64,000 nucleotides of DNA, taken from Chloroflexota bacterium. Lineage in GTDB: Bacteria; Chloroflexota; Anaerolineae; Anaerolineales; Villigracilaceae. The position numbers were made by a program, and so were the translations under genes. The DNA lies in the NCBI GenBank assembly GCA_016191845.1, contig JACPVF010000003.1, forward strand, positions 248,001-312,000, read 5' to 3'. Position 1 is the stretch's first letter. Each line of letters opens with the position of its first letter. This document shows positions 1 through 64,000 of this stretch, in pieces. The notes under the pieces are model-generated. The model did not search any database, had not been told where the DNA came from, and was given only the letters and a program-made list of their open reading frames with translations.

Positions 1-494
1 TAACTACGCTGGGGATGCGAACTGAATTCCAAACCGGTCAACGCACCCAGCGTGCCAGAAGCAGCCTGATTCTGGGTTTCCTGCTGCAGGGTCTGCAAGG
101 CCAGGGCTTTGTCACTTTCCACGTAATTGGCCAATACCAGGTAACTCAACCCTTGAGGTGGGTTGGTCATCTGATTGAGCAGTTCGTTGTAGTCCAGTCC
201 CAATTGCGAACTGACCGCCAGCGCAATCGCGCCGGGGTCGCGCATGGACTTCAGGTTCACACCGATCTCATAAACCGTGCGGTTACCCGCCAGCAGGTGC
301 CCATCGCGGTCGTAAATCTCACCGCGGTCGGGATAGAAGGTCCGCAGTTCGGTGGCGTATTCCATACCCTGCTCACGGAACGCAGCCGCCTCCGGGCTGG
401 TCTGGATGCGGACGATCTGCGCCAGGATTGCAAATGCAAAAAAGGCCAGCAGGCCCGCCAGTGCATTCGAACGCCAGGCGTATTGTTTTCTCAT
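1..494 (-). CDS. ftsI: Class B penicillin-binding protein, FtsI type (partial)
   Basis: Only the first 164 codons are in the window; the gene runs off the left edge. A short basic N-terminus (MRKQYAW) is followed by one membrane anchor at about residues 11-27 and then the class B PBP signature RGEIYDRDGHLLA at about 57-69, the start of the periplasmic dimerisation domain. The transpeptidase domain is not visible. Its ATG overlaps the stop of the upstream ftsL-like gene as ATGA (491-494), which implies translational coupling. Known role of the family: septal peptidoglycan cross-linking. Position after mraZ-rsmH-ftsL favours FtsI over an elongation PBP. Confidence 0.9.
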   Translation of the reverse strand, partial: MRKQYAWRSNALAGLLAFFAFAILAQIVRIQTSPEAAAFREQGMEYATELRTFYPDRGEIYDRDGHLLAGNRTVYEIGVNLKSMRDPGAIALAVSSQLGLDYNELLNQMTNPPQGLSYLVLANYVESDKALALQTLQQETQNQAASGTLGALTGLEFSSHPQRS

Positions 495-958
495 TGCGTC
501 TCTCCCAGAGATTGGAAGGCCAGGTCGAACCACTCCAGCAGCGACTGGGTGTATTCGGGTGGGATGGTGGGAGCGCTCAACCCGGGCTGGGGCGTAGCCG
601 CCAGGATATCGGGCTGGGAACGCACATAGCCGGGCACCGCCAGGTATTCGATCTCGTCAGTGGTGAGCGGACGATACCCCAACGACTGTGCACGCTGTTC
701 CATCACACTGGCCGAGGTCAGCGAGGCTAGGCGGGTTTCCAGGTCGGCGTTGGTCTGGTTGACGACTGCCATCTGGTAGGTCAGGTTCTGGATCTCACGC
801 CCGGCAATGGCGGCGCGGGCGGTCACGTCCAGGTACAGGGCGGCCACCATCGCCAGCGAAACGACCGCCAACAGGAAATTCACGATCCACTGACGTTGAA
901 TGCGCCAGGGGGCCATGCGGTAGGTGTCAAATAGGTTGGTGACGGTGTCCAGGTTCAT
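491..958 (-). CDS. ftsL: FtsL/DivIC-like division protein
   Basis: 155 residues with the FtsL layout: a cytoplasmic N-terminus of about 25 residues, one transmembrane helix at about 26-43, and then a predicted coiled coil (about 50-90, [20 protein letters not shown]). A Pro-rich tail follows. FtsL sequences are poorly conserved, so the call rests on topology, size and its place between rsmH and ftsI. It overlaps both neighbours by 4 bp (ATGA), so the three genes are almost certainly translated from one mRNA. Expected role: divisome scaffold partner of FtsB/FtsQ-like proteins and FtsW/FtsI. Confidence 0.78.
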
Positions 959-1872
959 AACTTCTCTACTATTCTGAGTTTTGCACTGCGTGCCCGCGGG
1001 TTTTCCCGCGTCTCTTCTTCAGAAGCCGTGATCGGCTTGCGCGTGATGAGTTTGACAACAGCCTTGCGCTCGACCTCATACAGACGTTCATACGGCGGAT
1101 TGACGTGGTCCTGGCTCTGCTCGCGGAGGAAATCCTTGACGATGCGATCCTCCAGCGAGTGGAAGGAGATCACCGCCAGCCTCCCACCGGACCTGAGGGC
1201 GGCCACCGCTTGTGGGAGCGTGTTCTCCACCGCAGCCAGTTCCTCGTTGACGGCGATGCGCAGGGCCTGGAAGGTGCGCGTGGCGGGGTGGATGCGGTCG
1301 CCGCGGCGGGGAGATGCGGTCTGGATGACGGCGGCCAGCTCGCGGGTCGAGTGGAGCGGTCTGGCTCGGACAATGGCCCGGGCGATCTTGCGCGAGTCGC
1401 GCTCCTCGCCGTAGCGGAAGATCAGGTCCGCCAGTTCGGACTCATCCAGCCCATTGACCAGGTCCGCCGCGCTGGTCGGGGCCGAGGGGCCGAAGCGCAT
1501 GTCCAGCGGCCCATCCTGCAAAAAGGAGAAACCGCGCTCGGGCCGATCAAACTGCATGGACGATGCGCCTAGGTCGAGTACCACGCCGTCGACCGCATCC
1601 CAGCCCAGGGCTGAGAGTTGGGCGGCGAGAGTTTCATAGGAGGCCTGGACCAGCGTCGCGCGCTCCCCGTAAGGAGCCAAGGTCTCACGGGCAAGCGCCA
1701 GCGCCTGTGGGTCCACGTCCAGCCCCAACAGACGCCCGCCCGGTGCGCAGGCCTCCAGAATGCCGCGAGCGTGACCGCCCGCGCCCAGTGTTCCATCCAC
1801 GTAGCGCCCCAAATCGCGGGGCTGCAATGCGTGTATAATCTCTTGATAAAGTACAGGTGTATGCGGCTGCAT
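955..1872 (-). CDS. rsmH: 16S rRNA (cytosine1402-N4)-methyltransferase RsmH
   Basis: 305 residues, normal length for RsmH (MraW). The SAM-binding motif [11 protein letters not shown] sits at residues 27-37. The family motif [18 protein letters not shown], the [16 protein letters not shown] segment and a C-terminal [14 protein letters not shown] are all present. RsmH methylates C1402 of 16S rRNA in the decoding centre. It is the second gene of the mraZ cluster, 24 bp after mraZ, and overlaps ftsL by 4 bp. Nothing unusual is seen. Confidence 0.97.
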
Positions 1873-1896
1873 GGCAGATGCACAAAAGGATTTGCG

Positions 1897-2337
1897 CTAT
1901 GGCTTCGATGAAAGATCGAGGGTCGCAAAACGCTGGTTGTTGGTTTCCACATCCAGCAATTGCGCCTGCTGCTCCTGCCAGGCGGCGGGAGTCCAGACCT
2001 CGAAGTAATCGCCCTGCCCTGCCACGATGGCCTCACCCTCCAGGCTGATAACCTGGCGCAGATTGCCGGGCACAAGGATGCGCCCCACCTTGTCCACTTC
2101 CACCGGATAGGCATTTGCCAGGATCAGGCGTCGCAGCAGGCGTGCGGTGGGGTCGGCCAGGTTCATGGAATTGATGCGGCGATAGACTTCTTCAAAGTAT
2201 CCCGTAGTCATCACCATGAGACAGCGGTCGAAGCCTTGCGTGATGAAGGCGCCGCCGACCAGCAACTCACGAAAGCGCACCGGGATCATTAGGCGGCCCT
2301 TGTCATCGAGAGTGTGCTGGTACTGACCTAAGAACAT
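1897..2337 (-). CDS. mraZ: Transcriptional regulator MraZ
   Basis: 146 residues with two SpoVT/AbrB-like half-domains. The two signature loops are LDDKGRLMIPVRFR at 10-23 and VDKVGRILVPGNLR at 81-94. MraZ is a ring-forming DNA-binding repressor of the division/cell-wall cluster, and it binds tandem GTGGN-type boxes in its own promoter. Three such boxes occur just upstream (2388-2412), so autoregulation is expected. The start is supported by an AAGGAAG-type ribosome binding site. Confidence 0.96.
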   Translation of the reverse strand: MFLGQYQHTLDDKGRLMIPVRFRELLVGGAFITQGFDRCLMVMTTGYFEEVYRRINSMNLADPTARLLRRLILANAYPVEVDKVGRILVPGNLRQVISLEGEAIVAGQGDYFEVWTPAAWQEQQAQLLDVETNNQRFATLDLSSKP

Positions 2338-2387
2338 TTGTGCTAAACTTCCTTTTAATACGTGAACGCCGGGATGACCGGCGTCCT

Positions 2388-2441
2388 ACCACTTTCTACC
2401 ACTTTTTCCCACATTATACGGTTTTCGTGGGCAAAAAGCAA
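2388..2441 (-). promoter_or_regulatory. mraZ promoter with three-box MraZ operator
   Basis: Read on the minus strand: -35 TTGCTT (2436-2441), 17-bp spacer, -10 TATAAT (2413-2418). Three boxes follow immediately at exactly 10-bp spacing: GTGGG (2408-2412), GTGGT (2398-2402) and GTGGT (2388-2392). Tandem GTGG-type pentamers one helical turn apart are the known MraZ recognition pattern. Their position over the expected start site fits repression. Confidence 0.88.
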
Positions 2442-2491
2442 GTAGTACTTTCGGTTTCTTCATTACCATGCCATTGCGACTTCAAGGTGCC

Positions 2492-3418
2492 ATGACTGAC
2501 TTTCCCTTCACCCTGCTCGACTCCCCGCGTTGGACCGATTACGCCCTGCTCGATTCAGGCGATGGTCTGAAGCTCGAACGCTTCGGAAAATACACTTTTG
2601 TCCGCCCTGAGGCACAGGCCATGTGGACCCGCACCCTGTCCCCCGCCGAGTGGAGCAACGTCCACGCCGTCTTCCAGCCCACTGCCGAAGAAAGCGGCGG
2701 GCATTGGATCCCCAAGAAAAAAATGGAAGAAAAATGGGAGTTGAGCTATCCGTTATCGAGCGGAACAGACCTGCGCTTTTGGACCATGACCACCCCGGGC
2801 CGTCATCTGGGAGTCTTCCCCGAAGTTGCTGCTCATTGGGATTTCATGGCTGATTCCATTAAGCGGGCGGGACTGCAACCCGAACGCAGTCGAAGGGGGC
2901 CTGTCAAGGTGCTCAATCTGTTTGGATACACCGGCCTGGCCTCACTGGCGGCTGCCGCGGCGGGCGCCCACGTCACCCACGTGGACGCGTCGAAGAAGTC
3001 TGTAGCCTGGGCACGCGAGAACCAGTCCCTCTCGAGGCTGGACGACAAACCCATCCGCTGGATCGTGGACGACGCGGTCAAGTACGTGGAGCGCGAGGCG
3101 AGGCGCGGCTCGAAGTACGACGGCATCATCCTCGATCCGCCCAAGTTTGGGCGCGGACCCAAAGGCGAGGTCTGGGAAGTGTACAAGTCGCTGCCGAGCC
3201 TGCTTTCGGCCTGCCGCGCCATCCTGAGCGACGACCCGCTCTTCCTGGCGGTGACGGTTTACGCCGTGCGCGCATCCGCCATCCATGTAGCACAGGTCGT
3301 GGACGAGATGATGTCCGATTTCAAGGGCAATCTGGACGCGGGCGAATTGGTCACGCGCGAGCAAAGCGCGAACCGCCTGCTCTCGCAAGCCGTGTACGCG
3401 CGTTGGAGCGCTAAATAG
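2492..3418 (+). CDS. Class I SAM-dependent RNA methyltransferase, RlmI/RlmK-like
   Basis: 308 residues from the ATG at 2492, chosen because AAGGTG lies 3 bases upstream; an in-frame ATG at 2468 would add eight residues without a ribosome binding site. The second half is a Rossmann methyltransferase. Motif I is KVLNLFGYTGLASLAAA (from about residue 138) and motif IV is LDPPKFGRG (about residue 215), the Pro-Pro-Lys pattern of RlmI/RlmK-type 23S rRNA cytosine/guanine methyltransferases. Just before motif I the protein carries QPERSRRG, encoded by a short dispersed repeat (2879-2899). Substrate base not assigned. Confidence 0.85.
   Translation: MTDFPFTLLDSPRWTDYALLDSGDGLKLERFGKYTFVRPEAQAMWTRTLSPAEWSNVHAVFQPTAEESGGHWIPKKKMEEKWELSYPLSSGTDLRFWTMTTPGRHLGVFPEVAAHWDFMADSIKRAGLQPERSRRGPVKVLNLFGYTGLASLAAAAAGAHVTHVDASKKSVAWARENQSLSRLDDKPIRWIVDDAVKYVEREARRGSKYDGIILDPPKFGRGPKGEVWEVYKSLPSLLSACRAILSDDPLFLAVTVYAVRASAIHVAQVVDEMMSDFKGNLDAGELVTREQSANRLLSQAVYARWSAK
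2879..2899. repeat. Short dispersed repeat inserted in frame in the methyltransferase gene
   Basis: A 21-bp stretch beginning CCCGAACGCAGTCGAAGG encodes QPERSRRG within the methyltransferase. It matches in reverse complement, imperfectly (15 of 19 positions), the repeat at 40319-40342. It falls in the loop just before SAM motif I, where an extra loop should be tolerated. Confidence 0.55.
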
Positions 3419-3429
3419 GCAAAAACAAA

Positions 3430-3455
3430 ACGGCCGACTCGAATGAGTCGGCCGT
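3430..3455. terminator. Bidirectional intrinsic terminator
   Basis: An 11-bp perfect stem (ACGGCCGACTC / GAGTCGGCCGT) with a GAAT loop lies between two convergent genes. On the minus strand the hairpin is followed by TTTTGTTTTT, making it a strong terminator for the 3472-5958 operon. On the plus strand the T tract is weak. Confidence 0.85.
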
Positions 3456-3471
3456 TCGATTTCAGTCCATG

Positions 3472-4377
3472 TTACCCGCTGGCATCGCCGCTGCTAACGT
3501 CTTTGCTGCCGCCGTTCCCAGTCAACCGTTTTAACAAGTCATACCAGAAAGACGACCCCTGCGAGACAGCCAACGCCGTCAGGCTGAGACCCGCCACCTT
3601 GAGCAGGATGAAGCCGATCCATGTGCCGACGTTCCCGTTCTGCGGGACGCTCTGCGTCTGCCACCAACCGATTTGGATTGAATAGGCCTTCAGGTCATCC
3701 ACCAACTGTTGAAGGTCCGCCTCCGTGCCCTGCTGCTGCACCACGGCATTGGCTTGTGCGGCAGCGACCGCACGCAATTCGGCGTTGCCCCACAGATCAC
3801 GAGTCAACTGGATGCTGTCTGTACCGAACAGGAGCGTGATCAAAATGGACAGGATGATCACAAAACTGCGGGCGTTGGCTTTGAAGGTGGCCGATGCCTG
3901 GTCGAGGATGCCCGAGAGGTAAGCCGTAGTTCGGCTGCGCAGATCATTGACATCCGTCACGCCCTGTTTGATCCACTTCAACACCGCCTGCTTGCCTTCT
4001 GAGTCTGGCAGTTGACTGATGGCCGCGGTCAACTCGTCGGCACTGAGTCCCTCCTTGCCGCTCAGCCCGGTCAGATCGAAGAAGGCATCCACCAGCACGG
4101 GCGCGGGGATCTTCTCCAACATCTTCGGCTCCGTCACCGAACCAAACATGCTCAGGAAATTCTTATAGCGGATGGGACGCAACGCTTTGACCTGTGGGAG
4201 ATCCTTCAGCTCCAGATACTTGTCACCGAGCGCCTGCTTGAGATAACGTTCCAGCGCCTTGCCGCGCGTCTCTGCGGCCTCATTGATCAATTGGGTGACA
4301 AACGAAACGATGGCACCGAGGATGTAATACACCACGACCAGGCCAATGGCCACTTCCAACAGTTGCGGAAAAGACAT
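3472..4377 (-). CDS. Hypothetical membrane protein, three predicted helices
   Basis: 301 residues; family not recognised. One hydrophobic helix lies at the extreme N-terminus (about 6-28), one near the middle (about 168-188, FVIILSILITLLFG) and one near the C-terminus (about 255-275). Two soluble stretches lie between, the first rich in charged helices. The last 40 residues contain a Gly/Ser tail. It starts 18 bp after the preceding membrane protein gene and ends at a strong terminator, so the two are probably cotranscribed. No catalytic motif is visible. Confidence 0.7.
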   Translation of the reverse strand: MSFPQLLEVAIGLVVVYYILGAIVSFVTQLINEAAETRGKALERYLKQALGDKYLELKDLPQVKALRPIRYKNFLSMFGSVTEPKMLEKIPAPVLVDAFFDLTGLSGKEGLSADELTAAISQLPDSEGKQAVLKWIKQGVTDVNDLRSRTTAYLSGILDQASATFKANARSFVIILSILITLLFGTDSIQLTRDLWGNAELRAVAAAQANAVVQQQGTEADLQQLVDDLKAYSIQIGWWQTQSVPQNGNVGTWIGFILLKVAGLSLTALAVSQGSSFWYDLLKRLTGNGGSKDVSSGDASG

Positions 4378-4395
4378 GCTGCCTCCTTGGCAATT

Positions 4396-5958
4396 CTAAA
4401 GATGGTTCGAATGATTCTTACCCGATTCAAGCAGGGCCAACCATTCCAGCGGACGGCCCCAACGCATACGCACTTGTGGAGCCGATTGCCCGATGGGACG
4501 GTCCCATTTGGGGCCGGGCGGTCCCGATTCGTTCCTCAACAGACTCTTGACGCCCCATAGACCCTTATATTGTAGCCAATCCGGTTCGGGATTCAAGGGC
4601 TCACATTTCCACGCAAAAACCATCGGGCGCGTAACAGGACGATCAGACATGGCGCGCTTGAGATAACTGCTCGACTTCACCACGCCCTCACGCAGATGAT
4701 CCCCTTCAGAGCCAATGCGGATGCCGTCACCCGAGGCGATCTCGAGGGGCAGGCTGATGATGTAATGGTCGGTTTCATCACGTAGAGAGACCAGTTTATC
4801 CTCGGAGAGGAAACTGGTCGGGTATGTCTGAAATTCCTTGAGCGCAATCTGACGGGCCTTTTCGTTCGGGTTGAAGAGCAGGAACGTATAATGGATGAGA
4901 CCATCCAGCCAGAACAATATTCTCTGGGCAAACCCCGTTCGATACAGGCTTGGCGAGCGGATCACCTCCGGACGACTGTAATTGGCATGCGACCCCAACG
5001 CCACGTATACGACCGGGTGGGTCGTCGGGTTACCCTGCTTGTCCACGACCTTTCGCACGTTCTCCCAGTATTCCATCGCGCCTGCACCATGCTGCGAGAA
5101 TAGTACAGCATATGGCTGACCCTCTTTGAGGTAGACGGCCACCAGTTCCCAATCGCCCTCGTGATGATTCATCCCATTGGCGGCCAGCCGCCAGTCATTG
5201 AAGGCATAGAAGAAATGATATTGAATGATCGTCCACGCCGCCCCATCCGAGTCAGTTTCGCGCACCACCCGCGCGTAATATACAGGCTGGGCCTCACGCT
5301 CGACGATGCGCGCATAATGCTCGTAAGCTTCATGAGCGATCTTCTCCGTGGCCTGCGAGAGCATGTCCATTACCAAGCCTGGGCCCTCGGGGATGATGCG
5401 GTCGAGGATGAATTTCATGGTCCGCACGGAGAGATAGAACAACACCCATAGATACAATGGAAGCAGAACCAGGTATTCAACGGCGATATTGATGCGGGGC
5501 CGCAGAAAGAATTGGATCGGCCACATCTCGAGTGAGATGAAGAACACTGCGGCAAAAATCGCGGGAATGATTCGCAGACGGATCGGCGAGACCAACATGA
5601 ACAGCACCAATGCCGCCAATGCGGAGGCCGTCACAGCGATGCCCAACCCCGTAAAGCCCGCGATGAACCAGGAAACCAGCAATCCCAGGAAGGATCCCCC
5701 GCCCCACCAAAGCCATGCGTCCGAGTCACCCAATGGGTCGTTGATGAAGCGCAAGTAATATTGTGCGCTCTTCAGCCTGCCAATGCGCTTGTGCAACGTC
5801 TCGCCGATGTGCGTGACGATCTCCACCACGGCCTCGGGGCCGCTCGGGAATAACTGGCAAGACTCAAGGTATGGCTCCACCGCCATCGGAAAGAAACGCT
5901 CGCTTTTTGCAAAGCGCAGCGCAGGTTCGTAGGTTCGAATCAATTCCTGGTCGTCCAC
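4396..5958 (-). CDS. Membrane protein with C-terminal Vps62/NPP1-like domain
   Basis: 520 residues. About residues 82-185 hold four or five hydrophobic helices. The C-terminal part is soluble and carries IIQYHFFYAFNDW (about 238-250), NHHEGDWE (about 259-266) and VYVALGSHANYS (about 320-331). The HEGDWE plus alternating-strand GSHANY pair resembles the core of Vps62-like and necrosis-inducing (NPP1-like) proteins; that link is from motif memory and is not secure. The gene is divergent from galK with 28 bp between starts and heads the operon ending at 3472. Function unknown. Confidence 0.6.
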   Translation of the reverse strand: MDDQELIRTYEPALRFAKSERFFPMAVEPYLESCQLFPSGPEAVVEIVTHIGETLHKRIGRLKSAQYYLRFINDPLGDSDAWLWWGGGSFLGLLVSWFIAGFTGLGIAVTASALAALVLFMLVSPIRLRIIPAIFAAVFFISLEMWPIQFFLRPRINIAVEYLVLLPLYLWVLFYLSVRTMKFILDRIIPEGPGLVMDMLSQATEKIAHEAYEHYARIVEREAQPVYYARVVRETDSDGAAWTIIQYHFFYAFNDWRLAANGMNHHEGDWELVAVYLKEGQPYAVLFSQHGAGAMEYWENVRKVVDKQGNPTTHPVVYVALGSHANYSRPEVIRSPSLYRTGFAQRILFWLDGLIHYTFLLFNPNEKARQIALKEFQTYPTSFLSEDKLVSLRDETDHYIISLPLEIASGDGIRIGSEGDHLREGVVKSSSYLKRAMSDRPVTRPMVFAWKCEPLNPEPDWLQYKGLWGVKSLLRNESGPPGPKWDRPIGQSAPQVRMRWGRPLEWLALLESGKNHSNHL

Positions 5959-5974
5959 TCGGCCTCAAATGGAA

Positions 5975-5986
5975 TAAAATCGGGTC
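5975..5986 (+). promoter_or_regulatory. Leaderless-type -10 element before galK
   Basis: TAAAAT at 5975-5980 is followed by six bases and the galK ATG. Transcription would start at or one base from the start codon. No Shine-Dalgarno sequence is present. The same spacing recurs at 16518, 28162, 37734 and 62418. Confidence 0.55.
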
Positions 5987-7123
5987 ATGCTGAATTCACA
6001 TACGCTCCAACGCTCTTTTGAGTCTCATTTTAATGCCAAACCCCAATGGGTCGTTCGCGCGCCGGGGCGGGTGAACTTAATCGGCGAGCACACCGACTAT
6101 AACGACGGCTACGTCCTGCCGATGGCCATCGACCACGCCATCTGGATCGCGCTGCGCCCACGAGAGGATGACCAGGTCCACATCCATTCCCTGGACCTTG
6201 GGCAGGATTCCGTTTTCATACTGAACCGCATTGAAAAGAGCGAAGGGTGGGCGGAGTATCTCAAAGGCGTAGCTTGGGCCTTGCAAGGAGCGGGCTACTC
6301 CCTGCGCGGCTGGAACGGCATTATCACGGGTGATGTCCCGCGCGGGGCAGGTCTGTCCTCATCTGCTGCCGTGGAATTGGCCACCGCCCGAGCCTTTGCC
6401 TGCACCTCAGGCTTCGATTGGGATGCGAAGCTCATGGCACGCCTCTCGCAAAAAGCCGAGAATCAATGGGTGGGCGTCAACTGTGGCATCATGGATCAGA
6501 TGGCCAGCGCCGCTTCACAGGCGGGTCATGCCCTCTTCATGGACTGCCGCACACTCGACATCCAACATGCCCCCCTACCCCAGGGTGTTGCCGTAGCCGT
6601 GCTGGATACGTCCACGCGGCGTGGGCTGGTCGGTTCGGCCTACAATGAGCGCCGTGAACAATGCGAGGCGGGCGCACGTTTCTTCGGCGTAAAGGCCCTG
6701 CGCGATGTCAGCGTGGCGGAGTTCAAAGCACGCCAGCATGAAATCCAGGATGAAGCTGTCTGTAAGCGTGCCCGGCACATCATCACCGAGAATCAGCGCG
6801 TGTTGGATGCGATGGATGCCATGCACGCGGGCGACATTGCCACACTCGGACAATTGTTCAACGCCAGCCACGTCAGCTTGCGTGATGACTTGGAGGTGTC
6901 GAGCACGGCCCTCGACCAGATCGTGGAATCCGCCCAGGCTCAGTCCGCGTGTTATGGCGCGCGCATGACGGGCGCGGGCTTCGGCGGATGCGCCGTCGCG
7001 CTGGTGCGGGCGGATGCAGTCGAGGCGTTCACCCAGGCTGTGAGCGCGGAATACAGGCAAAGGTCCGGGCTGGAGGCGACAATCTACGTCTGTCAGCCGA
7101 GCGCAGGGGCGAGCGTCGAGTAA
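5987..7123 (+). CDS. galK: Galactokinase
   Basis: 378 residues, typical for GalK. The galactokinase signature GRVNLIGEHTDYNDGYVLP is near the N-terminus (about 28-46). The GHMP-kinase ATP loop PRGAGLSSSAA and the C-terminal GARMTGAGFGGCAV motif are intact. It phosphorylates alpha-D-galactose at O1, the first step of the Leloir pathway. The GH4 glycosidase at 8549-9943 could supply galactose, but the two are not in one operon. There is no ribosome binding site before the ATG, and a TAAAAT box 6 bases upstream suggests a leaderless transcript. A strong terminator follows. Confidence 0.97.
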   Translation: MLNSHTLQRSFESHFNAKPQWVVRAPGRVNLIGEHTDYNDGYVLPMAIDHAIWIALRPREDDQVHIHSLDLGQDSVFILNRIEKSEGWAEYLKGVAWALQGAGYSLRGWNGIITGDVPRGAGLSSSAAVELATARAFACTSGFDWDAKLMARLSQKAENQWVGVNCGIMDQMASAASQAGHALFMDCRTLDIQHAPLPQGVAVAVLDTSTRRGLVGSAYNERREQCEAGARFFGVKALRDVSVAEFKARQHEIQDEAVCKRARHIITENQRVLDAMDAMHAGDIATLGQLFNASHVSLRDDLEVSSTALDQIVESAQAQSACYGARMTGAGFGGCAVALVRADAVEAFTQAVSAEYRQRSGLEATIYVCQPSAGASVE

Positions 7124-7127
7124 ACAA

Positions 7128-7157
7128 AAATGCGGCGGATGAAAATCCGCCGCATTT
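7128..7157. terminator. Bidirectional intrinsic terminator
   Basis: A 13-bp stem (AAATGCGGCGGAT / ATCCGCCGCATTT) with a GAAA loop lies between the convergent galK and ATP-grasp genes. T-rich sequence follows on either strand. Confidence 0.88.
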
Positions 7158-7173
7158 CATTTCCATATACAAC

Positions 7174-8175
7174 TTACGCGTACACCATTTCCTTCTCGTC
7201 GACCTTCTGGCGCATCTTGCGCAAGCTTTGCTGCTGGCGCTTCTTGGCCGCGCGGATGATCAACTTGAGGAATTTCGGGTGATTGAAAACCGGGTCATTG
7301 AGCAGTGAGAAGTCAGCAGACCCAGGCTCGGAGGGCGAATAGAAGATTCCACAGTTCGGGTTGATCTCGAGCATGTAGATCGCGCCGTCAGGGCCCATGC
7401 GATAATCACAGCGGGCATAGCCGTTGCCTTCGAGGGTCTTGAATACGCGTGTGGTCTGGTCACGTAGCACCTGCTCGATGTGTGGATCACTGACAGCCGC
7501 CACCGACATCTTCTCGTAATCGACCCATTTCATGTCGTAGTGTTTGAACGACTCGCCTTCAGGGAAGATGAACTCCACCGGCTTGAAGGTGATGGGGTTT
7601 TGCGGATCGTCGGGATTCTCCGCGATCAGGCAGGTGAACTCGCGACCTTCGATGAATTCCTCGACCAGCACGCGGCCGAATTCTTTGAGTGAGATCTCGA
7701 CCTGCGCGCGGAGTTCTTCCGCATTCGTCACACGTGAAGCGCGGGTGATGCCAATGCTGGCATATCCATGCGGCGGCTTGGTGAGCATGGGGAATTTCAA
7801 ACGGCGCACAGCCTTGTCCACATCTTCGATGCTATCGATGAAGACCGCGCTGGGGGCGGGAACGCCCGCCTTGCGCGCCGCAGACTTCATCTGCTGGCGG
7901 GTCGGGTCAAAGAAAGCCGAGTCTGCACCGGTGAAGGCCGCGCCCAACTTCTCCATGGTTTTGACAAGGCCGATGCCAGACAAGGCATCATCGGGCGTGC
8001 CATCGCACAGGTTGATGAACACCTCGACACCTTCGTCCATCAAAGCACGGATCTGACGATCCACATTCTTGGGATGAACGAGATAATGTTTCCACTTATA
8101 GCCGTTCATGTGGGGAGAAGGATCGTAGGGAGGATCATTCTCGTCGGGGATGCTGGTCAACACACAGATGTACAT
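7174..8175 (-). CDS. ATP-grasp ligase, D-Ala-D-Ala ligase-like
   Basis: 333 residues from ATG 8175 (MYICVLTSIP); an in-frame ATG at 8193 adds six residues with no better ribosome site. ATP-grasp features are visible: a FPMLTKPPHGYASIGI lysine loop, VLVEEFIEGREFTCLI, and the metal-binding LEINPNCGI near the C-terminus. The fold suits ligases that join a carboxylate to an amine or amino acid. The usual D-Ala-D-Ala ligase active-site pattern is not complete enough to name the substrate. A consensus-like promoter at 8328-8355 gives a long leader of about 150 nt. Confidence 0.8.
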   Translation of the reverse strand: MYICVLTSIPDENDPPYDPSPHMNGYKWKHYLVHPKNVDRQIRALMDEGVEVFINLCDGTPDDALSGIGLVKTMEKLGAAFTGADSAFFDPTRQQMKSAARKAGVPAPSAVFIDSIEDVDKAVRRLKFPMLTKPPHGYASIGITRASRVTNAEELRAQVEISLKEFGRVLVEEFIEGREFTCLIAENPDDPQNPITFKPVEFIFPEGESFKHYDMKWVDYEKMSVAAVSDPHIEQVLRDQTTRVFKTLEGNGYARCDYRMGPDGAIYMLEINPNCGIFYSPSEPGSADFSLLNDPVFNHPKFLKLIIRAAKKRQQQSLRKMRQKVDEKEMVYA

Positions 8176-8327
8176 ATTGTTTCTCTTTTGCATGGGATCC
8201 GATCAGGTATGCAATTCTTTAACATTCCCGCATCGGTTGCATATTGCGACTCGTGCTGATGCAATGATGATGAATTCATGATGAGTTATTGTTGCAAATG
8301 AGTGAATCATGATATGCAATTACTCGC

Positions 8328-8355
8328 ATTATATAACGCTTGTTATTTATGTAAA
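8328..8355 (-). promoter_or_regulatory. Promoter of the ATP-grasp gene
   Basis: On the minus strand: -35 TTTACA (8350-8355), 16-bp spacer, -10 TATAAT (8328-8333). The implied leader is about 150 nt and contains repeated TATGCAATT words, but no recognisable riboswitch was seen. Confidence 0.65.
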
Positions 8356-8498
8356 GGTTTACAGGCATATATTTTTGCAAGAAATAAAAATTTTAAGGTT
8401 ATTCATGCAATGATATTGAATGATGAACTTTATATTTTCTTTAAGGTTTGACTTGCATGGCGGTGTATCTATCTTGATAAATTTGTGTAAATAACACA

Positions 8499-8523
8499 TT
8501 AGCGCAACATTTCGTTGCGCTAA
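8499..8523 (-). terminator. Intrinsic terminator of the GH4 gene
   Basis: A perfect 10-bp stem (TTAGCGCAAC / GTTGCGCTAA) with a 5-base loop lies 25 bases past the stop codon. A TGTGTTATTT tract follows on the minus strand. Confidence 0.75.
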
Positions 8524-8548
8524 TATAAGCATATTCAAGAACGATGTG

Positions 8549-9943
8549 TCACTTCCAGAACTGGGGTAGATGCTCTCGATATGTTGAGAGGTAATCATCG
8601 AGGATCAATTTGGCTTTATCCATATCGTGCACAACGGGATCGAGCAACAGGCATTGAAGCGCCTTTTGATAATCGCCCTCGGCCGCCGAGTCGACGCATA
8701 ACTGCGCCACTTGCAATTCGCGGCGGCACAATTCGGCCACACCTTCAGGCAACGCGCCGACATGTACCGGGTGGATCCCTGCCCCATCCACGTGGACGGG
8801 AGTCTCGACAGTGGCGCCCAGCGGCAGGTTGGCGATCTGACCAATGTTGGGCAGGTTTGCAGCCAGGTGATAATGGTCGCCCGCACCTGCAATGTTCTCG
8901 ATCATTTCAAGCGCACCCTCCGAGTCCGCTTCGAGCAAACCGTCAACAGTCATGTTTCCATTAGCCATATCATTCAGGCGGTCGAGGCTGAAGTCGCGCA
9001 GGCTGGCCATTAAGTCCCAATCGTAGAGCTTGATGTTGAACTTCTCCCACGGCTGGGTGACGGGGTCGGACAGCCACGGCAGATATTCGCACAGGTGGCT
9101 GTCACCGGGCACAGGAAAGGCGCCAAAAGCCTCGTACACGCGTCGGGTCAGCGGTTCAAAGTTCGGGTCGAAGGAAGCGTAACGCTCTTTGAAGAGCGGA
9201 GTCAGGTCCTCGCCGGTCTGTCGATCGTGGATGGACAGGATCCACGAGAAGTGATTTGTGCCCGCAGCGCGAATGTCAAGGCGCGGAACGGCCTGCTTGA
9301 CCACCTGTTCCCGCAGCGGATGCTGCATCACTTCGGCGTTCATGTTCTGAATGCCTTCTGGAATTTCAAAGCCCAGATCCCTGGCCAATACCAACCCCGC
9401 AAAACAGTAGCCAATGTAGATTTGATGACACAATCCAACTGCCTTGATCTTGCTGTGGCGATTGACTGCGTCGCAGATACGGACCATCGGGTTGGTGAAG
9501 TTGATAAACCACGCATCGGGACAGACCTGTTCCATATCATGCGCGATCTGCAGGACAGGACCGATGTTACGGGCCGCATGGGCAAACCCGCCTGGGCCGC
9601 CGTTCTCGGCATAGGGCTGATGCACGCCATATTTGAGCGGGATCTCGTAGTCGCTGCGCCACAACTCTTCCCGTGGACCGACCTCGATGGCACTGACGAC
9701 GAACTGCGCACCGTCGAGCGCATCCTGATGATGGTCATGCGCGCTGATGGTCATACCTGCGCCCCATTCATTGTTGAGACGATTCGCCAGGCGCTGGACG
9801 ATATCCAGGCTTTGAGCGTTGCGATCCACAAGGCGCAGGGTCGAGCCGCGCAATCGCTTGGAGCGCATGAGGGCGGCGAGCGTGTTCTCGCCGAACGAGG
9901 CGCTGCCTGCGCCGATGACGGTGATGGTGGTGGGAAGGGTCAT
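8549..9943 (-). CDS. Glycoside hydrolase family 4 (alpha-galactosidase/alpha-glucosidase-like)
   Basis: 464 residues from ATG 9943. The longer frame to 10036 is rejected because it reads through the upstream gene's terminator. Near the N-terminus is the NAD-binding TVIGAGSASFG. Further on are FINFTNPM, the VGLCHQIY segment holding the catalytic/metal Cys-His pair, and AGTNHFSW. GH4 enzymes use NAD+ and a divalent metal and cleave by oxidation-elimination. Both alpha-galactosidases (MelA) and alpha-glucosidases occur in this family. The nearby galK favours alpha-galactosidase, but this is inference. Likely cytoplasmic and transcribed alone. Confidence 0.9.
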   Translation of the reverse strand: MTLPTTITVIGAGSASFGENTLAALMRSKRLRGSTLRLVDRNAQSLDIVQRLANRLNNEWGAGMTISAHDHHQDALDGAQFVVSAIEVGPREELWRSDYEIPLKYGVHQPYAENGGPGGFAHAARNIGPVLQIAHDMEQVCPDAWFINFTNPMVRICDAVNRHSKIKAVGLCHQIYIGYCFAGLVLARDLGFEIPEGIQNMNAEVMQHPLREQVVKQAVPRLDIRAAGTNHFSWILSIHDRQTGEDLTPLFKERYASFDPNFEPLTRRVYEAFGAFPVPGDSHLCEYLPWLSDPVTQPWEKFNIKLYDWDLMASLRDFSLDRLNDMANGNMTVDGLLEADSEGALEMIENIAGAGDHYHLAANLPNIGQIANLPLGATVETPVHVDGAGIHPVHVGALPEGVAELCRRELQVAQLCVDSAAEGDYQKALQCLLLDPVVHDMDKAKLILDDYLSTYREHLPQFWK

Positions 9944-9980
9944 GGGATTTTTCCAAAATAGAGGTTGGATGCGATGTTTG

Positions 9981-10008
9981 ACTATACCACTATGTGAACA
10001 GGAATCAA
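9981..10008 (-). promoter_or_regulatory. Promoter of the GH4 gene
   Basis: On the minus strand: TTGATT (10003-10008), 16-bp spacer, TATAGT (9981-9986). It lies just beyond the terminator of the preceding operon, which supports separate transcription of the GH4 gene. Confidence 0.55.
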
Positions 10009-10033
10009 AAGACCCCGCTTGCAGCGGGGTCTT
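10009..10033 (-). terminator. Terminator of the TetR/ABC export operon
   Basis: An 11-bp perfect stem (AAGACCCCGCT / AGCGGGGTCTT) with a 3-base loop is followed on the minus strand by TTTTGATT. It begins 5 bases after the stop of the last adaptor gene. Confidence 0.85.
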
Positions 10034-10038
10034 CATGA

Positions 10039-10836
10039 TTATTCGGTCGCGATGTTGACTTCAGCGCTCATGCCCCAGCGCAGACCTTCGGGCTGGTCGT
10101 CCAATTCGATGGTGATCTTGTAGACCACATCCCCGCCGACGGTATCGGCACGCGGCGCAATGGCGATGACCTTGCCCGTCAGTTCCTGATTTAAGGCCTC
10201 GACGAAGATCTTGGCGGTCTGGCCGATTTGAACCTCGGGCAGATCACGTTCACTCAAGTCAGTGGTCTCAACGCGCAGGTTGTTCAAGGAAGCCAGCTTG
10301 ATGACCACTTGCCCAGGCTGGGCATACTCACCGACCTGGATGTCCACGGACACCACGGTGCCATCGAACGGCGCAGCCAGCGTTGCCTGGGCCAGTTGAG
10401 CCTGGGCCACAGTCAGCGCAGCCTTGGCGGCATCGACCTTGGCTGCTTCCAACCAGCGTCGCTCGGGATTCTCACCCTTACGTGAAGGGATCCAATAATC
10501 GTATTCGCGCTGTTGACCGCGCAAGGCATCTTCGGCCTGGGTCACAGCGGATTGAAGTGCGGTCGCGTCGAGCGAGGCCAGGGTCTGTCCAGCGCTGACC
10601 GTGTCGCCTTCTTTGACTGCGACCTCGGTGACGGTGCCCGGAATGGCAAAGGCGATCTCGGTCACCTGCACAGGCGAAACGACACCCGAAGCCACGATGG
10701 TTCCAGGCGGGGGCGCGGAAGTGGCCGTGACGGCGGGAGCGCTCGTTGCAACGGGAGCAGCCGTCGGGGCGGATGTTCCGCACGCGCTGAGCAGCACGGA
10801 CAACACCAACAGGCTTGTCCACAAAAGGCGTTTCAT
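10039..10836 (-). CDS. Efflux adaptor lipoprotein (HlyD/MacA-like), copy 2
   Basis: 265 residues. Signal peptide with lipobox LLSACG, then a Pro/Thr/Ala linker to about residue 45. The biotinyl-lipoyl-like half-motifs (PGTVTEVAVKEGDTVSAG and APFDGTVVSVDIQVGEYAQPG) flank a short helical hairpin, and a beta-barrel follows. It is paralogous to the next gene upstream (10848-11639); both end in a LRWGMS-type segment. MacA-type adaptors bridge an ABC permease to outer components. In a monoderm they probably act in substrate capture or complex assembly. Confidence 0.87.
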   Translation of the reverse strand: MKRLLWTSLLVLSVLLSACGTSAPTAAPVATSAPAVTATSAPPPGTIVASGVVSPVQVTEIAFAIPGTVTEVAVKEGDTVSAGQTLASLDATALQSAVTQAEDALRGQQREYDYWIPSRKGENPERRWLEAAKVDAAKAALTVAQAQLAQATLAAPFDGTVVSVDIQVGEYAQPGQVVIKLASLNNLRVETTDLSERDLPEVQIGQTAKIFVEALNQELTGKVIAIAPRADTVGGDVVYKITIELDDQPEGLRWGMSAEVNIATE

Positions 10837-10847
10837 GTCCGCCTCCG

Positions 10848-11639
10848 TTACTGCCCGCTCTGGACGCGGACTTCGGTGCTCATGCCCCAGCGCAGACCGG
10901 CGGGTTGCTCATCCAACTCGACCGTGACCTTGAAGACCACGTCGCCGCCCACAGTTTCGGAAATGCGTGCGATATCCACGACCTTGCCATTGAAGGTCTG
11001 CCCAAGGGCCTCGATGTAGACACTGGCAGCATCGCCGATCTGCACGCGGGCGATGTCGCGCTCGCTCATGTCGGTGGTCTCGACCTGGAATTTGCTCAGG
11101 TCGCCCAGGGTGATGACGACCTGCCCGGGCGTGGCGGTCTCGGCGGGGGAAATATCCACGGAAACGACCGTGGCGTCGAAGGGGGCTGTCAGCGTGGCCT
11201 GGGCCAGTTGGGCCTCGGCAGCCTGCTGCGCGGCGGTCAGGCGATCCACATCGGCAGCGGCGGAGTCCAGGTTTTCCTGGTTGGCACCGATGCGCTTGAG
11301 ATACTTGACCTGCGTCTCGGCCGTGGCGACGTTGGCCCTGGCCTGCGCCACCTGTGCTTCGAGGATGGTGGTATCGAGCTGGACCAGGACGTCGCCCGCC
11401 TTGACGGCGTCTCCCTCGGTCACGTTGACGGATTTGACGATGCCCGTCAGCGGGAAACTGAGTTTGACAACCTGCACTGGGACGATCTCACCCGAGGCCA
11501 CCGCTTCCGTGGACGTGGAGCTGGTCCCGTTTGCGGAGTTATCCACCGTGATGGTGGGCAGGGGCGTGGGGGTGGCGGCCTGGCCGCAGGCGCTGAGCGC
11601 CAGGGCGACGATCAAAAATAACCAAATTTGTTTTTTCAT
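10848..11639 (-). CDS. Efflux adaptor lipoprotein (HlyD/MacA-like), copy 1
   Basis: 263 residues with lipobox ALSACG and a Pro/Thr linker. Lipoyl-like halves are TGIVKSVNVTEGDAVKAGD and APFDATVVSVDISPAETATPG, with a helical hairpin of about 75 residues between. The two adaptors share the ending pattern VGGDVVxKxTxELDxQPxGLRWGMS, so they arose by duplication. They are 11 bp apart. Two adaptors fit the two permeases of this operon, perhaps as a heteromeric complex. Confidence 0.87.
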   Translation of the reverse strand: MKKQIWLFLIVALALSACGQAATPTPLPTITVDNSANGTSSTSTEAVASGEIVPVQVVKLSFPLTGIVKSVNVTEGDAVKAGDVLVQLDTTILEAQVAQARANVATAETQVKYLKRIGANQENLDSAAADVDRLTAAQQAAEAQLAQATLTAPFDATVVSVDISPAETATPGQVVITLGDLSKFQVETTDMSERDIARVQIGDAASVYIEALGQTFNGKVVDIARISETVGGDVVFKVTVELDEQPAGLRWGMSTEVRVQSGQ

Positions 11640-11658
11640 TTTCTCTCCTAACGGGCCG

Positions 11659-12351
11659 CTATTTTGCTTCAGAGGCGCTATCTTTTTCTATCACACCGTC
11701 TTTCAGAGTCACAACTCGGGCGGCGTAGCTGATCACGCGCGGATCATGGGTTGCAAATACGAAGGTGACGCCCGTTTCCTGGTTGAGTTTCTTCATGATC
11801 TCCATCACCTGCTGGCCGTTGGCCGTGTCGAGATTGGCGGTCGGCTCATCGGCGAGGATCAGGGCGGGCTTGGGGGCCAGGGCACGGGCGATGGCCACGC
11901 GTTGCTGCTGTCCGCCCGAGAGTTGGTCGGGGCGGTTGTTGGCGCGGTCGGCCAAATCCACAGCTTTGAGCAGTTCCATGACACGCTCACGGCGCTCCTT
12001 CGGGGTGTGACCGTTGAGCAGCAGCGGCATCTCCACGTTCTCGTAAGCGGTAAGTGTGGGGATCAGGGCAAAGAATTGAAAGATGAACCCGATGTGACCG
12101 CGGCGCATGTCGGCGCGCTGGTTACGGTTGAGGCGGGTGACATCCTGTCCGCTGATGACGACCCGGCCCGTGGAGGGCTGATCGAGACAGCCGATCATTT
12201 GCAGGAGGGTGGTCTTGCCCGAACCCGAGGGACCGACCAGAGCGGTGAATTCCCCGTTTTCGATGGTCAGGCTGACGCCCTGCAAAGCACGGGTTTCCAC
12301 TTTACCGATCTGGTAAACGCGGGTGATGTTTTCGACTTTTACGACTTCCAT
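11659..12351 (-). CDS. ABC transporter ATPase, MacB/LolD type
   Basis: 230 residues. Walker [12 protein letters not shown], signature [15 protein letters not shown], Walker [14 protein letters not shown] and the H-loop FATHDP are intact. The [19 protein letters not shown] context is typical of the o228/LolD/MacB group that pairs with FtsX-like permeases. It is the only ATPase in the operon and so presumably powers both permeases at 12362-14817. Confidence 0.93.
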
Positions 12352-12361
12352 TTTGTTCTCC

Positions 12362-13579
12362 TTATTTTTCCGCGCGCAAGGCGGCGACCGGCTCCAAACG
12401 GGAGGCGGTTACAGCGGGGTACAGTCCAGCCAACAGCGTGACGATGAAGGTCATGACGGACAGGTTGACAATGTCATCCAGCATCAACTGGGCACGGATC
12501 GTGTCACCGACCAGGAACCCTGAGAGTCCCATATTGCCGATGTAGAAGCCGTTGATGTTGAAGAGTTGAACGCCTCCCCATCCCAGGATCACACCCAGGA
12601 TCACGCCGCCGACGGCCAGGAACGCGGACTCGGCCAGGAACAGCCCCAGGATGCGGCTGCCCCGCATGCCCACTGCCGAGAGGATGCCGATTTCGCGCGT
12701 CCGCTCGTAAACGGACATGATCAGCGTGTTGACAATGACCGAAGCCGTGATCGCCAGGATGATCAGGTAGAAGAAGGCAATGTAGCTATTGGCCATCGTC
12801 TCGAACTCGACGATCAACTGGTTCATATCCCGCCAGGTCAGGATATCGAGGTTGAGTCCCTGCAGGGCAGCAACCACACTGTCGGTGTCGGTTTCATTCT
12901 TGAGCAGGATGAAGATCGTGCTGGCGTGATTCTCAGTCTGGGTGATGGCCTGTGCCTTGGCAAGCGGCATGAGGATGGTGGAAACGTCAAAGGCATAGGT
13001 ATTCGTCGAATAAATGCCGCGCACGGTAAAGACCTGTTCCTGCACGTCGCCGTTGGAGGTATTGACCGAGAGGCCAACCGTGTCGCCGACTTGCAGGTGC
13101 AGCTTGTCAGCGGCAGGCTTGCCAATCAGCAAACCTTCGCGATCGTCGGCAGTCAGGAAATTGCCGCTGAGCAGGCCCATGCGATAGGGATCATTGGCCA
13201 CCGAATTCGGGTCGATACCATAGATCTTGACGCCCGTCGACTCGTCGCCGGTGGAAAGGAATCCGCTTGCGAACAGGCGCGGCGTGGCCGCCTTTACCTG
13301 GGGGAACGCAGCCACCTTCGCCGCGATCTCGTCGGGGTTGGCCACCAGGTCCTCCCACTTGAGGCTGGACTTGTTCTCGTCGAAGCTGAAGGATCGGACC
13401 TGGATGTGCCCGCTCTGAAGCAGGATGGACGATTGGATGGCATTGCCCATCTCGCCGTTGATGACGGAAGCCATCAACATCAGCAGGGCAAGCCCGATGG
13501 CAACCGCCAACGCCGAGAAGAAGGTACGGCGGCGGTTGCGACCCAGGTCACGAAAAGCCATTTTGAAAATTTGTAACAC
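12362..13579 (-). CDS. ABC transporter permease, FtsX/MacB family
   Basis: 405 residues. One N-terminal transmembrane helix (about 20-40) is followed by a large extracytoplasmic domain (about 45-270) and three C-terminal helices. [27 protein letters not shown] is the characteristic FtsX-family cytoplasmic loop. It is similar in length and layout to the next permease (13588-14817), and the two probably form a heterodimer. MacB-type transporters act as mechanotransmitters rather than channels. Confidence 0.92.
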
Positions 13580-13587
13580 GGCTCACC

Positions 13588-14817
13588 TCATACAAAGTGC
13601 AGGGCTTCGGCAGGTTCGCGCCGCCCTGCTTCGGTGGCAGGGATGACCGCCGCCAGCGCCGAAATGATTGCCACAGTGGAGGCGCGCAACAACAACTTTT
13701 CCACGCCCCAGGTGGGGTAGACCCTGTCCTTGACCAACGCCATGTAACTGGCCGCCTGGGTCAAGGAACCAAAGTCCAGGCCGACGCGCATCAACAATCC
13801 GTTGAGCGCAAGGCCCAGCACAACGCCCGCCGCCACGCCGACCAGGCCGATCATCGTGCCTTCGAGTATGAAGAGCAACGAGATCTGGCGCGGCTTGAGT
13901 CCCATCGCGCCGAGGACCCCGATCTCACGCGTCCGCTCGTAGACGGCCATCAGCAACAGGTTGAGGATCCCCACGCCCGCGATGCCGATGACGATAATGC
14001 TGAAGATATTCATCACACCACCCTTGGAGTCGATCGCATTGGCCAGGTCTGGATAATTCGCCTGGAAGGATTCGATCTCGTAGCCCGCCAGACTGGGTTT
14101 CATACTTTGAATGACCGCATCCTCCTGCCCCAGATGTTGGAGGAAGATCGCCACCTCGGTGGCCTGACCGGGCAGGTCATAAAGTGCCTGCGCCTCGCCC
14201 AACGAGATGTAAACGGTCTGCTTCTCGATATCAGCCATGCCCAGGTCGTAGATGCCGACGATGGTCATCGTGCGCTGACGCATCTGCTTGTGCTGGGAGC
14301 GTCCCACCAACGTGACGCGGTCCCCGATGGTCACGCCCATCGCGTCGGCCAGGCCTTTGCCGATCAGGATATTATCCAGATCATCGCTGGCGAGATTGCG
14401 TCCTTCGGTCACGTTCTGGCCGATGATGTTGACCGTCATCTCCTTTTCTGGATCGACGCCCGTGATCCCCACGGCGAAGGCGCCTTCGCGGCTGGTGACG
14501 AGGCCGCCCGTGTTGATTCGTTCGGTGGCCGCCAGCGTCAGCGGATTCGCCTCTGCCGCCTTGACCACAGCCGAAGCATCCGCCAGCGGCAGGAGCGGGG
14601 TCGAGTTCACCTGGGCGCGATAGCCCTCGGCGTGGACCTGAATGTTCCCGCCCAGTACCTTGACCGCGTTCCCATAGATCGCATCAGTAAAGCCATTCAT
14701 CAGCCCATCGTAGAACATCATCAGGGCCAGGGTCAGCGACATGGCCAACACGATGATGACCGTGCGGCGTTTGTGTCGCCAAATGTTGCGCCATGCAAGG
14801 CGCAGATAAAGTTGCAT
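13588..14817 (-). CDS. ABC transporter permease, FtsX/MacB family
   Basis: 409 residues with the same layout as its neighbour: an N-terminal helix after a basic RRTVI stretch, an external domain, three C-terminal helices, and the loop [26 protein letters not shown]. It is the first structural gene after tetR, 44 bp downstream, with no terminator between. Together with the ATPase and two adaptor lipoproteins it forms a complete MacAB-like exporter for an unknown substrate. Confidence 0.92.
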   Translation of the reverse strand: MQLYLRLAWRNIWRHKRRTVIIVLAMSLTLALMMFYDGLMNGFTDAIYGNAVKVLGGNIQVHAEGYRAQVNSTPLLPLADASAVVKAAEANPLTLAATERINTGGLVTSREGAFAVGITGVDPEKEMTVNIIGQNVTEGRNLASDDLDNILIGKGLADAMGVTIGDRVTLVGRSQHKQMRQRTMTIVGIYDLGMADIEKQTVYISLGEAQALYDLPGQATEVAIFLQHLGQEDAVIQSMKPSLAGYEIESFQANYPDLANAIDSKGGVMNIFSIIVIGIAGVGILNLLLMAVYERTREIGVLGAMGLKPRQISLLFILEGTMIGLVGVAAGVVLGLALNGLLMRVGLDFGSLTQAASYMALVKDRVYPTWGVEKLLLRASTVAIISALAAVIPATEAGRREPAEALHFV

Positions 14818-14861
14818 GTCGATTCTCCTTCTCTCGAAAATACGAGAGATATTTCAAAAGA

Positions 14862-15569
14862 TCAGGGGTTCCCTTCGCCGACCGGTTCCTCGAGCCATTC
14901 CTTGATCAATTCCATATTTCCCAAAGGCAGTGAACCCGTTGGGGCGCCAAGCACCCGTTCCAGCGAATCAGAATAAGCATTCAGAGCGCCCTCAAGGCGC
15001 CCGAGAGAGTCAGGCGGGGGAATCTCAGACAACAGCACCTCGGCGATCGTCTCTTCGAAGCCTCTTGAGAGTCCCAGTAACATGGCCGAAAACTGATCAG
15101 GATACCTGGTCGTGAATACACCTTCAGCCACTCCCTGATGCACGATCTTCGCCAGCATGGGTGCGATATGCTTGATCGCGGCATTCTCCTGCTTCTGACG
15201 CATGAGGGCGTTCGAGTCCATTCGCCAGACGCGCATCAGGTTGAGCATAAAATTCTTTTGCGACACCTTCCAGCGCGCGGTTGTATCCAGGTAACGTTGC
15301 ATTTTCTCGAGCGCTGAAAGTTCCGTGGATTCCACGATCGGGCGCAGAATCTCGTCCGACTCCTCCAAAATTTGTTCGACCAGACCATCCAACAAGGCCT
15401 GCTTCGAATCGAAATAATGGTAGAAGGCGCCCTTGGAAATTTTCAATACATCCAGAATATCCTGGATGGACATCTGATCGTAGCCCTTGGTATAGACCAA
15501 CTGACGGGCCACTGCCAGGATTTCCTTTTGCCTTGCGGCATAGTCTTCTTCTTTAACTATTCTTGGCAT
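14862..15569 (-). CDS. TetR-family transcriptional repressor
   Basis: 235 residues. The N-terminal HTH reads YDQMSIQDILDVLKISKGAFYHYF, the standard TetR recognition region; the rest is a helical ligand/dimer domain. It is the first gene of the export operon. A perfect 21-bp palindrome covers the expected start site, so it very probably represses itself and the exporter until an effector binds. The ribosome site GAGGCGAT precedes the ATG. Confidence 0.93.
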   Translation of the reverse strand: MPRIVKEEDYAARQKEILAVARQLVYTKGYDQMSIQDILDVLKISKGAFYHYFDSKQALLDGLVEQILEESDEILRPIVESTELSALEKMQRYLDTTARWKVSQKNFMLNLMRVWRMDSNALMRQKQENAAIKHIAPMLAKIVHQGVAEGVFTTRYPDQFSAMLLGLSRGFEETIAEVLLSEIPPPDSLGRLEGALNAYSDSLERVLGAPTGSLPLGNMELIKEWLEEPVGEGNP

Positions 15570-15581
15570 ATCGCCTCTTTT

Positions 15582-15639
15582 ATAAACCGACCGTCGGTTT
15601 ATTATTCCCCATCATAAATCCACCCGTATTTCCCGTCAA
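15582..15639 (-). promoter_or_regulatory. tetR promoter and palindromic operator
   Basis: On the minus strand: TTGACG (15634-15639), 17-bp spacer, TATGAT (15611-15616). The operator is a perfect inverted repeat of ATAAACCGAC around one central base (15582-15602), located just downstream of the -10. This is where a TetR dimer would block initiation. Confidence 0.85.
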
Positions 15640-15692
15640 TGACAAAAATCATCAAGAAAAGGTCAAGAATCTCCCCCGAGGGTGGATAGCGG

Positions 15693-16511
15693 CTAGGTTT
15701 CTTCCTCGGCTTGAACCTGCTCCTCCACACCCAGGCGGACTCTCCCCCACAGCGTTTTCAACACCAGCCCCGCCCGCCAAAACGCGACGGCCGCCATGCC
15801 ATGTGCCAGCACCGCGAACAGCGGCGGAGTCTGAAGTGTGTAATATGTCCAGCACTCGCGCGTGGTCCCCCACAACTCGAGGAAATATCCCAACCCTGCG
15901 CCCGCGGCGAAGGTCAACAACGCGTAGCGATAATCCGTCGGCGTGAGAACCAGCAGCACGCACAGGGTCAATGCAAGCCAGGTATAGGACTTGTCAAACG
16001 TTGGGGAAACAAAGACCAGCATCAAGGTCAGGAAGGAAGCAAAGGTAAGCCAATAGAAAAATTTCAAAAGGAAAGAATCCCCTTGATGCTTCTTTATAGC
16101 CTTTGCGCTTAGAAAAGAAAGCAACCGCGTAATTCGATCGATCGACAGGCTGGCAATCGGCCAGGCAGGGATGATCCACAGCGGCGGGCGTTCAGCAGTG
16201 TAATAGTGCCACAGATTCGTTTGGGTGCCCCAACTTTCGATGGCCAGCCCACCACAGATTCCCACAAAGACGATCAGCGTATCCACCTTCAGGTCTGCAC
16301 GAGTCATGATGGTCATGGACATGAACAGGAAGATGCCGATCAGCAGCCAGTCGATGTACAACCACCAGGGACCGCTCCAATCCACGTAGGCCATGTAGTC
16401 CACAGCCAGGGGCCACCAGATGTACACGATCAGAAAGATGGTCAACAGAAACCCGCCCAGCAGGATACTGCTGTGACGGGTCCAAAGTGCGGGTTGGCGG
16501 GAGGGCTCCAT
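15693..16511 (-). CDS. Hypothetical polytopic membrane protein with internal duplication
   Basis: 272 residues from ATG 16511. This start is preferred because TATAAT lies 6 bases upstream; the frame can be extended to 16604 without support. About seven or eight hydrophobic segments are visible. Two copies of a motif occur: ESWGTQTNLWHYYT...PPLW (first half) and ELWGTTRECWTYYT...PPLF (second half). The protein is thus probably a tandem duplication. The E-W-G-T/Y-Y/PPL pattern faintly recalls carotenoid-pathway membrane proteins (CruF/DUF422), but this is weak. Function unknown. Confidence 0.65.
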   Translation of the reverse strand: MEPSRQPALWTRHSSILLGGFLLTIFLIVYIWWPLAVDYMAYVDWSGPWWLYIDWLLIGIFLFMSMTIMTRADLKVDTLIVFVGICGGLAIESWGTQTNLWHYYTAERPPLWIIPAWPIASLSIDRITRLLSFLSAKAIKKHQGDSFLLKFFYWLTFASFLTLMLVFVSPTFDKSYTWLALTLCVLLVLTPTDYRYALLTFAAGAGLGYFLELWGTTRECWTYYTLQTPPLFAVLAHGMAAVAFWRAGLVLKTLWGRVRLGVEEQVQAEEET

Positions 16512-16587
16512 GCGCGGATTATATCCAACAAATCCTCCTCGTTTGGTACCGGTACGAATCAAAAATCTGCTTCGAGGTATCGCCCTA

Positions 16588-16645
16588 TTGACAGTGCGCC
16601 TCAAAAGGCTATAATATGATTAGTTTGTTGTCACAACATACTAAT
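16588..16645 (+). promoter_or_regulatory. Promoter and operator of the ROK-controlled sugar operon
   Basis: Perfect consensus TTGACA (16588-16593), 16-bp spacer, TATAAT (16610-16615). Overlapping the start site is a 27-bp inverted repeat (16619-16645) with arms ATTAGTTTGTTGT and ACAACATACTAAT, matching at 12 of 13 positions around a central C. This resembles NagC/XylR (ROK) operators and suggests strong repression without inducer. Confidence 0.87.
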
Positions 16646-16650
16646 TCCCC

Positions 16651-17880
16651 ATGGAATTCAAGTCGACTGCTGATCAAGCCTTTGTACGGGAGCTCAACCT
16701 CTCGCTGGTGCTTCGGAGAATTCATAACGAGGCCCCAGTATCCCGCGCACAACTTGCCGCCGATACTGGTCTAAACAAATCCACAGTTTCGAGTCTGGTC
16801 GAGAAACTACTGGAATTGGGTCTGATCCATGAAACGGGCCAGAACTCAGCCGGGGCGGGACGCCCCGCCACCCTGCTGGAGGTCAATCCACAGGCGGGTG
16901 GAATCGTGGCCGTCGAACTGGGCGTGGACTTTGTGGCAGTCGCCCTCACTGATTTCCTGGGCAAGATCCTGTGGCGCGCAAATGCCGGCGCCGATCCCGA
17001 CTACGAAAAAACCATTAACCAGACCTTCTCGATGACCGACGAAGCCATCGCCGCCAGCCGGAAACTGTCGTTGCCCCTGCTGGGACTGGGTATTGCCATC
17101 CCAGGCACAGTGGACCTCAACGAAGGTGTGCTGGTCTTTGCCCCCAACCTGCACTGGCACGATGTGCCCCTGCGGAAATTGTACGAGGAAAAGACTCATC
17201 TGCGGGTCTTCGTAGAGAACGATGCCAATGCAGCTGCCATCGCAGAGCACCTCTTCGGGGTGGCCCGTCAAACCAGCGATTTCGTGTTTGTGTTTGCGGG
17301 CGTGGGCATTGGCGGAGGGTTCTTCCTGAACGGATCCCTCTACCGTGGAAAGAGTGGTTATGCGGGCGAGATCGGTCACTCCCCCATCATGGCCGAGCCT
17401 ATCCAGGCCCCCTGTCATTGCGGCAATCGCGGCTGTTGGGAAACTTATTCCAACCAGCATTCGATCTTGCAGCGAATCGAGAATCGTTTGGAAAACAAGC
17501 GGAGCAGCATCATTCCTGACCTTATGGCGGAACAGAACGCTCCGCTTTCGATTCCTCTGATCAAACAAGCTGCTGACGCGGGTGACGTGGAGGCGATCCA
17601 GTCCTTCCAGGAAGCCGGGGCTGCCATGGGACAGGGTCTGGCTACCATCATCAATTTCCTGAACCCCGAAAAGATCATCCTCGGCGGGCCGTTGAGCGTG
17701 GCCGCTCCATATCTCCTTCCCTCCGTGAAGGAGTCGGTGTCACGCCATTGCCTGCCTGAGATTAGCCCCAAGGTGAGCGTGGATTTATCGCAGTTTGGCC
17801 CCGATGCCAGTCTGATTGGTGCGGCGGCCATCGTTGTAGACGATGTCATGTCTCATCCCACTCAAATCGAAAGGAGGTGA
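16651..17880 (+). CDS. ROK-family transcriptional repressor (XylR/NagC-like)
   Basis: 409 residues. N-terminal winged HTH (about 20-70, VSRAQLAADTGLNKSTVSSLVEKL) and a ROK sugar-kinase-like domain. ENDANAAAIAEHLFG and the zinc motif CHCGNRGCWET are present. It lies 69 bp upstream of the fused sugar-binding protein and behind a consensus promoter with a matching palindrome. It therefore very likely senses the sugar imported by the operon and represses itself and the transporter. No ribosome binding site is visible before the ATG. Confidence 0.93.
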   Translation: MEFKSTADQAFVRELNLSLVLRRIHNEAPVSRAQLAADTGLNKSTVSSLVEKLLELGLIHETGQNSAGAGRPATLLEVNPQAGGIVAVELGVDFVAVALTDFLGKILWRANAGADPDYEKTINQTFSMTDEAIAASRKLSLPLLGLGIAIPGTVDLNEGVLVFAPNLHWHDVPLRKLYEEKTHLRVFVENDANAAAIAEHLFGVARQTSDFVFVFAGVGIGGGFFLNGSLYRGKSGYAGEIGHSPIMAEPIQAPCHCGNRGCWETYSNQHSILQRIENRLENKRSSIIPDLMAEQNAPLSIPLIKQAADAGDVEAIQSFQEAGAAMGQGLATIINFLNPEKIILGGPLSVAAPYLLPSVKESVSRHCLPEISPKVSVDLSQFGPDASLIGAAAIVVDDVMSHPTQIERR

Positions 17881-17949
17881 GGAACAGGGGACACTGCTTG
17901 TGTTCGTGTACGTCACTGTTGTACGTAAAAACATAAGGAGAAGAAAACC

Positions 17950-20268
17950 ATGTCCAAGAAAGTTTTGTACACCGTTCTGTCGCTCGTGGTGATCCTGGCC
18001 ACCGTTTTGGCGGCCTGCACCCCGAAGACGACGGACACCGGCGGAAGCAAGATCGCTGTCGGTATCGTGCTCCCCACCAAGGATGAGCCGCGCTGGGTCC
18101 AGGACGAAACCCGCTTCAATGACGCCCTCAAGGCCGCAGGCTACGAGGTCCAGATCCTCTTCAGCCAGGGCGATTCCGCCAAGGAAAAGGCCAACGTTGA
18201 AGCGCTGATCAGCCAGGGCATCAAGGTCCTGATCATCTGCCCGCAGGACGGCACCGCTGCCGGCGCCGCCGCTGAAGCAGCCAAGGCTGCCGGCGTGAAG
18301 GTCATCTCCTATGACCGCCTGATCCGCGACACCGATGCTGTCGACTTCTATGTGACCTTCGACAGTGTCTCCGTCGGCAAGGCCCAGGCCCAGTACCTGG
18401 TCGACCATGCCACCGGCACCGGCAACCCGCTCTACCTGTATGCGGGCGCCTCTTCCGACAACAACGCCTTCCTGTTCTTCCAGGGCGCCTGGGAAGTTCT
18501 CCAGCCCAAGATCGCCGATGGCACTTTCGTCATCAAGAACTCTGCGGAAGCCGTGAAACTCCAGGACAAGGCCACCCTGACCCGCGACGAAGAAGCCGCG
18601 ATCATCGGCCAGGTGACCACCAACTGGGACTTCAACACCGCCAAGAACCTGGCTGAGGCCAACCTCACCGCTGCCGCTGCCGCGGACAAGGGCAATGTCT
18701 TCATCCTCGCCCCGAACGACGGCACCGCCCGCGCCATTGCCGATGCCTTCGCTGCTGACAAGGATGTCACCAGCTACTTCGTCACCGGCCAGGATGCTGA
18801 GAAGGCCTCCGTCCAGTACATTATCGACGGCAAGCAGTCCATGACCGTCTTCAAGGACGTCCGCACGCTGGTCAAGGATGCCATCACCGCGGCCGTCTCC
18901 TTCCTCGAAGGCAAGACCCCCACTGCCACCACCAGCTACAACAACGGCAAGGTTGACGTCCCCGCCAATCCTTCCGTCGTCATCACCGTGGACAAGGCCA
19001 ACGTTCAGTCGGCCCTGATCGACTCGGGCTACTACAACGCCAGCGACTTCACCGGCCTCGGTGAAGGTGCTGCCCCGACCGAAGCCCCTGCTGCGGGCAA
19101 GGTGGAAGTCTTCTCGTGGTGGACGGGCGGCGGCGAAGCGGCCGGCCTCGAAGCCATGATCAAGGTCTTCAATGCCAAGTATCCCGGCGTTGAATTCGTC
19201 AACGCGGCTGTGGCTGGCGGCGCCGGCACCAACGCGCGCGCCGTGCTCGCCACCCGCCTGCAGGCCGGCGACCCGCCTGATAGCTGGCAGGGTCACGCTG
19301 GTCAGGAACTGATCGGCACCTACGTGGCTGGCAAGCAGATCGAATCCCTGAATGACCTGTACGATGCAGAGGGCTGGCTCGACGTCATGCCCAAGACCCT
19401 CATCCCGCTGATCTCGCAGGATGGAAACATCTATTCGGTCCCGGTCAACATCCACCGCGCCAACGTGCTGTGGTACAACCCCAAGATCCTGGCCGACAAC
19501 AACATCACCGTCCCGACCACCATCGATGAGTGGATCGCCGCCATGGACACCCTCAAGGCCGCCGGCGTCCAGCCGCTCGCCCTGGGCGAACAGTGGACCA
19601 AGATGCACCTGATGGAAACCGTCCTGCTCGGCACCCTCGGCGCCGACAAGTACAACGGCCTGTGGGATGGCACGACCGACTGGGCTTCCCCTGAGGTCAC
19701 CACCGCTCTGGAGAACTACTCCAAGATCCTGAGCTACGCCAACACCGACTCCGCCTCCCTGACCTGGCAGGATGCCTCTCAGCTCGTCGTCAACGGCGAT
19801 GCGGCGTTCAACGTCATGGGCGACTGGGCGGAAGGTTACTTCCGCGAACTCGGCAAGACTCCCAAGACCGATTACGGCTGGGCTCCTGTGCCTGGCACCT
19901 CGGGCGTCTTCCAGTTCCTGTCCGACTCCTTCGTGCTGGCCGTGGGCGCTCCTGACAAGGAAGGCGCCATGGACTGGCTGAAGGTCGCCGGCTCCAAGGA
20001 AGGCCAGGAAGCCTTCAACCCGGTCAAGGGCTCCATCTGCGCCCGCACCGACTGCGACAAGTCGCTGTTCGGTGAATACCTCCAGTCCGCCATGGATGAT
20101 TGGTCCACCAACGTGGTCGTCGGCTCGCTGACCCACGGCGTGGTTGCCAATGACTCCTGGAAGTCTGAGATCGACACCGCCCTCGGCCTCTTCATCGCCG
20201 ATGGCAACGTGGCGAACTTCCAGGCTGCGCTGGTCGCGGCCTGCAAGAGCTCGGGCCCCTGCAAGTAA
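17950..20268 (+). CDS. Fused sugar-binding lipoprotein: XylF-type (CUT2) + MalE-type (CUT1)
   Basis: 772 residues. Lipobox VLAACT at about 20-22 follows a normal signal peptide. Residues about 32-368 are a complete XylF/ChvE-type periplasmic binding domain, ending in the typical DSGYYNASDF. A 13-residue linker (GEGAAPTEAPAAG, about 371-383) follows. Residues about 384-772 are a family-1 extracellular solute-binding domain of the glucose type (KVEVFSWWTGG ... FNPVKGSICARTDC). The linker looks like the spacer that follows a lipobox cysteine, as if the second protein lost only its signal peptide and cysteine. Codon use is strongly biased in both halves, suggesting high expression. A good AAGGAG site precedes the ATG and a strong terminator follows. 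Downstream genes encode permeases of both classes. An assembly chimera is the main alternative. Confidence 0.92.
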   Translation: MSKKVLYTVLSLVVILATVLAACTPKTTDTGGSKIAVGIVLPTKDEPRWVQDETRFNDALKAAGYEVQILFSQGDSAKEKANVEALISQGIKVLIICPQDGTAAGAAAEAAKAAGVKVISYDRLIRDTDAVDFYVTFDSVSVGKAQAQYLVDHATGTGNPLYLYAGASSDNNAFLFFQGAWEVLQPKIADGTFVIKNSAEAVKLQDKATLTRDEEAAIIGQVTTNWDFNTAKNLAEANLTAAAAADKGNVFILAPNDGTARAIADAFAADKDVTSYFVTGQDAEKASVQYIIDGKQSMTVFKDVRTLVKDAITAAVSFLEGKTPTATTSYNNGKVDVPANPSVVITVDKANVQSALIDSGYYNASDFTGLGEGAAPTEAPAAGKVEVFSWWTGGGEAAGLEAMIKVFNAKYPGVEFVNAAVAGGAGTNARAVLATRLQAGDPPDSWQGHAGQELIGTYVAGKQIESLNDLYDAEGWLDVMPKTLIPLISQDGNIYSVPVNIHRANVLWYNPKILADNNITVPTTIDEWIAAMDTLKAAGVQPLALGEQWTKMHLMETVLLGTLGADKYNGLWDGTTDWASPEVTTALENYSKILSYANTDSASLTWQDASQLVVNGDAAFNVMGDWAEGYFRELGKTPKTDYGWAPVPGTSGVFQFLSDSFVLAVGAPDKEGAMDWLKVAGSKEGQEAFNPVKGSICARTDCDKSLFGEYLQSAMDDWSTNVVVGSLTHGVVANDSWKSEIDTALGLFIADGNVANFQAALVAACKSSGPCK

Positions 20269-20283
20269 ATTTAGTGTAGAATC

Positions 20284-20323
20284 GTTGAGGCTCCGCCGTT
20301 TGGCGGAGCCTCAACCCTTTTTT
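20284..20323 (+). terminator. Strong intrinsic terminator inside the sugar operon
   Basis: A 14-bp perfect stem (GTTGAGGCTCCGCC / GGCGGAGCCTCAAC) with a 4-base loop is followed by seven Ts. It lies between the binding-protein gene and the permeases. Partial read-through would give more binding protein than permease, a familiar arrangement in sugar ABC operons. Confidence 0.9.
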
Positions 20324-20343
20324 GTTCTTCAAAAGAGGTCCCC

Positions 20344-21231
20344 ATGCTCAGAGACAAAGATAAATATTTATCCATCTTGTTGATATCGCCCTCCATCCTG
20401 GCGGTGTTGATCTTCATTTACGGCTTCATCGCCTGGTCGGTACGCGTGTCTCTCAGCAAATGGAAGGGCCTGAATGCTGATTACACCTGGAACGGGTTGA
20501 AGAACTACCTCAATCTGTTCTCCGATCCGCGCTTTGCCGTGGATGTCCGCAACACGCTGATCTTCACGGGGGTATTCGTCATTGGAAGCATTCTGCTGGG
20601 CTTCCTACTGGCCGTTATGCTCGACCAGGGTTTGAAGGGCGAGGGCTTCTTCCGCAGCCTGTTTCTCTTCCCGATGGCGATCTCCTACATCGTCACAGGC
20701 GTGGTCTGGCGTTGGTTGATGAACCCAGCCACCGGGTCGCGCACCAGCGGTTTGAATCTGTTATTTTCCTACCTTCATCTTGATTTCCTCCAAAACGCCT
20801 GGCATACCACACCCTATTGGGGCATCGCCGCGATCGCCCTGGCGGCCATCTGGCAGATGTCGGGTTACACCATGGCGTTGTACCTGGCGGGACTGCGCTC
20901 CATCCCGACCGAACTGCGCGAAGCGGCCCAGATCGACGGTGCGACCGAGTTCCAGATCTACCGCTACATCATGCTGCCCCTGCTCTCACCCGTGACCCTG
21001 AGCGCGCTTATCATCCTCGGCCACATGTCGCTGAAGGTCTTCGACCTGATCGTGGCCATCGCGGGCAAGCAGCTCCCATTGGACGTACCTGCCATCTACA
21101 TGTGGCAGACCACCTTCGACGGTCTGTTCTACGGACGCGGTGCAGCCATCGGCATCCTGTTGCTGTTGAGCGTGGCCGTGCTCATCATCCCCTACATCCG
21201 CTACACCCTGAAGACGGAGACCGAACAATGA
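20344..21231 (+). CDS. Sugar ABC permease, CUT1 class (MalF-type)
   Basis: 295 residues with six hydrophobic segments and the EAA loop TELREAAQIDGATEFQIYRYIMLP. The MalF/UgpA group builds the first half of a CUT1 channel. It overlaps the next permease by 4 bp (ATGA). No CUT1-type ATPase (MalK/MsmX) is present in the operon, so this pair probably uses a shared ATPase encoded elsewhere. Its partner domain is the C-terminal half of the 17950-20268 lipoprotein. Confidence 0.94.
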   Translation: MLRDKDKYLSILLISPSILAVLIFIYGFIAWSVRVSLSKWKGLNADYTWNGLKNYLNLFSDPRFAVDVRNTLIFTGVFVIGSILLGFLLAVMLDQGLKGEGFFRSLFLFPMAISYIVTGVVWRWLMNPATGSRTSGLNLLFSYLHLDFLQNAWHTTPYWGIAAIALAAIWQMSGYTMALYLAGLRSIPTELREAAQIDGATEFQIYRYIMLPLLSPVTLSALIILGHMSLKVFDLIVAIAGKQLPLDVPAIYMWQTTFDGLFYGRGAAIGILLLLSVAVLIIPYIRYTLKTETEQ

Positions 21232-22046
21232 ACAAACTCCGCCTGAACAAGACCTGGCTGTATATTCCGCTCATCTTCATGGCGATCTTTTACCTCCTGC
21301 CGATGTACGTCATGCTGGCAACCAGTTTCAAGAGCTTCGCCGAAGTGGACCTGAAGACGATGTGGAACCTGCCCATGGGCATCCACTTCGACAACTTCGT
21401 CGAGGCTTTCTCCAAGTTATCGCCCTCGCTGTGGAACAGCTTTGCGATGGTAATCCCCGCCACCTTGCTCTCCTCGGCGCTGGGTTCACTAAACGGCTTC
21501 ATCCTCGCCAAGTGGAAATTCCGCGGCGCAGACATAATCTTCCCGTTCATCCTGTTCGGCATGTTCATCCCGTATCAAAGCATCCTGATCCCGCTGGTGC
21601 AGTTCATGAACGCCATCGGGGTCACGGGCCTGCCTGGGTTGGCGTTGGCGCACATCATCTACGGCATCCCCATCACCACGCTGACCTTCCGCAACTACTA
21701 TGCCAGCCTGCCACAGGAATTGCTCGAAGCCGCCAAGATCGACGGTGCGGATATGTTGGGAATCTATCGCTACATCCTCCTGCCCATCTCCATCCCCAGC
21801 TTTGTGGTGGTGTTGATCTGGCAGTTCACCTCTGCGTGGAACGACTTCCTCTTTGCGGTAGTGCTGACAGGCAACGAGCAATGGCCTATCACGGTGGCGC
21901 TCAACAACATGGCAGGCAGCCAGATCGTGGCCTGGAATGTACAGATGGCAGGATCGCTGCTAGCCGCCCTACCGACCCTGTTGGTGTACATCTTCCTCGG
22001 CCGTTACTTCCTGCGCGGCTTGTTGGCAGGTTCTCTCAAAGGTTAG
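21228..22046 (+). CDS. Sugar ABC permease, CUT1 class (MalG-type)
   Basis: 272 residues starting MNKLRLNKTWLYIPLI; the start is fixed by the ATGA overlap with the preceding permease. Six hydrophobic segments and the EAA loop QELLEAAKIDGADMLGIYRYILLP are present, with the usual MalG ending LLAGSLKG. It forms the second half of the CUT1 channel. Confidence 0.94.
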   Translation: MNKLRLNKTWLYIPLIFMAIFYLLPMYVMLATSFKSFAEVDLKTMWNLPMGIHFDNFVEAFSKLSPSLWNSFAMVIPATLLSSALGSLNGFILAKWKFRGADIIFPFILFGMFIPYQSILIPLVQFMNAIGVTGLPGLALAHIIYGIPITTLTFRNYYASLPQELLEAAKIDGADMLGIYRYILLPISIPSFVVVLIWQFTSAWNDFLFAVVLTGNEQWPITVALNNMAGSQIVAWNVQMAGSLLAALPTLLVYIFLGRYFLRGLLAGSLKG

Positions 22047-22073
22047 GCATATCCCTTCAATTTTGGAGTTTTT

Positions 22074-23594
22074 ATGAACACTCCCTTGCTGGAAATGCGG
22101 AATATCACCAAGGAATTCCCGGGCGTAAAGGCTCTGGATAATGTCAGCTTCCAGGTAGCTCAGGGTGAGATCCACTGTCTCGTCGGCGAGAACGGCGCAG
22201 GCAAGTCCACGCTGATGAAAGTGTTGAGCGGAGTCTATCCGCACGGCACATATTCGGGCGACATTCTCTTCGGCGGCGAGGTCCAGACTTTCAACAACAT
22301 CAGTGACAGCGAGAAGGCGGGTATCGCCATCATCTATCAGGAGCTGGCCCTTGTCCCTGAGTTGACCGTGTACGAGAATATCTTCATCGGGCACGAGATC
22401 CGCAATGGTTTCATGGTGGACTGGAACGAGACCATCAAGCGCGCCACCGAGGTTCTCAAGAAAGTCAAATTGGACGTCAACCCCGCAGCCAAGATCAAGG
22501 ACCTGGGCGTGGGCAAGCAGCAATTGGTCGAGATCGCCAAGGCGCTTAGCAAGGACGTCAAGCTGCTGATCCTCGACGAGCCTACCGCCGCCCTGAACGA
22601 GGTGGATAGCGAGAACCTGCTCGACCTGTTGCGCGACCTGAAGAATCACGGTGTAACCTGCATCCTGATCTCGCACAAGCTAAAGGAAGTCATTGAGATC
22701 GCAGACACGATCACCGTGCTGCGCGATGGCAAAACCATCTGCACGCTGGATGCCAGGAATGGTCAGGTCACGGAACAGATCCTGGTCAAGAACATGGTCG
22801 GCCGTGAGATCGACAACATCTACCCCAAACGCGAGCGCCAGCAGGCGGGCGAGGTGGTACTCGAGGTCCGCGACTGGAATGCCTACGACCCCAAAGCGGG
22901 ACGGGCCATCCTCAAGGACGTCAACTTCAACCTGCGCAAGGGCGAGATCGTCGGCTTTTCGGGGCTGATCGGCTCAGGCCGCACGGAACTGGCCCTCAGC
23001 ATCTTTGGAAACCCTGATAGTTATCACCTGAGCGGCGACCTGTTCGTCAAGGGCCAGCCGCGCAAGTTCAGCCATCCGCGCGATGCCATCGACGCGGGCG
23101 TGGCCTATTCCACCGAGGACCGCAAGGGCGATGGCTTGATCTTGATCCAGGACGTCAAGCAGAACATCACCCTGGCGAACCTGGTCGAGATTGCCACCCG
23201 CGGCGTGGTGGACAACAACGCCGAGGTCAGGGTGGCCAATGAGTATAAGGGCAGCCTGAACATCAAAACGCCCAGCGTCGAGCAGAAGGTATCCAACCTG
23301 AGCGGTGGCAACCAGCAAAAGGTTTGTCTGGGAAAGTGGCTGTTCGTCAAACCCGACATCCTGATCCTGGACGAGCCAACGCGCGGCATCGATGTGGGCG
23401 CGAAGTACGAGATCTATACCATCATGACCCGCCTTGTGGAACAGGGGATGAGTATCATCATGATCTCCTCTGAACTGCCCGAGATTTTGGGCATGAGCGA
23501 CCGTGTCTATGTGGTGGCCTCGGGCAAGATTGCGGGCGAACTGCCCGTTGAAGAGGCAACTCAGGAAAAAATCATGCACCTTGCAACGAACTAG
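22074..23594 (+). CDS. Sugar ABC ATPase, CUT2 class (XylG/MglA-type, duplicated)
   Basis: 506 residues with two tandem ATPase domains, as usual in CUT2. The first has GENGAGKSTLMKVLSG, LGVGKQQLVEIAKAL and LDEPTAALNE. The second has a degenerate P-loop region (SGLIGSGRTELALSIFG), NLSGGNQQKVCLGKWL and LDEPTRGIDVG. This asymmetry is normal for the family. It is followed after 12 bp by the XylH-type permease, and its natural binding-protein partner is the N-terminal half of the fused lipoprotein. Confidence 0.95.
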   Translation: MNTPLLEMRNITKEFPGVKALDNVSFQVAQGEIHCLVGENGAGKSTLMKVLSGVYPHGTYSGDILFGGEVQTFNNISDSEKAGIAIIYQELALVPELTVYENIFIGHEIRNGFMVDWNETIKRATEVLKKVKLDVNPAAKIKDLGVGKQQLVEIAKALSKDVKLLILDEPTAALNEVDSENLLDLLRDLKNHGVTCILISHKLKEVIEIADTITVLRDGKTICTLDARNGQVTEQILVKNMVGREIDNIYPKRERQQAGEVVLEVRDWNAYDPKAGRAILKDVNFNLRKGEIVGFSGLIGSGRTELALSIFGNPDSYHLSGDLFVKGQPRKFSHPRDAIDAGVAYSTEDRKGDGLILIQDVKQNITLANLVEIATRGVVDNNAEVRVANEYKGSLNIKTPSVEQKVSNLSGGNQQKVCLGKWLFVKPDILILDEPTRGIDVGAKYEIYTIMTRLVEQGMSIIMISSELPEILGMSDRVYVVASGKIAGELPVEEATQEKIMHLATN

Positions 23595-23606
23595 GAGGCG
23601 GAACCC

Positions 23607-24794
23607 ATGTCATTTTTCAATAACGCCAAGAACGTCCTGCAACAAAACATCCGCGAATACGGCATGTACATCGCCCTGTTTGTGATCATGATCATCTTTA
23701 CGATCACGACCAGCGGCACCTTTCTCTCCTCTCGCAACATCGTCAACCTGGTGAACCAGACGGGATACATCGCCGTCCTGGCCGTCGGCATGACGCTGGT
23801 CATCATCATCCGCCACATAGACCTGTCGGTGGGTTTTCTGGCGGGCTTCATGGGTGCGATTGCTGCCATCGCCCTGGTCTATTGGGGACTGCCCGTGTAT
23901 GCGGTCATCCCGATGGTGCTGGCGTTGGGCGCCTTTGCGGGCCTGATCACCGCCTTCCTCGTAGCGCAGATGAAGATCCCCTCTTTCGTGGCATCGTTGG
24001 CGGGCTGGCTGATCTACCGCGGCGCGATCCTGGTCGTGACCGAGGGCACGGGCACCATCATCATCCCCGACGAGGCATTCAACGCCATCGGCAACGGCTT
24101 CATCCCCGATATCCCCGGGCTGGATGCCTTCCTGCCTGGCGTACACAAACTGACCCTCGTCCTGGGCGTGCTGGCCATCGCAGCACTGGTGTGGGGCGAA
24201 TTGAGCAACCGTCAGAAGAAACAATCCTACGGCTTCGAAGTCCTGCCGATCGACATGTTCATCGTAAAACTGGTCTTCATGTCCGTGCTGATTGGCGCCA
24301 TCACCTGGGTGCTGGCGGGATATCAGGGTCTGTCGTGGACGGCGGTGGTCGTGCTGATCGTGACGCTCATCTACAACTTCGTCATGTCGCAGACCGTGCT
24401 CGGGCGTCACATCTACGCCATCGGCGGCAACCCTGACGCGGCCGAGTTGAGCGGCATCAACGTGAACCGACTCATCTACGTGGTCTTTGGCTCGATGGGT
24501 ATGCTCTCGGCGCTCTCGGGTATTTTGTTCGCTTCGCGTCTGCAGTCTGCGACGACAACCGCGGGCAACCTGTTCGAACTGGACGCCATCGCGGCCACCT
24601 ACGTGGGCGGCGTCTCGGCGGCAGGCGGCGTGGGCAAAGTGGTCGGCTCGATCATCGGCGCACTGGTGATGACCTCCCTGACGAGCGGCATGAACCTGAT
24701 GGGCATCGGCATTTCGTACCAATACATGGTGCGCGGCACTGTGCTGGCCGCCGCCGTGATCTTCGATGTGACCACCCGCAACCGCGGTAAATAA
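23607..24794 (+). CDS. Sugar ABC permease, CUT2 class (XylH-type)
   Basis: 395 residues with about ten hydrophobic segments, the length and layout of XylH. Characteristic stretches are MTLVIIIRHIDLSVG, GRHIYAIGGNPDAAELSGIN and AATYVGGVSAAGG near the end. It completes the CUT2 half of the operon. GGAGGC precedes the ATG, and a strong terminator follows. Confidence 0.95.
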   Translation: MSFFNNAKNVLQQNIREYGMYIALFVIMIIFTITTSGTFLSSRNIVNLVNQTGYIAVLAVGMTLVIIIRHIDLSVGFLAGFMGAIAAIALVYWGLPVYAVIPMVLALGAFAGLITAFLVAQMKIPSFVASLAGWLIYRGAILVVTEGTGTIIIPDEAFNAIGNGFIPDIPGLDAFLPGVHKLTLVLGVLAIAALVWGELSNRQKKQSYGFEVLPIDMFIVKLVFMSVLIGAITWVLAGYQGLSWTAVVVLIVTLIYNFVMSQTVLGRHIYAIGGNPDAAELSGINVNRLIYVVFGSMGMLSALSGILFASRLQSATTTAGNLFELDAIAATYVGGVSAAGGVGKVVGSIIGALVMTSLTSGMNLMGIGISYQYMVRGTVLAAAVIFDVTTRNRGK

Positions 24795-24813
24795 TCCCAA
24801 TCGTTTCCGTTTT

Positions 24814-24846
24814 CACAGGCCTGGTTCCTCTCGAACCAGGCCTGTG
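24814..24846 (+). terminator. Terminator of the sugar-uptake operon
   Basis: A 14-bp perfect stem (CACAGGCCTGGTTC / GAACCAGGCCTGTG) with a CTCTC loop. The T tract is short (CCTTAT), so some read-through is possible. Confidence 0.8.
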
Positions 24847-24862
24847 CCTTATAATGGATTTT

Positions 24863-26035
24863 ATGCAACGACCCTCTAAAACCACCATCCTGCTTCTGAC
24901 GGCGGGTTGCTTCCTGGCCTTCTTCGTCTTCGGCTTTACCGACAACCTCAAAGGTGCCACCCTGCCCTCCATGCTGACCGAGATGAACATCAACCCAGGC
25001 ATGGGCGGGAATGTCTTCTTCGGAGAGTATCTCGGCTTCCTGGTTGCCACTCTCATCACGGGTATCCTGGCGGACAAGTTCGGCCTCAAGCTGGTCGTAG
25101 TCCTGGCGGGCATCTGCATGTTCCTTGGCGTGGGTGGATACAGCACCTTTGCCTCAGTCTGGCTGCTCTCCGCCTCGTTGTTCGTGCTTGGCCTGGGACT
25201 CGGCGCGCTCGAACTCGGCCCCAACGCCATCATCGTCAGTTTGCATCATGAGCGCAAAGGACTCTTCCTCAACCTGATGGCCGTCCTGCATGGGTTGGGA
25301 TCGATGATCGCGCCGCTCGTGGCGGGCTGGCTGCTCAGCCTGGCCGTCTCCTGGCGGACGATCTACCGCTGGGATTTGCTCCTGATCGCAGCCTTCATCC
25401 TGGTCTTCATCTTCCTGCGTTTCCCTCGCAACGAGGAAAAGACCTCGCTCGATTTCCGCGAGGTCTCGCACGTAGCATTCAAGGGAAGTTTACCCTGGTT
25501 CTACGCTGCCATCGGTTTCTACGTGGCCGCCGAGATCGGCACCTCTTCCTGGCTGGTGACCTTCCTGCAACGGGATCGCGGCCTGGACGTGACCGCCAGC
25601 AGCCAGGCGCTCTCCCTCTTCTTCGCCATGCTCATGCTCGGACGATTGCTGGGTGGTTTCGTGGTACAGCGCGTGGGCTACCTGCGCTCGCTGTTGATCG
25701 CTTCGATTGGAGCAGTCATCAGCCTCTCGCTGGGACTCTTCGGCCCGCCCAGCCTGTCATTGCTGCTGCCGCTGACGGGTTTCTTCTTCTCGATCACCTT
25801 TCCCACCATCACTGCCGCCGTGGCCGACACGCACACCGAGAACGTCAACACTGTGCTGGGTGTGCTTTACACCTTCGCGGGCGTGGGCGCGCTGATCGGT
25901 CCCTGGCTGGTGGGTTGGGGCATCGATCTGCTGGACCAGCGTTTGGGCTTCGGCATCAACCTGTTCCTCTCGCTGCTGACACTGGGTTCGATCTATATTT
26001 TATGGAAAGGAAAATCACATGTCCAAACCGCTTAA
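24863..26035 (+). CDS. Major facilitator superfamily transporter
   Basis: 390 residues from ATG 24863. An in-frame ATG at 24854 lies inside the TATAAT box (24850-24855), so the later start, 7 bases after the box, is preferred as a leaderless start. Twelve hydrophobic segments fall in two halves around a central loop (RFPRNEEKTSLDFREVSH). ADKFGLK in the 2-3 loop is the MFS signature. Overall it resembles the FucP-like sugar carriers. It overlaps the next gene by 17 bp. Sugar transport is suggested by context only. Confidence 0.85.
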   Translation: MQRPSKTTILLLTAGCFLAFFVFGFTDNLKGATLPSMLTEMNINPGMGGNVFFGEYLGFLVATLITGILADKFGLKLVVVLAGICMFLGVGGYSTFASVWLLSASLFVLGLGLGALELGPNAIIVSLHHERKGLFLNLMAVLHGLGSMIAPLVAGWLLSLAVSWRTIYRWDLLLIAAFILVFIFLRFPRNEEKTSLDFREVSHVAFKGSLPWFYAAIGFYVAAEIGTSSWLVTFLQRDRGLDVTASSQALSLFFAMLMLGRLLGGFVVQRVGYLRSLLIASIGAVISLSLGLFGPPSLSLLLPLTGFFFSITFPTITAAVADTHTENVNTVLGVLYTFAGVGALIGPWLVGWGIDLLDQRLGFGINLFLSLLTLGSIYILWKGKSHVQTA

Positions 26036-26999
26036 CTGGGGATTGCTTTCGACCGCGCGCATCAACCGCGCCCTCATCCCGCCGCTCAACGCCTCCAAGC
26101 GGACCCGATTGCTGGCTGTCGCTTCGAGGAGCCAATCCTCCGCTGAGGCCTATGCCCGCGAATGGAAGATCCCGCGCGCGCTCGGCAGCTACGAGGCCCT
26201 GCTGGCCGACCCCGAGATCGACGTTGTCTACAATCCGCTGCCCAACAACCTGCACGCCGAGTGGACGGTCAAGGCCTTGCGGGCAGGCAAGCACGTGCTG
26301 TGCGAAAAGCCGATGACGCTCACCCTGACCGAGATGGACGAGATCATCGCCACCTCGCGTGAGACGGGCAAGATCGTGACCGAAGCCTTCATGTATCGGC
26401 ATCATCCGCAGACCTTGAAAGTAAAGGAGATCGTCGAGAGCGGGACTCTGGGCCAGCTGCAACTCATCCGTGGTGCGTTCACATTCACGTTGACCCGCGA
26501 AGGCAACTACCGTTCCGACCCCGCGATGGGCGGTGGCAGCATCTGGGACGTGGGCTGCTACCCCATCAGCTACGTGCGGACCCTCGTCGGGGCGGAACCG
26601 CTCGAAGTGTTCGGCTGGCAGGTCGAAGGTCCAAGCGGCATAGATGAATCCTTCGTCGGGCAGATGCGCTTCGGGAACGGAGTCCTGGCCCAGTTCGACT
26701 GCGGATTCGCATCCCCCCTCCGCTCGTGGATGGAGATCGTCGGCTCGGAAGGGACCTTGTACATCCCCGACCCGTTCAAGCCCAACCACAAAGCCACCGT
26801 CACGCTGACGCGCGGCGATCAGGCCGAGACGCTCCACATGCCAGGCGCGGACCTGTACATGGGCGAAGTGGACGATCTATGCGACGCCATCGAACACGGC
26901 CGAACCCCGCGCATCACGCCGGCTGACAGTCGTGCGAACCTGGCGACCATCCTGGCGCTGCTCGAATCGGCCAGGACAGGAAAAGCCATCACACTATAA
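26019..26999 (+). CDS. Gfo/Idh/MocA-family sugar dehydrogenase
   Basis: 326 residues. The N-terminal Rossmann domain starts NWGLLSTARINRALIPPL. The catalytic lysine motif HVLCEKPMTL lies at about residues 92-101, followed by an alpha/beta catalytic domain. The opening matches glucose-fructose oxidoreductase/xylose-1-dehydrogenase-type members, which fits the upstream xylose-like uptake genes, but the substrate is inferred. It is translated from within the end of the MFS gene and ends at a terminator. Confidence 0.88.
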   Translation: MSKPLNWGLLSTARINRALIPPLNASKRTRLLAVASRSQSSAEAYAREWKIPRALGSYEALLADPEIDVVYNPLPNNLHAEWTVKALRAGKHVLCEKPMTLTLTEMDEIIATSRETGKIVTEAFMYRHHPQTLKVKEIVESGTLGQLQLIRGAFTFTLTREGNYRSDPAMGGGSIWDVGCYPISYVRTLVGAEPLEVFGWQVEGPSGIDESFVGQMRFGNGVLAQFDCGFASPLRSWMEIVGSEGTLYIPDPFKPNHKATVTLTRGDQAETLHMPGADLYMGEVDDLCDAIEHGRTPRITPADSRANLATILALLESARTGKAITL

Positions 27000-27002
27000 A
27001 TC

Positions 27003-27033
27003 AAAAGGCGTCGAGGTTTTCTCGACGCCTTTT
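27003..27033. terminator. Bidirectional intrinsic terminator
   Basis: A 13-bp stem (AAAAGGCGTCGAG / CTCGACGCCTTTT) with a 5-base loop and a T tract on the plus strand lies between convergent dehydrogenase genes. Confidence 0.9.
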
Positions 27034-27046
27034 TTCTTTCTTCTCT

Positions 27047-28024
27047 TTACTTATACACCTGCGGGTTGACGCAATTCGGCAGGTGCTCGCCCTTCAGGCC
27101 TGCGATCAAATTCTGTGCAGCCATCCAGGACATCTTGTCGCGCGTGGTCTTGCTGGCGCTGGCAATGTGCGGGACGATCAGCGCGTTCTCGAGTGTAAGC
27201 AATGGATGGTCCATGGGCAACGGTTCGGGCTCGGTCACGTCGAGGGCGGCGGCAAAGATGCGCTTCACCTTCAAGGCTTCGTACAGGGCATCGAGGTCCA
27301 CCACGGGACCGCGCGAGGTATTGACCAGCACCGCGGTGGGCTTCATCTTCGCCAGGGCGGCGGCATCGATCAGGCGGCGGGTGTCCGCCGTCAGCGGGGT
27401 ATGCAATGAGATGAAGTCCGAATCTTCGAGCAGGGTCTCCATATCCACATGCGTGGCCTTGACGTCGGCAGGCGGTTTGGTCTCCAGCGGATCATAATAG
27501 ATGACACGCATGTCGAAGCCTGCTGCGCGACGGGCCATGGCCTTGCCGATGCGCCCGAAGCCCACCAGCCCGAGCGTGGCGCCCTTGAAGTCCACACCCA
27601 ACAGCAGTGACGGGCTCCAGGTCTTCCACTTGCCCGCACGCACATAGCGCTCCCCTTCCACGATACGGCGGCCCGCCGCCATCATCAACGCGAAGGCGAA
27701 ATCGGCAGTGGCATCAGTGAGCACGTCGGGCGTGTTACCCACCGGGATTCCACGCTGGGTGGCGGCGGCCACGTCGATGTTGTCGAAACCCACCGCCTGG
27801 TTGCTGACCACCTTGAGCTGCGGCCCCGCGGCATCCATCACCTCGCCGTCGATCCTGTCGGTCAGCAGCGAGAGGATTCCCTCCACGCCGCGCACGCGCT
27901 CGAGCAACGCCTCACGGCTGGGTGGCAATTCATCGGTCCACACATCGGCATCGCAAAAATTCTTGATCACGTCCAACCCACGATCGGGGACGGGGCGAGT
28001 GACGAATACTTTTGGTTTGTTCAT
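27047..28024 (-). CDS. D-isomer 2-hydroxyacid dehydrogenase (glyoxylate/hydroxypyruvate reductase-like)
   Basis: 325 residues from ATG 28024 ([12 protein letters not shown]), preceded by GGAG; a longer frame to 28096 lacks support. The NAD(P) loop is [15 protein letters not shown]. The catalytic triad regions are NTSRGPVVD (Arg), DVTEPEPLP (Glu) and LIVPHIASA (His). [10 protein letters not shown] is typical of the glyoxylate reductase branch. Probable reaction: NAD(P)H reduction of glyoxylate or hydroxypyruvate. Confidence 0.92.
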
Positions 28025-28161
28025 GGCATGCTCCGTTGATGATTCTGTAATCATAACAGATACGCGGGCGAATCGTTCCGCACTTATGAGAGACAAGTGA
28101 CAGTCACTTGCTTTTGAGTCTTCAGTTTCGCAAGGCCGCGCAAAAATCCACCGACTTCATG

Positions 28162-28173
28162 TACAATTGGTTC
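28162..28173 (+). promoter_or_regulatory. Leaderless-type -10 element before comM
   Basis: TACAAT (28162-28167) plus six bases to the ATG at 28174. No ribosome binding site is visible. Confidence 0.5.
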
Positions 28174-29721
28174 ATGCTCGCTCGAACATACTCTTGCGCT
28201 GTAGTGGGTTTGGATGGCGTAATCGTCGAAGTCGAAGTAGATTACACCAACGGACTGCCCGGCATGACCATCGTGGGTCTGCCGGATGCCGCTGTGCAGG
28301 AAAGCCGCGAACGCGTGCAGACCGCCGTCAAGAACGCGGGGCTGCATTTCCCGCGTCACCGCGTGGTGGTCAACCTGGCCCCCGCCGTGGTCCGCAAGGA
28401 AGGTCCCGCCTACGACCTGCCCATCGCGCTGGGCGTTGTCATCCTGGCAGGTTACCTGCCGCAGGATGCCATCGAAGGCGCACTGGTCATTGGGGAACTT
28501 TCGCTGGATGGTGTGGCCCGCCACACACGTGGGATCCTGCCGATGGCCGCTGCCGCGCGTGCCAATGGATTCAAGCGGATGTTCGTCCCTGAAGTGGATG
28601 CCGCCGAAGCAGCCTTGATCCCTGACCTGGAAGTCTATCCCGTCAAATCGCTGGCCGACCTCTACGACCACTTGATGGGCCGCCGTTTGATCGAGCCATT
28701 CCAACCCTCCGATGCCCTCGCGCTCGACCCGCTCTTCGTCCCGACCGACTTCGCCGAGGTGAAGGGACAGGAACACGTCAAGCGTGCGCTGGAGGTAGCG
28801 GCCGCGGGTGGGCATAATGTATTGATGGTCGGCAGCCCGGGCGCGGGCAAGACCCTGCTGGCGCGCGCCCTGCCTGGCATCCTGCCGGAGATGAGCCTCG
28901 AAGAGTCGCTGGACGTGACACGCATCTACTCGGTGGCGGACCAACTCCCGGCAGGGACTCCGCTCATCCGTCAGCGGCCGTTCCGCGCGCCGCATCATAC
29001 CATCAGCCATGCAGGGCTGGTCGGCGGCGGGAACATCCCCAAGCCAGGCGAGATCTCGCTCGCGCATCGCGGCGTGCTCTTCCTCGACGAGTTCCCCGAG
29101 TTTGGCACGCGCGTCCTCGAAGTGATGCGCCAGCCGATGGAAGACAAGGTCGTCACCATCAGCCGCGCCAAAGGCTCGCTGACCTTCTCCGCCAACTTCC
29201 AATTGATCGCGGCCATGAATCCCTGCCCGTGCGGCTATTATGGCGACAGCCAGAAGCCCTGCACCTGCGCGCCTGCCATGGTCACGAAATATCAGAAGCG
29301 CATCTCAGGTCCATTGCTCGACCGCATCGACATCCACATCGAAGTTCCGCGCGTGGACTACGACAAACTGAGCAGCGATCGTCTCGGCGAAACCAGCGAG
29401 TCGATTCGCAAGCGCGTCCAGGCGGCGAGGGAGGTACAGAATCGACGATTTAGCGGGTCAGCGAATCAGCGAGCCAACGGGGGAACGGACATCGTCTGCA
29501 ATGCCGACATGCGCGTGGCCGAGGTACGGCAATTCTGTCAGGTGGACGACCAAAGCCAGGCCCTGATGCGCTCGGCCATGACGCAGTTGAACCTGTCGGC
29601 GCGCGCCTATCACCGCATCCTCAAGCTGGCGCGCACCATCGCGGATTTGGCCGGGAGTGAGCAAATCCAATCCGTGCACCTGGCCGAGGCGCTGCAATAC
29701 CGTCCAAAGTTAATGATGTAA
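28174..29721 (+). CDS. comM: ComM/YifB-like AAA+ ATPase (Mg-chelatase-like)
   Basis: 515 residues from ATG 28174 (MLARTYSCAVVGLDGV, the family start). An N-terminal Lon-like domain precedes the Walker A GSPGAGKTLLARALPG, FRAPHHTIS, Walker B GVLFLDEFPEF and AMNPCPCGYYGD. The family helps branch migration in natural transformation. Between EVQNRRF and TDIVCNADM the protein has an extra SANQRANGG-type stretch encoded by tandem 8-mers (29452-29483). Confidence 0.95.
   Translation: MLARTYSCAVVGLDGVIVEVEVDYTNGLPGMTIVGLPDAAVQESRERVQTAVKNAGLHFPRHRVVVNLAPAVVRKEGPAYDLPIALGVVILAGYLPQDAIEGALVIGELSLDGVARHTRGILPMAAAARANGFKRMFVPEVDAAEAALIPDLEVYPVKSLADLYDHLMGRRLIEPFQPSDALALDPLFVPTDFAEVKGQEHVKRALEVAAAGGHNVLMVGSPGAGKTLLARALPGILPEMSLEESLDVTRIYSVADQLPAGTPLIRQRPFRAPHHTISHAGLVGGGNIPKPGEISLAHRGVLFLDEFPEFGTRVLEVMRQPMEDKVVTISRAKGSLTFSANFQLIAAMNPCPCGYYGDSQKPCTCAPAMVTKYQKRISGPLLDRIDIHIEVPRVDYDKLSSDRLGETSESIRKRVQAAREVQNRRFSGSANQRANGGTDIVCNADMRVAEVRQFCQVDDQSQALMRSAMTQLNLSARAYHRILKLARTIADLAGSEQIQSVHLAEALQYRPKLMM
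29452..29483. repeat. Tandem degenerate 8-mer inserted in frame in comM
   Basis: Four successive 8-mers: AGCGGGTC, AGCGAATC, AGCGAGCC, AACGGGGG. They encode an extra loop where, as I recall, related ComM proteins go directly from the RRF region to the VCNADM segment. Confidence 0.6.
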
Positions 29722-29739
29722 ACAGAATTGCAAACACTT

Positions 29740-29772
29740 CTGAACAACTTCTGAACATGTCTTTGCTACAGT
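29740..29772 (+). promoter_or_regulatory. Pho-box-like direct repeat and -10 upstream of the phosphatase operon
   Basis: CTGAACA (29740-29746), 4 bases, CTGAACA (29751-29757): 7-mers at an 11-bp period, as in PhoB/OmpR-family boxes. Nine bases later is a -10-like TACAGT (29767-29772). No good -35 exists, which fits an activator-dependent promoter. The same layout recurs at 37707-37739. Confidence 0.75.
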
Positions 29773-29793
29773 ATGGGGGAAAGGAAACAAGAC

Positions 29794-31599
29794 ATGAAAA
29801 GAACCCTGCTCACCTGGCTGCTCCTGCTCGTCCTCCTCACGGGATGTATTCCCGCCTCCTCTTCCCCGATTCAATCTGATCCCGCCTCTCCCGCCGACGT
29901 GTACCCCGTTTCGGTCTCGGCCTCCAGCGGATTCACCCTCACCAGTCCCGCCGTGGCCGAAGGCGGGCGCCTGCCTATCGAGTACACCTGCGACGGCAGC
30001 GGCTCCACCCTGGCCCTCGACTGGAGCGGCGCGCCCGCCGAAACCCAATCCTTTGCCGTCGTCATGCACCACGAAGCGCAGGACGGCATCCACTGGTATT
30101 GGGTACTGTACGATATCCCTGCAAATGTGACCAGCCTGCCGACCGACGTCAGCGGCGTGGGTGTGCTCGGCAATAACATCAATAACGGCCTGGCGGAATA
30201 CTCTCCGCCCTGCTCGCAAGGCCCTGGCGATAAGACCTACACCTACACCGTGTACGCCCTGTCCGCCGAACCGCAGCTCGACCTCTCTGCCGAGCAGGTC
30301 ACGCGCGACGTCCTGCTGGCCGCCATCCAAGATATCACCCTGGCCAGCGCGGACCTGAACGTGGTCTACGCACGAGAGGGCATGACCGACCCTGCAGGCA
30401 ACCCACAAGCCGGGCCGCAGGGAGGCAAGAACCAGCCCACGGACGGTGCTCCCGCTTATAACATTGAGCAGGCCATTTCCGACAAGGCACAGGGCATGAC
30501 CATCTCGTACGATGCGCTGGCCTTCATGACGGGCGACCTCGGCGCGGACTCTTTCTTCCCTCCGGGCAAAGTGGCTGATTTCTGGGGCTTCCAGTACCTG
30601 CGCGACAACGACCCCAGTCAGATGGGTCATGCGGGCGACTTCCTGACCAGCGCCGCGATGAATACACTCAGCAATCTCACCGCCGAACAGCGCACAGAAT
30701 TGGTAACACTAGCCCAAAGTCAGGTGGACGATATCAATGCATACGGCTACAAGCGCTTCGTGCTGATGCAGGCCTTCCGCCGCCTCGCGGAGGGCGACCT
30801 CCCCGCTGGCACCACGGGCCTGGACGAAGATGCCGTCAAAGCCTACTCGGCAGAGTTGTATCAACTCGATGGGCAGATCAGCTTCGAGCGCGCGCAGATG
30901 ATGGGAAAAATCATTACCAGCCTGAGCGCGGATCAGAAGGCTTACTTCGACGCCATGATTGGCAAGGGCATGCAGGAATGGAACAGCGTCGAGGAACCCG
31001 AGGACATCCGTGGACTCGACCGCGATGTCAAGGTGGCAGTAATGACCTACGCCGCCGATCTGTACTCCTGGTATGCGGGCTCTGTCGAAGCGGATGTGTA
31101 CTTCTGTCCCGAACGACACGGCACCTACTTCGGCTCCTTCTACCTAAAGGACATCAAGGCCATGAGCGACCCAACCTATGCCATCCCCACCAACCTGACA
31201 GGCGACCTAGGCGAAAAGATGCTGACCCTGCTCACCCCTGAACAGGCAGGTCTGATCACCAGCCTGGTAGACATCCAGAAGCCGTCCCTGCAGGGCATCG
31301 TCTCGACCCGCGGACAGATCTCGACCGAACTGCGCAAGTTCAAGGACGGCGTCATTGCCGACCAGGCCACCGTGATGTCTCTGATGGCGCAATATGGCAC
31401 CTACGATGGCGAGATCATCTACAACATGGCAATCCATTTTTCGCAGGTGTACCAGTCCCTGACCGATGCGCAGAAAGCTGAGTTGACCGCCCTACGCACC
31501 GAACTGCTCGGTGAGCAGTCCCACCCCACGGGCGCCTACCTGTACTCGCAAGCCGTCCCCATGCCCGAGATTCCTAACACGGACTTTCTGTTCAAGTAA
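29794..31599 (+). CDS. Lipoprotein: PEBP (YbhB-like) domain + unrecognised C-terminal domain
   Basis: 601 residues from ATG 29794, preceded by GGAAAGGAA. Lipobox LLTGCI. Residues about 35-200 form a phosphatidylethanolamine-binding-protein/YbhB-like domain (FTLTSPAVAEGGRLPIEYTCDG ligand-pocket start, SFAVVMHHE, HWYWVLYDIP). Residues about 225-601 match, almost residue for residue, the C-terminus of the 33173-36220 protein: LGADSFFPPGKVADFWGFQY, YGYKRFVLMQAFRR, ADVYFCPER.GTYFGSFY, and the final IPNTDFLFK. I do not recognise that domain. It is first in the operon, followed by a metallophosphatase. Confidence 0.85.
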   Translation: MKRTLLTWLLLLVLLTGCIPASSSPIQSDPASPADVYPVSVSASSGFTLTSPAVAEGGRLPIEYTCDGSGSTLALDWSGAPAETQSFAVVMHHEAQDGIHWYWVLYDIPANVTSLPTDVSGVGVLGNNINNGLAEYSPPCSQGPGDKTYTYTVYALSAEPQLDLSAEQVTRDVLLAAIQDITLASADLNVVYAREGMTDPAGNPQAGPQGGKNQPTDGAPAYNIEQAISDKAQGMTISYDALAFMTGDLGADSFFPPGKVADFWGFQYLRDNDPSQMGHAGDFLTSAAMNTLSNLTAEQRTELVTLAQSQVDDINAYGYKRFVLMQAFRRLAEGDLPAGTTGLDEDAVKAYSAELYQLDGQISFERAQMMGKIITSLSADQKAYFDAMIGKGMQEWNSVEEPEDIRGLDRDVKVAVMTYAADLYSWYAGSVEADVYFCPERHGTYFGSFYLKDIKAMSDPTYAIPTNLTGDLGEKMLTLLTPEQAGLITSLVDIQKPSLQGIVSTRGQISTELRKFKDGVIADQATVMSLMAQYGTYDGEIIYNMAIHFSQVYQSLTDAQKAELTALRTELLGEQSHPTGAYLYSQAVPMPEIPNTDFLFK

Positions 31600-31622
31600 C
31601 AGACCCACCCCACTCTTCGGTT

Positions 31623-31646
31623 CCCCCTTCCCTTTGGGGAAGGGGG
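31623..31646. repeat. Intergenic palindrome (CCCCCTTCCC type)
   Basis: CCCCCTTCCC, three T residues, then GGGGAAGGGGG. It can form a 10-bp hairpin between the first lipoprotein gene and its metallophosphatase. There is no T tract, so it is more likely a dispersed palindrome or RNA-stabilising hairpin than a terminator. Confidence 0.6.
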
Positions 31647-31664
31647 CCAAGGGATAGGTCGAAT

Positions 31665-33158
31665 ATGAAAAAACCACTCTTCACCCTCATCTTCATCTTC
31701 CTCCTTACTGCTTGTGCTCCTTTTGCAACCGCCGCGCCAACGGCCATGCCCGAGCCGAGTCAAACACCGATGGTCAGCGAACAGGCTACAGCGGCTGAAC
31801 TGTCGCCCACAAAGCAGGGTCAGGCTGAGCCGGCGAAAAAGCCCAAAGGGCGGAATCAGCCCGCCGCACCGACTTCCACGAATGCGGACTTTGTCGCGGC
31901 TGAGATCTTGGGCCGCCCGACCGATACATCCGTCACGGTCAATGTGGTGCCTGCAACTCCCATGACCATCTATTATGAGTACGGCACGGAGTCGGGCGCA
32001 TACACGTTGCAGACCGCGCCGCAATCTGCCGCCGCGAACATGCCGTTGGAAACGCTGATCGAAGGTCTGCGACCCAACACGCGCTACTACTATCGCATCA
32101 ACCACAACGGTGTGGCAGGCGCGGAGCATTCCTTTGTGACCCAGCGCGCACCAGGTAGCACCTTCACCTTCGATATCCAAGGTGACTCGCACCCCGAGCG
32201 TGTGAAGAATCAGTTCGATGCCAGCCTGTACGTCAAAACACTTTCGAGCGCCGCGGCAGATCGCCCCGACTTCTATATCGCTATCGGTGACGACTTCAGC
32301 GTGGACACGCTCAAGGATGTGAACCCCGAGACCGTGCGGGCTTTGTACGTCAACCAACGCCAATGGCTGGGAACGGTCGGCGCGCCCATATTCCTCGTCA
32401 ACGGCAACCATGAGCAGGCCTCGCTCGCCAACCTGGACGGCACGCCCGACAACGTGGCGGTCTGGGCGCAGACTTCGCGCAACACCTACTTTCCGCAGCC
32501 CGCGCCTGATTCCTTCTACACAGGCGACGCCGAGCCCGTGGAACACATCGGCTTGCTGCGCGATTACTACGCATGGACATGGGGTGATGCGCTCTTCATG
32601 GTCATCGACCCATACTGGCACTCGCCTCAAACCGTGGACAACCAGTTCGGCGTGGACCGCGACCAGAAGAAAAACCGCGACCTGTGGAATGTCACTCTCG
32701 GCGATGCGCAATATCAATGGTTCAAGCACACGCTCGAAACCAGCACAGCCAGATACAAATTCGTATTCACCCATCATGTGCTTGGCACAGGGCGCGGCGG
32801 GGTCGAACTGGCGGGCGGCTATGAATGGGGCGACGCACCCCATTTCGCCGCTCACCGCCCGGGCTGGAACCAGACCATCCAGCAGGTCATGGCCGCCAAC
32901 CACGTCACGATCTTTTTCCAGGGCCACGACCACATCTTCGTCAAACAGGAACTCGACGGCGTCATCTACCAGACCCTGCCTGAGCCCGCCAACCCCAACT
33001 ACAGTTGGGAGAATGAAACCGCTTATCAAAGTGGAGAGAAATTCCCCAACAGCGGACATTTGCGTGTCACCGTCTCGCCTGCGGGCATAACCGTGGAATA
33101 CGTCCGCTCGTATCTCGGCCAGCCCGACGAAGTGACTTTTTCGTACACGGTCGAATAA
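31665..33158 (+). CDS. Secreted metallophosphatase lipoprotein with FnIII-like domain (purple-acid-phosphatase type)
   Basis: 497 residues. Signal peptide with lipobox LLTACA, then a long Pro/Thr/Lys linker to about residue 75. An FnIII-like domain (ILGRPTDTSVTVNVV ... RPNTRYYYRI) is followed by a calcineurin-type phosphoesterase domain. Metal-ligand motifs are GDSH (173-176), GDD, GNHE (247-250), THH and GHDH (420-423). This N-terminal FnIII plus MPP layout is that of purple acid phosphatases. Expected role: hydrolysis of phosphate esters outside the membrane. It is paralogous to the 36230-37705 protein, and its control by a Pho-like box fits phosphate scavenging. Confidence 0.9.
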   Translation: MKKPLFTLIFIFLLTACAPFATAAPTAMPEPSQTPMVSEQATAAELSPTKQGQAEPAKKPKGRNQPAAPTSTNADFVAAEILGRPTDTSVTVNVVPATPMTIYYEYGTESGAYTLQTAPQSAAANMPLETLIEGLRPNTRYYYRINHNGVAGAEHSFVTQRAPGSTFTFDIQGDSHPERVKNQFDASLYVKTLSSAAADRPDFYIAIGDDFSVDTLKDVNPETVRALYVNQRQWLGTVGAPIFLVNGNHEQASLANLDGTPDNVAVWAQTSRNTYFPQPAPDSFYTGDAEPVEHIGLLRDYYAWTWGDALFMVIDPYWHSPQTVDNQFGVDRDQKKNRDLWNVTLGDAQYQWFKHTLETSTARYKFVFTHHVLGTGRGGVELAGGYEWGDAPHFAAHRPGWNQTIQQVMAANHVTIFFQGHDHIFVKQELDGVIYQTLPEPANPNYSWENETAYQSGEKFPNSGHLRVTVSPAGITVEYVRSYLGQPDEVTFSYTVE

Positions 33159-33172
33159 AGAAAGGATGAACC

Positions 33173-36100
33173 ATGAACCTGCAAAGGACAATCACGATCC
33201 TGGTTTTGTTCGCATTGTTGACGGGCTGCGTCTTCAACTCGACCGCCCAGGCCGCGGCAGCCTCCCAGCCTGAAGCGCAAACTGCCTCCCTGCCTTATGC
33301 GGTGGTGGATACAGGCCAGAATAAATGCTATGACAGCAACGGCGCACCGATCACCTGCCCCGCCGCGGATGGAACGGTCTACGGTCAGGACGCCCAGCAC
33401 AACGGCAATCTGCCGAGTTATACCGATAATGGAGACGGCACCGTCACCGACCACGTCACAGGCCTGACCTGGCAGCAGAGTCCTGACACGGACGGGAACG
33501 CCACGATCAACGCCAGCGACAAACTGACCTACTCCGCGGCGGTCTCATACTGCAACAACTTGAGTCTGGCGGGCCAGACCGACTGGCGCCTGCCCGACAT
33601 CAAGACACTCTACTCGCTGATCGATTTCCGCGGCACCGACCCGAGCGGATTCAACGGCACCGATACCTCAAGCCTGAGCCCATTCATCGACACGGCCTAC
33701 TTCGACTTCGCCTATGGCGACACGGCGGCGGGCGAACGCATCATCGACTCGCAGTATGCGTCCAGCACCCTGTACGTGTCCAACACGGCCAACGATGGCG
33801 GCACGACAGTCTTCGGCGTTAACTTTGCTGATGGACGCATCAAGGGCTACGGCTCGCTCATGCCCGGTGGCGGGACAAAGACCTTCTTCGTCCAATGTGT
33901 GCGCGGCAATACCAGCTATGGAGTCAACGCGCTGACCGAAAACGGCGACGGTACCGTCACCGATTCCGCTACAGGCCTGATGTGGTCCCAGGCCGATAGC
34001 GGCGCGGCCCTCAATTGGGTGGACGCATTGGCCTGGGTCCAGACGAAGAATGCCGAGAACTACCTCGGTCACAACGACTGGCGCCTGCCGAACGCCAAGG
34101 AATTACAAAGCATCCTCGACTACACCCGCTCGCCCGCCACCACCAACTCGGCGGCCATCAACGCCGCCTTCAATGCGACCTCCTTCACCAACGAAGGCGG
34201 CCAGACCGATTGGCCCTGGTACTGGTCCTCTACCACGCATGGCACATACAACGGCATGGGTGCATCCGCCGCTTACCTGGCTTTTGGGCGCGCAGGCGGA
34301 TGGCAGAAGGCCACGCCCTCGGCCACCTGCTTCACCCTATACGACGTTCATGGCGCGGGCGCCCAACGCAGCGATCCCAAGACCACGGCGGGCCTGGTGA
34401 CGATGGGAACCGCCTGCAGCGGCGGCACCGCCTACGGCCTCGGTCCCCAGGGCGATATCCAGCGCGCGCTCAACTACGTCCGCCTGGTGCGGGATAACGT
34501 CTCGGCTACTACCTTTCAGGACGTGCCCACCACCTATTGGGCCTACTCGTGGATCGAGGCGCTGGCCGCCAACGGTGTGACGACAGGGTGCAGCACGGTC
34601 CCCAGTCTGTTCTGTCCTGCCATCCCCGTCTCCCGTGCGCAGATGGCGGTCTTCCTGCTTAGGTCCAAACATGGCTCCAGTTACATCCCACCCACAGCGA
34701 CGGGAAGCGTCTTCCAGGATGTGCCCGCTAACTATTGGTCCGCTTCCTGGATCGAACAGCTTGCCGCCGAGGGCATCACGGGGGGGTGCGGCGTCGGCTT
34801 GTACTGCCCCGAGATCACCGTCACCCGTGACCAGATGGCCGTCTTCCTGCTGCGCTCCGAACATGGCAGCGCATATGCTCCGCCCACAGCCACGGGAACC
34901 GCCTTTGGGGATATTCCCGCCGATCACTGGGCCGCAGATTGGATCGAACAGCTCGTCTCGGAAGGCATCACCTCAGGCTGCAGCGGCGGGAATTATTGCC
35001 CATCCGCCTCGGTGACACACGACCAAATGGCGGTCTTCCTGGTACGGACCTTCAACCTGCCTTCCACGCCCGCGCTGTTCAACATGGAACAGACCCTTTC
35101 AGAGGGCGCCCAACGCAACACCATCGCCTTCGATGCACTGGCCTTTCTCACGGGCAACCTCGGGGCGGATTCCTTCTTTCCGCCCGGCAAAGTGGCCGAC
35201 TTCTGGGGCTTCCAATACCTGCGCGATAATGACCCCAGCGAGATGGGTCACAACACCGACTTCCTGACACGCGCCTCGCTCAACATGCTCCACGTCCTCA
35301 CCAGCAGCCAGAAGGCCGACCTGATCGCACTGGCCAAGGCACAGGTTAACTCGATCAACGAGTACGGTTACAAGCGCTTCGTACTAATGCAGGCCTTCCG
35401 CCGCCAGTTGACGGGTGACCTGCCCGCGGGTACCACAGGCCTGGATCCCAACGCCGTGGCCGCCTATTCGGCCGAGCTCTATCGCCTCGATGGGCAGATC
35501 AGTTACGCGCGGGCGCAGATGATGGGCAGCATCCTCTCCGCATTGGACGCCGACCAGCGCGCCTACCTCGACGCCATGGTCGGGCAGGGCATGACCTCCT
35601 GGCCCGTGGTGCCCGAACCGCCCGAACTCCAGGGGCTCAGCCACGATGAGAAAGTGGCCACCATGACCTACGCAGGCGACATGTTCAGTTGGTATGCGGG
35701 CTCGATGCAGGCCGATGTCTACTTCTGCCCCGAACGCCAGGGCACCTATTTCGGTTCGTTCTACATGAAGGACGCGCCCGCCGTCGGCAACCCCGATTAC
35801 ACCATCCCTTCCAACCTCACGGCGGAGATGGGCGAAGCCCTCCTGCAAACGCTGACGCCCGATCAGGCGCTCCTTATTACGAACCTCGTCACCGACCAAA
35901 AGTCCTCCCTGACTGAGATCGTCCGCAGCCGCGAGGAGGTCTCCATGCTGCTGCGCCAATTCCTGGTGGGCGGTGCACCCAGCCAGGAGACCGTGCTGGC
36001 CCAAATGGAATACTACGGCCAATTGGATGGTGACATCATCTACCGCTATGCCGTTGCCTTCTCACAAGTCTCGCAGTCTCTCACCGACGCCCAGCGCGCG

Positions 36101-36220
36101 CAGCTGACAACCCTGCGCACGGACCTGCTGGGCGACCTGTCTTATCCCAGCGGCGCGTACCTGTATTCGGACGCCATCCCCATGCCGACCATTCCCAACA
36201 CCGATTTCCTGTTCAAATAG
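33173..36220 (+). CDS. Large lipoprotein: two DUF1566 (Lcl) domains, three SLH domains, unrecognised C-terminal domain
   Basis: 1015 residues. Lipobox LLTGCV. Two DUF1566/Lcl-type domains (about 80-245 and 260-440) each show NGDGTVTD..TGL.W and DWRLP. Three S-layer-homology repeats of about 60 residues follow (about 445-625); each has a GC...C pair before the (S/T)xxQMAVFL.R helix. Residues about 637-1015 are the same unrecognised domain as in 29794-31599, ending in IPNTDFLFK. SLH repeats suggest attachment to cell-wall polymers, so the protein probably sits at the cell surface. It is again followed by a metallophosphatase (9 bp gap). Confidence 0.88.
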   Translation: MNLQRTITILVLFALLTGCVFNSTAQAAAASQPEAQTASLPYAVVDTGQNKCYDSNGAPITCPAADGTVYGQDAQHNGNLPSYTDNGDGTVTDHVTGLTWQQSPDTDGNATINASDKLTYSAAVSYCNNLSLAGQTDWRLPDIKTLYSLIDFRGTDPSGFNGTDTSSLSPFIDTAYFDFAYGDTAAGERIIDSQYASSTLYVSNTANDGGTTVFGVNFADGRIKGYGSLMPGGGTKTFFVQCVRGNTSYGVNALTENGDGTVTDSATGLMWSQADSGAALNWVDALAWVQTKNAENYLGHNDWRLPNAKELQSILDYTRSPATTNSAAINAAFNATSFTNEGGQTDWPWYWSSTTHGTYNGMGASAAYLAFGRAGGWQKATPSATCFTLYDVHGAGAQRSDPKTTAGLVTMGTACSGGTAYGLGPQGDIQRALNYVRLVRDNVSATTFQDVPTTYWAYSWIEALAANGVTTGCSTVPSLFCPAIPVSRAQMAVFLLRSKHGSSYIPPTATGSVFQDVPANYWSASWIEQLAAEGITGGCGVGLYCPEITVTRDQMAVFLLRSEHGSAYAPPTATGTAFGDIPADHWAADWIEQLVSEGITSGCSGGNYCPSASVTHDQMAVFLVRTFNLPSTPALFNMEQTLSEGAQRNTIAFDALAFLTGNLGADSFFPPGKVADFWGFQYLRDNDPSEMGHNTDFLTRASLNMLHVLTSSQKADLIALAKAQVNSINEYGYKRFVLMQAFRRQLTGDLPAGTTGLDPNAVAAYSAELYRLDGQISYARAQMMGSILSALDADQRAYLDAMVGQGMTSWPVVPEPPELQGLSHDEKVATMTYAGDMFSWYAGSMQADVYFCPERQGTYFGSFYMKDAPAVGNPDYTIPSNLTAEMGEALLQTLTPDQALLITNLVTDQKSSLTEIVRSREEVSMLLRQFLVGGAPSQETVLAQMEYYGQLDGDIIYRYAVAFSQVSQSLTDAQRAQLTTLRTDLLGDLSYPSGAYLYSDAIPMPTIPNTDFLFK

Positions 36221-36229
36221 GATGACCCC

Positions 36230-37705
36230 ATGCCTGTCCACCTTCGCTGGATTCTGATCCCGTTGCTGTTGCTCGCCCTGCTGGCCGCCTGCGTCCCTCA
36301 ACCGGCCCCGAGCTTGACACCGTTAAACAAGCAGACTCCCACCGTCCAGCCGCCTGCTCCCACGCAGAAGCCCGCACGCGGCGCCAAGATCCCTGATGGT
36401 GGACAGGGCGGTGTCTCGCAGAACCTGTCCTTCGAAATCCCCGCCCATCCCCTCGACGTGATCCTTGGCCGCCCAACGGACACGAGCATCACCTTTTCCC
36501 TGCTTGCCTGCAACGACCAGACCGTTTCCATTGCTTATGGAACCGAGTCGGGCAACCCCACATCGAAAACCGAAGCGATCCCCCTGAAAGCCAATGCGCC
36601 ACAAACTTTCCTGCTTTCCAGCCTTCAGCCCGATACCCAATATTATTACTCCATCAATGGCGGGAGCGAAAATACCTTCCACACCGCCCGTGCTGCAGGC
36701 TCGACCTTTACCTTTACTCTCCAGGCAGACTCGCACCTGGATTCGAACACCGATCCGCAGGTATACCTGCAAACCCTCGCCAATCAGCGCGCTGACCATC
36801 CAGACTTCATCATCGACCTGGGCGACACCTTTATGACCGAAAAGTACAAACCCTATACCGGGGCCGCGCCACAATATCTGGCCCAGCGCTACTTCTTCGG
36901 TCAACTGGCAGATACGGCCCCACTCTTTCTCGTGCTGGGCAATCACGACGGCGAAGGCGCGCCACGCGGTAAAGATGGTGAAGAAATATCGATTTGGGCA
37001 GCGCAAATGCGCACGAAATATTTTCCTAACCCGGCGCCCGATGGTTTCTACACAGGCAACACGCTCCCCCAACCCGCCGTCGGCGACCTGCAAGATTACT
37101 ACGCCTTCACATGGGGCGACGCGCTTTTCATCGTCCTTGACCCATACTGGTTCACCCCATCCCAGCGCGGCAACACCACCGACTTATGGAATCCCACCCT
37201 CGGCAATGCGCAATATCAATGGCTCAAGTCTACACTTGAAAGTAGTAACGCCAAATGGAAATTCATATTCATCCACCAACTCATCGGTGGCTTGGACAAG
37301 GACGGGCGCGGCGGTGTGGAAATCGCCCCTTACCACGAATGGGGTGGACTCAATCCCGATGGCTCCTGGGGCTTTGATGAAAATCGCCCGGGCTGGGGCA
37401 TGTCCATCCACCAATTGCTGGTTGCCAATCATGTCAACGCTGTATTTCACGGTCACGACCATCTCTTCGTCCGTCAGGAACTGGATGGCATCACCTATCA
37501 GGAGGTCCCCCAGCCTGGCTCCGCCCGCGCGGATAACACCAGCAGTGCCGCCGACTACGGTTACCTCAGCGGCGACATCTTCGGCGGAACCGGTCACCTG
37601 CGCGTGACGGTCTCGCCGGAGCAGGTCACGGTGGAATATATCTGCACGAGTCTGTCGAGCAGTCAGAACGGGCAGGTGGTTTTCAGGTACTCCATCCTGC
37701 CATGA
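36230..37705 (+). CDS. Secreted metallophosphatase lipoprotein, second copy
   Basis: 491 residues with lipobox LLAACV and a Pro/Thr linker. An FnIII-like segment (ILGRPTDTSITFSLL ... QPDTQYYYSI) precedes the calcineurin-type domain with QADSH, LGD, GNHD, a H-containing FIHQ, and GHDH. It lines up along its length with 31665-33158. One conserved difference is ADSH for GDSH and GNHD for GNHE, both common in the superfamily. It closes the operon. Confidence 0.9.
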   Translation: MPVHLRWILIPLLLLALLAACVPQPAPSLTPLNKQTPTVQPPAPTQKPARGAKIPDGGQGGVSQNLSFEIPAHPLDVILGRPTDTSITFSLLACNDQTVSIAYGTESGNPTSKTEAIPLKANAPQTFLLSSLQPDTQYYYSINGGSENTFHTARAAGSTFTFTLQADSHLDSNTDPQVYLQTLANQRADHPDFIIDLGDTFMTEKYKPYTGAAPQYLAQRYFFGQLADTAPLFLVLGNHDGEGAPRGKDGEEISIWAAQMRTKYFPNPAPDGFYTGNTLPQPAVGDLQDYYAFTWGDALFIVLDPYWFTPSQRGNTTDLWNPTLGNAQYQWLKSTLESSNAKWKFIFIHQLIGGLDKDGRGGVEIAPYHEWGGLNPDGSWGFDENRPGWGMSIHQLLVANHVNAVFHGHDHLFVRQELDGITYQEVPQPGSARADNTSSAADYGYLSGDIFGGTGHLRVTVSPEQVTVEYICTSLSSSQNGQVVFRYSILP

Positions 37706-37706
37706 C

Positions 37707-37739
37707 CTGAACAATTTCTGAACATCTTTCTGCTATCAT
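37707..37739 (+). promoter_or_regulatory. Pho-box-like direct repeat and -10 upstream of the two-component system
   Basis: CTGAACA (37707-37713), 4 bases, CTGAACA (37718-37724), then nine bases and TATCAT (37734-37739). The spacing is identical to 29740-29772. The -10 is six bases from the response-regulator ATG, so the transcript is probably leaderless. Suggests autoregulation. Confidence 0.75.
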
Positions 37740-37745
37740 AGAGGC

Positions 37746-38426
37746 ATGAAAACCATCCTCGTCGCCGACGACAAGGCCAACATCCGCAACCTGGTGCGCG
37801 ACTATCTCGAAGCCGAAGGCTTTCGCGTGGTCATCGCTGCGAACGGACGTGAGGCATTGTATGCCGCCCGCGCCGAGAAGCCCGATTTGATTTTGCTCGA
37901 CATCATGATGCCCGAGATGAGCGGATACGACTTCATCAAGGCCTATCGCAGGGAGCGCGAGACACCTATCATCCTGCTGACCGCCAAACTGGACGAGACT
38001 GACAAGGTGCTCGGACTTGAACTCGGCGCTGATGATTATGTCACCAAGCCCTTTGGCATGAAGGAACTGACTGCCCGCATCCACGCCGTGTTGCGCCGCG
38101 TTACTCGCCCTGCCGCCGAGTCAGAAATCCTCGCTGCGGGTCCCATCCGTCTGGACCGCGCCGCCCGCTCCGTCCAGGTGGGCGGGCAGACCGTCAGTCT
38201 GACGCCGTCCGAGTTCGAGTTGTTGTTCGCGCTGATGTCCACGCCCGGGCGGGTCTTCTCTCGCTCCGACCTGCTGCTCAAATTACAAGGCACCGCCTTC
38301 GAAGGCGTGGAGCGCACCATTGATGTCCACGTCCGCAACCTGCGCACCAAGATCGAACCCGACCCGTCCAACCCGCAGTACATTGTTACTGTCTTTGGGG
38401 TTGGGTACAAATTTACAGCAGGGTAA
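37746..38426 (+). CDS. OmpR/PhoB-family response regulator
   Basis: 226 residues. Receiver domain with acidic pocket DD at 8-9, phospho-acceptor D52 (LLDIMMPEMSG) and the conserved Lys in YVTKPFG. The C-terminal winged HTH reads LTPSEFELLFAL ... RTIDVHVRNLRTKIEPDPSNPQYIVTVFGVGYKF. OmpR/PhoB proteins bind 11-bp direct repeats as dimers, and such repeats lie in front of both this gene and the phosphatase operon. I therefore infer that it is the activator of both. Confidence 0.95.
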   Translation: MKTILVADDKANIRNLVRDYLEAEGFRVVIAANGREALYAARAEKPDLILLDIMMPEMSGYDFIKAYRRERETPIILLTAKLDETDKVLGLELGADDYVTKPFGMKELTARIHAVLRRVTRPAAESEILAAGPIRLDRAARSVQVGGQTVSLTPSEFELLFALMSTPGRVFSRSDLLLKLQGTAFEGVERTIDVHVRNLRTKIEPDPSNPQYIVTVFGVGYKFTAG

Positions 38427-38482
38427 TTCTTTTGCCACCCCAACCCAGAGTGACATAAAACCTGACGTCTGGAACCTGACAC

Positions 38483-39817
38483 TTGAAACTGACTTCGAAA
38501 CTCACCCTCGCTTTTCTGCTCGTCAGCCTGATCGCCGTCGGGCTGGCGGCCTTGTTTGTGTGGACCACCACCTACGTCCAGTTCGACCAATATCTGGTGG
38601 ACCAGCGCCAGGGTCAGTTCGTGGCCATTGCAGCCGAATACTATCAATCCCAGGGAAGTTGGTCAGGCGTCGATGCTGTTCTGCGCGAGCAGGGGTTGCT
38701 GCCGCCCTTCGCCCAGCCAGGCACCCAACAGCCCGACCCGCAGCCCTTCGCGCTGGTGGACCAGAACCGCGTGGTCATCGTCCCCGGCGGGCAGTATCGG
38801 CCCGGACAAAAGGTGCAAAAAGGGACGCTGGAAAAGGGGATCGGGATCGAGGTCGGCGGAGTGGTGGTCGGCACGGTGCTGACCACCGGTCAGGCACCTA
38901 CGCGCAGTCCCATCGAGGACAAGTATCTGACCCATGTGAACCAATCGCTGCTGGTGGCGGCGTTGGGCGGTGCGCTGATTGCCCTGCTGCTGGGGCTGTT
39001 CCTGGCCCGCTCGTTGACCCATCCTGTTCGCGACCTGACAGCGGCCACCGTTTCGATGGCGCAGGGCCGCTTCAGCCAGCCTGTTCCCATCCGCTCGCAG
39101 GATGAGTTGGGCAAACTGGCGGCGTCCTTCAACCAGATGAGTGCCGACCTGGAACGCGCCAACCGCGCCCGCCGTCAGATGACCGCCGACATCGCCCACG
39201 ACCTGCGCAATCCGCTGACGGTGCTCAGCGGTTATCTCGAGTCGCTTCAGGACGGCAAACTCCAACCCACACCCGAACGATTCGAGGTGATGCAATCAGA
39301 GGTCCAGCACTTGCAGCGGCTGGTGGAAGATTTGCGAACGTTGTCGCTGGCCGACGTGGGGGAGTTGAAATTGCATCGGCAGCTCATCGCACCTGCCGAC
39401 CTGCTGGAGCGGGTTGTGGCGGCTTATCGCCACCAAGCAGAAAGTCAGCAGATTGAATTAAGCGTCGATACCCAGGGAGCCCTGGCCGAGATCGAATTGG
39501 ATCCCGAACGCATGGAGCAGGTTCTGGGCAACCTGGTCAGCAACGCATTGAGGTACACACCCGAGGGCGGAACCATCCGCCTGTCGGCGGATCAGGCTGA
39601 GGATCGGCTGGTGTTGGGCGTGGAAGATAGCGGAAGCGGAATCCTGCCCGAGGTCCTGCCACACATCTTTGAGCGGTCTTATCGCGGCGACCCATCCCGC
39701 TCGGGAAATGAGTCAGGACTGGGGCTGGCAATCGCCAAATCCATCGTGGAACTGCACGGGGGAAGCATCTACGCCGAAAGTGCTTCGGCGGGGACTCGTT
39801 TTACCATCATACTGTAA
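38483..39817 (+). CDS. Sensor histidine kinase with HAMP domain
   Basis: 444 residues starting at a TTG codon (38483) with GGAA upstream. Two transmembrane helices (about 7-28 and 155-178) bracket an extracytoplasmic sensor region of about 125 residues. HAMP follows (ARSLTHPVRDLTAATVSMAQG). The phospho-acceptor is His239 in TADIAHDLRNPLTVLSGYLES; N-box NLVSNALRYTPEGG and GLGLAIAKSIVELHGG are intact. It is partner of the response regulator 57 bp upstream. The start lies within a degenerate repeat (ACCTGAC-type), which makes the exact N-terminus less certain. Confidence 0.93.
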   Translation: MKLTSKLTLAFLLVSLIAVGLAALFVWTTTYVQFDQYLVDQRQGQFVAIAAEYYQSQGSWSGVDAVLREQGLLPPFAQPGTQQPDPQPFALVDQNRVVIVPGGQYRPGQKVQKGTLEKGIGIEVGGVVVGTVLTTGQAPTRSPIEDKYLTHVNQSLLVAALGGALIALLLGLFLARSLTHPVRDLTAATVSMAQGRFSQPVPIRSQDELGKLAASFNQMSADLERANRARRQMTADIAHDLRNPLTVLSGYLESLQDGKLQPTPERFEVMQSEVQHLQRLVEDLRTLSLADVGELKLHRQLIAPADLLERVVAAYRHQAESQQIELSVDTQGALAEIELDPERMEQVLGNLVSNALRYTPEGGTIRLSADQAEDRLVLGVEDSGSGILPEVLPHIFERSYRGDPSRSGNESGLGLAIAKSIVELHGGSIYAESASAGTRFTIIL

Positions 39818-39853
39818 GCCTCAGCGAGATTTCAAAATTCCCCATCAAAAGCC

Positions 39854-39884
39854 TTGACTTGGAGTTAACTCCAGGTGTTACACT
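39854..39884 (+). promoter_or_regulatory. MerR-type promoter/operator upstream of merR
   Basis: TTGACT (39854-39859), a 19-bp spacer and TACACT (39879-39884). The overlong spacer contains the perfect palindrome TGGAGTTAACTCCA (39860-39873). A 19-bp spacer with a central dyad is the hallmark of MerR-activated promoters. Confidence 0.88.
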
Positions 39885-39901
39885 GTTTGTCGAGGTGCCC
39901 C

Positions 39902-40285
39902 ATGAAAATACAGGAAGTCAGCGAAAAATTCGAGATTTCGACCGATACCCTGCGCTATTACGAGCGCATCGGGCTGATCCCCACGGTCAATCGCACCGAG
40001 AGCGGCATCCGTGACTACACCGAGGAGGATATGCGCCGCGTGGACTTTGTCAAATGTATGCGCAGCGCGGGACTGCCCATCGAGGTGTTGATCGATTACA
40101 TGGCGCTGGTACAAAAAGGCGATTCGACCATCGCAACACGCAAAGAGATTTTGCTGGAACAGCGCGAGCAATTGACTGCACGGATAGAAGAAATGCAGAA
40201 GACGCTCGAAATTTTGAATTACAAAATCCAGGTGTACGAGAGCAAGATGGTGGAAACAGAAAAGAAAATCAAAGGAACGGAGTAG
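39902..40285 (+). CDS. MerR-family transcriptional regulator (AdhR/NmlR-like)
   Basis: 127 residues from ATG 39902 with GAGGTG upstream. N-terminal HTH KIQEVSEKFEISTDTLRYYERIGLIP, then RNxSGxRxY-like ESGIRDYTEEDMRRVDFVKCMRSAGLPI, and a long C-terminal coiled coil (about 80-125). There is no metal-binding cysteine cluster at the C-terminus, and the single Cys in VKCMRSAG is of the kind used by aldehyde/electrophile-sensing AdhR/NmlR proteins. It heads an operon with an aldo/keto reductase and an LLM oxidoreductase. Confidence 0.92.
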   Translation: MKIQEVSEKFEISTDTLRYYERIGLIPTVNRTESGIRDYTEEDMRRVDFVKCMRSAGLPIEVLIDYMALVQKGDSTIATRKEILLEQREQLTARIEEMQKTLEILNYKIQVYESKMVETEKKIKGTE

Positions 40286-41278
<993 letters not shown>

Positions 41279-41306
41279 TTAACGAGAAAATTAAAAGAAG
41301 GATCAT

Positions 41307-42191
41307 ATGCACATCGGATTACAAATTCCCTCGTTCAAAGTCCCTGGCGGCGCGGCACAGATTCGCCCCGCGTTGAAAGAGATCGTCACCACCGCAGAAG
41401 CTGCAGGCTTTTACAGCTTGTGGGTCATGGATCACTACTACCAGATCAAGGGCCTGTTCGGCGAGGCCTACACCGACCCGATGCTCGAAGCCTACACCAC
41501 GCTCGGCTATTTTGCCGGGCTAACCGAAAAAGCCTACCTAGGCGTGCTGGTGACCGGCGTGATCTATCGTCACCCTGCTGTATTGATGAAGATGGTCAAT
41601 ACGCTCGACATTCTCTCTGGAGGACGCGCCTACTTCGGGATCGGCGCGGCATGGTATGAGGAGGAAGCGCGGGGCAATGGCATCCCCTACCCCTCCACTT
41701 CAGAACGCTTCGAGCAGCTGGAAGACAGTCTGAAACTGGCGCACGTGCTTTGGAACAGCGATGAGATCTCCTTCGCTGGCAGGCATTTTTCCGCCCCTGC
41801 GCTGACCAATAATCCGCGCCCGCTTTCGAGCCCGCATCCGCGCATCATGGTGGGCGGGACGGGGCCGAACAAGACCCTGCGCATGGTTGCCCAATATGCA
41901 GATGCCTGCAACATCGGCGATTGGGTCGGGATGGCGAACATGCAAAAAGCGCTCAATGACATCAAACGGCATTGCGATGCATTGGGACGCAATTACGACA
42001 CCGTCGAGAAAACTTGTCTTGGCACGATACATCTTTCGGGGAAGGATACAGTAGGCGGCGTTATCGATCGCATCCGAGAGCTTTCCGCAATGGGTTTCAC
42101 GCATGCGATCTTCAACATGCCCGATGTTTACACAATTACGCCGCTCGAAATCTTTGCAAAAGAAATCATCCCGTCTGTGGCGGGACTGTAA
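41307..42191 (+). CDS. LLM-class F420-dependent oxidoreductase
   Basis: 294 residues, a luciferase-like TIM barrel. MHIGLQIPSF start, YSLWVMDHY, VTGVIYRHPAVLMKMVNTLDILSGGRAYFGIGAAWYEEEARGNG and HPRIMVGGTGPNKTLRMVAQYAD are typical of F420-dependent members. The third gene of the MerR operon, 28 bp after the aldo/keto reductase with its own AAGAAGGA site. Cofactor F420 is inferred from subfamily resemblance; FMN is possible. Confidence 0.88.
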   Translation: MHIGLQIPSFKVPGGAAQIRPALKEIVTTAEAAGFYSLWVMDHYYQIKGLFGEAYTDPMLEAYTTLGYFAGLTEKAYLGVLVTGVIYRHPAVLMKMVNTLDILSGGRAYFGIGAAWYEEEARGNGIPYPSTSERFEQLEDSLKLAHVLWNSDEISFAGRHFSAPALTNNPRPLSSPHPRIMVGGTGPNKTLRMVAQYADACNIGDWVGMANMQKALNDIKRHCDALGRNYDTVEKTCLGTIHLSGKDTVGGVIDRIRELSAMGFTHAIFNMPDVYTITPLEIFAKEIIPSVAGL

Positions 42192-42225
42192 AACAGGAGA
42201 CTGATACTTTCCGATCTAAAAAATG

Positions 42226-42254
42226 ACCCGCTCGAAATCAAATTTCGAGCGGGT
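42226..42254. terminator. Intrinsic terminator
   Basis: A 13-bp stem (ACCCGCTCGAAAT / ATTTCGAGCGGGT) with a 3-base loop, followed by TGCTTTT. It closes the MerR operon and can also serve the convergent Gfo/Idh/MocA gene. Confidence 0.87.
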
Positions 42255-42266
42255 TGCTTTTATGAA

Positions 42267-43412
42267 TTAAAGCGCGATGCTTGCTTCTTCGATGAACTCG
42301 AAATAGGTCTGTCCTGAGAATCCACGCGGGATGGGTGGCGTCTGTTCGAACACGGATTGGATGGACTGGTTCGCTCTCGTCTCACTGCTCTTGACGATGC
42401 CGTGCAGGACCTCCAACGCATGGTAGGCCATTTCCTTGTTGGCGCGGTTTCTGCGCCCCATGCGCATCGACCAGGCCATTTCGGCCACGCCCAGTCCGCG
42501 ATATTCCTGGCTGAAAGCATGACTTTGCTGCATCACGACGGGCTCGCTGTTGCCTTTCAGGATGACCTTGACCTCGCCACCGAACTGATTGGGGTCGGCC
42601 ATGTACAAGGCACCCATCGTTCCAAATAACACGACATTGGGACGTTCGGGCGCGGTGAAAATAGAGTTGGCATCGAACAGCAGATTTCCAACCGTGCCGC
42701 GCTCGAATTGCAGGATGCCCGCCATCAGGTTTTCGCACTCGATCTGGAAAGGTTCACCGAAGCGCTCCAATGAATAATCCATGCGTTGCGGGGAGTTGGT
42801 CCGCGTGACGCCTGAGACTTCCTTCACAGGGCCGAGAATACTCAACAGGGCGGTGATGTAGTAGATGCCCACGTCGAAGCCGATGCCTCCGCCCGGTTTA
42901 GCGGTAAAGGGGAAGGCGCGGCTGAAGATCTCGCTGTCGCGGCTGAGGGCGCAATAACAGGAGGTGACGTCGCCGATCAGGCCGCTGTCCACCACAAAGC
43001 GGGCGGTCTGGATGGCCGACCCGAGAAAGGTATCGGGAGCAGCCCCAAGGTACAGGTGCTTTTCGTCCGCGAGCCTCAGCAACTCGGCGGCGTGCTCCAA
43101 TTCCACCGACAGGACCTTCTCGGTGTAGACATGTTTGCCCGCTTCGAGCAGTTGCTTGATGACGGGGTAATGTCCCATCGGCGCGGTCAGGTTGACCACG
43201 ATCTCGATCGAGTCATCGGCCAGGATCTCATCGAAGGTCATCTCTTTGATGTTGTATTTCTGCGCCTTGGCGTGCGCCTTCTCGGGAGTTCGGTCACAGC
43301 AGCCGACCACATCCAGGATCTTGAACTTGTTGATCATCGTGCCGAGGTAGGCGTCACTGATGGCGCCGCTGCCGACGATGGCAGTTTTGACGGGTTGGAT
43401 TTTCATTTTCAC
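42267..43412 (-). CDS. Gfo/Idh/MocA-family oxidoreductase
   Basis: 381 residues. N-terminal Rossmann fold ([18 protein letters not shown]), then the motif [10 protein letters not shown] where the usual EKP has Val for Pro. The C-terminal domain contains the [12 protein letters not shown] segment, equivalent to the family's GG..D.G.H. Overlaps the upstream TolB-like gene as ATGA. The substrate is not assignable; sugar or cyclitol is likely from the family. Confidence 0.87.
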
Positions 43413-44287
43413 TCCTTGAGGCGGTACGAGACAAAGGCGATGGTGCGGTTATCGGGCGACCATGAGTTAACGTTGATGGTGCCCTGGCCACCGAATAACT
43501 TTGTGACGAGTTTGGATTCTCCGCCCTGCGCGGGGATCAGGCGCAGTTCCACGTTCTTGTTGGCGGGGTGGTCGCCAGGCTCCACGTCGCCTTTGGCGTA
43601 GGCGATGTAGACCACCCACTGGCCGTCGGGTGAGACGTGCGGGAACCAGCAATTGGCCTCTTCCTTGACCATGTGGGTCGGGTTCGAGCCGTCGACTTCC
43701 ATGCGCCAGACCTGCATCAGTCCCGTGCGCACGGAGTTGAACCAAATGTGCCTGCCATCGGGCGAATATTCGGGACCATCGTCCAGACCAGGTAGATTCG
43801 TGAGCTGAGTCTCGGCACCGCCATCCACGGAGATAGTGTAGATGTCGTACTGGCCGCTGCGCTCGGCGCAATAAGCCAGGCGTGCGCCATCGGGCGACCA
43901 GCCATGCAGATAGCTGGGGCCTGATTCCGTTACCAGGCGGGGAGCGCCACCCGTCAGCGGTAGGATGTAAACGCGCGATTGAGCATCCGCATGCGTGTGA
44001 TGACTGACCGCCAGTTGACGGTTGTCGGGCGAGAGCACATGGTCGTTGTTGCAGTCGATGGCGAAGCCTGTGTCGACCTCTTTGATCTCGCCGCTGGCCA
44101 GTTCGTAGGTGAAGATGCGCCCACGGCTGTTGTAGACCAGACGGCCGTCGCGCGTCCAGTTGGGCGCTTCGATGACGTAGTCGAACTCCTTGAGGATCTT
44201 CCGTTCGCCAGTGAATACATCCACCGTTTCGAGGACGCTGAACGAGTCGCGCTGGGCAACCCATTGCCGCAATGTTTCGATATCCAT
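43409..44287 (-). CDS. TolB-like beta-propeller protein
   Basis: 292 residues from ATG 44287, preceded by GGAGG; the frame extends further upstream without support. Repeated propeller blades show the WSPDG / [12 protein letters not shown] / [13 protein letters not shown] motif. There is no signal peptide, so it is probably cytoplasmic. Coupled to the Gfo/Idh/MocA gene by ATGA overlap. Some members of this family bind or cleave oligosaccharides, but no catalytic residue is identified here. Confidence 0.8.
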
Positions 44288-44355
44288 GCTGGGCCTCCAA
44301 ATCTTTGTAGTCTGCAGGGCAGTTTTACCATACTCAACGAGGTTTAGCTGAACCC

Positions 44356-44386
44356 TTGACCTGGAGTCGACTCCAAGTGATAGACT
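44356..44386 (+). promoter_or_regulatory. Second MerR-type promoter/operator
   Basis: TTGACC (44356-44361), 19-bp spacer, TAGACT (44381-44386), with palindrome TGGAGTCGACTCCA (44362-44375). It has the same architecture as 39854-39884 and differs from it only in the two central bases of the palindrome core. It lies between divergent genes and reads toward 44416. Confidence 0.87.
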
Positions 44387-44415
44387 TTCCTTACAAGAAG
44401 AATAGGAGATAACCA

Positions 44416-44796
44416 ATGAGCGCATGGACAAGCGCAGAGCTCGACAAAATTGACAAAACGGAAGAATTGACCCTGTCCTCTTTGCGACAAGATGGCACAT
44501 TGCGCAACCCTGTCATCATATGGGTGGTACGCGTGGACGAACATGTCTACGTCCGCGCCTACAAGGGGCGCACCTCGCCCTGGTTCCGCGGCGCTCAAAC
44601 GAAGCACCAAGGCCATATCCGCGCAGGCGGCGTGGAAAGGGATGTTGCCTTCGTGGAAGAGTCTGACCCTGAGGTCAATCAACGGGTAGACGCGGCATAT
44701 CTTGCGAAATACGCCCGCTACCCCCAGTACGTCGCCCCGATGGTGGAGCCCATGGCAAAATCTGCGACTCTCAAGCTGGTTCCGACGGGCGGCTAA
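44416..44796 (+). CDS. DUF2255-family protein
   Basis: 126 residues. [11 protein letters not shown] start, [23 protein letters not shown], then [17 protein letters not shown], which fits the DUF2255 (split-barrel-like, F420/FMN-binding-fold) family. Function unknown. First gene behind the second MerR promoter, with a GGAGA ribosome site. Confidence 0.85.
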
Positions 44797-44799
44797 AAG

Positions 44800-45765
44800 A
44801 TGACGTCCACCACTTCAAACCTCAAAGGTATCGGCTTTCTTTTACTGGCAATGCTGATCGGTTCGCTGCAGGCTGTCGCAGTTAAATGGATCGGCGGCAG
44901 TTATTCTGTGCTGGAGATCGTCACCTTTCGCAGCCTGGTCGCCCTGCCCGTCACGCTCCTCTTTTTCTGGCTTGAAGGCAAAAAGGGACTGCCAACCACA
45001 AGCCAGCCCAAACTCCAGGTTGTGCGCGGGATTTTTCTGTTTCTCTCCTACACCACCTACATGATGGGCTTGGCCGCCCTGCCACTTGCCGACGTCGAAT
45101 CGATCCGTTTTTCGGGGCCGTTGATGATCACCATCCTGTCGGTCTTTCTGTTGGGCGAAAAGGTGGAGTTGCAGCGCTGGCTTGCATTGATCGTAGGATT
45201 TGCAGGAATCCTGTTGATCATTCGGCCCGGTTCGGCGAATTTCAACGAGGGCACCCTTTTCATTTTGATCTCGGTCCTCTTTTACGCGTTCACCGTAATC
45301 CTCACCCGAAAATTGAGAGACACCGACAGCAGCGCCACGATGGCATATTTCAGTTCGTGGGTCTACTTGATCGCTGCTTTCATCTTTTCGCCGCTAGCCG
45401 CCGCCGTCGGAGAAATTCCCCACGCGCATCCGAGCATCGCGTTCCTGTTCCACGCCTGGACCATGCCAACCTTGCTGGACCTGTCCATCATGGCCGGACT
45501 GGGACTCGTCTGGGCTGGCTGGATGTTCTTCGTCACCCGTGCCTATAGCACGGCACAGGCATCCGTGATTGCCCCCTTTGAATACGCGTCCCTGCCCATC
45601 AACGTGATATGGGGCTTCCTCATCTGGCACGAGATTCCCACCGCCATGACCCTGGCAGGCGCCTTCTTGACTTTACTGAGCGGTTTGTATATCCTATCTC
45701 AGGAACAAAAGTCGAAGACAAGTCCACCTGCAACAGAAATTATCAGCTTCGAAAACAAAGCATAA
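44800..45765 (+). CDS. EamA/DMT-superfamily transporter
   Basis: 321 residues with ten hydrophobic segments in two EamA repeats. The first shows SVLEIVTFRSLVALPVTLLF and PLADVESIRFSGPLMITILSVFLLGE; the second repeats the pattern (EYASLPINVIWGFLIWHEIP). Typical of drug/metabolite exporters; substrate unknown. It starts 3 bp after the DUF2255 gene, so it belongs to the MerR-controlled operon. Confidence 0.9.
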   Translation: MTSTTSNLKGIGFLLLAMLIGSLQAVAVKWIGGSYSVLEIVTFRSLVALPVTLLFFWLEGKKGLPTTSQPKLQVVRGIFLFLSYTTYMMGLAALPLADVESIRFSGPLMITILSVFLLGEKVELQRWLALIVGFAGILLIIRPGSANFNEGTLFILISVLFYAFTVILTRKLRDTDSSATMAYFSSWVYLIAAFIFSPLAAAVGEIPHAHPSIAFLFHAWTMPTLLDLSIMAGLGLVWAGWMFFVTRAYSTAQASVIAPFEYASLPINVIWGFLIWHEIPTAMTLAGAFLTLLSGLYILSQEQKSKTSPPATEIISFENKA

Positions 45766-45776
45766 AGGAAAAAATC

Positions 45777-46760
45777 ATGGAATACACCCGCCTGGGCTCG
45801 ACCGGCATGAAGGTCTCGCGCATCTGTCTGGGCTGCATGGGCTTCGGAGATTCAACGCGCTGGATCCATAAATGGGTACTGAACGAGGAAGACAGCCGCC
45901 CGGTCATCAAGAAAGCACTGGAACTGGGTATCAACTTCTTTGACACGGCCAACGTTTATTCGATCGGCGCAAGCGAGGAAATCCTTGGGCGAGCCCTGAA
46001 AGATTTTGCCAAACGCGACGAGGTCATCATTGCGACCAAGGTGCACGGCAAAATGCGCGAGGGGCCGAACGGCGGCGGGTTATCGCGCAAAGCCATCCTG
46101 AGCGAGATCGACCACAGCCTGAAGCGGTTGGGAACCGATTACGTGGACCTCTATCAGATCCACCGCTGGGACTATGAGACCCCCATCGAAGAAACGATGG
46201 AAGCGCTCAACGATATTGTCCGCGCGGGCAAGGCACGCTACATTGGCGCCTCCGCCATGTGGGCCTGGCAATTCCAAAAGGCACTGCATGTCGCAGAGAT
46301 GCACGGCTGGACGCGTTTCGTTTCGATGCAGAATCACCTGAACCTGATCTACCGCGAAGAAGAGCGCGAGATGCTGCCCCTCTGCCGCGCCGAAGGGATC
46401 GGGGTGATTCCGTACAGCCCACTCGCGGCGGGACGTCTGACCCGCGACGTGTCCGCCGAAAGCACACTGCGTTCCGAGACCGATGAGATTGCGAAGAAAA
46501 AATATGATGCCACCGCCGAGACCGATCAGCAGGTCGTGAAACGCATGGCAGAGATCGCGGAGAGGCATGGCGCGCCGCGCGTGCACATTGCGTTGGCGTG
46601 GCTGTTGCAAAAGAGCCCCGTCACCGCACCCATCATCGGTGCGACAAAGATCTCACACTTGGAAGATGCTGTCAGTGTGCTATCGATTCAATTGAGCTTG
46701 GAAGAGGTCGCTTATCTCGAAGAGCCGTATGTTCCGCATTCCATTGTCGGACACCAATAA
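45777..46760 (+). CDS. Aldo/keto reductase (YajO/tas-like)
   Basis: 327 residues from ATG 45777 with AAGGAA upstream. EYTRLGSTGMKVSRICLGCMGFGD is the uninterrupted family start. Catalytic features are FFDTANVYSIGASEEILG (Asp, Tyr), IIATKVHG (Lys) and YQIHRWD (His), and the C-terminus has PIIGATKISHLEDA. Last gene of the second MerR operon; a second reductase under the same regulator. Confidence 0.93.
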   Translation: MEYTRLGSTGMKVSRICLGCMGFGDSTRWIHKWVLNEEDSRPVIKKALELGINFFDTANVYSIGASEEILGRALKDFAKRDEVIIATKVHGKMREGPNGGGLSRKAILSEIDHSLKRLGTDYVDLYQIHRWDYETPIEETMEALNDIVRAGKARYIGASAMWAWQFQKALHVAEMHGWTRFVSMQNHLNLIYREEEREMLPLCRAEGIGVIPYSPLAAGRLTRDVSAESTLRSETDEIAKKKYDATAETDQQVVKRMAEIAERHGAPRVHIALAWLLQKSPVTAPIIGATKISHLEDAVSVLSIQLSLEEVAYLEEPYVPHSIVGHQ

Positions 46761-46773
46761 ACGTCCGCCGCAT

Positions 46774-47106
46774 TTATCCCCTCCGATTCGAATACTCCGC
46801 AGGCGCGAAGAATACCAACACCTTCAGTTCCTCGGTGATCGAGTGGAAGCGATGCTCGACGTGCTTCGGCACATACACGATCGACCCCATCTGCACAAGG
46901 CGGTCTTCGTCCGCCACCTGGATCCTGCCCCGCCCGCTGACCACATAGTACACCTCGTCCTCACTGTGCGGAGACTGCGGGTCCATGCCGCCCGCAGAGA
47001 GTACGTACAATCCCATGCTCAAGTCGGGGACCTTGAGAAATTCGAGATACAGGCGGTCACTGTCGGCCTGACGGGTGATCAGTTGGGATAGCTCAAAGGC
47101 ACGCAT
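46774..47106 (-). CDS. Small cupin-domain protein
   Basis: 110 residues forming a single cupin barrel. Motif 1 is PHSEDEVYYVVSGRGRIQV (His, Glu; metal site with EDEVYYV) and motif 2 is GSIVYVPKHVEHRFHSI. It may bind a metal and a small ligand, but no function can be assigned. It stands alone between the MerR operon and the tungstate-type transporter. Confidence 0.82.
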   Translation of the reverse strand: MRAFELSQLITRQADSDRLYLEFLKVPDLSMGLYVLSAGGMDPQSPHSEDEVYYVVSGRGRIQVADEDRLVQMGSIVYVPKHVEHRFHSITEELKVLVFFAPAEYSNRRG

Positions 47107-47170
47107 GAAAGACTCCTGGGCGAAGATACAAGTTGCCCCATATTACCCCACCCTGGGATCGTTTTTCAAC

Positions 47171-47890
47171 CTACCCTAGTGTCGTTCCTAAAAACTCGGC
47201 CACCTGCACGTCAGCGGGGTGGGCGAAGACCTCACGCGGCTCCCCCGTCTGATGGATACGTCCCTTGAGCATGACAGCCATGCGCGTCCCCAACCTCTCG
47301 GCTTCGCGCAGGTCGTGCGTGATGAAGATGGTCGTGGTGGATGTTTCCGCCAGCACGGACTTGAGATCTTCGAGCAGACGGGCGCGAGTGGGGGCGTCGA
47401 GGGCGGTGAATGGCTCATCGAGCAGGAGCAGCTCGGGTTCCAGGACGAAGGCGCGGGCCAGGCTCACGCGTTGGGATTCTCCGCCCGAGAGTCTTCGCGC
47501 GGAACGGTCCGCCAGATGCGCAACCCCCATCCGCTCCAACCAGTGACCGGCACGGCGGTCGGATTCCGCCTTGGGGATTCCCCGAAACCCCAACCCAACG
47601 GCAGCGTTCTCGCGGACGCTGGCATCCAGCAGCAACGGCTCCTGCAGCACCAGCGCGATGCGGCGGCGATACTCCAGCGTGGACATGGACTCGGTCCCGT
47701 TAAAGTGAATGGTCCCGCGCTCGTGCTTGAGCAGGCGCGCCAGCGTAAGGAAGAGCGTGCTCTTGCCCGCGCCGTTCGGGCCGACCACAGCCAGCACCTC
47801 GCCTTTTTGCACAGCCAGATGCTCGATCTCCAACACCGTTTGCTTCTCGCGGCGGACGAGCAGGTCGCGGACTTCGATCAGCGCGGTCAT
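47171..47890 (-). CDS. tupC: Tungstate/molybdate-type ABC transporter ATPase
   Basis: 239 residues from ATG 47890, fixed by the ATGA overlap with the permease. Walker A GPNGAGKSTLFLTLARL, Q-loop ALVLQEPLLL, signature LSGGESQRVSLARAF, Walker B LLLDEPFTALD, H-loop FITHDL. Completes the TupABC transporter with the next two genes. Oxyanion choice (tungstate against molybdate) depends on the binding protein. Confidence 0.9.
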   Translation of the reverse strand: MTALIEVRDLLVRREKQTVLEIEHLAVQKGEVLAVVGPNGAGKSTLFLTLARLLKHERGTIHFNGTESMSTLEYRRRIALVLQEPLLLDASVRENAAVGLGFRGIPKAESDRRAGHWLERMGVAHLADRSARRLSGGESQRVSLARAFVLEPELLLLDEPFTALDAPTRARLLEDLKSVLAETSTTTIFITHDLREAERLGTRMAVMLKGRIHQTGEPREVFAHPADVQVAEFLGTTLG

Positions 47891-48528
47891 GAGCGGCCTC
47901 GCTGCTGGATGATGGTCAGCGCCCAGTTGACCAGGAAGGTGATGGTCAGCAGGAAGACGCTCAGGGCGATGGCACGCTCGAATTCGCCCTTGCTGGTCTC
48001 CAGCACAATGGCAGTGGTCAACACGCGTGTCTGACCGCGAATGTTGCCGCCCACCATCATCGAAGCGCCAACCTCTGAGATGACCGAACCAAAGCCCGCC
48101 ATCAAAGCGGCCAGCAGGGGCAGGCGCGCCTCGCGCCACAAGGCCAGGACCATTTGCGTGCGCGACGCACCCAGCCCATAGAGTTGCAGCCGCAAGCGCG
48201 GATTCAGTTGCTGCAGTGCAGCGGCAGTCAGGCCCGTCACCACAGGCGCGGCGATGATGGTCTGCGCAATGATGATGGCGACAGGCGTATAGATCAACCT
48301 AAAATCCCCCAGCGGACCCGAACGCCAGAGCATCATGGCCACGAACAATCCCACCACCACGGGCGGCAGAGCCATGCCCGTGTTGATGATACTGAGCAGG
48401 AAGGAGCGCACGGGGAACTTACCGAGGGCAAGCACCGTCCCCAGCGGCAGGCCGATCAGCAGGCTGATCAACGTGGCCAGCATGGAAACTTGCAGGGAAA
48501 GCAGGGTGATGGGAAAGAGGTCGGCCAT
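47887..48528 (-). CDS. tupB: Tungstate-type ABC transporter permease
   Basis: 213 residues from ATG 48528; a start at 48543 would lie inside the terminator hairpin. Five hydrophobic segments and the EAA-like loop RLQLYGLGASRTQMVLALWREARLPLL are typical of CysTW/ModB-related TupB permeases. GSVISEVGASMMVGGNIRGQTRVLTTAIV is characteristic of this oxyanion group. It lies downstream of the binding-protein gene across a hairpin. Confidence 0.9.
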   Translation of the reverse strand: MADLFPITLLSLQVSMLATLISLLIGLPLGTVLALGKFPVRSFLLSIINTGMALPPVVVGLFVAMMLWRSGPLGDFRLIYTPVAIIIAQTIIAAPVVTGLTAAALQQLNPRLRLQLYGLGASRTQMVLALWREARLPLLAALMAGFGSVISEVGASMMVGGNIRGQTRVLTTAIVLETSKGEFERAIALSVFLLTITFLVNWALTIIQQRGRS

Positions 48529-48536
48529 AAAAGCAC

Positions 48537-48568
48537 GTGGCACGCATCACTTTCGTAATGCGTGCCAC
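48537..48568 (-). terminator. Partial terminator between tupA and tupB
   Basis: An 11-bp stem (GTGGCACGCAT / ATGCGTGCCAC) with a 10-base loop, followed on the minus strand by GTGCTTTT. Probably lets part of the transcripts continue, giving more binding protein than permease. Confidence 0.75.
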
Positions 48569-48582
48569 AATTTTATCGACGA

Positions 48583-49437
48583 TTATAGCCCGAGGTCGGC
48601 ATCGGTCTTGTCGGCATCAGGGACGAAGAGCTGCTGCCCGTACTTGTCCACGCCAAATGTACCGATCACCTTCTGGGTCGCGGGATCGGTCATGAATTTG
48701 GCGAAGGCCAGCGCACCTTCGTAGTTGATCTTGGGCCACTTGTCCGGGTTGACCGTGATGACATGATACACGTTCAGCAGGGCGTTATTGCCTTCCAATA
48801 AGATTTCGAGCTGGAGTTTATCCTTGTTAGCCAGATAGGTGGCGCGGTCAGTCAGGATGTACGCACCCTTCTCGGAGGCCACTGTCAGCGAGGCGCCCAT
48901 GCCCTGGCCCGTCTCGATGTACCAGGCCTGGCCTTTCGGTTCCAGTTGGGCCTTGGTCCAGAAGGAGACTTCCTTCTTATAGGTACCCGAGTCATCGGCG
49001 CGGGTCACGAAGGGAGCGCCCGCATTGTAGATGGCCACGAAGGCGTCCTTGGGCCCCAGGCCCTTGATGCCCGCCGGGTCGGAGGCGGGACCGACCAGGA
49101 TGAAGTCATTGTGCATGACCAGGAAGCGTTCCTTGCCGTTGCCGCCATCCATGAAAGTGACCTCGGAGGACGGGGCATGTACCAGCAGGACATCGGCGTT
49201 GCCTTCTTCGCCCATCTTGAGCGCTTCGCCGGTGCCCACCGCCACGGTCTGGACCTTGTAGCCGGTCTGCTCTTCGAACATGGGGACCAACACATCGAGC
49301 AAGCCAGAATCCTGTGTACTAGTCGTTGTGGCCAGAATCAGGTTCGGGTTGGACGGCTTGGCCGTCCCACACGCAGACAATGCCAGCGACAGGAGCACGA
49401 TCAGAGTGGTGATCAGGTATAGCGATTTCTGTTTCAT
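48583..49437 (-). CDS. tupA: Tungstate-type substrate-binding lipoprotein
   Basis: 284 residues from ATG 49437 (GGATGAG upstream); an ATG at 49446 has its ribosome site too close. Lipobox ALSACG. The TupA/WtpA signature LATTTSTQDSGLLDVLVP follows the linker, then VGTGEALKMGEEGNADVLLVHA and RADDSGTYKKEVSFW. The TTTS motif marks the TupA family, which usually binds tungstate with very high affinity. Confidence 0.92.
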   Translation of the reverse strand: MKQKSLYLITTLIVLLSLALSACGTAKPSNPNLILATTTSTQDSGLLDVLVPMFEEQTGYKVQTVAVGTGEALKMGEEGNADVLLVHAPSSEVTFMDGGNGKERFLVMHNDFILVGPASDPAGIKGLGPKDAFVAIYNAGAPFVTRADDSGTYKKEVSFWTKAQLEPKGQAWYIETGQGMGASLTVASEKGAYILTDRATYLANKDKLQLEILLEGNNALLNVYHVITVNPDKWPKINYEGALAFAKFMTDPATQKVIGTFGVDKYGQQLFVPDADKTDADLGL

Positions 49438-49449
49438 GAGTCTCATCCT

Positions 49450-50025
49450 TTACGATTTATTTTTGTCCGACAGCTTGTTCAGGCCCAAAATGATCAGAGC
49501 ACCGAGCAAACCGCCAATGGCACCGTAGAAAAAGTGACCAAGCACGGGGTAGGCGATCCCAAAGCGGAAGGAACCAAACGGCCAGCCCGTGAAGAAATTG
49601 ATGAGGAGACGCGTCACAGGCTTGGTCATGTGCGCCAGGCCCGCCACAAGCATCAGGAACCAGACCTTTCCCACGTAAGCGGGCAGGTAGCGGAAGGCCG
49701 CATCCATCAACGGACCGGGCAGCATGTAGAGCAACGGCGTGAACGGGTCGCCGCCGCGCCACATCGGTACCATCGAAGCCAGCGATGCGCCGATGCTGGT
49801 GAGCGTGCCTGCGCCCCGATAGCGCGAGGACAACCGCCCGATCACCATCAACGCCATCCACTCGATACCGTGATGGCCCGGTAAACTAAGCGAGGCATCG
49901 AAACTGCGGTGCAGAACCACCGCCAACACGCCGGCGCCCATCAACAACAGGGCTTCCCACCAGGGAAGCGTCCATTCAGTTGGAAAGGCTTTTGATGTGT
50001 TCTTTAGGAAGGACGTACCATTCAT
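49450..50025 (-). CDS. Hypothetical membrane protein in the tungstate cluster
   Basis: 191 residues from ATG 50025; overlaps the next gene by 50 bp. Five or six hydrophobic segments, with short loops containing GGDPFTPLLYMLPGPLMDA and a Gly-rich last helix (GAIGGLLGALIILGL). The topology recalls the small S-components of ECF transporters, but no ligand motif is recognised. Its place between tupA and the TiaS-like gene suggests a link to metal or cofactor supply. Confidence 0.65.
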   Translation of the reverse strand: MNGTSFLKNTSKAFPTEWTLPWWEALLLMGAGVLAVVLHRSFDASLSLPGHHGIEWMALMVIGRLSSRYRGAGTLTSIGASLASMVPMWRGGDPFTPLLYMLPGPLMDAAFRYLPAYVGKVWFLMLVAGLAHMTKPVTRLLINFFTGWPFGSFRFGIAYPVLGHFFYGAIGGLLGALIILGLNKLSDKNKS

Positions 50026-50698
50026 GATTTTTCTCCTCGACATACAGGGTGGCTAGCCCGTCGCGCAAAATGGGGCGAATCCATTCGCCGACGTCAACGA
50101 CCGTTTTGGGATGCAACCTGGTGTGGTTCAACATGCACACACGATCCACGTGGCCCAACGCACAGATCTCGGAGACAGGCAGCTTGCCGCGCAACTCGCG
50201 CAGGCCAGGCAGCCACAGGAAACGGCCATCGCTGCCCTGTCGATGCAGGCCGACTGCTGCCAGCGCGCCGATGATCCCGCCGTGTGTGCCCGTCAGACCT
50301 TCGAGCTGGATGCCATGATCGAGGGCGGTCTGCTCGGCTTCGAGCATGGTCAGCACCGTGATCTTGGCCCGCTGGGCGAACGAGATGACACACTCGTTGA
50401 CCTTTTCCCACGCAGCCAGGCACAGACCCGCGTCCGAACCGGGCGCGCTCTCACGCAGCAGGAACTCGCGGCAGGCCTCCCACAAGTCGGCTGGCGCCTC
50501 AGACTCCACGGCCATGCATGCCGAACTGTTATGAGAGGTGTAGGGAATCTGCGAGTCCACCAGCAACTGATGGCGTGTGATGCCCAACGGCACGGCCAGG
50601 TGATTCTCAGTCAGCCAGTCAGCCAGTTGACGCACGCGGTGGCCCGTTCCGCGACTTTCGAGGTTATCTGTGTCGTCGATACCAATCAGGTATTTCAT
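49976..50698 (-). CDS. TiaS-like protein (GIDDTD motif)
   Basis: 240 residues starting MKYLIGIDDTDNLESRGTGHR, matching the N-terminal GIDDTD module of archaeal TiaS (tRNA-Ile2 agmatinylcytidine synthetase). The tRNA-binding and zinc-ribbon parts of TiaS are absent, so tRNA modification is unlikely. Bacterial stand-alone forms have no known function as far as I know. Here it lies between a molybdopterin-fold lipoprotein and the tungstate transporter. Confidence 0.7.
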   Translation of the reverse strand: MKYLIGIDDTDNLESRGTGHRVRQLADWLTENHLAVPLGITRHQLLVDSQIPYTSHNSSACMAVESEAPADLWEACREFLLRESAPGSDAGLCLAAWEKVNECVISFAQRAKITVLTMLEAEQTALDHGIQLEGLTGTHGGIIGALAAVGLHRQGSDGRFLWLPGLRELRGKLPVSEICALGHVDRVCMLNHTRLHPKTVVDVGEWIRPILRDGLATLYVEEKNHEWYVLPKEHIKSLSN

Positions 50699-50710
50699 AA
50701 ATGTCCTTCA

Positions 50711-50792
50711 TGTCATTGCGAGCGGCGTTCTTTGCCGCGAATCAATCTCAGGTGATTGGAGGATTGATTCGGGCTTCGCCCTCGCAACGACA
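50711..50792. repeat. MITE-like palindromic repeat
   Basis: 82 bp bounded by inverted ends TGTCATTGCGAG (50711-50722) and CTCGCAACGACA (50781-50792), with one mismatch. The interior contains partial inverted segments (AATCAATCTC / GGATTGATTC). I recognise this TGTCATTGCGAG class from many bacterial genomes. It ends exactly at the stop codon of the following lipoprotein gene. Confidence 0.8.
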
Positions 50793-51284
50793 TTACTTGA
50801 CTGTGATCTTGCTGATATCCTTCGTCCAGTTCGCCTTGGGGATGTAGGTGGTGGCGAGCTTCAACGTGCCGTGATTGTTGAAATCGAGAATGGTGTTATC
50901 ATCCACCTGCTCGCGCGTCAATGTCGCGGGGCTGCTCGATCCCTCCAACGAGACTTCGCTGAAGTCGGTCACGCCCGCCAAGGTGAGGACATCCATCAGC
51001 TTGGGACCTTCCTCGGTCTTGCCATCCACGGTCAATTGCGCCAACGGCAGCGACTTGAGCTGGTCGAGCGTGATATCCACGCTGGAGCCGTCGGGCAGGA
51101 CCACCACGAAGAGCATGCCCGAGACGGCCGTCGGTTGGAGAGCCTGGGGCGTCTTGGGCTCTTCGGCGGCGGGCGGCTGGGTGACGGGAGCAGGCTGAGG
51201 TTCCGCGGCAGTGGGGGTGGGGGAAGAAGAACAGGCGGACAAAAGCAGAACCAAAGACAGCCAGGCGAGTATGGAGCGTTTCAT
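50793..51284 (-). CDS. Lipoprotein with sulfite-oxidase-like molybdopterin fold fragment
   Basis: 163 residues. Lipobox LLSACS and a long Pro/Thr/Ala linker to about residue 55. The rest (VDITLDQLKSLPLAQLTVDGKTEEGPKLMDVLTLAGV ... DFNNHGTLKLATTY) matches a short stretch of the oxidoreductase molybdopterin-binding fold. The residues that coordinate the cofactor are not visible. Surface-attached; possibly binds pterin or another ligand. Placement beside a tungstate transporter supports a link with molybdo/tungsto-enzymes. Confidence 0.68.
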   Translation of the reverse strand: MKRSILAWLSLVLLLSACSSSPTPTAAEPQPAPVTQPPAAEEPKTPQALQPTAVSGMLFVVVLPDGSSVDITLDQLKSLPLAQLTVDGKTEEGPKLMDVLTLAGVTDFSEVSLEGSSSPATLTREQVDDNTILDFNNHGTLKLATTYIPKANWTKDISKITVK

Positions 51285-51298
51285 GGATAATCCTGTTT

Positions 51299-52282
51299 TC
51301 AGAGAATTTGTTCTCCGCTGTGTGCGGAGTTGTACCCCGGGAGCGTACCAAGCGACTTGCGAAAATCGAGCGTTTGCAGGTAGTCGAGCAGGGGATGCAG
51401 CATTTTTTCCCGCGCGCGCGGCAGGACCAGGTCGTAGCGCTCCTCGAAGAGCGGGATGAAGTCGAGCCCGTGTTGATGGGCGGCAGCCTGCAAACCGAGG
51501 GATATATCCGCCTGGCCCAATGCGATCAACGCGGCGGCTTCGCTGTGGGTCTTGACCACCGTTCCATACCCGTGGATGGTCTCAGCGGGAATGCCTTGCT
51601 TGCGCAATTCCGCATCCAGCCACAGGCGGGTGCCCGAGCCCTCATTGCGGTTGACAAAACGCACTTTGGGACGAGACAAATCGGCCAGGCCCCGAATCCC
51701 CTTGGGGTTGCCCGCCGTCAACATCCAGCCCTGGGTGCGATAGGCCAGGGTGACCACGTCCATCGCGCGGTCGGGGAACAGGTGACGGATGGTGGGCGTG
51801 TTGTACTCGCCGCTTTCGTCCAGAATGTGTGACCCCGAAAGGTGACACAATCCCTGACGCAGGTTGACCAACCCGTCCAGCGAGCCGACGGGCAGGCTGA
51901 GCAGGGTCACGTACCGGGAAAGGTGCTCGGCGATGCCTTCCAGTGCCAGGTCGTGACTGCCCGAAAAAACCAGGGCAGGCTTTTTGCTTTTGGGGAGGAT
52001 CATCTCCTGCAAGAGGAGAGCGCTGGCCTTTGCGCGATAGAACTTTTCGGTCACCTTGCCCGTGGTGCGAGTCTCGGACATCTCGATCAGGTCCGCGGAT
52101 TCAAGCGCGAGGATGTGATGCCGCACCCAGGCGGGCGACTGGCCGAGGGTCCGCGCCAGTTGGGTGAGGGTGGCGGGAGCGGCCATGAGCAGACGCAGAA
52201 TCTCCAGGCGGCGCGAATCCGCCAGGAGTTTGATCTGGTCGAATGCATGGAGAGATTCCACTTTCTGCATGGCTGGGCTCAT
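51299..52282 (-). CDS. One-component regulator: ArsR-like HTH + periplasmic-binding-like domain
   Basis: 327 residues. An N-terminal winged HTH (about 15-85, SRRLEILRLLMAAPATLTQLARTLGQSPAWVRHHI) is followed from about residue 105 by a PBP-like domain. That domain holds SGSHDLALEGIAEHLS, LAYRTQGWMLTAGNPKGIRGLADLSRPKVRFVNRNEGSGTRLWLD and GQADISLGLQAAA, resembling the molybdate-type PBP-like sensor family. It is the first gene of the tungstate region, 15 bp upstream of the lipoprotein gene. Likely senses oxyanion or cofactor status and controls the cluster; the ligand is inferred. Confidence 0.82.
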   Translation of the reverse strand: MSPAMQKVESLHAFDQIKLLADSRRLEILRLLMAAPATLTQLARTLGQSPAWVRHHILALESADLIEMSETRTTGKVTEKFYRAKASALLLQEMILPKSKKPALVFSGSHDLALEGIAEHLSRYVTLLSLPVGSLDGLVNLRQGLCHLSGSHILDESGEYNTPTIRHLFPDRAMDVVTLAYRTQGWMLTAGNPKGIRGLADLSRPKVRFVNRNEGSGTRLWLDAELRKQGIPAETIHGYGTVVKTHSEAAALIALGQADISLGLQAAAHQHGLDFIPLFEERYDLVLPRAREKMLHPLLDYLQTLDFRKSLGTLPGYNSAHSGEQIL

Positions 52283-52349
52283 AACGATTAAAGAAATCCT
52301 TAATCAAAGTATACAACAAAATGAATATCGACGAAATGCTCGTCTCAGT

Positions 52350-52378
52350 TTGACATTCCTCCCTGCCCATGTTATAAA
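52350..52378 (+). promoter_or_regulatory. Promoter of the SAM-riboswitch operon
   Basis: TTGACA (52350-52355), 17-bp spacer, TATAAA (52373-52378). Transcription would start about 15 nt before the riboswitch. Confidence 0.8.
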
Positions 52379-52399
52379 GCGCTGACAAGTTACGGAAGA

Positions 52400-52565
52400 C
52401 TCATCCAGAGAGGCTGAGGGACCGACCCTGTGAAGCCTCGGCAACCATTCAATGAACAGTCATCAGTGTTCAGTGAAGATGGTGCCAACTTCGGCGGACG
52501 ATTGTCCGAGAGATGAGAGATGATATGCACTGCGCGTGTCGCCTCTCTCTCGAGAGGCGTTTTTT
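52400..52565 (+). ncRNA. SAM-I (S-box) riboswitch with terminator
   Basis: The aptamer runs from CTCATCCAGAGAGGC (52400) through GGGACCGACCCTGTGAAGCC, CTCGGCAACC and GGTGCCAACTTCGGC to the closing GATGAG (52518). These are conserved S-box segments. The expression platform is an intrinsic terminator: CGCCTCTC / GAGAGGCG (52540-52559) with six Ts. Binding of S-adenosylmethionine is expected to stop transcription before the gene at 52582. Likely controls 52582 through metH, since no terminator is visible between. Confidence 0.95.
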
Positions 52566-52581
52566 ATTGGAAGGAAGCGCA

Positions 52582-53013
52582 ATGAGCATCAACGATAAAG
52601 TGCTGATACAGGAATTAGTGGCCCGTTTCGCCAATCGCTTCGACATGAAAGATTGGAATGGCTTGCAGGATTGCTTCACCACTTCCTTGTATACCGATTA
52701 TTCCGACCTGCGCGGCACGCCCCCGCAGACACTGCCTGCCAGCGAATACGTTCGTCTACGCCGCGAGGCGCTCGACTATTTGAAGCTGCATCACCTGATC
52801 AGCAACTATGAGGTCGACTTCACTGACTTGAACACCGCCACCTGCCGCGCGTCGATGGTGGTGTGGAGAATGTCTGAAGAAGAGATGTTCAGCACGCATT
52901 GCCAGTATCTGTTCAACCTGACAAAGACCGAAGCAGGCTGGAAGATCAGCGGCATCACCCAGAAAGTCCTGTGGAACGAGGGCGCGGCGTCCATCCATCA
53001 AGGTGCAAAATGA
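52582..53013 (+). CDS. SnoaL/NTF2-like domain protein
   Basis: 143 residues from ATG 52582, with AAGGAAG upstream and just after the riboswitch terminator. INDKVLIQELVARFANRFDMKDWNGLQDCFT is the usual helix start of SnoaL_4-type proteins; the remainder is the curved beta sheet ending in TEAGWKISGITQKVLW. Could bind or isomerise a small molecule. It is the first gene under SAM control, which hints at a role near methionine metabolism, but this is inference. ATGA overlap with the next gene. Confidence 0.85.
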   Translation: MSINDKVLIQELVARFANRFDMKDWNGLQDCFTTSLYTDYSDLRGTPPQTLPASEYVRLRREALDYLKLHHLISNYEVDFTDLNTATCRASMVVWRMSEEEMFSTHCQYLFNLTKTEAGWKISGITQKVLWNEGAASIHQGAK

Positions 53014-53426
53014 TCTGCCCCGAATGCGGCGGACCCGACTGCCGCTCCCGTTTCGACGAGTTTCTGGCCCTGGAGTTCACGGACGCAGGCTATGGCGCTG
53101 TCCATCACCTGACCGTGACCGCGTACATGCTGCAACATTCCAGCCAGTTGACCCGCGAAGGTTGGCTGCACGAGCGCGAGCTGTTGCGCGAGTTTCTCGT
53201 AGAGAACAAACCACCTTCATTCATCCGCAAGCAAAACAGGGACCTGGTCGACAGCGGCAAACGCAGCTTCAAGATCAAATCCCGCGACGGTCAGCGCATC
53301 CTCCAGAAGTCCACGTGGACGAAGACCATTCTCAACGTGCGCACGGAGGACGCCGAAACCTATTGCGCGGATATCACCGCTTGGGCCAGGTCCGTGCTGG
53401 AAGAAGTGCAAAACCTGAAAGTTTGA
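53010..53426 (+). CDS. DUF5946-family protein
   Basis: 138 residues from ATG 53010. It begins MICPECGGPDCRSRFDEFLALEFTD, with a CxxC...C Cys set that may bind zinc, then VHHLTVTAYMLQHSSQLTREGW. I associate this pattern with DUF5946, whose function is unknown. It overlaps the SnoaL-like gene as ATGA and shares its riboswitch. Confidence 0.75.
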   Translation: MICPECGGPDCRSRFDEFLALEFTDAGYGAVHHLTVTAYMLQHSSQLTREGWLHERELLREFLVENKPPSFIRKQNRDLVDSGKRSFKIKSRDGQRILQKSTWTKTILNVRTEDAETYCADITAWARSVLEEVQNLKV

Positions 53427-53473
53427 TTGGAACTCTTTTGCAGAATTATCTGTCTCCATTCTGGAGGCAAACC

Positions 53474-55015
53474 ATGAACCAACAAACTGTACAAACCGCT
53501 TTGAAACTCTTTTTACTGACTATTTTCGCGCTCACTTCAAGTTGCGCGCCGTTGACGGCTGTCCCGTCCCCGACTGCCACGCCCGCGCCATCCCAAACGC
53601 CAACTGCGACGGTGACGCCAAGTCCAACCAATACGCCAGAGCCGGTCTATCCCAAGGGAACGTTGGTTTATTTAACGTCAGGGAAGATAACTACGCTCAA
53701 TCTTCAAAGTCAAGAAGCAAAAACCATTTTCACGACTCATGCATTAAATAGTACTTTTGTAGTTGGCAATAGTATTTATATTGCTAGCTTTACAAATTAT
53801 CCTACACATCATTCTGAAATGATAAAGACAAATTTAGATGGTACTAATATTGAACAACTTCTGCCTTCAAATAATAAATACTGGTCGCTTGATTGTGGTG
53901 GAATGTTACGGCCCAACAGTGGAATGTTATCGCCCAACAAAAAGTTTCTGCTCTGCTATTATGGAGATAATAATGCTGGATCAATACTTGTGATTGATAC
54001 AGAAACTAAGTCGATTCGACCAATACAAGCGCAAGACAATCACTCATTTCAAACTATTTCCTGGTCGTCCAATAGTCAAAAAGTATATTTATTAGACACT
54101 GTGAAGGTATTGGAAGTAATGGGGGTTCCTGTAGTTGGGATACACGATAAAGGCCGTTTACTAGAATTTTCTCTGGAAACAAATAAATTATCGGAACTTT
54201 TACCTGAGATTTCCAATCCTGACGTTCGCTGGAGTGACCAGGACCAAATTGCTGGATGGTCCCCTAATGGAATTAACCTACTGATCAATTTAGCTTGTGA
54301 TTCAAAATCAGTAGACATTATTGATCACCCATATATTTTTAATACTGATGATAAAACCACTACGCCTATTAAAGTTGATGGCTGTATTTCTAGATTTGAA
54401 TGGTCTCCAGACAGCACGAAAATAGCTCTTACAATATTCGACAAGAATGCACATAGCGATTTGTTTATTTATGACATCGCTAGCCAAAATCTGCTGAAAA
54501 TCCCCGTGAATGGTCAACAAGTATTCTCTTTTGCTTGGTCACCAAATCAGAAATATATTTTGTTTTCTATATGGACTTTTCAAGATAATCGAAATGGGGT
54601 CTACTTGTTGAATGTATCTGACGGCAGTGCTGTTCAAGTAATGCCTAATGCAAAATATTCTTACTCTTATCAAGCTAACGACTTTATTTGGTCCCCAACT
54701 GGGGATATGGTGCTTTTTATGCAGGGAAAACAAGAACTAGATGGGCAAGAATTATATCTATTAAATGCAGACACAAAATCAATTACTCTTGTTGAAAGGC
54801 AATTTATGGGTGCCTGGTATTTTCATCAAATGTGGTCGCCCGATGGAAATTATTTTATCTTCGTAGGTGGCGGCCCAACCAGAATTTTCAAAATTCAGAA
54901 TGCGTACAGTGGTGAGCAAATAGAAGTTAAAGTTCCAGATGAAATTGACGCTTTTGCACCTGACATTTACTGGATCATCAACAATTCCGTTTATAGCTCT
55001 GGAGGACCTAATTAA
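53474..55015 (+). CDS. AT-rich TolB-like beta-propeller lipoprotein
   Basis: 513 residues from ATG 53474 with GGAGGC upstream. Lipobox SSCA, then a TPAPSQTPTATVTPSPTNTPEP linker. Blades repeat the WSPN/WSPDS motif (GWSPNGINLL, EWSPDSTKIAL, AWSPNQKYILF, IWSPTGDMVLF, MWSPDGNYFIF). From about 53,690 the base composition drops sharply and codons become A/T-ended, unlike the GC-rich neighbours and unlike its own signal/linker region. This suggests recent acquisition, and it separates metH from the riboswitch-proximal genes. Confidence 0.85.
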   Translation: MNQQTVQTALKLFLLTIFALTSSCAPLTAVPSPTATPAPSQTPTATVTPSPTNTPEPVYPKGTLVYLTSGKITTLNLQSQEAKTIFTTHALNSTFVVGNSIYIASFTNYPTHHSEMIKTNLDGTNIEQLLPSNNKYWSLDCGGMLRPNSGMLSPNKKFLLCYYGDNNAGSILVIDTETKSIRPIQAQDNHSFQTISWSSNSQKVYLLDTVKVLEVMGVPVVGIHDKGRLLEFSLETNKLSELLPEISNPDVRWSDQDQIAGWSPNGINLLINLACDSKSVDIIDHPYIFNTDDKTTTPIKVDGCISRFEWSPDSTKIALTIFDKNAHSDLFIYDIASQNLLKIPVNGQQVFSFAWSPNQKYILFSIWTFQDNRNGVYLLNVSDGSAVQVMPNAKYSYSYQANDFIWSPTGDMVLFMQGKQELDGQELYLLNADTKSITLVERQFMGAWYFHQMWSPDGNYFIFVGGGPTRIFKIQNAYSGEQIEVKVPDEIDAFAPDIYWIINNSVYSSGGPN

Positions 55016-55016
55016 A

Positions 55017-58000
55017 ATGACCCAACGTATATACACCAACCGCCGCTACCTCGACGCCCTCGAAACAAAAGTGCTCGTCTTCGACGGCGCGATGGGCACC
55101 AGCCTGCAAAACCAACATCTCACTGCCGAGCATTTCGGCGGCGAACAGTATAACGGATGCAATGACTTCCTCGTCATTTCGCATCCCGAAGCCGTGGAGA
55201 AGGTCCACCGCTCCTTCCTCGAAGTCGGCGTGGACGTGCTCGAAACCGACACCTTCCGCTCCAACCGCATCACGATGGCGGAATACAAATTACAGGACCG
55301 CGTGCTGGAGATCAACGAGACCGCCGCGCGTCTGGCCCGCAAAGTCGCCGATGAATTCGCCCAAAAAACGGGCCAACCCCGTTTCGTGGCTGGTTCCATC
55401 GGCCCCTCGGGCAAGCTGCCCTCCGCCAACGACCCGCAACTGTCGGACGTCACCTTCGACGATCTCATGGACGTCTTCCGCGAGCAGGCCGTCGGCCTGA
55501 TCCACGGCGGCGTGGATTTGCTGCTGATCGAGACCTCGCAGGATATCCTCGAGGTCAAGGCTGCCATCACGGGCATCCACCAGGCTTTCGCAGAGACGGG
55601 CCAGTCGCTGCCGATCCAGGCCCAGGTCACGCTCGATACCACGGGCCGCATGCTGCTCGGCACCGACATCAACGCCTCGCTGGCCATCCTCGAAGGGCTG
55701 GGCATCGACGTCATCGGCCTGAACTGCTCCACGGGTCCCGAACACATGCGCGAGCCCATCCGCATCCTCGGCGAGAATTCCACGCTGCCCGTTTCGTGCA
55801 TCCCCAACGCGGGGCTGCCGCTCAACGTCGACGGGCAGGCGGTTTATCCGCTCGAGCCTGAGCCGTTCGCCAACGACCTGTTCGAGTTCGTGACCAAGCA
55901 CAATATCTCGGTCGTGGGCGGATGTTGCGGGACGACTCCCGAGCACCTGCGACGTCTGGTCGAGAAGCTGGATTCCCACCCCCACCCCGCCCGCCCAACC
56001 CAATCGGAGCCGAAGCTGGCTTCCGCCATGTCGGCCATCGCCATGCGACAGGATCCGCCGCCCACCCTGCTCGGCGAGCGTTGCAACGCGCAGGGCTCGC
56101 GCAAGTTCAAGCGCCTGCTGCTGTCCGAAGACTATGACGGCATCCTCGAAGTGGCCCGCGAACAGGTCGAGTTCGGCGCACACGCGCTCGACATCTCCTG
56201 CGCCGTCACCGAACGTCCCGATGAGGTCGAGCTGATGCGCAAGGTCGTCAAGAAGCTCGAAATGGGCGTGGACGTCCCGCTGGTAATCGACACCACCGAG
56301 TTGGACGTGCTCGAAGTCGCGCTCAAGACCGCCCCTGGGCGCTGTCTCATCAACTCCACGCACCTCGAAGCAGGCCGCACCAAAGCGGACAAGGTCTTCA
56401 AGCTGGCCAAGGAACACAACGCCGCCGTCATCGTGCTGACCATCGACGAGCAGGGCATGGCCAAGACCCGCGAACGCAAACTCGAGGTCGCCAAACGCAT
56501 TTACGACATCGCCGTCAACGAGCATGGACTCAAGCCCGAAGATTTGGTCTACGATACGCTGACCTTCACACTCGCCACGGGCGATGCGGAGTTCGTCAAC
56601 TCGGCCATCGAGACCATCGAAGGCATCCGCCTCATCAAGCAGAACCTGCCCGGTGTGATGGCCTCGTTGGGCGTCAGCAACCTGTCCTTCGGTCTGGCCC
56701 AGCATGCCCGTCCCGTGCTGAACTCGATCATGCTTCATCATTGTGTGCAGGCCGGCCTCGACATGGCCATCATCAACCCTGCCCACGTCACCGCCTACGC
56801 CGACATCCCCGCCAACGAAAAAGAACTAGCCGAAGACCTGATCTTCAACCGCCGCCCCGACGCTCTGCAGCGTTACATCGAATTCTACGAAAAGGTCACG
56901 CCCACCGAACAGGCCGCAGCCGCCGATCCGACCGCCGACATGACCCCGGAGCAGCGCCTGCACTGGAGCATCGTCCACCGCCACAAGGAAGGCGTGGAAG
57001 CGGATATTGATGAGATCATCAATCGCGGCGGCTTCCCAACAAAACATGAAACAGCCGTCCATACCCTGAACAATGTTCTGCTGCCTGCCATGAAGGAAGT
57101 CGGCGACAAGTTCGGCGCGGGCGAGTTGATCCTGCCCTTCGTGCTGCAATCGGCCGAAGTGATGAAGAAGACCGTCGCGCATCTCGAGAACTATCTCGAA
57201 AAGATGGAAGGCGTCACCAAGGGCACGGTCGTGATCGCCACCGTCTACGGCGATGTGCACGACATCGGCAAGAATTTGGTCAAGACCATCCTGGCCAACA
57301 ACGGCTACACGGTCATCGACCTCGGCAAGCAGGTGCCTGCCGAGACCATCATCAGCAAGGCTGTGGAAGTCAACGCCACCGCCATCGGCCTGTCGGCGCT
57401 GCTGGTCAGCACCTCGAAGCAGATGCCGTTCATCGTCAATGAATTGCAACGCCGCAACCTGAAGTTCCCCGTGTTGGTCGGCGGCGCTGCCATCAACCGC
57501 CGCTTCGGACGCCGCATCCTGCAAACCGAGGATGGCAACTTCTACGAGTCAGGTGTCTTCTATTGTAAGGATGCCTTCGAAGGCCTCGAAACGATGGACG
57601 CCATTATCAACCCCGAGAAGCGCCCCGAATTTCTGGCGAAGACCCGCCGTGAATCCGAGATGGAATTGGGCCGCGCCTCGCAGACACCCGAGCATCGCAA
57701 GACGGCGGGCACGCGTTCGAACATCGTGCCCGACCCGATCACGCGGCCCGTCAAGTGGGGTCCACGCGTGGTCAAGGATATGCCGCTCGAACTGGTGCTC
57801 AAGCATCTCAACATCAACGAGCTATATCGTCTCTCGTGGGGCGCCAAGAATGCGCACGGCCCCGAATGGGAAAAACTCCGGAAGGAGTTCGCCGCCCGCC
57901 TCGACCAGATGACCCGTGCAGCCCTGCGCGATGGTTGGCTCAAGCCACAGGCTGTGTACGGATTCTTCCCCTGCCAGTCCGAAGGCGACGACCTGATCAT

Positions 58001-58526
58001 TTACAATCCCGCCACGCTCGACAACTCGCCCGAGGCCCTGACCCGCTTCGCCTTCCCGCGCCAGCCCTATGACGATCACCTGGCCCTGTCCGATTACTTC
58101 GCCTCGGTCGAATCGGGCAAGATGGATGTGGTCGCCTTCCAGGTCGTGACCGTGGGCCAGGAAGCCACCGAACGCTTTGACCGTCTACAAGCGGCAGGCG
58201 ATTACTCCGAGGGCTACTTCACCCACGGGCTGGCCGTCCAAACCGCGGAAGCCACCGCCGACTACCTGCACGAACACATCCGCCGCGAGTTGGGACTCGC
58301 CGCCGAGCAGGGCAAACGCTACTCGTGGGGCTACCCCGCCATCCCCGAACTGGAAGACCATCAGAAGGTATTCGAGTTGCTGCCCGCGCGCCAGGAACTT
58401 GGCATGGATCTGACCTCCGCCTATCAATTGATGCCCGAGCAGTCCACCGCCGCGATCATCGTCCCGCACAAGGATGCAAAGTACTACAGCGTGGGCGAGA
58501 GCCGTGTCGAGCAACTGATGCGCTAA
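55017..58526 (+). CDS. metH: Cobalamin-dependent methionine synthase
   Basis: 1169 residues, near the usual length. Order: homocysteine-binding domain (VFDGAMGTSLQ; zinc cysteines in GLNCSTGP and GGCCGTTP), pterin-binding domain (about 345-620, GERCNAQGSRKFKRLL), B12 cap, B12 domain with GDVHDIGKNLV, and the activation domain (PQAVYGFFPC ... KRYSWGYPAIPELEDHQKVFELL). Catalyses methyl transfer from 5-methyl-THF to homocysteine. A GGAGG site lies 12 bases before the ATG. It is plausibly under the SAM riboswitch at 52400, although three genes intervene. Confidence 0.96.
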   Translation: MTQRIYTNRRYLDALETKVLVFDGAMGTSLQNQHLTAEHFGGEQYNGCNDFLVISHPEAVEKVHRSFLEVGVDVLETDTFRSNRITMAEYKLQDRVLEINETAARLARKVADEFAQKTGQPRFVAGSIGPSGKLPSANDPQLSDVTFDDLMDVFREQAVGLIHGGVDLLLIETSQDILEVKAAITGIHQAFAETGQSLPIQAQVTLDTTGRMLLGTDINASLAILEGLGIDVIGLNCSTGPEHMREPIRILGENSTLPVSCIPNAGLPLNVDGQAVYPLEPEPFANDLFEFVTKHNISVVGGCCGTTPEHLRRLVEKLDSHPHPARPTQSEPKLASAMSAIAMRQDPPPTLLGERCNAQGSRKFKRLLLSEDYDGILEVAREQVEFGAHALDISCAVTERPDEVELMRKVVKKLEMGVDVPLVIDTTELDVLEVALKTAPGRCLINSTHLEAGRTKADKVFKLAKEHNAAVIVLTIDEQGMAKTRERKLEVAKRIYDIAVNEHGLKPEDLVYDTLTFTLATGDAEFVNSAIETIEGIRLIKQNLPGVMASLGVSNLSFGLAQHARPVLNSIMLHHCVQAGLDMAIINPAHVTAYADIPANEKELAEDLIFNRRPDALQRYIEFYEKVTPTEQAAAADPTADMTPEQRLHWSIVHRHKEGVEADIDEIINRGGFPTKHETAVHTLNNVLLPAMKEVGDKFGAGELILPFVLQSAEVMKKTVAHLENYLEKMEGVTKGTVVIATVYGDVHDIGKNLVKTILANNGYTVIDLGKQVPAETIISKAVEVNATAIGLSALLVSTSKQMPFIVNELQRRNLKFPVLVGGAAINRRFGRRILQTEDGNFYESGVFYCKDAFEGLETMDAIINPEKRPEFLAKTRRESEMELGRASQTPEHRKTAGTRSNIVPDPITRPVKWGPRVVKDMPLELVLKHLNINELYRLSWGAKNAHGPEWEKLRKEFAARLDQMTRAALRDGWLKPQAVYGFFPCQSEGDDLIIYNPATLDNSPEALTRFAFPRQPYDDHLALSDYFASVESGKMDVVAFQVVTVGQEATERFDRLQAAGDYSEGYFTHGLAVQTAEATADYLHEHIRRELGLAAEQGKRYSWGYPAIPELEDHQKVFELLPARQELGMDLTSAYQLMPEQSTAAIIVPHKDAKYYSVGESRVEQLMR

Positions 58527-58540
58527 CCGCCAACAACAAC

Positions 58541-58570
58541 AAAAACGCTGGCCGCGCGGTCAGCGTTTTT
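58541..58570 (+). terminator. Terminator after metH
   Basis: A stem of 13 bp including one G-T pair (AAAAACGCTGGCC / GGTCAGCGTTTTT) with a GCGC loop, followed by GTTTTG. Confidence 0.87.
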
Positions 58571-58573
58571 GTT

Positions 58574-58603
58574 TTGCACACAGTCCGCATTCCCTTGTAT
58601 ACT
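58574..58603 (+). promoter_or_regulatory. Promoter of the GT39-like gene
   Basis: TTGCAC (58574-58579), 18-bp spacer, TATACT (58598-58603). The ATG follows ten bases after the -10, giving almost no leader. Confidence 0.5.
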
Positions 58604-58613
58604 TGCGCACAGC

Positions 58614-60395
58614 ATGACGAAATATGCCAAACCCGCCGTTTTTGTTCTCATCGCCCTGCTGGGCCTGCTGGTCACACGCCAGTTCGGCGAGTCATGGGAT
58701 GAACTCAAGTTCTACAAGTACGCCGACAGCGCGCTCGAAGCCTATCAGACCTGGCCGACCACGGGCGCGATTCCGCTAACGGGCAACACCTACGACAACT
58801 ATGGTCCCGCCTACGTGATGGCGGTAGCATTGGGCGCGCGCGCGTTACAACCCCTCCTCGGCTGGAGCATCTCCGACCTGCGGCATCTGTTGTACTTCTT
58901 CACCTATCTGGCGGGCATCTGGGCCTTTCACGAGTTGGGCAAACGCTGGCTGAGTCCCATGGCGGCGCTCGGCGCGACTCTGCTGTTCGCCACGCAACCG
59001 CTTTTCGTCGGTCACGCCTTCATCAGCCCGAAGGATATTCCCTTTCTTGCGTTCTTTCTTCTCTCTTTAAACTTTGGATTGAGACTCTTCGACACGCTCG
59101 AACCGATTCCGCTAAGCGGACTCTCCCCCCGCTCCAGGCGGATTCTGCTGACTCTCACCGCCCTGTGGCTTGTCTCCGTCATCGGGCTGATCGCCGCCAC
59201 CGACGCCATCCACGCGTTGCTGACGAATATGGTACAGGCCGCTGCAGCAGGCGAAACCAACCTCATCGCACGTATCGCCTCGGATATTCATACCGCCGAC
59301 CCGCAAATCTACATTCAGAAATTTTTCGGTCTATTCGTTCAACTCCGCGCTGCTTACGTTATTCTTTCCACTATTCTCATCGCGTTCCTTTATCGCAGAC
59401 TCCTCCCCGCCGCTTTCCACTTTCTGCTCACCATCGCTCCCGCAGCCATTCTCCTCGGCCTCACCATCTGCATCCGCATCCTCGGTCCGCTGGCGGGACT
59501 GCTCGTGGCGTTATACGCGTTCCATAAAAAAGGCAAACAAGCCATCACGCCGCTGATCGTCTATGCACTCATCGCGCTGGCCGCCATGTACGCGACCTGG
59601 CCGTACCTGTGGCCGAATCCGCTGGGACATTTGGTCGAGAGCGTGGTGGTGATGGCGAAATATCCCTGGCAGGGACAGGTGCTCTTCAACGGCGCGCTCT
59701 ACGCCTCGACCGAGCTTCCACGTTCGTATCTGCCCGTGCTGCTGGGCATTCAATTGACAGAACCTGTCTGGGCCCTGTTCTTCGTCGGGCTGGCGGTGGC
59801 AATCGTCGGCCTCCGAGAGAAACGGGACCTGCTCATCCTGACGTTGATCTGGTTCATCCTGCCCACGCTGGGATTCATCGTCGCACGTTCGCCGCTGTAT
59901 GATAACTTCCGTCAGGTGTTCTTCATCCTGCCGCCTGTCTTCTGGATGGCGGGCGTCGCGTTCGAGAGGATCAAGAAGCCTGCGCTGCAGATCACGTTGA
60001 TCGTGTTGTGCGTGCTGCCTGGCGTGGTCGATGGACTACGTCTGCACCCGTACGAATATATTTATTACAACCGCTTCATCGGCGGCGTGGACGGCGCCTT
60101 CCGCAAGTTTGAGTTGGATTACTGGGGCACGTCGTATCGCGAGGCGTCGGAGTGGTTGAACGAGAACGCGCCCGCTGGCTCGGTCCTCTGGGTCGACGGC
60201 CCTGCGCATCTGATGTTCTACCTGCGGCCCGATTTCAAAATGTATTCGGCCTACGAAGCCGAGCGCGCGGACCATTACGATTACGTGGTCTCGACCAGCC
60301 GCTACAATCTGGACCAGACCTCCTTCCCTGAGGCGAAGGTCGTCCACGAGATCACGCGCGATGGCGCCGTGTTGACCGTGATCAAACAGCCATAA
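58614..60395 (+). CDS. GT39-like membrane glycosyltransferase
   Basis: 593 residues from ATG 58614. About ten or eleven hydrophobic segments are followed by a C-terminal soluble part (about 485-593). The first external loop has the acidic pair in FGESWDELKFYKY, typical of the PMT/ArnT (GT39/GT83) superfamily. FISPKDIPFLAFFLLSLNFGLR is another family-like stretch. Likely transfers a sugar from a polyprenyl phosphate donor to protein or lipid outside the membrane. Target unknown. Confidence 0.82.
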   Translation: MTKYAKPAVFVLIALLGLLVTRQFGESWDELKFYKYADSALEAYQTWPTTGAIPLTGNTYDNYGPAYVMAVALGARALQPLLGWSISDLRHLLYFFTYLAGIWAFHELGKRWLSPMAALGATLLFATQPLFVGHAFISPKDIPFLAFFLLSLNFGLRLFDTLEPIPLSGLSPRSRRILLTLTALWLVSVIGLIAATDAIHALLTNMVQAAAAGETNLIARIASDIHTADPQIYIQKFFGLFVQLRAAYVILSTILIAFLYRRLLPAAFHFLLTIAPAAILLGLTICIRILGPLAGLLVALYAFHKKGKQAITPLIVYALIALAAMYATWPYLWPNPLGHLVESVVVMAKYPWQGQVLFNGALYASTELPRSYLPVLLGIQLTEPVWALFFVGLAVAIVGLREKRDLLILTLIWFILPTLGFIVARSPLYDNFRQVFFILPPVFWMAGVAFERIKKPALQITLIVLCVLPGVVDGLRLHPYEYIYYNRFIGGVDGAFRKFELDYWGTSYREASEWLNENAPAGSVLWVDGPAHLMFYLRPDFKMYSAYEAERADHYDYVVSTSRYNLDQTSFPEAKVVHEITRDGAVLTVIKQP

Positions 60396-60430
60396 CACGC
60401 GACTTTCAAGTCGCATTTATCGAGGAAGAA

Positions 60431-62290
60431 ATGAACCCAAATTTTTTAGAGTTGCTTGAGACCTGCACCGTTCTGGCCGATGGGGCAATGGGCACCATGC
60501 TGCATGGACGGGGCGTGGGCTTTGACAAATGCTTCGACGAACTCAACCTGACCAACCCCGCCGCCGTGGCAGACATCCATCGCGAATACATCGAGGCGGG
60601 CGCGCAACTGGTCATCACCAACACCTTTGGCAGCAATCGCTTCAAGCTGGAAAAGCACGGCCTGGCCTCAAAGGTGGCCGAGATCAACCACGCTGGCGTG
60701 GAACTGGCACGCCGCGCCGTGAGCGCCACGTTCAAGGATGTGCTGGTGGCGGGCGACGTGGGCCCGCTCGGAGTGCGCATCGCGCCGTTCGGACGGGTCC
60801 AACCCGAGGTGGCGCGGGCTGCGTTCGCGGAGCAGATCAGCGCGTTGTGCGAAGCGGGCGCGGACCTGATCGTCATCGAGACCATAAGCGACCTGTACGA
60901 GATCAAGGAAGCCATCCACGCCGCCAAAGCGGTAGGGGCGACTCAAGAGTCGCCCCTACCCGTCGTGGCCTCGGTCACCTTCACGCGCGATGACCGCACC
61001 CTGCTGGGCGATGATCCCGCCAAGGTGGCGCGCACCCTGGCCGAGGCCAATGCCGACGTGATCGGCGTCAACTGCTCGGGCGGACCCGCCCAACTGCTGC
61101 GCATCCTCAAGCAGATGCGCACCGCCGCGCCCGACCGTCGGCTGTGGGTCAAGCCCAACGCGGGTTGGCCCGAGCAGGTCGGAGGGCGCATCATGTATCC
61201 CGCCGACCCTGAGTACTTCGGCGAGTACGCGTTATCCTTCCGCGAGGCAGGCGCGAACGTGGTGGGCGGATGCTGCGGCACGACGCCCCAGCATATCGCC
61301 GCCATGCGCCGCGCATTGGACTCTGTCTCCGCTTCCGCCAGCCCAACCGTCAGCCTGCTCCCGCTCGAAGAGGAGACTCTCGAACCCGCGCAGCAATCCA
61401 CCCAACTGGCGCAAAAGCTCGCGGACGGGAAGTTCGCCATCTGCGTCGAAATGGACCCACCGCGCGGACTCTCGACTCACAAGCTGCTGGCGGGAGCCTC
61501 GCTGCTGCACGACGCGGGCGCAGACGTGATCAACGTGGCCGACAGCCCGATGGCACGTATGCGCATGTCGGCCTGGGCCGTTTGTGACCTGGTCCAGCGC
61601 AAGGTCGGCGTGGAGACCACGCTGCACTTCCCCACACGTGGACGCAATCTGCTGCGCGTGCAGGGCGACCTGCTGGCCGCGCACGCGCTCGGCATCCGCA
61701 ACGTGTTCGTGGTGATGGGCGACCCCACCGCCATCGGCGATTACCCCGAAGCGATGGACAACTACGACCTGGTGCCCTCGGGCCTGATCAAGCTCATCAA
61801 ACAGGGCTTCAACGAAGGCGTGGACCACTCGGGCACAAGCATCGGCCAGCCGACCAATTTCTTCGTCGGCGCGGCGCTCAACCTGTGCCCGCCCAACCTC
61901 GAAACCGAGATCAAGAACCTGCGACGCAAGGTCAACGCTGGCGTGGACTTCTTCCTGACCCAGCCCACCTATCATCCCGAGGACGGACCGAAATTCCTCG
62001 CAGCCTACGAGGCTCAACACGGCAAACTGACCCAGCCGATCCTGGCGGGCATCCTGCCGCTGGTCAGCGTGCGGCACGCTAACTTCCTCAACCACGAAGT
62101 ACCTGGCATCGCCATCCCTGCCCAGTCGATCCAGCGCATGGAAGCGGCAGGCGAGAACGCATCCAGCGCAGGCGTGGACCTATCCGTGGAGTTGATCAAC
62201 AGTCTGAAGAGTTGGGCGAACGGTATTTACATCATGCCGCAGTTCAATCGATTTGATCTGGTAGCGGAGATCATCGAAGCCGTAAAATAA
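60431..62290 (+). CDS. Bifunctional homocysteine S-methyltransferase / methylenetetrahydrofolate reductase
   Basis: 619 residues. N-terminal Hcy-binding domain (LADGAMGTMLHGRG; zinc cysteines in GVNCSGGP and GGCCGTTP). The C-terminal MTHFR domain runs from about 325 (FAICVEMDPPRG...) through FVVMGDPTAIGDYP, PTNFFVGAALN, and DFFLTQPTYHPE. It makes 5-methyl-THF (FAD, NAD(P)H) and methylates homocysteine. Around residues 167-176 it has VGATQESPLP, encoded by a perfect 30-bp palindrome (60931-60960), just before the VVASVTF strand. Confidence 0.93.
   Translation: MNPNFLELLETCTVLADGAMGTMLHGRGVGFDKCFDELNLTNPAAVADIHREYIEAGAQLVITNTFGSNRFKLEKHGLASKVAEINHAGVELARRAVSATFKDVLVAGDVGPLGVRIAPFGRVQPEVARAAFAEQISALCEAGADLIVIETISDLYEIKEAIHAAKAVGATQESPLPVVASVTFTRDDRTLLGDDPAKVARTLAEANADVIGVNCSGGPAQLLRILKQMRTAAPDRRLWVKPNAGWPEQVGGRIMYPADPEYFGEYALSFREAGANVVGGCCGTTPQHIAAMRRALDSVSASASPTVSLLPLEEETLEPAQQSTQLAQKLADGKFAICVEMDPPRGLSTHKLLAGASLLHDAGADVINVADSPMARMRMSAWAVCDLVQRKVGVETTLHFPTRGRNLLRVQGDLLAAHALGIRNVFVVMGDPTAIGDYPEAMDNYDLVPSGLIKLIKQGFNEGVDHSGTSIGQPTNFFVGAALNLCPPNLETEIKNLRRKVNAGVDFFLTQPTYHPEDGPKFLAAYEAQHGKLTQPILAGILPLVSVRHANFLNHEVPGIAIPAQSIQRMEAAGENASSAGVDLSVELINSLKSWANGIYIMPQFNRFDLVAEIIEAVK
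60931..60960. repeat. 30-bp perfect palindrome inserted in frame in the Hcy-methyltransferase/MTHFR gene
   Basis: Arms GGTAGGGGCGACTC and GAGTCGCCCCTACC with a 2-base loop. It is exactly 30 bp, so the frame is kept. It belongs to a class of GTAGGGGCGA palindromes I recall as common dispersed repeats. Confidence 0.85.
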
Positions 62291-62291
62291 A

Positions 62292-62356
62292 ACCGCAGAG
62301 CCGCTGAGAACGCAGAGAAATTCTAAAAAACTCTGTAACCTTTGCGCCTCTGCGGT
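62292..62356. repeat. Dispersed inverted repeat (ACCGCAGAG type)
   Basis: 65 bp between ACCGCAGAG (62292-62300) and its exact complement CTCTGCGGT (62348-62356). The inner part has further CGCAGAG/CTCTG pairings. Intergenic, between the MTHFR fusion and coaX; may also serve as a transcription barrier. Confidence 0.7.
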
Positions 62357-62417
62357 GAACATTGCCATCATTAGATAAGAAACCCTTAAGCCGCAAGTCC
62401 ACTTACAGGCGGGGCGT

Positions 62418-62429
62418 TATAATACGCGC
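62418..62429 (+). promoter_or_regulatory. Leaderless-type -10 element before coaX
   Basis: TATAAT (62418-62423) plus ACGCGC and the ATG at 62430. No ribosome site. Confidence 0.65.
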
Positions 62430-63194
62430 ATGTTACTCACCATCGACGTTGGCAACACCAACCTGACCCTCGGCCTCTACGAAGGCGAGCAGCTCGTCCG
62501 TCACTGGCGGCTGGCCACCGACCACTCGCGCATGCCCGATGAGTACGGCCTGCAACTGCTCGGTCTGTTCGAGAACGCGGGCCGCTCGCCCAAAGACCTG
62601 ACGGGCATCTCGCTGGCCTCGGTCGTGCCGCCGCTGACCATGCGCGTGGTACAGGCCTGCCGCGAATACCTCGGGCAGGAACCGCTGGTCGTGGACGCGG
62701 GCATCAAGACAGGCGTCAAGATCCGCTACGAAGACCCGCGCGCCGTCGGGGCAGACCGCGTCTGCGACGCCGTGGCCGTCATGAAGCTCTACGGCGGCCC
62801 CGCCTGCGTGGTCGACTTCGGCACCGCCACCACCTTCAACGCCATCACGCGCGAGGGTGAGTACCTGGGCGGCGCCATCACCGCAGGCGTCAATTTGGCC
62901 GCCGAGGCGCTTTATACGCATGCCGCCAAACTGCCGCGCATCGACCTGCAGCGCCCGCCCTCGGTCATCGGCCGCAACACCGTCCATGCCATGCAGTCGG
63001 GGTTGCTGTTTGGCTACGTCAGCATGGTCGAGGGCATGGTGGCCCGCTTCCGCGCCGAGCTCGGGGACGACATGAAAGTCGTCGCCACGGGCGGGCTGGC
63101 CGAAGTCGTCGCCAAAGAGACGCCCGTCATCCAACACATCGCGCCCTGGCTCACCCTCGACGGCCTGCGCATCCTCTGGGAACTCAATCGATAG
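62430..63194 (+). CDS. coaX: Type III pantothenate kinase
   Basis: 254 residues. LLTIDVGNTNLTLGLYEG (phosphate loop), GADRVCDAVA, VVDFGTATTFNAI and GGAITAGVNLAAEALYTHAAKLP are the CoaX signatures. First step of coenzyme A synthesis. ATG is six bases after a perfect TATAAT, implying a leaderless mRNA. It abuts the next gene (TAG followed directly by ATG). Confidence 0.97.
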   Translation: MLLTIDVGNTNLTLGLYEGEQLVRHWRLATDHSRMPDEYGLQLLGLFENAGRSPKDLTGISLASVVPPLTMRVVQACREYLGQEPLVVDAGIKTGVKIRYEDPRAVGADRVCDAVAVMKLYGGPACVVDFGTATTFNAITREGEYLGGAITAGVNLAAEALYTHAAKLPRIDLQRPPSVIGRNTVHAMQSGLLFGYVSMVEGMVARFRAELGDDMKVVATGGLAEVVAKETPVIQHIAPWLTLDGLRILWELNR

Positions 63195-64000
63195 ATGAAA
63201 AAAGTAATCCTGTTTGCCTTAGGGGTATCTGTTCTGTTGTCTGGCTGCGGCGGATTCCTCGCCGCGCCCACCGCCACGTCCACGCCACAGCCGCCCACGG
63301 AGACGCCCACTCCCCTGCCTCCGACCGCGACGGCCACCATCACTTTGACGCCCACCGTCACCCCCACCCTGACCCCGCAGCCGACGCCCACCTCCACCCG
63401 CGTCGCCCAGGGCCCAGGCTGGATCACGCTGCCCGTCCTGCTGTATCATCACATTCAATCCACGCCCTACTTTAGCCGTTACCGCGTCCCGCCCGAGCGA
63501 TTCGAGCAGCAGATGAAACTCCTGCACGACTGGGGCTACGAGACCATCACCACCGACCAGTTGGTCCAGGCCATCACCGTCGGCGCCGACCTGCCCCCGC
63601 GGCCGATCCTGATCACCTTCGACGACGGCGACGTGGACGTGTACGAAAATGCCTTTCCCATCATGCAGAAATACGGCCTCAAGGGCGTGTTCTACCTGGT
63701 GGCCGATTACATCGACCAGCCCAACTACATCAGCGCGGATCAGGTCAAGGAAATGGCCGCCGCAGGCTGGGAGATCGGCAGTCACAGCCTCACGCACATC
63801 GACCTGGTGCAGTATCCCGAGCGGGCGCGCGCCGAGGTGGTCGAATCCAAGCAGAAGCTGGAAGCCATGATCGGTGTCCCCGTCAAGACCTTCGCCTATC
63901 CCTTCGGCAGGGCCGACAGCGGCACCATCGACTATGTCCAATTTGCAGAATACACCGCGGGCATGGGCCTGGGCTACACCCCCGACCAGGGTCCAACCAA
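63195..64000 (+). CDS. Polysaccharide deacetylase lipoprotein (partial, C-terminus off the window)
   Basis: 268 codons are visible. Start ATG follows directly on the coaX stop. Lipobox LLSGCG, then a Thr/Pro linker (about residues 25-70). The NodB-homology (CE4) domain shows PVLLYHHIQ, the metal/catalytic motif LITFDDGD, and SHSLTHIDL, which supplies the His ligands. A YPFGRADS segment precedes the window end. Likely removes acetyl groups from a cell-wall or capsule glycan at the outer face. Confidence 0.92.
   Translation, partial: MKKVILFALGVSVLLSGCGGFLAAPTATSTPQPPTETPTPLPPTATATITLTPTVTPTLTPQPTPTSTRVAQGPGWITLPVLLYHHIQSTPYFSRYRVPPERFEQQMKLLHDWGYETITTDQLVQAITVGADLPPRPILITFDDGDVDVYENAFPIMQKYGLKGVFYLVADYIDQPNYISADQVKEMAAAGWEIGSHSLTHIDLVQYPERARAEVVESKQKLEAMIGVPVKTFAYPFGRADSGTIDYVQFAEYTAGMGLGYTPDQGPT

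Follow-up and report, generated by a model that had tools for sequence, protein, structure and literature searches.

A CTGAACA direct repeat shared by an exported-protein operon and a two-component system in a Chloroflexota bacterium: a candidate envelope regulon

In a 64,000-nucleotide stretch of a Chloroflexota genome (the window), the direct repeat CTGAACA-N4-CTGAACA precedes both a four-gene operon and the gene of an OmpR/PhoB-family response regulator. Which protein reads this box, and does the operon behind it answer phosphate hunger, as an earlier note on this DNA had proposed, or another signal?

Promoter geometry and the operon behind box 1

The reported arrangement of two repeats, each followed after nine bases by a -10 hexamer, was confirmed, both copies being exact. 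Box 1 (CTGAACAACTTCTGAACA, CTGAACA halves with spacer ACTT; positions 29740-29757, forward strand), the proposed activator site of a response regulator, is followed nine bases further by TACAGT (29767-29772, forward strand). Box 2 (CTGAACAATTTCTGAACA, spacer ATTT; 37707-37724, forward strand) is followed at the same distance by TATCAT (37734-37739, forward strand), with six bases left before the regulator ATG at 37746; the motif TANNNT was thereby found at +9 at both window sites. The likeness to PhoB boxes in period and in distance to the -10 also held, an 11-bp direct repeat standing directly before the -10. No consensus -35/-10 pair was reported by the promoter scan at the box 1 promoter. 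A weak half-site in phase, GTAAACA (5/7 matches; 29718-29724, forward strand), lies 22 bases 5' of box 1. Over 39 strict sites, offset -22 was the strongest upstream half-site position, with a mean of 4.08/7 matches against a background of 1.85/7 (sd 0.51) for offsets -50 to -1.

All four genes of the operon lie on the forward strand. The first (29794-31599) encodes a predicted secreted lipoprotein with a PEBP domain and an LTXXQ-like helical domain, here called HEL (30454-31596); its start is likely the ATG at 29794, favoured because the ATG at 29773 abuts the -10. Profile searches assigned the third (33173-36220) to Lcl_C with S-layer homology (SLH) and a second HEL domain (35075-36217), and recognised metallophosphoesterases in genes 2 and 4, MPE1 (31665-33158) and MPE2 (36230-37705). 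No efflux pump was found in this operon. The earlier description of two purple-acid-type phosphatases in the operon was supported, since both enzymes have intact metallophosphoesterase motifs and the MPE1 model adopts a PhoD/purple-acid-phosphatase fold, but it was incomplete: as the operon also holds two HEL copies, PEBP and Lcl_C with SLH, phosphatases account for two of its four genes.

Metallophosphoesterases bind their metals through the motifs D-x-H, GD, GNH, H and GHxH, and residues D174, H176, D209, N248, H249, H370, H421 and H423 were invariant in 18 of 18 aligned proteins. Profile Metallophos scored above its cut-off in MPE1 and MPE2 and Pur_ac_phosph_N below it in both, while the PhoD profile passed in MPE2 only. 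Neither protein had sequence relatives among solved structures at E 0.01, so that a fold search was needed; the MPE1 model was closest to B. subtilis PhoD (2yeq, E 2.2e-20) and to wheat purple acid phytase.

The HEL domains matched LTXXQ (PF07813) in 38 of 53 cases at E <=0.01 (best 2.6e-9) and Metal_resist in 12 of 53. The window HEL domain scored 32.6 bits against LTXXQ (gathering cut-off 24.3), with no single stretch passing alone. Foldseek returned no PDB match for the HEL model at E <=0.001, and a second structural comparison gave at best Z 5.2 (rmsd 8.4, 198 aligned). As the model, a confident one, has no clear structural match, kinship with LTXXQ, a family which we take to be CpxP/Spy-linked, rests on the profile hits; HEL measures 381 residues, whereas the profile is 100 long. 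A ferritin-like DUF2202 identity for the helical domain was rejected, no such Pfam hit being found. Any function given here to HEL proteins is a prediction from sequence.

Distribution of the box

The genome of 4,628,747 bases contains the exact repeat only at the two window positions (reversed control 0); the composition of the window predicts about 0.04 exact copies, counting both strands. With up to two mismatches, 32 matches were obtained versus 10 for the reversed control; among the 30 of these 32 that were checked, TANNNT at +9 was restricted to the two window sites and C11:75452. The latter is a CTGCACA repeat.

A set of 45 related loci holding a HEL domain (646 kb) contained 17 boxes with at most one mismatch, and none when the halves were reversed or complemented. 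All 17 had TANNNT at exactly +9. A half-site spacing of 11 yielded these 17 boxes, other spacings from 8 to 23 between 0 and 6. When the -10 was required and up to three mismatches were accepted, 28 sites in 17 of the 45 loci were found, all on the HEL-gene strand, with none on the opposite strand and none for a reversed half on the same strand. No site was present under this search in the other 28 loci, of which six have a regulator only ~38-44% identical and others end early.

The scan was extended to 396 genomes of the class with a pattern of a looser first half plus the -10, loosened (D at position 3) after relatives had been inspected. It detected 25 sites in 23 genomes, the own genome included, versus one for the reversed control, and these genomes span 11 families. 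The exact CTGAACANNTTCTGAACA was present in 4/396 genomes as against 23/396 for the looser pattern, because the first half reads CTTAACA in most of the 25 sites. One exact site (G232, locus L113), where no TANNNT stands at +9, may be a chance match. In 10 chosen genomes, 22 boxes with at most one mismatch were counted versus 5 in the reversed control, TANNNT standing at +9 for only 11 of the 22. HEL domains occurred in 9/396 genomes, three of them among the 23 with a box; HEL and box thus co-occur only in part.

The idea that the repeat was duplicated by chance, or is an ordinary promoter element with no dedicated regulator, agrees with the mere two copies in the genome, but is hardly credible in view of the conservation, strand, fixed +9 spacing and regulator co-occurrence over 11 families.

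The two-component system and the phosphate question

The regulator gene (37746-38426, forward strand), whose product is the proposed binder of both boxes, encodes a receiver domain (105.7 bits) and a Trans_reg_C winged helix (90 bits), both above cut-off. Close relatives (E at most 1e-90) were present in 79 of the 396 class genomes and in 20 of the 23 genomes with a box (nominal Fisher P 1.3e-12); the strict site was absent from 59 of these 79. Fifteen of the 25 class sites lie at most 3.4 kb upstream of such a relative and on its strand. This association in 20 of 23 genomes and the upstream position of 15 of 25 sites make the box very probably the regulator's own activator site. Among regions upstream of regulators, 12 of 30 (window included) scored at least 13/17, as against about 0.8% of shuffles. 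Comparative genomics documents box, geometry and strand together with the company of the regulator. The recognition-helix stretch RTxDVHxRNLR was found in all ten box-bearing relatives read, and in L146 and L151 the boxes have drifted, yet this stretch is unchanged; the Pho-locus regulator of the own genome carries RTVDVHVRWLR at the same place. The view of the box as operator of the adjacent regulator was upheld, the activator-like geometry, the apparent autoregulation and the shared target operon all pointing that way.

The regulator scored best with the MtrA model (224.6 bits), followed by PhoB (223.5) and BaeR (186, below the curated cut-off of 380). The kinase gene (38483-39817, forward strand), BaeS-like by profile search, matched BaeS_SmeS over its full length (residues 3-437, 260 bits), the best of all models, and remained below the curated BaeS cut-offs (260 versus 500 for BaeS_SmeS, 258 versus 603 for PRK10549). 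WalK came close behind BaeS on the kinase core only, and it ties with BaeS for the kinase of G193. The PhoR model TIGR02966 matched only the core (222-443; 179 bits, cut-off 334), and profile search found no PAS domain. Of the PhoB/PhoR-like system claimed before, the OmpR/PhoB-family regulator stands, whereas the kinase is BaeS-like rather than PhoR-like.

A second PhoBR-like pair inducing secreted phosphatases through a box of its own, in answer to phosphate starvation or for the scavenging of organophosphates, would account for the two metallophosphoesterases among four operon genes with their invariant ligand residues, for the proximity of the MPE1 model to PhoD and phytase, and for PhoB as second-best regulator model, one bit under MtrA. 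Relatives offer further points: the box stands before a phosphoesterase in L037 and, as read from the sequence, also in G237, a phosphoesterase precedes the regulator in 8 of the 45 HEL loci, and VTC genes, which we take to be polyphosphate-polymerase-type, lie behind the box in G326, G181 and G232. However, a separate pst-phoB-phoR-phoU locus exists elsewhere in the genome, and its 19.5 kb (L109) are devoid of the CTGAACA repeat at up to two mismatches; its kinase scored 331 bits with PnpS and 282 with PhoR, both under the model cut-offs. The genome scan proposed by the earlier note, for boxes before pst or phoU, gave only the two exact copies, neither at such a gene. Over the class, pst or phoU was the first gene after none of the 25 sites, a phosphoesterase followed directly in one case and VTC in two, and 5 of the 22 other box genomes had no PhoU match, possibly from incomplete assemblies. 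With a BaeS-like kinase devoid of PAS in addition, the phosphate-starvation reading finds no support and is quite improbable.

An envelope regulon and its known counterparts

Judged from sequence, the putative box targets are secreted or belong to the envelope: LTXXQ-like helical proteins, PEBP, Lcl_C lipoproteins, MacB, VTC, mannosyltransferases and phosphatases of PhoD/purple-acid fold. An RND pump ends directly upstream of the G193 site, an ABC-MacB pair follows the G015 site, and at 8 of the 25 class sites the interval up to the regulator is occupied by small secreted helical proteins. Since the box occurs in 11 families, mostly with a regulator relative and before envelope or secreted genes, envelope stress is likelier than phosphate as the signal.

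We consider it probable that the window holds a BaeSR-like envelope regulon that uses a box of its own, in which the regulator at 37746 would activate both promoters. A stimulus on the BaeS-like kinase would lead to phosphorylation of the regulator, which may then bind as a tandem dimer to the half-sites, phased at 11 bp, directly upstream of the -10, stand in for the -35 element and recruit RNA polymerase. Through box 2 the pair would control its own synthesis, and through box 1 it would switch on the exported-protein operon of PEBP-HEL, Lcl_C-SLH-HEL and the two metallophosphoesterases. In this predicted scheme of binding, activation and induction, by analogy with BaeSR, the system would most likely answer envelope or extracytoplasmic stress rather than phosphate hunger.

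Some targets fit another role, the tuning of glycosylation, S-layer-associated and matrix proteins by a WalRK- or MtrAB-like remodelling regulon of the surface matrix or cell wall, with no stress response. They include PMT_2 mannosyltransferases (L042, L049, G200), SLH/Lcl_C proteins, VTC-DUF4956 pairs and Cthe_2159, and the second place of WalK on the kinase core and the first place of MtrA for the regulator agree with it. The RND pump at G193, the ABC-MacB pair at G015 and the helical proteins at 8 of 25 sites are, however, targets in the style of BaeR and CpxR, which makes remodelling unlikely.

The BaeSR-like reading can be widened, tentatively, to an Anaerolineae-type envelope-stress regulon of the whole class, so far undescribed. 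It would share one promoter grammar (half-sites in phase, then nine bases and TANNNT, without a -35), with one half-site for each paralogous two-component system (CTGAACA, CTGCACA, perhaps ATTCACA and CTTCATA). HEL would be a new large LTXXQ-like helical domain, forming with PhoD-type phosphoesterases an extracellular stress-protection kit. A plausible but unsupported phosphate reading is replaced by a testable regulon in a poorly studied bacterial class, with a proposed binding word for a regulator that has close relatives in 79/396 sampled genomes. The function-unknown families HEL, Lcl_C, DUF2680-like and VTC-DUF4956 would be tied to one signal, and paralogues within one genome provide a natural set for following the joint drift of regulator and box.

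Such a paralogous operon, L249, lies in the own genome. Its site, CTGCACA-N4-CTGCACA-N9-TATCCT, has identical geometry, and its regulator is 57% identical to that of the window. The operon (MFP-ABC-MacB-regulator-kinase; MFP, ABC, MacB and kinase named by reading of the sequence, not by profiles) differs by one letter per half-site and by its efflux-type genes, with neither HEL nor phosphoesterases. Among the matches listed from a library of mostly open papers (titles and abstract starts), neither box nor regulon was named, and no paper of that library joined CTGAACA, direct repeat and response regulator.

The pho box differs in sequence from the CTGAACA box. With the Pho regulon of PhoB/PhoR, the window shares an OmpR/PhoB-family regulator and a direct repeat near the -10, but it departs from it in kinase type and targets, and the Pho locus of its own genome has no box. 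A strict spacing is also backed for PhoB by structural models (PMC10294691). Another counterpart is the E. coli BaeSR envelope-stress system, in which the direct targets of BaeR include mdtABCD-baeSR and spy (PMC7657598). For A. baumannii, an effect of BaeSR on the expression of an RND pump and of MacAB is described, although direct BaeR binding to those promoters was not demonstrated there (PMC4498774). The window differs from E. coli BaeSR in kinase and regulator scores far below the curated BaeS and BaeR cut-offs and in a pump-less operon with large HEL, PEBP and phosphoesterase proteins; it resembles it in a kinase covered from end to end by BaeS models, in the RND pump and ABC-MacB pair around the sites of relatives, and in the LTXXQ-like domains of the window operon.

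The box and its promoter setting

The direct repeat CTGAACA-N4-CTGAACA was found in exact form at 29740-29757 (box 1) and 37707-37724 (box 2), followed after nine bases by the -10-like hexamers TACAGT and TATCAT, respectively, which confirmed the repeat and hexamer that the earlier note had described at both places. A ChlI-type ATPase gene ends on one side of box 1, and on the other side begins a tight run of four genes coding for a PEBP protein with a large LTXXQ-like helical domain (HEL), a metallophosphoesterase (MPE1), an Lcl_C and SLH protein with a second HEL domain, and another metallophosphoesterase (MPE2). Judged by inspection of their N-termini, all four proteins appear to begin like exported lipoproteins. 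The HEL domains (30454-31596 and 35075-36217) are 65% identical and were the only two HEL matches of the genome. Box 2 comes directly after the stop of the fourth gene and precedes an OmpR/PhoB-family regulator (37746-38426) and a histidine kinase (38483-39817).

No further exact copy was present in the 4.63-Mb genome (chance expectation of about 0.04), nor any exact copy of the reversed control. Allowing up to two mismatches yielded 32 matches versus 10 for the reversed control; among the 30 of these 32 that were inspected, TANNNT stood nine bases on only at the two window sites and at C11:75452. A promoter scan returned no -35/-10 pair at either box. In the window (37734-37746), as in relatives L031:14291, L032:14970 and G382:C11:16505, the regulator ATG lies only six bases past the -10, so that a transcript started there would be leaderless or nearly so.

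Over 39 strict sites, an extra in-phase half-site was apparent at offset -22, with a mean of 4.08 of 7 matches against an average of 1.85 (sd 0.51) over offsets; offset -11 (2.77) barely exceeded the neighbouring -10 (2.74). At -22, box 1 carries GTAAACA and box 2 shows little. All ten box-bearing regulator relatives that were read share with the window regulator the recognition-helix stretch RTxDVHxRNLR, from which the regulator of the genome's Pho locus differs. The same stretch occurs at L146 and L151, two loci with drifted boxes, and thus cannot by itself account for the box. In these two loci and in L152 the drifted repeat is of the CTTCATA type; it precedes regulator relatives and has TANNNT at +9. 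Two paralogous loci of the window genome have comparable arrangements: CTGCACA-N4-CTGCACA-N9-TATCCT, with the same promoter grammar and one letter altered per half-site, at an operon (G000:C11:74000-82500, L249:1453) that reads as MFP-ABC-MacB-regulator-kinase, and ATTCACA-N4-ATTCACA-N9-TATACT (G000:C17, L112:3265, minus strand), about 500 bases upstream of a paralogous regulator (54% identity).

Distribution of the box among relatives

Scanning the contigs of named genomes for the HEL domain gave 45 loci (646 kb), 32 of which, by our count, named a Chloroflexi lineage in their titles. Judged from the titles of relatives, the window's genome probably belongs to the Anaerolineae. The box was found there 17 times with at most one mismatch, and never with reversed or complement halves; TANNNT at +9 accompanied all 17 sites and 8 of 15 further two-mismatch sites. 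A half-site spacing of 11 stood out (17 sites), with a smaller echo of six at spacing 22. When the -10 was required and up to three mismatches were tolerated, 28 sites were obtained in 17 of the 45 loci; every one of them shares its strand with the HEL gene, with none on the opposite strand and none for the reversed half on the HEL strand. Sites in the HEL loci precede genes for PEBP, SGL+PEBP, HEL, phosphoesterase, N_BRCA1_IG and PMT_2 proteins, and the regulator itself. The other 28 loci lacked such a site: in six (L048, L052, L055, L060, L062, L064) the regulator is only about 38-44% identical, and others end early. L048 and L052 (about 43-44%) retain the phosphoesterase-regulator-kinase order beside their HEL genes.

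In a set of 396 genomes of the class, CTDAACA-N4-CTGAACA-N9-TANNNT, a pattern picked after relatives had been seen, matched at 25 sites, which are spread over 23 genomes from 11 families, that of the window among them; its reversed form matched at one. Regulator relatives (E <= 1e-90) occurred in 79 of the 396 genomes and in 20 of the 23 box genomes (nominal Fisher P 1.3e-12, related genomes not being independent); in the remaining three, G209, G237 and G259, the best identities were 58%, 51% and 63%. Fifteen of the 25 sites share the regulator's strand and precede it by at most 3.4 kb. A strict site was absent from 59 of the 79 genomes in which a close relative occurs. Among regulator upstream regions from the 30 best of 82 matches (window included), 12 scored at least 13 of 17, compared with about 0.8% of shuffles. 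In ten chosen genomes, the box occurred 22 times with at most one mismatch versus five for the reversed control, with TANNNT at +9 in 11 of the 22. The box very probably serves as the activator site of the regulator itself; its position resembles that in promoters whose activator replaces the -35 element. HEL was present in nine class genomes, only three of them among the 23 with strict sites, which makes it one output of the regulon and not its mark.

Genes behind the box and the phosphate hypothesis

The first genes behind the 25 class sites (23 read in relatives, two from the window) encode small secreted helical proteins (nine), the regulator itself (five), Lcl_C-like lipoproteins (four), VTC followed by a DUF4956-like gene (two), and one each of PEBP-HEL, phosphoesterase, Cthe_2159, PMT_2 mannosyltransferase and ABC-MacB. 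Four of the nine helical proteins were searched against profiles, DUF2680 being over cut-off in G209 and G383 and falling short of it in G165 and G193. No profile match was obtained for a G112 homologue, which lies outside the 25 sites. One of the four Lcl_C proteins (G269) was profile-scanned, and the remaining members of these two groups and the G237 phosphoesterase were assigned by reading. At eight sites, a secreted protein is located between site and regulator. The order box, VTC, DUF4956-like gene recurs at L116, L183 and L208, with profile support for DUF4956 in L208 only; the G232 example lies about 3.4 kb upstream of a regulator relative on the same strand.

The earlier note had read the two window boxes as suggesting a phosphate-starvation regulon with its own box sequence, in which pst or phoU might follow the box. 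B. subtilis PhoD is a Pho-regulon enzyme, and the MPE1 model (mean pLDDT 75.7) was closest to PhoD and purple acid phytases; both phosphoesterases of the operon are real, the ligand residues expected of such enzymes being the same in all 18 aligned proteins, and VTC genes stand behind the box in G326, G181 and, with one mismatch, G232. However, both exact copies of the genome lie in the window, and neither pst nor phoU was among the first genes of the 25 class sites. The single PhoU match of the genome falls in a separate Pho locus (G000:C3:80000-99500, L109) with PstS, PstC, two PstA-like and two PstB-like proteins, a PnpS/PhoR-like kinase and a regulator that matches the YycF model best, with PhoB ranking fourth. 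This locus has no CTGAACA repeat; its regulator gene is preceded by a different 11-bp repeat, TTTTAAC-N4-TCTTAAC, without TANNNT at +9. PhoU was matched in 17 of the 22 other box genomes (16 over cut-off) and missing from five, single-contig G326 included, though assemblies may be incomplete. A phosphate regulon is unlikely.

Envelope stress as the probable signal, and comparison with BaeSR

The members of the regulon are secreted and envelope proteins, and envelope stress is probably the inducing signal, this being the best-supported reading. For the kinase, two BaeS models ranked best with full-length coverage, at scores about half their cut-offs, and the PhoR model among the matches listed covered the core only; BaeS also ranked first for the kinases of G382, G326, G284 and L031, and tied with WalK for that of G193. 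Of 53 HEL domains, 38 matched LTXXQ and 12 matched Metal_resist. The confident AlphaFold model of HEL (381 residues, pLDDT 93.3) had no clear fold match among solved structures, making it a candidate for an unusual helical fold. In G193 the site is flanked by an RND pump gene and by the gene of the secreted protein that precedes the regulator-kinase pair, and in G015 it stands ahead of an ABC-MacB pair. In E. coli, direct targets of BaeR include mdtABCD-baeSR and spy (PMC7657598). The window system probably works like BaeSR, but its kinase and regulator are not members of the curated BaeS and BaeR families.
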